The notes below the pieces were generated by a model. The model was not told where the DNA came from and did not search any database. It was given only the letters and a program-made list of their open reading frames with translations. 34,037 nucleotides of DNA from Actinomycetota bacterium (GTDB lineage Bacteria > Actinomycetota > Acidimicrobiia > IMCC26256 > PALSA-555). The DNA lies in NCBI GenBank assembly GCA_016870245.1, contig VGCA01000010.1:1-34037 (forward strand). The letters run 5' to 3'. Position numbers and translations under genes: made by a program. This document shows positions 1-34,037 of this stretch, piece after piece (position 1 is the stretch's first letter; the number at the start of each line of letters is the position of its first letter).

Positions 1-1
1 C

Positions 2-508
2 AACTTCCTGCACCGCTATCCGGTGGTCGGCGTGTCGATCGGCCTCGTGGTGGGGTCGGAGCCGGTGGTCGGGGTGGTGCACGCCCCCATGCTCGGCGAC
101 ACCTACTGGGCCACCCGCGGGGGCGGCGCCTTCCGCGACGGCGAGCGCCTGGCGGTCTCCGACCGGCCGGTCGAGGCGGCGATCTGCGCCACCGGGTTCC
201 CGTTCCGGGCCAAGCGGGAGCGGCTGCCCGAGTACTTCCCCGTGTTCGAGCGGGCGCTCACCACCTTCGAGGACCTGCGTCGGGCCGGCGCCGCGAGCCT
301 CGACCTCGCCTGGACGGCCGCGGGGGTGTACGACGGCTACTTCGAGCAGGGTCTCGGTCCCTGGGACGTCGCCGCTGGCGCGCTCCTCGTGCGCGAGGCC
401 GGCGGGGTGGTCACCGACTGGCAGGGTGACCCCGACGCCTGGCTCCGCTCCGGCGACATCGTGGCCGCACCCCCCACGATCCACCCCACCATCCGCGCCC
501 TCATCTGA
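2..508 (+). CDS. Inositol monophosphatase family protein (3' part; 5' end outside window)
   Basis: Frame 2 is open from the window edge: NFLHRYPVVGVSIGL...; IMPase-like GDTYWATRGGGAFRDGERL, RRAGAASLDLAWTAAGVYDGYFEQGLGPWDVAAGALLVREAGG; TGA at 506-508. Confidence 0.9.
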   Translation, partial: NFLHRYPVVGVSIGLVVGSEPVVGVVHAPMLGDTYWATRGGGAFRDGERLAVSDRPVEAAICATGFPFRAKRERLPEYFPVFERALTTFEDLRRAGAASLDLAWTAAGVYDGYFEQGLGPWDVAAGALLVREAGGVVTDWQGDPDAWLRSGDIVAAPPTIHPTIRALI

Positions 509-519
509 CGGGCGGCCCG

Positions 520-540
520 CCGTCGATTCCGTATCGACGG
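520..540 (+). terminator. Short hairpin downstream of IMPase gene
   Basis: CCGTCGAT-tccgt-ATCGACGG, 8-bp perfect stem with 5-nt loop, 11 nt after the stop codon; no U-tract. Confidence 0.45.
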
Positions 541-628
541 TGAGAAACGCATCGGGGGGTGGGGGGCGCGAGCGGCCTCCGGCAAGGCGTTCCGGGGGGC
601 GGGGGGCCGCCGGGGCGGGGGCGCTGGG

Positions 629-666
629 TTAATTGCGTGCACGGTGCGGTCGCCACCTGCCACAAT
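629..666 (+). promoter_or_regulatory. Candidate whiB7 promoter: AT-rich islet plus weak -35/-10
   Basis: TTAATT (629-634) in very G-rich surroundings, GTGCAC (637-642), 18-nt spacer, CACAAT (661-666). Would give a leader of about 410 nt before whiB7. Confidence 0.4.
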
Positions 667-712
667 GTCCCCGACGCCCGCCGTGGGCGCAGACCTGACC
701 GAGGACCTTCCG

Positions 713-883
713 ATGCGTACCCCGCAGCTGGACAACCGGATCAACCGGGACTCCGCCGGGACCGCGCGCGCCTCGTACGCCAACGTCTGCGCGATGCCGG
801 CAGCTTCGTGGTCGTTCCCGACGATTCTCGTCGCGACCGGCCACAAGCCCGAGCCCCGGCGGCACCCCGTGACCCCGCTGTAG
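713..883 (+). CDS. Putative 56-aa leader uORF of whiB7
   Basis: ATG at 713 with GAGG SD at 701-704; MRTPQLDNRINRDSAGTARASYANVCAMPAASWSFPTILVATGHKPEPRRHPVTPL, TAG at 881-883; ends 27 nt before a terminator-like palindrome. Confidence 0.5.
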   Translation: MRTPQLDNRINRDSAGTARASYANVCAMPAASWSFPTILVATGHKPEPRRHPVTPL

Positions 884-909
884 CGCCCACCAGCGCACAC
901 GAGTCACCA

Positions 910-933
910 GGCCGCCGGGGCGCCCCGGCGGCC
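910..933 (+). terminator. Leader intrinsic terminator/attenuator hairpin upstream of whiB7
   Basis: 24-nt perfect palindrome GGCCGCCGGGGCGCCCCGGCGGCC followed by moderately T-rich GTTCTTCGCGTTC. Confidence 0.6.
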
Positions 934-1082
934 GTTCTTCGCGTTCGGCCGCGATCGGGTCCCCACCTGATGTCCCGTCCACCCACGAGATGCACCACCG
1001 CACCAGCCCACCACCGGCACCGCAGACCCACGAACCCACGAACCCACACCGCGCACCAGAGTCACGAGAAGGGGCACCGGCG

Positions 1083-1442
1083 ATGTACGCCATCACACTC
1101 GAGCCAGCCGAACCGATACTGCAAGGGACCACCCAGGAGACCGAGGACCCGTGGAGGGTCGACGCCCGGTGCCGTGACGGCGCCGCGTCGCTCACCGACC
1201 TCTTCTTCTCCGAGGACATCGGCGACATCGCGCGGGCCAAGTCGTTCTGCGCCGGGTGTCCGGTGCGGGCCGAGTGCCTCGGCGCCGCGCTCGACCGGGC
1301 CGAGCCGTGGGGCGTCTGGGGCGGCGAGCTGTTCGTCAACGGACGGGTCGTGGCGCACAAGCGCCGCCGGGGACGTCCGCCCAAGGTGGCCCGGCCCGAG
1401 CCGGTCCTGCACTGGGAGATACCCGTTGCCGACATCGCGTGA
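1083..1442 (+). CDS. whiB7: WhiB7-like transcriptional regulator (Wbl family)
   Basis: Four-Cys pattern (ARCRDG...SFCAGCPVRAECLGAAL), RAEPWGVWGGELF, AT-hook-like RRRGRPPK; SD GAGAAGGGG at 1066-1074. Confidence 0.88.
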   Translation: MYAITLEPAEPILQGTTQETEDPWRVDARCRDGAASLTDLFFSEDIGDIARAKSFCAGCPVRAECLGAALDRAEPWGVWGGELFVNGRVVAHKRRRGRPPKVARPEPVLHWEIPVADIA

Positions 1443-1729
1443 GGCCCAGGACCACCCGTTCCGGCCGCCACCGGCGACCAACCCGACCGAACCGTCCCAC
1501 GAGACCGAGGAGGCCCTCTGGACCCACGACCACGAGATCCATCCGACCGACTGCGGCGCCGGCCCCCCGGCCCGCAGCGAACCGCCCGCCTCATGGGCGG
1601 ACCGGGGTGACGTCGACGCTCCCCCCTGGACCCGGACTCTTCCCCCGGGGGCCTGGGTGCTCAGGGCGGCGTTCCGAGCGAGCCCCGGTCTGCCTGCGGT
1701 CCGTGACGAGACCGCCGGGCGATGAGAGA

Positions 1730-1766
1730 GAGGAGGGGGCCGGCCCCGGCGGCCGGCCCCCTCCTC
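1730..1766. terminator. Strong bidirectional terminator-like hairpin between convergent genes
   Basis: GAGGAGGGGGCCGGCC-CCGGC-GGCCGGCCCCCTCCTC: 16-bp perfect stem with 5-nt loop, between whiB7 (+) and SDR (-). Confidence 0.75.
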
Positions 1767-1793
1767 GCGTCCAAGTCCCGTCCGAACCCGGGA

Positions 1794-2585
1794 TCAGATG
1801 GCGCGGCTCGAGCCTCCGTCGGCGATCAGCTGCGTGCCGGTGACGAAGCCCGACACGGCGTCGCTGGCGAGCACCGCCACCAGCCGGCCCATCTCCTCGG
1901 CCGTGGCCACCCGGCCGATCGGCACGGCTGAGCGGCCGAACTCCTCGGCGAACTCATCGACGTCCTTGCCTGCCTGTTCGGCCAGGCGGGACATGACTCC
2001 CCGGATGCGGGCCGTCGCGGTGAACCCCGGGCCGAGCCCGACCACCCGCACGCCGTCCCCCGCCACGTCGTCGGCCACAGAAGCCGTCAGCTGGGCGAGC
2101 GCCGTGACGAAGCACGACAGCACGTAGCCGCCCGACGGGTGGGTCCCCGCGGTGCCGAGGATGTTGACGATGCAGCCCGACCGTTGCGCCCGCATGATCG
2201 GCAGCACGTGGCGCATCCCCCGCACGTAGCCCATCAGCTTGAGGTCGAACGACTCCTGCCATGCCGCGTCGTCGAGCGCCTCGATCGTGCCCATCTTCGA
2301 GTCGCCCGCGTTGTTCACGAGCACGTCGACGCCGCCGAAGTCGCCGATCAGGGCGTCGAACGCCGCCGCCTGCGCGGCGGCGTCGCGCAGGTCGGCGACC
2401 GCCACCGCCGCGACGGGTGCGCCGAGGGCCACGCACTCGGCGGCCACCGCCTCGAGCAGCTCCCGTCTGCGGGCGATCAGCCCGACCGAGGCGCCCTCCT
2501 CGGCGAGCACGCGAGCGGTGGCGGCGCCGATGCCGTCGCTGCCACCCGTGATGATGCAGCGCTTCCCATGCAGGTCGAGTTCCAT
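1794..2585 (-). CDS. SDR family oxidoreductase
   Basis: MELDLHGKRCIITGGSDGIGAATARVLAEEG...; NNAG present; the usual YxxxK is atypical (GGYVLSCFVTA); C-terminal VTGTQLIADGG. Confidence 0.88.
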   Translation of the reverse strand: MELDLHGKRCIITGGSDGIGAATARVLAEEGASVGLIARRRELLEAVAAECVALGAPVAAVAVADLRDAAAQAAAFDALIGDFGGVDVLVNNAGDSKMGTIEALDDAAWQESFDLKLMGYVRGMRHVLPIMRAQRSGCIVNILGTAGTHPSGGYVLSCFVTALAQLTASVADDVAGDGVRVVGLGPGFTATARIRGVMSRLAEQAGKDVDEFAEEFGRSAVPIGRVATAEEMGRLVAVLASDAVSGFVTGTQLIADGGSSRAI

Positions 2586-2739
2586 CCCGGCAGTCTCGCG
2601 GACGGGGGCTCGGGACCTCGTGGACGGCCTCGACCTCCAGCTCGCCTCCCTTCCCTGCTCCTTCCTCACGCGATCCAGCTCGCGTGTGTGGGAACATGTC
2701 GTGCTGCGCCGCACCGCCGGTGGCGCCGAGGAGGGTCCG

Positions 2740-3234
2740 ATGCTCGTTCACCGCCCGTCTGGAACCGAAGACCGGCTCACCGAGGGCCTGGCGCCCGAGG
2801 CACCCGAGGCGCTGGAGGTGCCCGAGGGTCGGCTGCCCCGCCGCCCGCTCGGCGAGCGCATCGACGTGCGGGTTGCCGTCGGGATCGGTGTGGCCTGGCT
2901 GGTCCTTCCCGAGATCGCCGCCGCGCTCGAGCCCACCGCCCGGCACGCCGACCCTTCATGGGCGGTCGCCCTCGGCTACGGCATGAACGTGCTGTTCCTC
3001 GGCATGCTCGTGGGTCTCGCCACCCGCCGGCGTTGGGGCCTGGTCGCATCGCTCGTCGGCGCGATGGTCATGACCGCGTTCTCGGTGGCCTGTCCCACGA
3101 GCGGTCACCACGCGTGGGGCCTGTGGTGGGTGGCCCAGATGGCCTGCGTGATGGCGCTCGTCGCCGGGAGCGTCTGGGCCCTGCGCCTCCCGCCGGTCGC
3201 CGAGACCGAGGTCGAGGCGCCTCGGGCCGCGTAG
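2740..3234 (+). CDS. Hypothetical small multi-pass membrane protein
   Basis: 164 aa with about 4 hydrophobic segments (VAVGIGVAWLVLPEI, VALGYGMNVLFLGMLVGLA, VASLVGAMVMTAFSV, AQMACVMALVAGSVWAL); GAGG upstream of ATG. Confidence 0.7.
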   Translation: MLVHRPSGTEDRLTEGLAPEAPEALEVPEGRLPRRPLGERIDVRVAVGIGVAWLVLPEIAAALEPTARHADPSWAVALGYGMNVLFLGMLVGLATRRRWGLVASLVGAMVMTAFSVACPTSGHHAWGLWWVAQMACVMALVAGSVWALRLPPVAETEVEAPRAA

Positions 3235-3351
3235 ACGGGCGCGTCCGGGACGACCCGCTCCCGGAACCGTCCGAGCCCCTGCCGTGATGGCCGTGGCGAC
3301 CACAGCCGCGTCGAACCCGCGCGCGCCGGTGCCGTCTAACCTCGTCGCCCC

Positions 3352-3425
3352 GGGCGCTTGGCTCAGTTGGCTAGAGCACCTCCCTTACAAGGAGGGGGTC
3401 GGGGGTTCGAGTCCCTCAGCGCCCA
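3352..3425 (+). tRNA. tRNA-Val (anticodon TAC)
   Basis: Cloverleaf: acceptor GGGCGCT/AGCGCCC, D-arm GCTCAGTTGGCTAGAGC, anticodon arm CCTCC-CTTACAA-GGAGG, T-arm GGGGGTTCGAGTCCCTC; discriminator A; -10-like TAACCT at 3337-3342; 3' CCA not encoded. Confidence 0.96.
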
Positions 3426-3673
3426 CCCGTTGTCGATACGCGAACGCCGGGCCCTGGGCGGACCGCTATGGCGGGGTGCACCCCGCGAGCGGACCGTCCA
3501 CTCAATCGGCCGGCAGCCTCCGCACGCATCGAAATCCCACGTGACTGTCGCAGCCCTTCGGCGAGGAGCGGGTCGACGACCTCCGCGACCTGCACCCGAT
3601 CGACACTGTCCGCGCGCCGGCCTGATCCGCGGGCCGCGCCCGCGCGGTTCCCATCGGGCGACGGCCGGTGGGG

Positions 3674-4369
3674 TCAGGCCGGCGTGGACGTGCGGTGCCA
3701 GACCCGCACGGGTCCGACGTCGGCGAAGCCGGCCCCGAGCGCGGTGTCGACCCCGGACCCGCTGGCAGTGCTCACGAGCCAGGCGTCGGGATGCCGGGCC
3801 GCGGCCGCCGCGGCAACGTCGGCCCAGGCACCGAACGCGTGCCACAGGCCGGCCACCGGGGCCCCGCCGATCGCCGTGCGGTGGACGATCCCACCGTCGA
3901 CGAAGGCGCCATCGCGTCCCCGTCCGAGCACCGCGACGCCGGAGGCCCGGCGGAGCCCGACGGGCAGCGCGCCCTCGGGGCCACCCCACGCCCGGGCCCA
4001 CGTGGTGAACACGAACCGCTCCCGCACGACGGTGAACCCCGCCGTCCGGTCGGGGTCGGCTCCCTCGGCCGGGGGCCGGGCGATCCAACGCTCCGCGGCG
4101 GCGACCGTCCAGCCCTGGTCGGCGAGGTCGAGGGCGGCGAACGAGTCGATGACCGACGCGCCGGGTGCGTCGTGGATGCGGCCGAGCACGTCGAGCACGG
4201 GGAGGTCGGGTGTGAGCGTGACCGCGTCGGGGACGAGATCGGGCGTGCGGCGCGCCGACCACCACAGCTGCGCATCGCCTGTCGGCGCGAAGCGGTGGAG
4301 GCGACAGACGAGGTCGCACCACGTCGCGAACTCGCGCACGGCGAGGGTCAATGGGTCCGGTCCGGCCAC
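3674..4369 (-). CDS. Conserved-hypothetical-type protein, possibly a divergent GNAT-like fold
   Basis: 231-aa ORF MAGPDPLTLAVREFATWCDLVCRLHRF...; GNAT resemblance (ASGVAVLGRG...AWLVSTASGSGVDTALGAGFADVGPVRVW) is weak. Confidence 0.65.
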   Translation of the reverse strand: MAGPDPLTLAVREFATWCDLVCRLHRFAPTGDAQLWWSARRTPDLVPDAVTLTPDLPVLDVLGRIHDAPGASVIDSFAALDLADQGWTVAAAERWIARPPAEGADPDRTAGFTVVRERFVFTTWARAWGGPEGALPVGLRRASGVAVLGRGRDGAFVDGGIVHRTAIGGAPVAGLWHAFGAWADVAAAAAARHPDAWLVSTASGSGVDTALGAGFADVGPVRVWHRTSTPA

Positions 4370-4495
4370 TCGCCCAGCCTGCCGCCGCCCTGGGTCGGGC
4401 GAGGGGATGGTGATCGCGACCGGAGGGCCACCATGGCGGCCGGTGCGCCGGCCCCGAGCGGTGTGCCGAGCGGTCTGGCGACGGAGGTTCCTCCG

Positions 4496-6856
4496 TCAGC
4501 GGCAGACGCCCGTCTCGACCAGCTCCGCGACCTCCGCGGCGGTGAGGCCGAGGACCGAGGTCAGGACGTCCTCGGTGTCGGCACCCATGCACGGCGCGGC
4601 GGGGGCGGTGCGCTGGGGGAGCGCCGAGAACCGCACCGGGTTGGCGATGTGCCGCTCGGGACCCACCTCGGGGTGGTGCACCGTCACGATCGCGTTGCGG
4701 GCGAGGAGGTGGGGGTCGTCGATGTGGTCGAGGGGGCCCATCACCGGCATGGCCGACACGCCGTGGGCTTGCAGCGTCTCGGCCGTGGCTTCCTTGGTGC
4801 GGCCGGCGGTCCACGCGGCGACCCGGGCGTCGAGCGCGGCGCCGGCCTCCACCCGCAGGGCGGCGGTGGCGAGCGCCGGGTCGTCGGGCCAGTCGAGCGC
4901 GCGGCACAGGCGCGTCCACGCGGCGTCGTCGGCCACCGCGACGGCGACCCACTGGTCGTCGCCCGCCGCGGGGTACACACCGTGCGGCGCCATGGTGGGA
5001 TGCGTGTTTCCGAGGGGGAGTGGGTCCACGCCGGTCGCCGCGGCCTCGAGGTACCGCTCGCCGATGAAGTACGCCGCGGCCTCGGTCTGAGCGACCTCCA
5101 TCCACCGACCCTCCCCGGTGACCGCCCGCTCGTGCAGCGCCGCGAGCACGCCCACTGCGAGCAGCTTTCCGGCCACGTGATCGGGGTGGTTCATCGAAGT
5201 CCCGCACGGATACGGCGCGTCGGGGTGGTTCCACAGCAGGTGCACGCCGCTGAAGCCGGCGTTCAGGGGCCCGTAGGCGGGCATCTCGCCGAGCGGTCCG
5301 CCGCGTCCGTAACCCTGCGAGGACACGTAGAGCACCTGCGGGTTGACGGTGCGCACGGCCTCGTAGCCGAGGCCACGTCGTTCGAGCGCGCCGCCGCGCT
5401 GGTTCTCGGCCACCACGTCTGCCGTCGCGCACAGCGCCAGCGCGAGCTCTCGACCCCGCTCGGTGGTGAGGTCGAGGAAGACGCTGCGGCGACCGCGGCA
5501 TTCCGCGTTGAAGGCGAAGCTCTTGTCGACCATCTCGCGGCGACCGCTGCCCATGCGCAGCACGTCGGGGTTGGCCATCGACTCGATCTTGATGACGTCG
5601 GCTCCGAGCTCCGAGAGGACCCCGCAGAGCTCGGGCACGACCGCGGCCACGCCGAACTCCACCACCCGCACACCGTCGAGCAGGAGCGCGCGGCCGGCGC
5701 CCAGGATCGGGCCGGAGCGACGGTCGGTGGGGGCGAAGCCGTCGGGACCCGCCCCCGACGGCCGGACGGTGGGCCGGGTCCGGTCGAGCCGCACCGGCTG
5801 GGTCGCACAGGGCAGTCCGTCGAGCCCGGGCCCGCCCGACTCCGTGAAGAACCCGCGGTGGCGGGTCTGCGGGTGCGCGACGAACTCGCTCGGCCGGTGC
5901 AGCACCCCGACCGTCGCGCCGAGCCCCTGCGCCTCCTCGACCAGCTCCGCGCGGGTGCGGTCGGTGAGACGGTCCTGGGCGACCAGGCGGATCACGTCGG
6001 CGTTGGCCACGCGGAACTGGGGGTTCTTCCACTGGTCGTCCTCGAAGATGTCGGGGTCGCCCATCAGCGTCTTGAAGCCCGCCCACTGGCGGGGGGAGCC
6101 CACGACCACCCGCACCCAGCCGTCGGCCGCGGGGAGCACCCAGTACGCACCCTCGGCGTTGCGCCGCCCGTCGAACGGCAGCAGCGGGTTGATCTCCCGG
6201 TGGTCCTGCATGACGATCGACCAGGGGATCGTCGCGGCGAGCGCGGCTTCCTGCACGCTCACCTCGACCACCTGACCGCGACCGCCGGCGCGCTCACGGT
6301 CGAGCACGGCCGCCACCGCGCCGATCGCCCCGTAGACCGACGCGCAGTCGTGGGCGAGGTGGCCGGGCGCGTTGCAGGGCGGAAGGTCGGGGAAGCCCGA
6401 CGCCCACAGCGCCCCCGACGCCGCGAGCGCGGGGAGCGACTCGAGGCGCCAGTCCGACCGGGGGCCGGTGCGGCCGAGATCGGCGAGGGCCACCACGACG
6501 AGGTGCGGGTGGGTCGCGGCGAGCGCGTCGGCGTCGAGCGCCCGGAGATCCTCGGTGGCGGGGTGGAGGTTGGTGACCACCACGTCGGCGGCGGCGAGCA
6601 GCCCGTCGAGCCGCTCCGGTGCCGACGGGTCGGCGTCGGCGACGACCATGGGGTGCTTCCCCGCGTTGCGGTAGCGGTCGGTCAACGAGTCGGGCACATC
6701 GGTCGGTGCGACCCGGATCACCTGAGCACCGAAGTCGGCGAGGATCCGCGCGCAGAGCGCGCCCCGGAGATCGGTGAGGTCGACGACCTTCACCCACGCC
6801 AACGGACCGGTGGGTCGCGTCTCGTCGCCCGCAGTCATCCGGTCATGTTCGGGCAC
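4496..6856 (-). CDS. Two-domain CaiB/BaiF family CoA-transferase
   Basis: 786 aa with two family-III modules: LAWVKVVDLTDLRGALCARILADFGAQVIRV... and LLLDGVRVVEFGVAAVVPELCGVLSELGADVIKIE...; GTG start with GGAGG SD. Confidence 0.9.
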   Translation of the reverse strand: MPEHDRMTAGDETRPTGPLAWVKVVDLTDLRGALCARILADFGAQVIRVAPTDVPDSLTDRYRNAGKHPMVVADADPSAPERLDGLLAAADVVVTNLHPATEDLRALDADALAATHPHLVVVALADLGRTGPRSDWRLESLPALAASGALWASGFPDLPPCNAPGHLAHDCASVYGAIGAVAAVLDRERAGGRGQVVEVSVQEAALAATIPWSIVMQDHREINPLLPFDGRRNAEGAYWVLPAADGWVRVVVGSPRQWAGFKTLMGDPDIFEDDQWKNPQFRVANADVIRLVAQDRLTDRTRAELVEEAQGLGATVGVLHRPSEFVAHPQTRHRGFFTESGGPGLDGLPCATQPVRLDRTRPTVRPSGAGPDGFAPTDRRSGPILGAGRALLLDGVRVVEFGVAAVVPELCGVLSELGADVIKIESMANPDVLRMGSGRREMVDKSFAFNAECRGRRSVFLDLTTERGRELALALCATADVVAENQRGGALERRGLGYEAVRTVNPQVLYVSSQGYGRGGPLGEMPAYGPLNAGFSGVHLLWNHPDAPYPCGTSMNHPDHVAGKLLAVGVLAALHERAVTGEGRWMEVAQTEAAAYFIGERYLEAAATGVDPLPLGNTHPTMAPHGVYPAAGDDQWVAVAVADDAAWTRLCRALDWPDDPALATAALRVEAGAALDARVAAWTAGRTKEATAETLQAHGVSAMPVMGPLDHIDDPHLLARNAIVTVHHPEVGPERHIANPVRFSALPQRTAPAAPCMGADTEDVLTSVLGLTAAEVAELVETGVCR

Positions 6857-6886
6857 CGGGGCGGCCTCCGTCCAGCCGGTGGGCGA

Positions 6887-8278
6887 TCAGCGCCGCTCGA
6901 AGGTCGCGACGACCCGGACCGCCTTGCCGATCCGAACGCGGCAGCGCGCCCGCTCGCCGGCACACGCGCCCGACCAGCCCGCGAAGCGCGCACCGCGTTC
7001 GGGCTCGGCGTGCAGGTCGACGGTGGTCCGGGCCGGTGCGTCCCACGTGCAGCGTGCATCGCAGGCGTCGGTCAGGGTGGTGATCCGGCCCGAGCCCACC
7101 ACCCGGACCCGGTAGGCCACGAGCGCCTCGAAGGTTGCGGTCACGTCGAGCGCGGAGTCGGCGACCACCGCGCATTGCGTGGCGGGACCGCTGCACGAGC
7201 CGCTCCACCCCCGGAACACGTAGCCGTCGGCCGCGGTGGCGACGAGCCGCACGGTGGTGTCGCCGTCGAACGGGATGCTGCACGCCGGCGGGCAGGCGAT
7301 GCCGGGACCGGCCGACGTCACCCGGCCACCCCCGTCGGGTGTGACCGCGACGGTCACCGGCTGCTGGGGCGCGTCGAGCCGCGCGAGGTACTCCGAAGCT
7401 CGGACGTCGATGCGTCCGGGGATCCCGTGCCCGTAGTAGTCGTCGCGTCCGGGATCGAGGACCATGTCGGAGAGGAACGGGGAGGTCCGCGGCGAGGCGG
7501 TGTCGAGGAGGTCGCCCGACCCTGGCTCGCAGATGTGCCCGTCGTCGTCGGGGCACGCGTGCGGCGCGCCGGTGAGGGGGCCGTTGGTGAACAGGTGGGT
7601 GAGCTCGTGGGCGGCAGTGCTGGCCGGCCAGCCGTCGCCCGCGCCGAGGCCGCCGCCGGGCGAGCAGCCGGGGGACTGCTGGAGGAAGACGAAGGCAGTG
7701 TTCGCGGCGGCCAGCCCGCACACGACCTGGTCGTGGAACGGCCCGACGGGTGCATCGAGGTAGACGAGGTACACGGTGCCGGCCTTGGGGCCGAGGACCC
7801 GCTGCAGCTCGGTGCGCACCGACGCCGCGAGTGTGGCGTCGGGGTTCGCGTACGCCGTCGACGGGCCGGGGAGCGCCAGGGTGGTCAGGTCGAGCGCGCC
7901 GAGGGGCGAGTCGCAGTCGGCGAACGCGGCGAGGTCGAAGCGCGGGGTCCTCCCGGGGTCCTGGCCGCGCCACCAGGCGTCCACCCCGCCGAGGTCGCGC
8001 ACGATGCGCGGTGCCAAGGTGGTGGTCCGGTCGGGGGCGTCGGCCGGGTGGGCGTAGACCACGTGGATCTGGTGGCCGGCGACGGTGTCGGGGCGGTCGG
8101 TGCTCGACGGCTCGGGCGCGCACCAGTCGGTGGGGAGCGTCCCCGCCGCCGTCCCGGCGGCCGTGGCAATGGGCAGCAGGCCCGTCAACGCCAGCACCAG
8201 CGCCGCACCCGTGGCCGCCCGCGTCCGGGTGGCCCTCCGGGCGACGAACGGGGCGACGATGCGGGCTGCGGTCATCAC
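6887..8278 (-). CDS. Secreted putative zinc metalloprotease (HExxH) with two C-terminal InlB-B-like repeats
   Basis: Signal peptide (ATGAALVLALTGLLPIATAAG), AAHELTHLFTNG motif, two Cys-bearing repeats ending GYVFRGWSGSCSG...VTATFE and GARFAGWSGACAG...VVATFE. Start GTG 8278 or ATG 8275. Confidence 0.75.
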   Translation of the reverse strand: MMTAARIVAPFVARRATRTRAATGAALVLALTGLLPIATAAGTAAGTLPTDWCAPEPSSTDRPDTVAGHQIHVVYAHPADAPDRTTTLAPRIVRDLGGVDAWWRGQDPGRTPRFDLAAFADCDSPLGALDLTTLALPGPSTAYANPDATLAASVRTELQRVLGPKAGTVYLVYLDAPVGPFHDQVVCGLAAANTAFVFLQQSPGCSPGGGLGAGDGWPASTAAHELTHLFTNGPLTGAPHACPDDDGHICEPGSGDLLDTASPRTSPFLSDMVLDPGRDDYYGHGIPGRIDVRASEYLARLDAPQQPVTVAVTPDGGGRVTSAGPGIACPPACSIPFDGDTTVRLVATAADGYVFRGWSGSCSGPATQCAVVADSALDVTATFEALVAYRVRVVGSGRITTLTDACDARCTWDAPARTTVDLHAEPERGARFAGWSGACAGERARCRVRIGKAVRVVATFERR

Positions 8279-8428
8279 CGCACCCCGGGGATGGGGACCC
8301 CGGCCATGGGGGAATCATGGTCGAATCGCGGGTTCCTCGACCGTCAGCAGCGCCGAGGCGTGGTCGACCGCGGGCCCCGTCACCGCCGGCGCAGGATCAG
8401 CTCGAACGGCCGGTGCTCGGCCCATGGC

Positions 8429-9226
8429 TCAGGCGAGGTGCACGCCCAGCGCGGTCACGACGACGACCATCAGCCCGAGCAGCATCTGGCGTATTCCGAT
8501 CACCGTCGGGGGCGCGACCGATCGGTCGGTGAGTCGCTCGAACCCGATCACGACGAGCACGGCAATCGCACCGGCCAGCATCGAGGGCTCGAGCAGGACC
8601 GCCGCCGCGGCGGCGACGACGCTGCATGCGTCGGCGGCGACGAGGGTGGAGGCGGCCACGGGCCGGCCGTGCATCCGGAGGATCTGGGCGCGCACGTGGG
8701 GGATCGCGGTGATCGCCCGGGCGGCGAGCACGAGCCAGGCACTGGTCGCCTCGGCCGACCCGTGACCACCCGCGAGGACGATCATCGCCGCGACCGCGCT
8801 CACCCCGACGGCGCCCGCGAGCTCGGGCAGCAGCCGGCGGCTGCGGGAGCGGGTGTCGAACCAGAGCTCGAGTCCCACGAGCGGGGCCGCCACGACAGCG
8901 GGCCACCAGAACGCGCCGTCGGCGGTGACCACCGCGGTCGCGACGAGGGCGACCAGCACGACGGTCTCCGCGAGGAGCACCTTCCGGGCCAGGGCGGTGC
9001 GGGGCAGCGACCGCCCCCGGTGGCGGTCGACGAGCACGAACCGCAGCGGTGTGCGGGCGACGAATGCGAGCACCGCGGCCACGGCCAGGCAGGCCCCGGC
9101 GACGCTCGGCACGAGGAGCAGCCCGAGCAGCCCGGGCTCGGCGCTCAGACCCCAGCCTCCGTGCTCGGTCGGCAGGGCGACGGTGCGCAACGGTGCGCGG
9201 GTGTGGGCCTCGCCGGGCGCGCTCAC
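8429..9226 (-). CDS. YwiC-like family membrane protein
   Basis: PTEHGGWGLSAEPGLLGLLL near the N-terminus, multi-TM, ARAITAIPHVRAQILRMHGRP; GTG start at 9226-9224. Confidence 0.8.
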   Translation of the reverse strand: MSAPGEAHTRAPLRTVALPTEHGGWGLSAEPGLLGLLLVPSVAGACLAVAAVLAFVARTPLRFVLVDRHRGRSLPRTALARKVLLAETVVLVALVATAVVTADGAFWWPAVVAAPLVGLELWFDTRSRSRRLLPELAGAVGVSAVAAMIVLAGGHGSAEATSAWLVLAARAITAIPHVRAQILRMHGRPVAASTLVAADACSVVAAAAAVLLEPSMLAGAIAVLVVIGFERLTDRSVAPPTVIGIRQMLLGLMVVVVTALGVHLA

Positions 9227-9357
9227 CCGTCCCCCGGGGCGTCGTCGGCCGCCGGCTCGTTGCCCCAGCCCTCGCAGAGGCCGGGGTGCACCTTGATCCG
9301 CACCCCGCGGGTCGGCGCGCCCCGGGGGATTCGGGAGTCGATCCTCGTGGGTCGCAC
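9223..9357 (-). pseudogene. Possible truncated 3Fe-4S/4Fe-4S ferredoxin remnant
   Basis: Minus-strand ORF ...GVRIKVHPGLCEGWGNEPAADDAPGDG*; VRIKVHPGLCEGWGN resembles small ferredoxin N-termini but lacks the remaining Cys ligands; stop overlaps the YwiC GTG. Confidence 0.35.
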
Positions 9358-9439
9358 AGTCGGAGCCTCGACGATTCCGGGCGGGGAGTCCAGGGCCGTA
9401 GGTCCTGAGCCCGGTTCCGCGATGCGCCAGAATGCGGGG

Positions 9440-10270
9440 ATGGGCAGTTGGTCCCCCGAGGTGGGCGCCGCGCACGCGGTGATCCCTTCGTTGTTCGAGG
9501 TGTACGACGCGGAACTGGTCCCCCTCGTGTTCGAGGGCTACGTCGACGACCTCGTCGCGCGGACGGTCGCGGTCGCCCCCGACGCGGTGCTCGAGGTCGC
9601 GGCCGGCACCGGCGTGGTCACGCGGGGGCTGGCCGCCGCGCTGCCCGCCGACGTGCCGATCACGGCGACGGATCTCGTCGCGGGGATGCTGGAGCGGGCA
9701 CAGGCGGTCGGGACGGCCCGGCCGGTCACCTGGGAGGTGGCCGACGCCCTCGACCTCCCGTACGCCGACGCGAGCTTCGACGCGGTGGTGTGCGGCTTCG
9801 GCGCGATGTTCTTCTCGCCGCACGACGTCGCGTTCGCCCAGGCCCGTCGGGTGCTCCGTCCGGGGGGCACGTACCTCTGCACCGTCTGGGACTGCATCGA
9901 CCGCAACGAGCTCTGCGCGGCGGTCGCCGACGCCGTCGCCGAGATCTTCCCCGACGACCCGCCCGAGTTCCTCACCCGCACCCCGTACGGCTACTTCGAG
10001 CCCGACGTGATCGCGGCCGACCTCGCCGCCGCGGGGTTCACCGCCCGGCCCGAGATCGAGCGGGTCGAGCGTCGGGCTCGCGCTGCGTCGCCGGAGGACG
10101 TCGCCCGGGCGGTGTGCGCCGGGACCCCCCTGCGCGACGAGATCGTCCGCCGGGGCGATGACGCCCTCGCCCACGCGATCCGTGAGACGGCGCGTCGGCT
10201 GGAGGACCGGTTCGGCTCGGCCGACGTGGAGGGGCGGACGGCGGCGCTCGTGGTCACCGTCCGGGCCTGA
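9440..10270 (+). CDS. Class I SAM-dependent methyltransferase
   Basis: MGSWSPEV...VLEVAAGTGVVTRGLAAALP (motif I), ITATDLVAGMLERA, ALDLPYADASFDAVVCGFGAMFF, RVLRPGGTYLCTVWD. Confidence 0.92.
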   Translation: MGSWSPEVGAAHAVIPSLFEVYDAELVPLVFEGYVDDLVARTVAVAPDAVLEVAAGTGVVTRGLAAALPADVPITATDLVAGMLERAQAVGTARPVTWEVADALDLPYADASFDAVVCGFGAMFFSPHDVAFAQARRVLRPGGTYLCTVWDCIDRNELCAAVADAVAEIFPDDPPEFLTRTPYGYFEPDVIAADLAAAGFTARPEIERVERRARAASPEDVARAVCAGTPLRDEIVRRGDDALAHAIRETARRLEDRFGSADVEGRTAALVVTVRA

Positions 10271-10349
10271 GCGGCGCGCTCGGGGAGTGGCCGGGCGAGC
10301 GGAATAGCATGCGCGGACCGGGGGACCATGACCGAAAGGACCCGTCTGC

Positions 10350-11465
10350 GTGGATCCCGACGTGATCCGGAGCGGTGAAGATCAGGAGCGCACCGAAGTC
10401 CGCCTCGTCGCGCGCGGGATCGCCACCGCGGTCGCTCCCGAGGAGGGCCTCACCGACGTCCAGGCCGACCTGCTCGAGGCGATCGCGAGCGCGCTGACCG
10501 GCGTCGACGTCGACTACCGATCGCTCGAACCGCTCGGACCGGAGGAGCTCGCCGAGGTGCTCGCGCGTCGCGACCTCGACTACCGGCAGCGGATCGTGCA
10601 CCACATGGTCCTGGCCGAGCTGGTCCTCCGGCCCATCCCCACGGTCGTGGCCCACCGGGTGCACCTCTACGCGGAGGCGCTCGGCGTGAAGGACGACTTC
10701 GTGCGGCTCGCCCGTCGATACGCGCAGGGCGCGTTCGGGCTCGCCTACAAGGACCTCCAGCGCAACGGGTTCGCCGCCCATCTGCAGGGCGGCGGTGAGG
10801 GCGAGGTCAGCCCCGGGCCGGGCCGGGGGTCGCTCGACCCGGCGGCGGCCCCGTTCGCCCCCGCGGAGCTCGACCCGGAGCTCGAGGCCACCTGGCGCGG
10901 CTTCGCCGGGCTCCCGCCCGACACGCTCGGGTTCCAGGCGTGGGACATGTACGACGCCCGGGGCTTCGAGCTGCCCGGCGGTCCCGGCGGGGCGCCGCGC
11001 TACCTCGCCCAGCACGACTTCGTGCACGTCCTCGCCGACTACGGCACGAACCTCCGCGGCGAGCTCGAGGTGTTCTCGTTCATCGGGCGGGCCGACCCCG
11101 ACCCCAAGGGCTTCGCCTGGCTCGCGACGCTCACCGGCCTGTTCGAGACCGGCTACATCCCGACCACGGGCTTCTTCGACCGGGACGTGCGCGAGCGCGT
11201 GATCCAGGCGCCGGGCATGCACCGGCGGGTCGCCGATGCCATCCGCCGTGGCAAGGAGGTGTGCCGGGCCAACAACCTCGACCTGTTCGAGGTCGACTAC
11301 TACGCCGTCGCCGACCGCCCGGTCGAGGATCTGCGCGCGCACTTCGCGGTCCCGCCCAAGGGCGAGCACGCGCTGGAGGCCGGCTCGGTGGGCCTCTTCG
11401 ACCTGGCGGGGATGTCGGAGATCCAGCAGCAGGCCGTCGCCGCCCGAAGGGGAGCCGCGCAATGA
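10350..11465 (+). CDS. COQ4-like domain protein (paralog A)
   Basis: HDFVHVLADYGTNLRGE matches HDxxH-x11-E; helical N-terminal domain (GLTDVQADLLEAIASALTGV...LARRDLDYRQRIVHHMVLAELVLRP); colinear similarity to 23308-24510. Confidence 0.75.
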   Translation: MDPDVIRSGEDQERTEVRLVARGIATAVAPEEGLTDVQADLLEAIASALTGVDVDYRSLEPLGPEELAEVLARRDLDYRQRIVHHMVLAELVLRPIPTVVAHRVHLYAEALGVKDDFVRLARRYAQGAFGLAYKDLQRNGFAAHLQGGGEGEVSPGPGRGSLDPAAAPFAPAELDPELEATWRGFAGLPPDTLGFQAWDMYDARGFELPGGPGGAPRYLAQHDFVHVLADYGTNLRGELEVFSFIGRADPDPKGFAWLATLTGLFETGYIPTTGFFDRDVRERVIQAPGMHRRVADAIRRGKEVCRANNLDLFEVDYYAVADRPVEDLRAHFAVPPKGEHALEAGSVGLFDLAGMSEIQQQAVAARRGAAQ

Positions 11466-11794
11466 GGAACCACAACTTCAGCCAGACCATCGCGATCCGG
11501 TGCGAGGACCCGACGCCCTTGATCGAGCTGCTCGAGCAGTGGGACGTCGACCAGGCCTCCGCCGACATCATGGGGTACATGGGGATCCGGCTCCTCGCCG
11601 ACCGCGAGGAACCCGGCCGCTACCTCATCGTCGCCGACTTCGGCGTGGTGGATCCCGACGTGTCGGCGGCCGACGAGGCCGCCCGCAACAACGAGCGGCC
11701 CGAGACCCAGGCGACCTCGGCGGCGATGCTGGCGCACTGCATCGGCGAGCCCGAGTACCACGACTACGACGAGCTGTACCGCACCGACTTCTGA
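11462..11794 (+). CDS. Small protein, possibly a dimeric alpha/beta-barrel (ABM-like) fold; coupled to COQ4-like A
   Basis: MRNHNFSQTIAIRCEDPTPLIELLEQWD...RYLIVADFGVVD...NNERPETQ...GEPEYHDYDELYRTDF; ATGA overlap with upstream stop. Confidence 0.75.
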   Translation: MRNHNFSQTIAIRCEDPTPLIELLEQWDVDQASADIMGYMGIRLLADREEPGRYLIVADFGVVDPDVSAADEAARNNERPETQATSAAMLAHCIGEPEYHDYDELYRTDF

Positions 11795-11807
11795 CGCAGG
11801 TCGGCGA

Positions 11808-12695
11808 TCAGATCGCCTCGTCGAGCATCGGCAGGACCGCCCCGAGGAAGCGGGCCGGCGACTCCACCATCGGGTAGTGCCCGACGCGGTCGAGGTGCAC
11901 GACTGCGGCGTCGGGGCGCGCCTCCTGGAGGCGCTGGGCCATGGGCGCGACCGCGATCGGGTCGTCGAGCCCCCAGACCACTCCCAGGGGCGCCGGGTGC
12001 GACTCGATGGCGCCGGTGAAGCGGCCCTGGCTGCGGCGGCGCTCCTCGATGTAGCGGATGAGCCGCGCCAGCACGCGGTTGCCGTCGCCGTGGCAGATCA
12101 TCGCCGCGTGGGCCCGCAGCTCGGCGTCGGCAACCGCGGTGTGGGGGCTGAACGTGGCCGCCAGCGCGTCCGCCAGCGCGGCCTCGTCGGGGGCGAGGGC
12201 GGGTTCGAGCACCGCGTCGGGCAGCGCGAGCAGCATCTCCTGGCCCGCGGTGAGCTGGGCCATCTCGATGTAGATGCTGCCGTTGGTGACCACGCGGCGG
12301 GTGACGCGCACGTCCCAGTCGCCGTCGAGGTGGCGGGCGAGGAGCTCGCCGCCGACCGTGTTGCCCATGTCGTGGCTGAGAAGGGCGACATCGTCGACCC
12401 CCAGGGCGGCGACGAACGCCTGCGCGATGTCGGCCTGCAGGGCCATCGTGTACGCCACGTCGGGCTTGTCGGACAGCCCGTAGCCGAGCATGTCGAAGAG
12501 CAGCACCCGGCGGTTGCCGCGCAGGCCGTCGAGCACCGCTGCGTAGTCGTACGACGACGTGGGGAAGCCGTGGAGCACGAGCAGGGGCTCGGCGGTCTCG
12601 GGTCCGGCGGCGGGGGCCACCATGGTGAAGACCCGGTGTCCGGCGAGCTCCCGGTGCTCACCCCGCGCCGCCCACCCCGCCACTGCATCCGTCAT
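11808..12695 (-). CDS. Alpha/beta hydrolase (haloalkane dehalogenase/MEST-like, Asp nucleophile)
   Basis: LLVLHGFPTSSYDY (oxyanion HG), LLSHDMGNTVGGELLAR (nucleophile elbow with D), WGLDDPIA, C-terminal VGHYPMVESP. Confidence 0.9.
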   Translation of the reverse strand: MTDAVAGWAARGEHRELAGHRVFTMVAPAAGPETAEPLLVLHGFPTSSYDYAAVLDGLRGNRRVLLFDMLGYGLSDKPDVAYTMALQADIAQAFVAALGVDDVALLSHDMGNTVGGELLARHLDGDWDVRVTRRVVTNGSIYIEMAQLTAGQEMLLALPDAVLEPALAPDEAALADALAATFSPHTAVADAELRAHAAMICHGDGNRVLARLIRYIEERRRSQGRFTGAIESHPAPLGVVWGLDDPIAVAPMAQRLQEARPDAAVVHLDRVGHYPMVESPARFLGAVLPMLDEAI

Positions 12696-12770
12696 GGCGG
12701 CACGCTATCGCTCCGGGCTCCAATAGGGTGCGGGCCGAGGTCCGGTCGGAACGGGCCACGGGAGGGGACC

Positions 12771-14492
12771 GTGCTCGACACCCGCATCGACGGCGCCACC
12801 GTCGTGGACGGCACCGGCGCACCCGGTCGGTCCGCCGACGTCGGCATCCGCGACGGCAGGGTCGTCGCGCTCGGCCGGCTCGACGAGCCGGCACGCGAGA
12901 CCATCGCGGCCGACGGGCTCGTGGTATGCCCGGGCTTCGTCGACCCGCACACCCACTACGACGCCCAGCTGTTCTGGGACGCCGCGGCGTCGCCCTCGAA
13001 CGTGCACGGGGTGACCACGGTGATCGGGGGCAACTGCTCGTTCGCGCTCGCGCCGCTGCACGCCGACGACGCCGACTACACCCGGCGCATGATGGCGCGC
13101 GTGGAGGGGATGCCCCTGGGCGCCCTCGAGACCGGCGTGCCGTGGTCGTGGGAGACGTTCGGCGAGTACCTCGACGCGCTGGAGGGCCGCATCGGCGTCA
13201 ACGCCGCGTTCCTCGCCGGGCACTCGGCGCTGCGCCGGTACGTGCTCGGGCCCGACGCCAACGTGACGGCCGCCGACGCCGACGGGCTCGCCCGGCTCGA
13301 GGTCGCGCTCGCCGACGCGCTGGCCGCGGGCGCGCTCGGCTTCTCCACCGACATCTCCACCGCCCACATGGACGGCGACGGCGACCCGATCCCCGCGCGC
13401 GGCGCGACGTTCGAGGAGCACCTGGCGCTGTGCGCGGTCGTGGGTCGTCACCCCGGCACCACGCTCGCGGGCATCTTCGACGGCGGCAGCACGGGCTGGA
13501 CCGACGCCGAGGTCGAGCACCTCACCCGCATGTCGGCGATGGCGAACCGGGTCCTCAACTGGAACCTGCTCGTCCCCGACGCCGCGTACCCCGACAAGGT
13601 CGCCCAGCAGCTGGCGCTGTCGACGCACGCACGGGCGCACGGCGGCCGGATCGTCGCGCTGCTGATGCCCACGCTCGTGCCGATGACGATGAGCTTCGGC
13701 ACGTACTGCGCGCTGTTCCTCATCCCGGGGTGGCGCGACACCATGGCCCTCGCGCTCGGAGCGCGCGTGCGGGCGCTTGGCGACCCCGACACCCGCCGGC
13801 GACTCGAGGCCGCCGCCAACAGCGAGGCCGCCGGCATGTTCCGGGTGCTCGGCAACTTCGCGGGCTACCGGATCGGCGACACGCACAGCCCGGCCAACTC
13901 GGGGCTCAGCGGGCGGCTCGTGGGCGACATCGCCCGCGAGCGGGGCGCCGACCCGTTCGACACGCTGGTCGACATCGTGCTCGCCGACGACCTGCGCACC
14001 GTGCTGTGGCCGCCGCCGGCCGGCGACGACGACGCCACGTGGGCCCTGCGGGCGAGCGTGTGGCACGACGAAGACGTCCTGCTCGCCGGCTCGGACGCCG
14101 GTGCCCACCTCGACCGCATGTGCGGAGGCGCGTACCCCACCCAGTTCCTCGCCGACTGCCTCCGGGGGCGTCGCTTCATGCCGCTCGAGCAGGCGGTGCA
14201 CGCGTTCACCGGGAAGCCGGCCGCGCTGTTCGGCCTCCGCGACCGGGGTGTGGTGACCGAGGGTGCCCACGCCGACCTGGTGGTGCTCGACCCGGACACC
14301 GTGGGGGCGGAGCCTGCTCGCCTCGTGACCGACCTGCCCGATGGGGCCGTCCGGCTCGTCGCCGGATCGACCGGGGTGCACCGCGTCCTCGTCAACGGGG
14401 TCGAGACCGTGCGCGACGGCGTGGCCACCGGGGCCACGCCGGGCACGGTGCTGCGCTCGGGCCGCGACACCGACACCGTCACCGCCCGCTGA
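12771..14492 (+). CDS. Amidohydrolase family protein (N-acyl-D-amino-acid deacylase-like)
   Basis: GTG start with GGAGGGG SD; TVVDGTGAPGRSADVGIRDGRVVALG, GFVDPHTHYDAQLFWD, GVTTVIGGNCSFALAP, C-terminal GVVTEGAHADLVVLDPDTV. Confidence 0.93.
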   Translation: MLDTRIDGATVVDGTGAPGRSADVGIRDGRVVALGRLDEPARETIAADGLVVCPGFVDPHTHYDAQLFWDAAASPSNVHGVTTVIGGNCSFALAPLHADDADYTRRMMARVEGMPLGALETGVPWSWETFGEYLDALEGRIGVNAAFLAGHSALRRYVLGPDANVTAADADGLARLEVALADALAAGALGFSTDISTAHMDGDGDPIPARGATFEEHLALCAVVGRHPGTTLAGIFDGGSTGWTDAEVEHLTRMSAMANRVLNWNLLVPDAAYPDKVAQQLALSTHARAHGGRIVALLMPTLVPMTMSFGTYCALFLIPGWRDTMALALGARVRALGDPDTRRRLEAAANSEAAGMFRVLGNFAGYRIGDTHSPANSGLSGRLVGDIARERGADPFDTLVDIVLADDLRTVLWPPPAGDDDATWALRASVWHDEDVLLAGSDAGAHLDRMCGGAYPTQFLADCLRGRRFMPLEQAVHAFTGKPAALFGLRDRGVVTEGAHADLVVLDPDTVGAEPARLVTDLPDGAVRLVAGSTGVHRVLVNGVETVRDGVATGATPGTVLRSGRDTDTVTAR

Positions 14493-14503
14493 CCCGCCTC
14501 GCC

Positions 14504-14558
14504 GACGTTTTGGCGTCCCCAGGGCATCGATGTGATGCGCCGGGGACGCCAGAACGTC
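14504..14558. terminator. Long inverted repeat between convergent genes
   Basis: GACGTTTTGGCGTCCCC (14504-14520) pairs with GGGGACGCCAGAACGTC (14542-14558): 17-bp stem with one G-U; loop holds nested GCATC/GATGC. Overlaps the SDR stop codon. Confidence 0.7.
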
Positions 14559-15330
14559 AGTGGAGCATGACGGCGCCGCCGTCGGCCATCACGGTCTGAC
14601 CGGTCATGTACTGCGACGCGTCGGACAGCAAGAACGCGACGACCGGCGCGATGTCGGTCTCGGCATCGCCGTCGCGGGGGATCGGCTGGTTCGCGTAGGT
14701 GCGCTCCCACAGGGCCTTGCGCTGCGGGTCGTCGTCGGGTGGGGCCCGGTGACCCGCCGACACGGGGCACACGCAGTTGACGGTGATGCCGTCGGCCCCC
14801 CACTCTCGTGCCGCCACGCGGGTGAGCCCGCGGATCGCCTCCTTCGATGACGAGTACGGCCCGTAGCCCGCGCCACCGGTCAGCCCGGCGTTGGAACCGA
14901 AGGTGACGATGCGCCCGCGGCCCTGCGCCTTCATGTGCGGGTACACCGCCTGCATCAGCCAGAGCGTGCCCTTGGGGCCGGTGTCGAACAGGAGGTCCAT
15001 GTCGGCCTCCCCCACCTCGGCCAGCGGGGTCACGGAGCGGAACGTCTGCGCGTTGGCGACCAGACCGTCGATGCGCCCGAAGCGGGCCACGGTCGCGTCG
15101 GCCATCGCACGACAGGCCTCGCGGTCGGCGACGTCGAACGAGAGAGGCAGGAAGTCGGCGCCGAGCCCGTCGAGCTCCTGGGCGAGGCTGTCGAGGCGGT
15201 GCTGCTTCCGGCCCGTCACCACCAGCCGGGCCCCGCGCCCGGCGAGGTGGCGAGCCAGGCCGCGTCCGATGCCCCGAGAGGCGCCGGTCACGACGACGAC
15301 CCGTCCGGTGAGGTCGGTGTCCAGGGTCAC
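14557..15330 (-). CDS. SDR family oxidoreductase
   Basis: GRVVVVTGASRGIGRGLARHLAGRGARLVVTGRK, VANAQ, YGPYSSSKEAIRGLTR, C-terminal MTGQTVMADGGAVMLH; GTG start. Confidence 0.93.
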   Translation of the reverse strand: MTLDTDLTGRVVVVTGASRGIGRGLARHLAGRGARLVVTGRKQHRLDSLAQELDGLGADFLPLSFDVADREACRAMADATVARFGRIDGLVANAQTFRSVTPLAEVGEADMDLLFDTGPKGTLWLMQAVYPHMKAQGRGRIVTFGSNAGLTGGAGYGPYSSSKEAIRGLTRVAAREWGADGITVNCVCPVSAGHRAPPDDDPQRKALWERTYANQPIPRDGDAETDIAPVVAFLLSDASQYMTGQTVMADGGAVMLH

Positions 15331-15367
15331 GGGCGCATGATCGCACGGGAGCGGTCAGACTGGGGCC

Positions 15368-16288
15368 ATGCGCATCGGGATCAACGGATCAGGACTCATC
15401 GCCCTCGGGCAGCCGGCGGCCGCCATCGTCGACCACGCGGTCGCGGCCGAGGCCGACGGATTCTCGTCGTACTGGCTCGCCCAGCTCGTCGCACCCGACG
15501 CGATCACGGTGCTCGGGGTGATCGGCACGCGGACCTCGTCGATCGAGCTCGGCACCGCGGTCGTGCCCACCTGGCCTCGGCACCCGCTCATGCTCGCCGC
15601 GCAGTCGCTCACCGCCTCCGACCTGAGCGGGGGCCGCTTCACCCTCGGGCTCGGACTCGCCCACAAGTCGACGGTCGAGGCCTCGCTCCACGTGCCGTTC
15701 TCCCGGCCCGCCCGCCACATGGACGAGTACCTCTCCGTGCTGTTGCCGGCGCTCGCCGACCGCCGGGTCGACGCGCGGGGCGAGATCTGGTCGGGGACGG
15801 CCGAGTCGATGGGGGCGCCGGCCGGAGTGGCCACGCCGTCGGTCGTGCTGGCGGCGATGGGCCCGCGCATGCTCGCGCTCGCGGGCGGGCGGGCCGACGG
15901 CACCATCTTGTGGCTGAGCGGACCCAGGGTGATCGAGGCCGACATCGCGCCGCCGCTGCGGGCCGCGGCCGAGGCGGCCGGGCGTCCGGCGCCCCGCGTC
16001 GTCGCCAGCGTCCCCGTGGCGGTGACCGACGACCCCGACGGCATGCGCGCCCTCATCGACGGCGTGCTCGCCAACTACAACGACCTCCCGTCGTACCAGC
16101 GGGTGATGGACCTCGAAGGCGCGAGCGGACCCGCGGCGGTGTCATTGGTCGGCGACGAGGACACCGTGCGCACCGGGATCGAGGCCTTCGCCGCGGCCGG
16201 GGCGACCGACTTCGCCGCACTCGAGATCGCGTTCACCGAGGACGACGCCGCCCGGACCCGGGCGCTCCTGCGTTCGCTCCTCGCCTGA
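15368..16288 (+). CDS. LLM-class (putative F420-dependent) oxidoreductase
   Basis: MRIGINGSGL...AAEADGFSSYWLAQL...SSIELGTAVVPTWPRHPLMLAAQSLTASDLSGGRFTLGLGLAHK. Confidence 0.92.
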   Translation: MRIGINGSGLIALGQPAAAIVDHAVAAEADGFSSYWLAQLVAPDAITVLGVIGTRTSSIELGTAVVPTWPRHPLMLAAQSLTASDLSGGRFTLGLGLAHKSTVEASLHVPFSRPARHMDEYLSVLLPALADRRVDARGEIWSGTAESMGAPAGVATPSVVLAAMGPRMLALAGGRADGTILWLSGPRVIEADIAPPLRAAAEAAGRPAPRVVASVPVAVTDDPDGMRALIDGVLANYNDLPSYQRVMDLEGASGPAAVSLVGDEDTVRTGIEAFAAAGATDFAALEIAFTEDDAARTRALLRSLLA

Positions 16289-16328
16289 GGGGGTCACCCC
16301 GGCAGGCGTGGCCCCGGAGCGGCGCACC

Positions 16329-16383
16329 ACGTAACCTGCTGTTCACGTAGCGCGAACAATCAGGACAGGTGCTTACGTAACCT
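16329..16383 (+). promoter_or_regulatory. Repeated ACGTA elements upstream of mrp operon
   Basis: ACGTAACCT at 16329-16337 and 16375-16383; ACGTA at 16345-16349 inside imperfect dyad GTTCACGtagCGCGAAC (16341-16357); TTACGTAA palindrome at 16373-16380. Confidence 0.35.
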
Positions 16384-16450
16384 CGAATCAGGTGAGCCGG
16401 GAAGTCTGGTCGGCATCCGTGGTCCCGCCTTCAGAAGGGGTTCGTCGCGC

Positions 16451-19357
16451 GTGCCGATCCTGCTCTTGGTCATCGTTCCGTTCGTTGTCGCCGCCGCCGT
16501 GCTCGCGCCCGGCGGTCGGGTCGGACGCGGGGCCTTCTGGGTGGCGGCGCTCACCATGGCGGGGGTCCTCGCGGTCCTGCTCGCGGGAGCGCCGGGGATC
16601 CTCGACGGCGAGGTCGACCAGGAGTCGCTGACCTGGGTCGGCGACCTCGGCCTCACCCTCGCGTTCCGGGTCGACGGCTTCGGGCTCTTCATGGCCGTGA
16701 TCGTGTCGGGCATCGGGCTGCTCGTCTTCACCTACTCGAGCGCGTACTTCCGCGGCCACCACGGTGGCGCGTCGCGTCCCGACGTCGGCCGGATCGCCGG
16801 CCTCCTGCTGGCCTTCGGGGCCTCGATGCTCGGCCTGGTGCTCGCCAACGGCTTCTTCACGCTGTTCCTCTTCTGGGAGCTCACATCGGTCACGTCGTTC
16901 CTGCTCATCGGGATCGACGACCGCCGGGTGGCCGCCCGGGCCGCGGCCCAGCGGGCGCTGCTGGTGACGGGGCTGGGTGGGCTCGCCCTCCTGGCCGGCC
17001 TGGTGCTGCTCGGGCAGCAGTCGGGGACCACCACCCTCTCGGGACTGATCGCGAACCCGCCCGATGGCACGATCACGACCGTCGCGCTCGTGCTGGTGCT
17101 CACGGGTGCGTTCGCCAAGTCGGCGCAGTTCCCGTTCCACTTCTGGCTGCCGGGGGCGATGGCGGCACCGACGCCGGTCAGCGCCTACCTGCACTCGGCC
17201 ACCATGGTGAAGGCGGGCATCGTGCTGATCGCCCGCCTCGCTCCCGCCTTCGCGACGGTGGGTCCGTGGCGCCCCCTCGTCGTGGGCGCCGGGGCGGCGT
17301 CGCTGCTGCTCGGTGGCTTCCGGGCCCTCCGGGAGCAGGACGCGAAGCTCGCGCTCGCGCACGGCACGGTGAGCCAGCTCGGTCTGCTCGTGATCTTGGT
17401 GGGCATCGGGGAGCCCGAGCTGACCTACGCGGGCACGGCGATGATCCTCGCCCACGCCCTGTTCAAGGCGGCGCTGTTCCTCGTCGTCGGCATCGTCGAC
17501 CATCAGACCAACACCCGGGACATGCGCCGGCTGGCCGGGCTGGGCCGGCTCCTCCCGGGCCTCGCCGTCATCGGTGGGCTCGCCGCGCTGTCGATGGCCG
17601 CGGTCATCCCGACCTTCGGCTTCGTCGCCAAGGAAGCGGGCCTCCACGGCCTGCTCGAGCTCGAGGGGATGGGGGCCGGGACGGTGGCGCTCGTCGCCGT
17701 GGTCCTCGGCAGCGTGCTCACCGTCGCCTACTCGGTACGGATCTTCGACGGGGTCTTCCTCCGTGGGGTGGCGACGTCGACCGCAACCGGCGTCAGGATG
17801 GAGCCGGCGCCGATCGATCCGGCGCGGGTGCACCATCCCCGCCCGACGTTCCTAGTGTCGCCGGCGGTGCTCGCCGCCCTCTCGGTCCTGTTCGGTCTCG
17901 CCGCGGCACGCGTGGGCGAGGTGATCGCCGAGGTGGCCGGCTCGCTCGATCCGAAGTCGGCCGACAAGCACCTCGTGCTGTGGCCGGGTCTCGGTCCCGC
18001 GCTCGGGATCTCGGTCGCGACGTGGGTCGTGGGTGCGGCGACCGCCGAGGTGCTGCGACGGCGGTCGCGCGGCCGCGACCCCCGCCCGGTCGCGGCCACC
18101 CGGGTCTACGCGTGGTGCTTCGACGGGCTGATGCGCGGAGCGCGCCGGGTGACCGGTGTGGTCCAGAGCGGATCGCTTCCGGTGTACCTCGGGGTGATCC
18201 TGCTGACGCTCCTCGCCGGGCTGGGGTACGGGGCGGCCAAGGGCTTCCCCGACTGGACCGACCTGCCCTTCGCCGACTCGGGCGTGGAGATCGTGCTCGC
18301 GATCGCGACCGGCGCGCTCGCCCTCGCCGTGATCGGGGCCCGCCGGCGCTTCACGAGCGCGCTGCTCGTGGGCGGATCGGGCTACGGCCTCGCGCTGCTG
18401 TTCCTCGCCTACGGCGCCCCCGACCTCGCGGTCACCCAGTTCCTCGTCGAGACGCTCATCATCGTCATGTTCTTCCTGGTGCTCCAGCACCTGCCCGACC
18501 GCTTCCGCCCTCCCCCGAGCTGGGCGCCCAAGGCGCTGCGGATCGGCCTGTCCGTCGCCGTGGGGGTGATGGTCACCGTGTTCGCGCTCGCCGTCACCGC
18601 GGGGCGCGAGGCACCGAGCGCCGGGTCCGACTACGTCGAGCGCTCCCTCGACGAGGCGGGCGGGAAGAACGTCGTCAACGTGACCCTGGTCGACTTCCGG
18701 GGCTTCGACACGCTGGGGGAGATCACCGTGCTCGGTGTGGCCGCGATCGGGGTGGTCAACCTCGTGGGCGTCGCCCGGCGGGAGCAGCGCCGCAAGCGGC
18801 TCCTCGACGGGATCGACCTGTCCGATCCCGAGGCGCTCGACTCGGCCGACCGCGATGCACGCCGGCGGTTCCGCTCGATCGTCCTGTCCACGACGTCACG
18901 CGGGCTCGCGCCCATGCTGGCCGTCGTCGCCGTGTACGTCGCGGCCCGGGGCCACAACGCTCCGGGCGGGGGGTTCGCGGGCGGGCTGATCCTCGCCGCC
19001 GCGGTCGTCCTCGGGTACCTCGCCGAGGGGCGGCGGTCGTTCAGCCCGCGGCGGGCCTCGCCCCTGCTCCTCGTCGGCGTCGGCCTCGGGATCGCCGTCG
19101 CCGTGGCGGTCACACCGCTGCTCTTCGGTGGAACGCTGCTCGAGTCGGCGATCTGGAAGGTGCACCCGCCGGTCATCGGCGAGGTGAAGCTCGTCAGCTC
19201 GGCGCTGTTCGACCTCGGCGTGATGGTCCTCGTCACCGGCGTGGTGCTCTCGGCCCTCGCGGCGTTCGTCCGGGAGCCTTCCGACGACGCGGGTGCGTCC
19301 GGCTCCGCACTGGAGGGCGCACCCGGCGACCCGAGCCGGGAGGGGGTGTCCGGATGA
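16451..19357 (+). CDS. mrpA: Na+/H+ antiporter MrpA (fused A/B-type large subunit)
   Basis: 968 aa; proton-pump core (FFTLFLFWELTSVTSFLLIG, AQFPFHFWLPGAMAAPTPVSAYLHSATMVKAG) plus C-terminal MrpB-like module (YVAARGHNAPGGGFAGGLILAAAVVLGYLAEG). Confidence 0.95.
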   Translation: MPILLLVIVPFVVAAAVLAPGGRVGRGAFWVAALTMAGVLAVLLAGAPGILDGEVDQESLTWVGDLGLTLAFRVDGFGLFMAVIVSGIGLLVFTYSSAYFRGHHGGASRPDVGRIAGLLLAFGASMLGLVLANGFFTLFLFWELTSVTSFLLIGIDDRRVAARAAAQRALLVTGLGGLALLAGLVLLGQQSGTTTLSGLIANPPDGTITTVALVLVLTGAFAKSAQFPFHFWLPGAMAAPTPVSAYLHSATMVKAGIVLIARLAPAFATVGPWRPLVVGAGAASLLLGGFRALREQDAKLALAHGTVSQLGLLVILVGIGEPELTYAGTAMILAHALFKAALFLVVGIVDHQTNTRDMRRLAGLGRLLPGLAVIGGLAALSMAAVIPTFGFVAKEAGLHGLLELEGMGAGTVALVAVVLGSVLTVAYSVRIFDGVFLRGVATSTATGVRMEPAPIDPARVHHPRPTFLVSPAVLAALSVLFGLAAARVGEVIAEVAGSLDPKSADKHLVLWPGLGPALGISVATWVVGAATAEVLRRRSRGRDPRPVAATRVYAWCFDGLMRGARRVTGVVQSGSLPVYLGVILLTLLAGLGYGAAKGFPDWTDLPFADSGVEIVLAIATGALALAVIGARRRFTSALLVGGSGYGLALLFLAYGAPDLAVTQFLVETLIIVMFFLVLQHLPDRFRPPPSWAPKALRIGLSVAVGVMVTVFALAVTAGREAPSAGSDYVERSLDEAGGKNVVNVTLVDFRGFDTLGEITVLGVAAIGVVNLVGVARREQRRKRLLDGIDLSDPEALDSADRDARRRFRSIVLSTTSRGLAPMLAVVAVYVAARGHNAPGGGFAGGLILAAAVVLGYLAEGRRSFSPRRASPLLLVGVGLGIAVAVAVTPLLFGGTLLESAIWKVHPPVIGEVKLVSSALFDLGVMVLVTGVVLSALAAFVREPSDDAGASGSALEGAPGDPSREGVSG

Positions 19358-19722
19358 GCGTCGTCGTCGCCCTGCTCGTCGGCGTGCTCGCGTCGGTCGG
19401 GACCTGGCTCATCCTCCAGCACACGCTGACCCGCGTGGTGCTCGGCCTCGGGCTCTTCGCCAACGCGGCGAACCTGCTGGTCCTGGCCGCTGGGGGCCCG
19501 CCGGCCGAGGCGCCGATCATCGGGCGCGACGGCCCCTTCAACGACCCTGTGCCCCAGGCGCTGGTGCTCACCTCGATCGTGATCGGGCTCGCCGTCATCA
19601 CGTTCCTGCTGGCCGTCGCCTACCGGTCGTGGACGATCGACGGCAACGACCAGGTGGAAGACGACATCGAGGACCGCCGCCTCGCGGCCGAGGAGCGCGC
19701 CCGGAAGGGAACGCGGGGGTGA
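19354..19722 (+). CDS. mrpC: Na+/H+ antiporter MrpC (NuoK-like)
   Basis: MSVVVALLVGVLASVGTWLILQHTLTRVVLGLGLFANAANLLVLAAGG...DPVPQALVLTSIVIGLAVITFLL; ATGA overlap with mrpA. Confidence 0.94.
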   Translation: MSVVVALLVGVLASVGTWLILQHTLTRVVLGLGLFANAANLLVLAAGGPPAEAPIIGRDGPFNDPVPQALVLTSIVIGLAVITFLLAVAYRSWTIDGNDQVEDDIEDRRLAAEERARKGTRG

Positions 19723-21194
19723 GCGCCCTGCTCCCCCTCATGGTGGCGCTGCCCCTGGGCGCGGCCGCGCTGGCGGTGATCTTCGGTCGTTGGCGCCGGC
19801 TGCAGTGGGTGATCGCGGTCGTGACCATCGGGCTCACCCTCGCGATGGCGGTCGTGATCCTGATCGAGGTCGACCACGACGGCACACTGCGCGCGAACCT
19901 GGGCGGCTGGCCCGGGCGGATCGCGATCTCGATGGTGGCCGATCGGCTGGCGGCGATCATGCTCGTCCTCGGGGCAGCGATGTTGTTCGCGGTCCTCATC
20001 TACGCGCTCGGCCAGGAGGGCGTCGACGCGAGGTCCCCCTGGTACGTGCCCGCGTACCTCGTGCTCTCGGCCGGGATCTCGGCCGCGTTCCTCGCCGGCG
20101 ACCTCTTCAACCTGTTCGTCGCGTTCGAGATCCTGCTGATGGCCAGCTACGTGCTCATCACGATGGAGGGCAACGACGCGCAGATCCGGGCCGGCACCAC
20201 CTACGTGGTGATCAACGTGGTCGAGTCGCTGCTGCTGTTCCTCGCGGTGGGCCTCACGTTCGCCGCGACCGGGACCCTCTCGATGTCGGTGCTGCCCGAG
20301 CGCATCGCCGGGCTGCCCGTGGGCGTGGCCATCGGCCTCAACATGATGCTGCTGCTCGCGTTCGGACTGAAGGCGGCGGTGTTCCCGCTGTTCTCCTGGC
20401 TGCCCGACAGCTACCCGGCCGCGCTGAGCCCGGTGTCGGCCGTGTTCGCGGGGCTGCTGACGAAGGTCGGCGTGTACGCGATGATCCGCACCGAGACACT
20501 GCTGTTCCCCGGCGGCCAGCGCACGCTGCTGCTCGTGATCGCCGGGATCACGATGGTCATCGGCGGCCTCGGCGCCCTCGCGCAGGTCGACATGAAGCGG
20601 ATCCTGAGCTTCCACATCGTCAGCCAGATCGGGTACATGGTCGCCGGTCTCGCGCTCGGCGGGGTTGCCGCGCTCGCCGCCACGGTGTTCTTCGTCATCC
20701 ACCAGATCCCCACGAAGACCGCCCTGTTCCTGGTCGAGGGGATCGTCGAGAACGACACCGGGACCTCGGCGCTCGACCGCGTGGGCGGGCTGGCCCGCCG
20801 GTCGGGGCTCTTCGCGGTGCTGTTCCTGATCCCGGCGCTGAGCCTGGCCGGGATCCCGCCGTTCTCCGGGTTCGTCGCCAAGGTCGGGATCATCGAGGCC
20901 GGCTTCTCCGGCGCCGACTGGGTGATCGTGGGCGTGGCGCTGCTCGCATCGCTGCTGACGCTGGTGTCGATGGTCAAGATCTGGACCGGGGTCTTCTGGG
21001 GCGACCCGCAGCCGCATCCACGCGGGCGGGTCGGCCTGGTCCGCCACCACCGGGTCATGGGCGGGGTGACCGCCGTGACGGTGGCCGCGTGTCTCGCGAT
21101 CGCGATCGCGGCCGGGCCGATCTGGGACTTCTGCGAGCGCACGGCGTCGCAGCTCGTTTCGACGCAGGACTACGGGAAGGAGGGGAGCCGATGA
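19719..21194 (+). CDS. mrpD: Na+/H+ antiporter MrpD
   Basis: GTG start overlapping mrpC stop; GDLFNLFVAFEILLMASYVLI, FPLFSWLPDSYPAALSPVSAVFAGLLTKVGVYAMIR, FHIVSQIGYMVAGLALGG. Confidence 0.95.
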   Translation: MSALLPLMVALPLGAAALAVIFGRWRRLQWVIAVVTIGLTLAMAVVILIEVDHDGTLRANLGGWPGRIAISMVADRLAAIMLVLGAAMLFAVLIYALGQEGVDARSPWYVPAYLVLSAGISAAFLAGDLFNLFVAFEILLMASYVLITMEGNDAQIRAGTTYVVINVVESLLLFLAVGLTFAATGTLSMSVLPERIAGLPVGVAIGLNMMLLLAFGLKAAVFPLFSWLPDSYPAALSPVSAVFAGLLTKVGVYAMIRTETLLFPGGQRTLLLVIAGITMVIGGLGALAQVDMKRILSFHIVSQIGYMVAGLALGGVAALAATVFFVIHQIPTKTALFLVEGIVENDTGTSALDRVGGLARRSGLFAVLFLIPALSLAGIPPFSGFVAKVGIIEAGFSGADWVIVGVALLASLLTLVSMVKIWTGVFWGDPQPHPRGRVGLVRHHRVMGGVTAVTVAACLAIAIAAGPIWDFCERTASQLVSTQDYGKEGSR

Positions 21195-21715
21195 CCGTCC
21201 CGATGAACCGGGTGACCGGGGCCGTGGGCATCGTGATCGTGTGGGTTCTCCTGTTCGGCGAGCTCACGGCCGCGAACGTGGTGGGCGGGATCGTGGTCGC
21301 GGTGGCCGTGACCGTGCTGTTCCCGCGGCGCGGCCCGACGACCCGGCACCGGCTCTCGCTGTGGGGGTGTGTCGTGCTCATCGGCGAGCTGGCCGTCCAG
21401 CTCGTGCGGTCGAGCATCACGGTCGCCCGCGCCGTCATCCGCCCCACCCCGGCGCGGCTCGAGACGAAGGTGGTCCGGGTGTCGCTGAGCACCGACTCGG
21501 AGCTGGTGGGCACCGTGGTCGCCGACCTCATCACCCTCACTCCCGGGACGCTCACCCTCGATGTGCGCCACGAGCCCGAGCGCCTCATCGTCCACGCCCT
21601 GGGCGACAGCTCTGCGGCCGAGGTGCGAGCCTCCGTGCACGCGCTCGAGGACCAGGTCCTCCGCGCGATCGAGCCACGACGGGGACCCGGCACGCGGGAA
21701 GGAGCCGGGTCGTGA
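21191..21715 (+). CDS. mrpE: Na+/H+ antiporter MrpE
   Basis: MTVPMNRVTGAVGIVIVWVLLFGELTAANVVGGIVVAVAVTVLFPRR...ADLITLTPGTLTLDV; ATGA overlap with mrpD. Confidence 0.93.
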   Translation: MTVPMNRVTGAVGIVIVWVLLFGELTAANVVGGIVVAVAVTVLFPRRGPTTRHRLSLWGCVVLIGELAVQLVRSSITVARAVIRPTPARLETKVVRVSLSTDSELVGTVVADLITLTPGTLTLDVRHEPERLIVHALGDSSAAEVRASVHALEDQVLRAIEPRRGPGTREGAGS

Positions 21716-21993
21716 CCGTGGTGACGACGGTGTGCATGAGCGTGTTGGGGATCTCGTTCCTGCTCGTGGTCGTGTTCGTGCTGCGCGCCCGCGGGCTCGT
21801 CGACCGCTCACTGGGGCTCGACACGATGATGTCGGTCGCGCTCAACGGACTGGCCGTCGCCATCGTCATCACCGGCCAGGCCGACATCGTCGATCTCACC
21901 CTGCTGATCTCGGTGCTCGCGTTCATCGGCACGATCACGGTGGCCCGGTTCGTGGAGCGTCGGGGCAACACGGTCACGGGGGAGGAGGAGTGA
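21712..21993 (+). CDS. mrpF: Na+/H+ antiporter MrpF
   Basis: GTG start overlapping mrpE stop; VLRARGLVDRSLGLDTMMSVALNGLAVAIVITGQADIVDLTLLISVLAFIGTITVARFVERR. Confidence 0.93.
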   Translation: MTVVTTVCMSVLGISFLLVVVFVLRARGLVDRSLGLDTMMSVALNGLAVAIVITGQADIVDLTLLISVLAFIGTITVARFVERRGNTVTGEEE

Positions 21994-22319
21994 TGGACAC
22001 CGTCCTCGATGTGGTCGCCGCGGCCGCGCTCCTGACGGGCACGGCGTTCACGTTCATCGCCGCGATCGGCCTCTTCCGGATGGGCGACGTCTACGGCCGT
22101 ATCCACGTGGCCACGAAGCCCGCCACGCTCGGCATCGCGCTCACGCTGTTCGGCGCGATGCTGCAGGTGCCGTTCGGCTCGATGACCACAAGGCTCGTCG
22201 TCGCGCTGGCCTTCCAGTTCTGGTCCATCCCGGCCTCGAGTCACATGCTCGGCCGGGCGGCCCGGCGCGCCCACGTGGCTCCCGCCCACCCCGACGTGGT
22301 CGACGAGTTCGACGGCTGA
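21993..22319 (+). CDS. mrpG: Na+/H+ antiporter MrpG
   Basis: AALLTGTAFTFIAAIGLFRMGDVYGRIHVATKPATLGIALTLFGAML; ATG shares a base with the mrpF TGA. Confidence 0.93.
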   Translation: MDTVLDVVAAAALLTGTAFTFIAAIGLFRMGDVYGRIHVATKPATLGIALTLFGAMLQVPFGSMTTRLVVALAFQFWSIPASSHMLGRAARRAHVAPAHPDVVDEFDG

Positions 22320-22392
22320 GCGGGGCCGGGCGTCATCGAGCGTTCACCGGCCGGGCCTGCACCGACGAGGGCGCGCACGCGATGATCACGTC

Positions 22393-23175
22393 GTGACCCC
22401 CGCCCCCGTGCAACCGAGCCTGACCACCCAGCGACTCGAGGCGCTCAGTGACGGCGTCATCGCGATCGCCGCGACGCTCCTCGTCCTCGACCTCGGCCAG
22501 CTGCAGCCCGGCCGAGGGGAGAGCGTGTTCGACGCCGTGGTCGACGAGTGGCCGTCGATGCTCGCCTACCTGTTCTCGTTCACCGTGATCGGGCTGATCT
22601 GGGTGGCCCATCATGCGATGTTCGAGCGGATCTCGTCGGTCGACCGCCCGCTGCTGTTCTTGAACCTCGGGCTCTTGATGGTCGTCGGCTTCATCCCGTG
22701 GCCGACGTCGGTGCTGGCGGACTTCCTCGGCGAGGGAGGGATCGACGCGTCGTGGGCGACCGCGCTCTACAGCCTCACCATGACGGTGATCGGACTCCTC
22801 TTCATGGGGATGTGGTGGCACCTCGCCCGACACCCCGAGCACACGATCGACTCCGTCACCGAGGGGCAGCTGCGGCGGTCACTGAAGTTCTCCCTGGTGA
22901 GCCCGGTCGTCTACGGGCTCACCATCCCGCTCGCCTTCGTGAGCCCGTATCTGTGCCTGCTCGTCTACGCCGCGCTGTCGGTCTACTTCGCCCGCGGCCC
23001 GTCGGCGCGGGCCCTGCTCGGCGCACGCGAGAACGTCGGGATGGACCGCACCGACGCTCCGGCGTTCGCCGCCGACGGTGCCGGGCCCACACCCGGTGGC
23101 GACAGCCCGGCCGCATCGGTCGACGAGCCCGGCGGGTCAGTGGAGGGTGAGGAGCCGGGGACACTCGGCGAGTAG
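22393..23175 (+). CDS. TMEM175/DUF1211 family (putative K+ channel) protein
   Basis: RLEALSDGVIAIAATLLVLDL signature, YLFSFTVIGLIWVAHHAMF, further TM segments; hydrophilic C-terminal tail. Confidence 0.85.
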   Translation: MTPAPVQPSLTTQRLEALSDGVIAIAATLLVLDLGQLQPGRGESVFDAVVDEWPSMLAYLFSFTVIGLIWVAHHAMFERISSVDRPLLFLNLGLLMVVGFIPWPTSVLADFLGEGGIDASWATALYSLTMTVIGLLFMGMWWHLARHPEHTIDSVTEGQLRRSLKFSLVSPVVYGLTIPLAFVSPYLCLLVYAALSVYFARGPSARALLGARENVGMDRTDAPAFAADGAGPTPGGDSPAASVDEPGGSVEGEEPGTLGE

Positions 23176-23307
23176 CCGACCCGTCGGCGCGAGCTGGTCT
23201 CGTCCACCGGGTGGGCCGCCGGTGCCCGCAGCCTGGCCCTCCCGGGACCGCTCGGTGACGCCGCGTCGGGAAAACCTGGCCCGGACGCACGGGTACCGTC
23301 GTGGACG

Positions 23308-24510
23308 ATGCCGGTGCCCCTGCCGTCCGACCGCGACGTCAACCTGCGTCCGCCCGACTCGCCCGAGGTCGAGCTGATCGCGCGCGGGATCATCTCCGCG
23401 ATCACGCCGCCGGGTGGGCTCACCGACCTCCAGCAGATGCTCTTCGATGCCACGATCGAGGCGATGACGGGCGTGGCCGTGCACTCGGCGGAGCTCGTGC
23501 CGATCAGTCCGGGCGCTTACGCCGAGGGTCTCGCCCGCCGAGACGCGGCGTTCCGCAGCCGGTTGGTCCAGTCCATGATCATGGGCGCACTGGTGTTGCG
23601 GCCGCTGCCTCCCGAGGTCGCGCAGCGGGTCGAGGAGTTCGCCCGGGAGATGTCGGTCGACGACGGCATGCTCACGGTCGCCCGGCGGTTCGCCGCCGGG
23701 AGCCTCGGGCTCGCCGCCTTCGACTTCGAGCGCAACGGCTACACCGCCGACTGGGCTCCGGAGCGGGCGGCGTCGCTGCACACCTCCGGCGCGCTCCAAT
23801 CGGCGTGGCAGGAGTGCGTCGACGAACCCGCGCTCGCAGCCCGCTGGCAGGCGCTCGGCGACCTGCCCGACGGGACGATCGGTCGGGCGATCTTCGAGTT
23901 CTACGAAGCGCGCGGGTTCGTGTTCCCCGGCCTGCCCGGTTCGGCCCCACCCCTGCTCGCCCAGCACGACTGGGTGCACGTGCTCGCCGACTACGGGTCG
24001 CGGGTCGAGTCGGAGCTCGAGGTGTTCGCCTTCATCTCCCGCGCCAACGACGATCCCCGCGCCTTCTCCCTGTTCGCGATGGTGCTCTCGCTGTTCGAAA
24101 CGGGCTACCTCCGAGCGGGCGCCGGGCTGTTCGAGGCGTTCCCCGGACAGCTCTCGCAGGACGGGGTCGCTCAACGGGTCGCCGACGCGTTGCGGCGTGG
24201 GGCGCTGAGCCACGGCCGTGACGGCGCACCCGACGTCGACTTCCTCGCGGTCGACTGGCTCGCCCTCGCCGACCGCCCGGTCGACGAGCTCCGCGCGGAG
24301 TTCGGCATCGTGGCGAAGTCGGGGAAGGCGCTCGCCGCCGGCTCGGTCGGACCCTGGGAGCCGGGGGGCATCAGCGAGTACCAGTACGAGACTGCGCAGG
24401 CCCGGGCCGTGGCCGAGGGTCGCGAGTACGACGCGCACGGCGCGACCCCGTTCGTGGAGTCGTCCGACACCGCCGGCGAGACAGGAGCACCCGACCATGA
24501 GCCCGAGTGA
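23308..24510 (+). CDS. COQ4-like domain protein (paralog B)
   Basis: HDWVHVLADYGSRVESE matches HDxxH-x11-E; shares VELIARGI..., LTDLQQ, LARRD, LVLRP, LFETGY, RVADALRRG, ADRPV.ELRA.F, AGSVG with 10350-11465. Confidence 0.75.
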   Translation: MPVPLPSDRDVNLRPPDSPEVELIARGIISAITPPGGLTDLQQMLFDATIEAMTGVAVHSAELVPISPGAYAEGLARRDAAFRSRLVQSMIMGALVLRPLPPEVAQRVEEFAREMSVDDGMLTVARRFAAGSLGLAAFDFERNGYTADWAPERAASLHTSGALQSAWQECVDEPALAARWQALGDLPDGTIGRAIFEFYEARGFVFPGLPGSAPPLLAQHDWVHVLADYGSRVESELEVFAFISRANDDPRAFSLFAMVLSLFETGYLRAGAGLFEAFPGQLSQDGVAQRVADALRRGALSHGRDGAPDVDFLAVDWLALADRPVDELRAEFGIVAKSGKALAAGSVGPWEPGGISEYQYETAQARAVAEGREYDAHGATPFVESSDTAGETGAPDHEPE

Positions 24511-25564
24511 ACCGAGGCCCTCGACCGCCGCCGACCCGGTGCTCGAGGTGACGCCGCTGGGTACTCCCTGGCCGACGATCGACCCGTTCCTGTTCTGCGT
24601 TCACCACCTCGACGCGTATCCCGCCGCCGACGAGCGGATGGGTCCCGACGCGTCGCTCGAGGGGCGGGACCTCGGGATGGACTTCGCCGGGATCGACGGC
24701 TGGCGGATGTACCACGGGCGGGTGGTGCCGGGCTTCCCCCAGCACCCGCACCGGGGGTTCGAGACGGTCACGTACGCCCGCCAGGGCTACATCGACCACT
24801 CCGACTCGTTGGGGGCGGCGGCCCGCTTCGGTCGCGGCGACGTGCAGTGGATGACCGCGGGGGAGGGGGTGGTGCACTCGGAGATGTTCCCGCTGTTCGA
24901 CCGGACGGGCACCAACACCACCGAGCTGTTCCAGATCTGGCTCAACCTGCCCGCAGCCGACAAGCTCACGGCCCCCTACTTCACGATGCTGTGGGACGAG
25001 GACGTGCCCCGCGTGCACCCCGCCGACGGGGTGGAGGTCACGCTGATCGCCGGGGCGCTCGCCGGCGCGGTCCCGCCGTCACCTCCCCCGCACTCGTGGG
25101 CGACGCACCCCGACCACGACGTGGCGATCTGGCACGTGACCCTGGCCGCGGGCGCTGCCTGGTCGATGCCACGCGCCCGCTTCCCCGAGACCGTGCGCAC
25201 GCTCTACGTGTTCGCGGGCGCCTCGCTACGCATCGGCGACCACGTCGTCGAGCCCGGCCACGGCGCGCGCGTCCGGTCCGACGCGGTCCTCGACCTCTCC
25301 TCCGCCGACGGAGTGGAGGTGATGGTGCTCCAGGGGCGGCCGATCGGCGAGCCGGTCGCGCAGTACGGCCCGTTCGTCATGAACACCCGCGCGGAGATCC
25401 AGCAGGCGATCGGCGACTACCAGCGCACCGGGTTCGGGGGCTGGCCCTGGCCCGACGACGACCCCGTGCACGACCGCACCCGAGGGCGCTTCGCCCGCCA
25501 CGTCGACGGCCGGCTGGAGGAGCCCGCCGCCCCGCCCGCCACCACCCTGCGTGCTCTGGGTTAG
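24497..25564 (+). CDS. Pirin family protein
   Basis: FPQHPHRGFETVTYARQGYIDHSDSLGAAARFGRGDVQWMTAGEGVVHSEMFP cupin core; overlaps COQ4-like B by 14 bp. Confidence 0.92.
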   Translation: MSPSEPRPSTAADPVLEVTPLGTPWPTIDPFLFCVHHLDAYPAADERMGPDASLEGRDLGMDFAGIDGWRMYHGRVVPGFPQHPHRGFETVTYARQGYIDHSDSLGAAARFGRGDVQWMTAGEGVVHSEMFPLFDRTGTNTTELFQIWLNLPAADKLTAPYFTMLWDEDVPRVHPADGVEVTLIAGALAGAVPPSPPPHSWATHPDHDVAIWHVTLAAGAAWSMPRARFPETVRTLYVFAGASLRIGDHVVEPGHGARVRSDAVLDLSSADGVEVMVLQGRPIGEPVAQYGPFVMNTRAEIQQAIGDYQRTGFGGWPWPDDDPVHDRTRGRFARHVDGRLEEPAAPPATTLRALG

Positions 25565-25573
25565 ATTCCGCCC

Positions 25574-25948
25574 ATGTCGAACAACGAAGCGCTGGTCCGT
25601 GAGTTCTGCGACGCGTGGAAGGCCCGTGACGTCGACGCCATCCTCGCCTACTTCCACGCCGACGCCGTGTACCACAACATCCCGATCGAGCCGGCCGTGG
25701 GGACCGACGCGATCCGCGCCGTCGTCGAGATGTTCGTGCCGCCGGCCGACGCCATCGAGTTCGAGGTCCACCACATCTTCTCGGATCCGTCGGGAGACGT
25801 CGTCTTCACCGAGCGCACCGACCGCTTCGACATGGGCGGCAAGGTGATCTCGCTGCCCGTCGCCGGGGTGTTCGAGCTGCGCGACGGGAAGATCGCCGCA
25901 TGGCGCGACTACTTCGACCTGCAGACCTTCATGACCCAGTCGGCCTGA
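25574..25948 (+). CDS. Limonene-1,2-epoxide hydrolase-like (NTF2/SnoaL fold) protein
   Basis: EALVREFCDAWKARDVDAILAYFHADAVYHNIPIEPAVG...ERTDRFDMGGKVISLPVAGVFELRDGKIAAWRDYFDLQTF; Asp/Arg/Asp arrangement (RTDRFD ... WRDYFD). Confidence 0.85.
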   Translation: MSNNEALVREFCDAWKARDVDAILAYFHADAVYHNIPIEPAVGTDAIRAVVEMFVPPADAIEFEVHHIFSDPSGDVVFTERTDRFDMGGKVISLPVAGVFELRDGKIAAWRDYFDLQTFMTQSA

Positions 25949-25963
25949 CGCCGACCCGAGCGC

Positions 25964-26686
25964 CTACTCGGCGCCCGTGAAGCTGCGGTAGACGCTGCGC
26001 AGGGTGCGGTCGGTCTCGCTTGCGGTGTTCTGCACCGACTCCTGGGAGCGGGCGACCTGGCGCGGGTCGACGTCGGGCGTGCGCCGCAGGCGGTAGTCGC
26101 TGTCGATCGCGAGACCCAGCGTCTGCAGCGCCCGCCGGGCCTGCTCCGCGGTGTCGGCGGTCGCGTCGTCGGGTGCCGACTGCTCCAGGTCCTCGAACGC
26201 GCGCAGCGACGTGAGGAGCTGCTGGGCGATCTGGCCGCTCGGGGGCGTCCCCTGCGAGAGCAGGCGAGCGGTGGCCCCCGCCTCGGCCGTGGCGTCGGCA
26301 GCCTGCCGCTTCCAGTCGGCGACCAGCTGGCGGGTGGCGCCGCGCTGGCGCGAGACGATCGCGATGATCACCGCGAGCGCCGCGATCACGAGGACGCCGA
26401 CGGCGATCGGGATCCACGGGATGCTGCTGCCGCCGTCGTCGTCGGCGGTAGCGGGCGTGATCGGAACGGTGGTGCCGACGGGCGCAACCGTGGTGGCGGT
26501 CGCCGGCTGGGTGCCCGGCGAGACGGTCGAGGCCGGCGTGGTGACGGGGACCGTGGTCGGCGTGGTGGTGGTCGGCGGCGCCACCGTGGTGGTCGTCGTC
26601 TGCGCTCCGGCCAGGGTCGCGGGCAGCACGACGGTCAGGGCCATGAGCGTGGCGGCGACGAGATGGAGGAGGCGGTGGCGGCGCAT
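25964..26686 (-). CDS. Secreted/membrane-anchored Thr-rich hypothetical protein
   Basis: MRRHRLLHLVAATLMALTVVLPATLAGAQ signal peptide, TTTTTVAPPTTTTPTTVPVTTP region, single TM (IPWIPIAVGVLVIAALAVIIAIVS), helical C-terminus. Confidence 0.8.
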   Translation of the reverse strand: MRRHRLLHLVAATLMALTVVLPATLAGAQTTTTTVAPPTTTTPTTVPVTTPASTVSPGTQPATATTVAPVGTTVPITPATADDDGGSSIPWIPIAVGVLVIAALAVIIAIVSRQRGATRQLVADWKRQAADATAEAGATARLLSQGTPPSGQIAQQLLTSLRAFEDLEQSAPDDATADTAEQARRALQTLGLAIDSDYRLRRTPDVDPRQVARSQESVQNTASETDRTLRSVYRSFTGAE

Positions 26687-26804
26687 GGGTGCTCCCGACG
26701 ACCGGACGAGGCGCTGGACGCACATACGGTAGAGCGACGACACCCCGGGTGGAGGGATCGGCCGCCCCACCCGGTGTGTCGCGACGGTCACGGGTGATCG
26801 GTGG

Positions 26805-27707
26805 TCAGCGACCGAGACCGGCGTCGAGGTCGTACTCGGCCCAGCGCTCCATCACCCGCACCACGTCGATCAGGTCGGCATCGGAGCCGGCCTCGGCCCG
26901 GGCGGCCCGCATCACCTGGGCGCAGGCCGCGGCGATCGGCATCGGGACCTTGTGCTCGGTCGCCACGCCCGTGGCGACGCCCCAGTCCTTCACGGCGAGG
27001 TCGACCGCGAAGCCGAACGGGCGGCGGCCGTCGTCACCCAGGAGGAAGTGGCTCCACGTGCGCAGCTCGAGCACCTCGGCCACCTGCCGGGGGTCGAGGC
27101 CGGCGCGGCCGCACAGGAGCAGCGCCTCGATCTCGAGCAGCATCTTGCCCTGGTTGGAGAGGTTGAGCGCCGTCTTCATCGCGTGCCCGGTGCCGGGACC
27201 ACCGCAGTGCCAGACCTGGGCGCCGAGCACGTCGAGGAGCGGCTGGACCCGGGAGAACGCCGCTTCGTCGCCCCCGACCATGATCTTGAGGGTCCCGGCG
27301 AGCGCGCCCGGGGGCCCGCCGCTGATGCCGGCATCGAGGTAGGCGCTGGACGCGGACTGCACCGTGGCGGCGATGGCCCGGCTCACGGCCGGCTCTCCGG
27401 AGGTGGTGTCGATCACGACCGTCGCGGGACGGAGCGCGTCGAGGGCGTCGCCGATCACCGTCTGCACGTCCGGTGACGTCGGCAGCGACACGAGCACGAC
27501 GTCGGCGCCGGCGAGGAGCTCGTGGGCCGACGGCGCGACCGGCGCGCCGTCGGCGGCGAGTGCGTCGGTCGCCGGGGCGTGCGCGTCGAACACCCGGGCC
27601 GTGGTGCCGGCAGCGCGGAGGCAGCGCCACATCCCGGCGCCCATGCGACCGACGCCGATGATGCCGATGGCGCCGAGACCCGAGAGGGGTGATGCGGAGT
27701 CCGTCAT
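26805..27707 (-). CDS. NAD(P)-dependent oxidoreductase, 3-hydroxyisobutyrate dehydrogenase-like
   Basis: IGIIGVGRMGAGMWRCLRAAGTTARVFDAH, DAGISGGPPGALAGTLKIMVGGDEAAF, GPGTGHAMKTALNLSNQGKML. Confidence 0.93.
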   Translation of the reverse strand: MTDSASPLSGLGAIGIIGVGRMGAGMWRCLRAAGTTARVFDAHAPATDALAADGAPVAPSAHELLAGADVVLVSLPTSPDVQTVIGDALDALRPATVVIDTTSGEPAVSRAIAATVQSASSAYLDAGISGGPPGALAGTLKIMVGGDEAAFSRVQPLLDVLGAQVWHCGGPGTGHAMKTALNLSNQGKMLLEIEALLLCGRAGLDPRQVAEVLELRTWSHFLLGDDGRRPFGFAVDLAVKDWGVATGVATEHKVPMPIAAACAQVMRAARAEAGSDADLIDVVRVMERWAEYDLDAGLGR

Positions 27708-27780
27708 GCGCGCAACCTAGACCGGACGCGCCGGGAGCGGCCACGAACCCGGGGTGTCCCGGGGCCTGGTGTCGCTCAGC

Positions 27781-27839
27781 GACGCATCGTCGGACGGTGC
27801 GTCCGCAGACCGACGCCTGGCGTCGGCGGGGGACGCATC
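27781..27839. terminator. Cluster of overlapping/tandem hairpins
   Basis: GACGCATCGT-CGG-ACGGTGCGTC (27781-27803, one G-U); CCGACGCC-T-GGCGTCGG (27810-27826); GGACGCA (27831-27837) can alternatively pair with TGCGTCC (27798-27804). Confidence 0.5.
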
Positions 27840-28635
27840 ACCAGAGGGACTCGGGGGTAGTGGTGCGGCCGACGGGGGCGGGGACGAAGGGGGCGGCGAG
27901 CAGCACGCGGCCGGTGCCCGAGGCGGCGAGCGCGTCGCCCAGCGGGGCGAAGTGGGTGGCCCAGCACTCCCGGGGGTCGGTGTCGGTGAAGCAGACGACG
28001 AACAGGCGCTCGCCGACCCCCTCCACCTCGGGGTAGGCGGCCGGCCACCAGGCCTCCTTCGGGCGGGGGGCGAACGCCGTGACCAACGCGACCGGCGACC
28101 CAGCGAGTCTCGGGGCGAGGTAGGTGTCCAGGAGCCAGTCGCCGAGCGCGGCGACCGAGCCGTCGGCGGTCCGCTCGACCACGAGCAGCACCGCGCCGGG
28201 GAAGTGGTGGGCGAGCGCGAGCACCGGTGGCACGCCGTCGGTCTCGCGTGACACCGAGCGCGAGAAGTCGTAGGTGGTCGCGGTGACGGCCTCGCGGTCG
28301 GCGAAGTTGCGGTCCTGCACGGCGATGTCGGCCATCGCCTCGGTGACCCAGGCCTGCTGCTCGGCCAACCGGTCGCGCTGGATCCAGAACAGCATCATGA
28401 ACGACCCGCGCGTGGCCGGGCCGAACGGACCGTCGGCCGGGTAGCGCAACGCCTTCAGGTCGCGGTCGGCGACCCAGCGCATCCCGCCGATCGTCCAAGG
28501 TGCCATCGTCCCGGCCGCCAGCATGTGGTCGGCCTCGTACCACGCGTTGAACGCCGCCTCGCGCCCGCGCACCGGGTCGTGGAGGGCGATGATGGCGTGG
28601 CCGACGGCCGGCGGCCGGTGCACGGAGTCGGCCAT
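27838..28635 (-). CDS. Hypothetical protein with EthD/ABM-like dimeric alpha-beta-barrel features
   Basis: MADSVHRPPAVGHAIIALHDPVRGREAAFNAWYEADHMLAAGTMAPWTIGGMRW...; 11 nt downstream of the YhdH-like stop. Confidence 0.75.
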   Translation of the reverse strand: MADSVHRPPAVGHAIIALHDPVRGREAAFNAWYEADHMLAAGTMAPWTIGGMRWVADRDLKALRYPADGPFGPATRGSFMMLFWIQRDRLAEQQAWVTEAMADIAVQDRNFADREAVTATTYDFSRSVSRETDGVPPVLALAHHFPGAVLLVVERTADGSVAALGDWLLDTYLAPRLAGSPVALVTAFAPRPKEAWWPAAYPEVEGVGERLFVVCFTDTDPRECWATHFAPLGDALAASGTGRVLLAAPFVPAPVGRTTTPESLW

Positions 28636-28646
28636 CGCGCGCCTGC

Positions 28647-29636
28647 TCAGCGCGCCGTGTCGACGAGGACCCGGCCGCGCACCTGCCCGGCGAGGATCTG
28701 CGCGCCGGCGGCGGGGAGGTCGTCGAGGCCGGCGACGGTGGTGGCCGCGCCGAAGAACGCCGGATCGCACAGCTCCCCGAGCCGCTGCCACTGCGGCGCC
28801 CGCCGCTCGGCCGGCACGCTCACGGAGTCGACCCCGAGCAGACGCACGCTGCGCAGGATGAACGGCAGCACCGACGTCGGCACGTCGTTGCCGGCGGTGT
28901 TGCCGCAGGCGGCGACCGAGCCGCCGTAGCGCATCTCGGCGCACACGTGGGCGAGCGTCGCGCCCCCCACCGCGTCGACGCAGCCGGCCCACCGCTCCGA
29001 CAGCAGCGGCTTCTCGGGCGGCGCCCCGATCTCGTCGCGGCCGATCACCTGGGCGGCGCCGATCTCGCGCAGATACGACTCCGTCTCGGGCCGCCCGGTC
29101 GACGCCGTCACCTCGTATCCGAGCTTCGCCAGCAGATGCACCGCGTAGGTGCCGACGCCGCCGGCGGCGCCGGTGCAGAGCACGGGCCCGGAGTCGGGGC
29201 GCACGCCGTCGCGCTCCAGCGCGTCGACGCACAGCATCGCCGTGAGCCCGGCGGTCCCGATCTCCATCGTCTGGCGCGTCGTGAGCGAGTCGGGCACCTT
29301 CACCAGCCACTCCGACTTGACCCGGGCCCGCTGTGCGTAGCCGCCCCACCACCGCTCGCCGACGAAGAACCCGGTGCAGACCACACGGTCGCCCGGGGCG
29401 AAGCGGTCGGAGTCGGACGTCACGACCGTGCCCGCGAGGTCGACGCCGGGGACGTGCGGGAAGGTCCGCACGAGGCGACCGACCCCGCCGAGGACCATCC
29501 CGTCCTTGTAGTTCAGCGACGACCACTCGACGTCGACCGTGACGTCGGCGTCGGGCAGGGCATCGTCGTCGAGCACCTGGACGGTGGCGTTGAGCGCGTC
29601 GTCGATCTGGTCGAGGACGAGGGCGCGGAAGCTCAT
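28647..29636 (-). CDS. Zinc-less MDR-type quinone oxidoreductase (YhdH/AcuI, acrylyl-CoA-reductase-like)
   Basis: MSFRALVLDQ...WSSLNYKDGMVLGGVGRLVRTFPHVPGVDLAGTV, GTAGLTAMLCVDAL, VLCTGAAGGVGTYAVHLLAKLGYEVTASTGR. Confidence 0.93.
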   Translation of the reverse strand: MSFRALVLDQIDDALNATVQVLDDDALPDADVTVDVEWSSLNYKDGMVLGGVGRLVRTFPHVPGVDLAGTVVTSDSDRFAPGDRVVCTGFFVGERWWGGYAQRARVKSEWLVKVPDSLTTRQTMEIGTAGLTAMLCVDALERDGVRPDSGPVLCTGAAGGVGTYAVHLLAKLGYEVTASTGRPETESYLREIGAAQVIGRDEIGAPPEKPLLSERWAGCVDAVGGATLAHVCAEMRYGGSVAACGNTAGNDVPTSVLPFILRSVRLLGVDSVSVPAERRAPQWQRLGELCDPAFFGAATTVAGLDDLPAAGAQILAGQVRGRVLVDTAR

Positions 29637-30670
29637 GCGGACTCCTGGGTCGGTCGGTCGGTCGTTGGTGCGGTCAGGCGGTCGGCACGGGTGGCCTCCA
29701 CGCGGGCCCGGGCCTTCTCGACGTACTCGGGGTCGGCATCGATGCACACGAAGTGCCGCCCGGTCTGGAGGGCGGCGACCGCAACGGTCGCGACGCCGCC
29801 GAAGGGGTCGAGGACGGTGTCGCCCTTGAACGTGAACAGCTCGATGCACCGGCGCGGCAGCTCCACCGGGAACGGGGCCGGATGACCGACCCTGCGGGCC
29901 GACTCCGGAGCGAAGCGCCACGTGTCGATCGTGAGCTCGCGGAACTCGTCGGGCGAGATCGTGTCCTCGAACGGGAGCCCCCTGGCCTCCCGCTGGCGCT
30001 TCGTGAGCGCGCGGCCGAAACGGCCCTTCGAGGCCACGATGATCCGCTCGGTCACGTCGCGCAGCACGGGGTTCGATGCCGACGCGTAGGAGCCCCACGC
30101 ACACGAGCTGTTGAGCCCCGCGCCCTTGATCCACACGATCTCGCCGCGCAGCAGGTATCCGAGGTCGTCCTGGAGGATCGTGACGATGTCACCGGCCAGC
30201 GACCGGTACGGCTTGCGCCCGAGGTTCGCGACGTTGACGGCGATGCGGCCACCGGGCTCGAGCACGCGCCAGCACTCGGCGAACACGTCGCGCAGCATCT
30301 CGAGGTACTCGACGTAGGACGCGGGGACGTGGCCCTCACCGAGCGTGGTCTCGTACTCCTTGCCGGCGAAGTACGGCGGGGAGGTGACGACCAGCGCGAT
30401 CGAGCCGTCGGGGATCGCCGAAAGGTCGCGCGAGTCGCCGAGGAGCACGGAGTCCTTCACGGCGCCCGCGTCGGCGACGGCCTGGTCGTCGAGGATCTTG
30501 GGGGCGGGGAACCGGTCGTAGAACTCCGACGCGTCGTGGCTCTCGCGCTTCGAGGTCCCGAAGCGCGAGGTGGTGGTGGCGCGACGCGCCCCGTCGGTCG
30601 TCTCGGCGGTCTCGTCCGACTCGTCGGGTGCGTCGGCGTCGGGCGGGTCGGCCTCGGCCGGCGCGGTCAT
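29633..30670 (-). CDS. Site-specific DNA methyltransferase (beta-class N4/N6 type)
   Basis: Motif IV TSPPYFAGKEYETTLG precedes motif I DTVLDPFGGVATVAVAALQTGRHFVCIDADPEYVEKA; ATGA overlaps with both neighbours. Confidence 0.92.
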   Translation of the reverse strand: MTAPAEADPPDADAPDESDETAETTDGARRATTTSRFGTSKRESHDASEFYDRFPAPKILDDQAVADAGAVKDSVLLGDSRDLSAIPDGSIALVVTSPPYFAGKEYETTLGEGHVPASYVEYLEMLRDVFAECWRVLEPGGRIAVNVANLGRKPYRSLAGDIVTILQDDLGYLLRGEIVWIKGAGLNSSCAWGSYASASNPVLRDVTERIIVASKGRFGRALTKRQREARGLPFEDTISPDEFRELTIDTWRFAPESARRVGHPAPFPVELPRRCIELFTFKGDTVLDPFGGVATVAVAALQTGRHFVCIDADPEYVEKARARVEATRADRLTAPTTDRPTQESA

Positions 30671-31560
30671 CCGGAGCCGGGTCCGGCGTCGGCGCCAGGC
30701 TCGGGGCGGATCTGCACGCCGGCGGCACGGCCGTCGACGTCGGTGAAGCCGTAGTCGGCTGCGAGGTCGGCCACCGGGAACGCCCGGCCGGTGCGGGTCA
30801 TCACGGCGGGGTCGGACGCCAGGGCGACGACGGCCCGCCCGGTGAAGCGGGGGGACTCGGCGCTCGACAGGTCGAACTCGCCCTCACCGGGCAGTCCGAT
30901 CACGAGGCGTCCGTCGTCGGTCTCGTGGGCGCCCATCGACACCAGCTCGGTGCGGACGAGCCCGGGCCACACCGACACCACGGCGACCCCGTGGTCGGCG
31001 AGGTCGTGGGCGGTGTCGGCCGTCATCTTGTCGAGGGCGGCCTTGCCCACCCCGTAGGGCACGTTGTGGGCGTGCTGGATCGCCCCCGACGACGACACGT
31101 TGACGATCAGCCCGCGCCCGGTCGCGAACAGCAGCGGGGCGGCGAAGCGCGAGGCCACGTAGTGCGACCGCACGCCGATGTCGATGGTCTCGTCCCAGGC
31201 CTCGATCGGGAGGTCCCAGAACGGCCGGCCCAGCCACGGCACCATGGCCGGCGAGGAGAACACGTTGTTGACCAGTACGTCGAGGCGTCCGGCCTCGCGC
31301 TGGACCTGGTCGAAGACGGCCTCCACCTGCCCGTCGACGTGGTGGTCGCAGGCGACGGCGACGCCGCGCCCGCCGAGCGCATCGATCTCGGCCGCGGTCT
31401 CGCCGACGGTCCCGGGCAGCGGGTGCTCACCCGGGGTCACGGTGCGGCCCGTCACGTAGACGGTCGCCCCGGCGGCTCCGAGCTCCATCGCGATGCCCTT
31501 GCCGATCCCCCGGCTCGCGCCGGTGACCAGCGCCACCTTGCCCTCCAGCGGTCGCTCCAC
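30667..31560 (-). CDS. SDR family oxidoreductase
   Basis: LEGKVALVTGASRGIGKGIAMELGAAGATVYVTGRTV, LVNNVFS, VPYGVGKAALDKMTADTAHDL; GTG start. Confidence 0.94.
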   Translation of the reverse strand: MERPLEGKVALVTGASRGIGKGIAMELGAAGATVYVTGRTVTPGEHPLPGTVGETAAEIDALGGRGVAVACDHHVDGQVEAVFDQVQREAGRLDVLVNNVFSSPAMVPWLGRPFWDLPIEAWDETIDIGVRSHYVASRFAAPLLFATGRGLIVNVSSSGAIQHAHNVPYGVGKAALDKMTADTAHDLADHGVAVVSVWPGLVRTELVSMGAHETDDGRLVIGLPGEGEFDLSSAESPRFTGRAVVALASDPAVMTRTGRAFPVADLAADYGFTDVDGRAAGVQIRPEPGADAGPGSG

Positions 31561-31631
31561 CGCAGTTGTGTAGCACGCGATACGGTGCGGCCGCGGCCTG
31601 GACCGCCCGCAGGCCGGCGAACCGAGGGGGA

Positions 31632-32822
31632 GTGGTGGAGTTCAACCCGCTGTCCGACGACTTCTTCGACGACCCGTACGCGACCTACCGCTGGCTGCGC
31701 GACGAGGCGCCCTGCTACCACAACGAGCACTTCGGCTTCTGGGCGCTGTCGCGGTTCGAGGACGTCGCCGCCGCGCACCGCGATTGGCGGACGTTCTCGA
31801 GCGAGCACGGGCTCACGCTCGACCAGCTCACCGACCCGGAGAACAAGTCGAAGGGTCAGAGCATCATCGTGATGGACCCGCCCGCCCACGATCGGATGCG
31901 CCGGCTCGTGAGTCGCGCCTTCACCCCTCGCGCGATCACCCGGATGGAGCCGATCGCGCACGAGATCATCACCGGCCTCCTCGACGACGTGATCGGCGAG
32001 CCGGAGTTCGACGCGGTGCTCGACTTCGCGGCGCCGTTCCCGATCGAGGTGATCTCCGCGATCCTCGGGGTGCCCAAGGCCGACCGGCAGCAGATCCGCC
32101 ACTGGACCGACCTGATGCTGCTGCGGCGCCCCGACGATCCCAAGCCCACGCAGGAGGGGCTGCACGCCGCGCTCGAGCACGTCCTGTACTTCATCGAGCT
32201 GATCCGCGACAAGCGGGCCCACCCGTCCGACGACATGATCTCCCAGCTGATCGAGGTCGAGGTCGAGCTCGACGACGGCTCGCGGCACCGGCTCACCGAC
32301 GAGGAGATCGCCGGCTTCTCGACGCTGCTCGCCGCCGCCGGCGCCGAGACCGTCACGAAGCTGGTGGGGAGCGCCGTCGTCCTCTTCCACCGCAACCCCG
32401 GTGAGTGGCAGAAGCTGCTCGACGACCCGGGCCGGTCGCCGGCGGCGGTCGAGGAGACGCTGCGCTACTGGGCGCCGTCGCAGTACCAGGGCCGGTTCTC
32501 GCACCAGGACTCCGAGTGGCACGGCGTCACGCTGCCGGCCGGCCAGCCGGTGTTCCTGATCACCGGCGCCGCCAACCGCGACGAGCGGGAGTACGAGCGG
32601 CCCGACGTGTTCGACATCGACCGGCCGATCGGGCTGACCCTCGGGCTCGGTCACGGCATCCACTCGTGCCTCGGTGCGGCGCTGGCCCGTCTGGAGAGCC
32701 GCATGGCGATCGAGGAGTGGGCGCGCCGCTTCCCCCGCTACGAGGTCGACGAGGCCCGGTGTGCCCGGGTCAACATGTCGAACGTCGCCGGCTACTCCGA
32801 GGTGCCGGTGCGGGTGGGCTGA
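31632..32822 (+). CDS. Cytochrome P450
   Basis: Heme loop LGLGHGIHSCLGAALARLE, I-helix AAAGAETVTKLVG, K-helix EETLRY; SD GAGGGGG; start GTG 31632 or 31635. Confidence 0.95.
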   Translation: MVEFNPLSDDFFDDPYATYRWLRDEAPCYHNEHFGFWALSRFEDVAAAHRDWRTFSSEHGLTLDQLTDPENKSKGQSIIVMDPPAHDRMRRLVSRAFTPRAITRMEPIAHEIITGLLDDVIGEPEFDAVLDFAAPFPIEVISAILGVPKADRQQIRHWTDLMLLRRPDDPKPTQEGLHAALEHVLYFIELIRDKRAHPSDDMISQLIEVEVELDDGSRHRLTDEEIAGFSTLLAAAGAETVTKLVGSAVVLFHRNPGEWQKLLDDPGRSPAAVEETLRYWAPSQYQGRFSHQDSEWHGVTLPAGQPVFLITGAANRDEREYERPDVFDIDRPIGLTLGLGHGIHSCLGAALARLESRMAIEEWARRFPRYEVDEARCARVNMSNVAGYSEVPVRVG

Positions 32823-34037
32823 TCCGGCGGGCTCCCGGCCCGGACCCGGGTGAGCCGGGTCCCCACGGGGGCCGCGGCGAACTCGTGGACCCGGCGGAGC
32901 ACCGCCGCGGTCCGGACCGCGGCCGAGAGCGCCTCGGCGTCGTCGACCTCGCCCTCGGTGAGGGCCTGCGTGACCATCCCGACCACGGCGTCGGGTGGAG
33001 GGGGCAGGGGTGGGGCCGGGCGCCCCTCGAGCCGGGCGACCAGTGACGCGAGCGCACCGTCGATCCGGTCGGCGTCGTCGACCACCGCCGCCCAGGCGGC
33101 AGGGAGGCGGGTCGCCCGGGCGAGCGGCACCGGCGCGCTCGACCGGGGGTGACCGAGGAACTCCGCGACGTTGGTGGTGAACGCGACGGTGAGCATGATC
33201 CGGGCGCGCTCCCGGTCGCTGAACGCCTGGGGCGCCGAGGTGGTCACGACGTCGAGGACCCGATCGAGATCGGTCACGAGCGCATAGGGCTCGCCGACCG
33301 GGCGCCGGGCGACGGCATCGGCCAGGGACCGGCGCGCGCCGGCGACCACCTCGGCGACGACCTGTGCCGGCGCCCGTCCGGCGCGAGGCCACAGCACGAA
33401 GGTGACGAGCAGCGTCACCGTCGCGCCGATGGTCACGTTGAGCAGGCGGACCTCACCCGTGCGCAGGCCCGCCGGCTCGGTGAGCGTGTACATCGACACG
33501 ACGAGGACGGTGAACGCGGCCGATCCCACCTCCGGCCGGAAGCGGCTGCCGTACGCGGCGAGGAACAGGCCGGCGGCCAAGGCCACCCAGACCACGATCT
33601 CCCTGTGCTCCCCCCACAGCACCACGAGGCTCGAGAGGGCGAAGCCGATGGCCGTGCCCACCACCGTGGTGCGGGCCGAGCGCTTCACCGTGCCGAAGTC
33701 GGCGCGCAGCACCGTGAACGCGCCGAGGGCCACCCAGAACCCGTGTCCGCTGCCCACGCCCTCGAGCACGATGGCCACCGCGATCATGAGCGCGACGGCC
33801 GCGCGGAGCGCGTTCCGGAACCACAGCGAACGGAGTCGGAGCTGGGCGTGCAGCGCCTCCTCCGGGCGGTCCGCGGCCTTCTCGTCGGCGGCGAGCACGT
33901 CGACCTCGGCGACCTCGGTGCCCCGGATCGCGTCGACGTGGGCGGCGACCACGATCGCCGTGCGGGTGACCACCCGGGTGTCGGTCGCGGTCAAGGCGGC
34001 GGCGACGGCCGCCGCCGGCGCGGCCGCCCCGGCGACG
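32792..34037 (-). CDS. FUSC/aromatic-acid-exporter-like membrane protein (5' end outside window)
   Basis: LWFRNALRAAVALMIAVAIVLEGVGSGHGFWVALGAFTVLRADFGTVKRSARTTVVGTAIGFAL...; frame open to the window edge (in-frame ATG at 33994). Confidence 0.82.
   Translation of the reverse strand, partial: VAGAAAPAAAVAAALTATDTRVVTRTAIVVAAHVDAIRGTEVAEVDVLAADEKAADRPEEALHAQLRLRSLWFRNALRAAVALMIAVAIVLEGVGSGHGFWVALGAFTVLRADFGTVKRSARTTVVGTAIGFALSSLVVLWGEHREIVVWVALAAGLFLAAYGSRFRPEVGSAAFTVLVVSMYTLTEPAGLRTGEVRLLNVTIGATVTLLVTFVLWPRAGRAPAQVVAEVVAGARRSLADAVARRPVGEPYALVTDLDRVLDVVTTSAPQAFSDRERARIMLTVAFTTNVAEFLGHPRSSAPVPLARATRLPAAWAAVVDDADRIDGALASLVARLEGRPAPPLPPPPDAVVGMVTQALTEGEVDDAEALSAAVRTAAVLRRVHEFAAAPVGTRLTRVRAGSPPDQPTRTGTSE

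Follow-up and report, generated by a model that had tools for sequence, protein, structure and literature searches.

The leader of the antibiotic-resistance regulator gene whiB7 in the window (i.e. the whole analysed stretch of 34,037 nucleotides) is highly likely to be a uORF-coupled transcription attenuator made up of three RNA segments, in which the end of an upstream open reading frame (uORF) and the 3' arm of a terminator compete for one shared arm. As such, it is an instance of the uORF attenuation known for whiB7/wblC, here with comparative support and without the additional 1:2 pairing that a first-pass annotation of the same DNA had included. The gene controlled is a true WhiB7: the encoded protein carries the WhiB domain, the GVWGG motif and the RGRP AT-hook, and its closest solved structure is that of M. 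tuberculosis WhiB7 (4.8e-22), with a match that spans the GVWGG motif and the RGRPPK AT-hook. The window is a contig of a 3.36-Mb draft genome; both WhiB7 and genome kinship place its nearest relatives in the class Acidimicrobiia. The elements of the leader, all on the forward strand, are the following.

629-666, + strand: probable promoter, with a TTAATT box (629-634), a -35-like GTGCAC (637-642) and a -10-like CACAAT (661-666)
713-883, + strand: uORF of 56 codons, MRTPQLDNRINRDSAGTARASYANVCAMPAASWSFPTILVATGHKPEPRRHPVTPL, from the ATG at 713 to the stop codon TAG (881-883), with GAGG at 701-704, ~8 nt ahead of the ATG; found at the same place and with similar length in relatives
753-760, + strand: segment 1 of the first-pass annotation, CCGCCGGG; the sequence is present, and unsupported as a functional pairing partner
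853-863, + strand: segment 2, the antiterminator 5' arm, within the uORF; exact 11-bp complement of 911-921, covarying with segment 3
868-907, + strand: predicted stop-codon hairpin, the inner part of the antiterminator, formed by GTGAC (869-873) with GTCAC (903-907) and an apical stem; encloses the stop codon (881-883)
910-921, + strand: segment 3, the shared arm; terminator 5' arm, of which 911-921 doubles as antiterminator 3' arm
922-933, + strand: segment 4, the terminator 3' arm; the terminator pairs covary
934-945, + strand: weak U-tract of the terminator, GTTCTTCGCGTT, 4 T of 8
1083-1442, + strand: whiB7, 119 aa, with an SD-like AGAAGGGG before the ATG; Pfam Whib (PF02467)

In the mechanism that we propose, RNA polymerase would produce segment 2, the stop-codon hairpin and segment 3 ahead of segment 4. 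When ribosomes stall or slow down within codons 1 to ~43, or when initiation is blocked, the end of the uORF would be ribosome-free, and segment 2 could capture segment 3 in a long antiterminator (853-921), upon which whiB7 would be transcribed. Ribosomes that reach the last ~12 codons would melt the stop-codon hairpin and mask segment 2, which would leave segment 3 to pair with segment 4 as the 910-933 terminator, and transcription would mostly end at ~935-945. The WhiB7 produced in the ON state would probably boost its own promoter via the AT-rich box. We infer that the uORF is translated, that termination takes place and that WhiB7 is autoregulatory and, by analogy with known systems, that the inducing signal is the action of ribosome-targeting antibiotics or amino-acid starvation.

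The leader and its probable terminator among relatives

The basic description of the leader in the first-pass annotation was accurate: the coordinates of the SD-preceded 56-aa uORF are exact, 910-933 is a perfect 24-nt palindrome that follows the uORF stop codon, and the distance from this hairpin to the whiB7 start at 1083, given as about 150 nt, is 149 nt. The T-rich tail that it described does contain T residues, yet to a moderate extent only (4 in the first 8 nt, 6 in 12). In the case of the promoter, the assignment is a by-eye reading of family sequences, in which the box and hexamers of the window align with TAATT..(TTGACC) and TGCCAC.CT at the corresponding position in relatives; an automated promoter search succeeded at few loci only, and a generic sigma-70 scan of the leader found no promoter. 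These promoter-like elements make a transcription start at ~672-674 probable. An extra copy of a terminator arm (GGCCGCCGGGGCG, 605-617), fully complementary to 921-933, is located just upstream of the presumed promoter and lies probably outside the leader transcript. The spacing between the -10-like CACAAT and the uORF is ~46 nt in the window and ~7 nt in the same-genus leaders L087 (uORF from ~969) and L146 (uORF from ~287), the uORFs of which may, judging from this spacing and unlike that of the window, be translated from a leaderless transcript.

The upstream regions of whiB7 from 128 loci were compared by means of a fixed rule, that is, a terminator-like hairpin upstream of whiB7, its best complement 25-80 nt ahead and an ORF through that complement. 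The U-tracts of two leaders from the genus of the window (L086 and L087) fail this rule, and their hairpins were entered by hand. Under the rule, almost all Acidimicrobiia loci have one and the same order (uORF, segment 2, uORF stop codon, terminator, whiB7), with uORFs of ~50-60 codons, a stop codon that typically lies 16-23 nt past segment 2 and a terminator that typically lies 22-31 nt past the stop codon. A similar layout and spacing, with other helix sequences, was found at Mycobacterium, Prescottella and Modestobacter loci, and no terminator was found under the fixed rule at some actinomycete loci, among them several of Gordonia, Rhodococcus and Brachybacterium.

A covariance model of the leader was built and searched in the genome of the window and in 149 class genomes. 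The genome of the window contains a single strong match (E 5.7e-19) and no convincing further copies of the attenuator, the next hit (E 0.06) being the opposite strand of the same palindrome. Matches were obtained in 82 of the 149 class genomes, and in all 20 that were checked the best match lies ~70-350 nt upstream of whiB7. The leaders in 18 of these 20 are less than 90% identical to every model sequence and were therefore counted as held out; in each of these 18 genomes the best match is located just upstream of whiB7. Four genomes (G007, G048, G051 and G058) have a weak best WhiB7-like match and likewise no model match. In Rfam, no family covers the leader, the lone weak match being to a miRNA family far below its cut-off. 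Three loci (L127, L148 and L149, in genomes G059, G147 and G078, respectively) carry two whiB7-like genes ~0.9-1.1 kb apart, with an attenuator hairpin and T-rich tail between the two genes, that is, preceding the downstream copy only.

The number of T residues in the 8 nt after the hairpin is 4 in the window, 1-2 in same-genus relatives and 6 as the class median. The tails of L086, L087 and L146 read TGGGAACGG, GTGCTCGCG and GTCGGA (cut by the contig end), respectively. In three species of the genus the U-tract is nearly lost and the hairpin almost unchanged. We consider it improbable that the 910-933 hairpin of this genus lacks intrinsic terminator activity and that the uORF instead gates Rho action, RNA polymerase pausing or mRNA stability. 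Such a reading would fit the weak U-tract of the window, the tails of its sisters and the generic terminator scan, which did not flag the 910-933 hairpin, but the window retains GUUCUUCGCGUU and in most of the class 5-7 of the 8 nt that directly follow the same hairpin are T. The hairpins of the same-genus relatives either bring about termination despite lacking a proper U-tract, or do so weakly or with the help of a factor. Termination at the window hairpin may likewise be inefficient or require a factor, and here lies the chief doubt about the window itself.

Pairing partners of segments 2 and 3

The complementarity between the end of the uORF and the terminator 5' arm, from which the first-pass annotation derived a mutually exclusive antiterminator, exceeds chance: of 100 dinucleotide shuffles, one attained the 11-bp match (p = 0.010 in a narrower test), and the fold of 838-921 (-46.9 kcal/mol, z = -4.7) was equalled in none of 200 shuffles. 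The proposed antiterminator recurs across Acidimicrobiia with compensatory changes, and the 2:3 pairing beats shuffles at p <= 0.05 in 62% of 78 leaders.

Covariation was analysed in an alignment of 47 leaders. In the terminator, 95.3% of the cells are paired and double-sided changes occur in 7 of the 11 pairs. In the antiterminator 80.8% of the cells are paired, versus 30-50% after sliding by 1-3 columns, and there are 25 double-changed cells versus 10.4 in shuffles; the number of antiterminator pairs in which a double change occurs, 4, is unremarkable. The antiterminator covariation is concentrated in a single alignment pair, 36/106, which joins segments 2 and 3 and is G-C in 25 leaders, A-U in 15, G-U in 2 and something else in 5. 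In 13 of the 15 A-U leaders, segment 4 stays G, which results in a G-U wobble in the terminator. Because segment 4 is unchanged in these 13 cases, segment 2 follows segment 3 directly, and it appears from the alignment that the 2:3 pair itself is kept, rather than a mere copy of segment 4. The association that keeps pair 36/106 apart from segment 4 has a Fisher p of 1.3e-6, uncorrected for relatedness. By parsimony on a poorly resolved WhiB7 tree the states of this pair changed 13 and 10 times, and a phylogenetically independent test yielded 3 well-supported independent pairs, with none against, a number that is not significant alone. Taken at the level of the sequences, both the 2:3 antiterminator and the 3:4 terminator are supported by compensatory changes; of the three helices for which covariation in relatives had been proposed as a check, it is the 1:2 helix that has no such support.

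The first-pass annotation had proposed a four-segment attenuator like that of trp, in which 1:2 and 3:4 together represent the OFF state and 2:3 the ON state, and in which an early-stalled ribosome on segment 1 frees segment 2. The 8-bp match on which it was built, that of 753-760 to 855-862, is exact and does exist, but it is at chance level in this leader (p = 0.15, shuffles). In 78 leaders, the strongest pairing between segment 2 and the upstream uORF does not surpass that of shuffled sequences (mean p 0.60, combined p 0.99), and in the window leader 1:2 is not favoured at any modelled ribosome position (its probability is ~0 at almost all of them, with a maximum of 0.27 at codon 56). Moreover, since segment 2 has the sequence of segment 4, 753-760 matches both alike. 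The four-segment scheme is therefore very improbable, and the 1:2 pairing was rejected as a component of the switch: because its scores in the 78 leaders do not exceed those of shuffled sequence, the switch is one of three segments, not four. Nor is 1:2 necessary, because the free RNA already forms the antiterminator. A constitutive terminator, or chance palindromes in GC-rich DNA, without regulatory link to the uORF is a reading with next to no probability, for although inverted repeats are common in such DNA (27 in 600 bp), the class-wide layout, the 2:3 compensation independent of segment 4 and the top model matches at whiB7 in held-out genomes all argue against it.

Predicted switching and the uORF peptide

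As folded, the antiterminator is longer than the first-pass annotation gave, in that it includes a conserved stop-codon hairpin: the predicted fold of 838-921 consists of the 11-bp helix, an inner GTGAC/GTCAC helix and an apical stem within which the stop codon lies. In the 44 nt that precede the terminator, 57 leaders have a mean z of -2.6 versus shuffles (86% below -1), and in the folds of 79% of them the uORF stop codon sits within a stem.

To model translation, a ribosome footprint of -15 to +14 was moved along the uORF of the window as a mask in folding. The probability of the antiterminator is 0.98 in the free RNA and 0.84-0.99 with the ribosome at codons 1-43, and with the ribosome at codons 46-56 the terminator is formed at 0.99-1.00. 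Placing the ribosome right on the stop codon returns the fold to the antiterminator (0.71), which counts against the model. The predicted logic is that a uORF that is translated through represents OFF and that ribosomes kept off the last ~12 codons by whatever cause represent ON, rather than that an early-stalled ribosome acts by covering segment 1.

A purely thermodynamic switch was rejected for the class as a whole: upon equilibrium folding 8 of 58 leaders switch, and in most relatives the terminator is preferred with or without a ribosome. In transcripts that are cut just before segment 4, 85% of the Acidimicrobiia leaders have the antiterminator above 0.5; with a ribosome placed three codons ahead of the stop codon, no leader does. 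Since few leaders switch at equilibrium and 85% do so co-transcriptionally, the class-wide mechanism is best seen as a race during transcription, i.e. a model that relies on kinetics.

The uORF peptides were aligned for 33 class sequences. There is no invariant column, and Met1, R19, W33 and K45 are each kept in over 90% of the sequences; the consensus has AG-x-AR at about codons 15-19, S-W at about codons 32-33 and KP-x-PRR ahead of the stop codon. The PRR is explained by segment 2, the conserved Arg and Trp are not. The conserved Arg codon is CGC in 29 of 31 cases. Substitutions by codon position number 202/178/307, a third-position excess that is modest evidence for coding constraint on the uORF. 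The idea that the uORF encodes a strongly conserved arrest peptide is not supported by these codon-position counts. A uORF Trp codon is present in 46 of 48 leaders, mostly 19-28 codons before the stop codon; Trp codons are not enriched in the uORF frame relative to the other frames (52, 57 and 40). At the nucleotide level, many uORFs of the class retain GCGCGC (at about 763-768 in the window) and TCGTGG (at about 806-811); GCGCGC is present in the AT-rich relative L104 as well, and the selection behind these motifs may act on RNA or on peptide. Rather unlikely, in our judgement, is the combined proposition that the peptide is under class-wide constraint (AGxAR, Trp ~16 codons on, and Lys and Arg before the stop codon) as a specific sensor and that the genus of the window is converting an intrinsic terminator to one without a U-tract. 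Such a sensor could be a drug-dependent arrest peptide, or could respond to the supply of Trp or Arg, replacing the alanine sensing reported for mycobacteria.

Relation to known attenuators

A uORF-mediated transcription attenuator of whiB7/wblC in Streptomyces and Mycobacterium was reportedly described by Lee, Lee and Roe in 2022. As outlined in later accounts, translation of the uORF leads to formation of a Rho-independent terminator, and disturbed translation to an antiterminator of overlapping uORF and terminator sequence (PMC11550727, PMC10727445). The whiB7 leaders of M. marinum and M. bovis are described as having conserved attenuation after the uORF (PMC4128351), and that of M. tuberculosis is treated as a well-characterised attenuator (PMC13236596). 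The mechanism of attenuation is thus already published for whiB7/wblC and less novel than the first-pass annotation implied. As far as these accounts describe it, the known attenuator shares with the present leader the gene, a long leader, an SD-preceded uORF, a terminator-like hairpin after the uORF (here with a weak U-tract) and an overlapping antiterminator. Nevertheless, the present leader belongs to the class Acidimicrobiia, its uORF peptide differs and so do its helix sequences (GCCCCGGCGGC/GCCGCCGGGGC here versus CGCGTCCGTGG/CCACGGACCCG in mycobacteria).

A similar combination of a uORF with a terminator and an antiterminator senses ribosome-targeting drugs in the ribosome-mediated attenuators of antibiotic-resistance ABCF genes (among others vmlR, lmo0919/rli53 and are5sc; PMC12421871, PMC9226507, PMC11550727), and by analogy drugs may be sensed here. 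The uORFs of are5sc and tiaA are very short and ribosomes stall on their start codons (PMC12421871), whereas the present one has 56 codons, most of them before the switch point. Unlike in ABCF attenuators, the target here is a global regulator and not one resistance gene. In the trp operon attenuator of enterobacteria, the position of the ribosome selects between two exclusive RNA hairpins. The same selection is predicted for the whiB7 leader, but there is no supported 1:2 hairpin and the free RNA would be ON, not OFF.

None of the papers searched dealt with whiB7 in Acidimicrobiia. For the antiterminator helix, the comparison offers compensatory changes that arose in nature; for the uORF, it confines the sensing part to roughly codons 1-43, and it indicates the stop-codon hairpin as part of the switch. 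On this reading, uORF-mediated control of whiB7 also reaches the little-studied Acidimicrobiia, which branched off early from the actinomycetes under study and are known mainly through metagenomes. That such an early-diverging class has the switch argues that this antibiotic-response switch is old.
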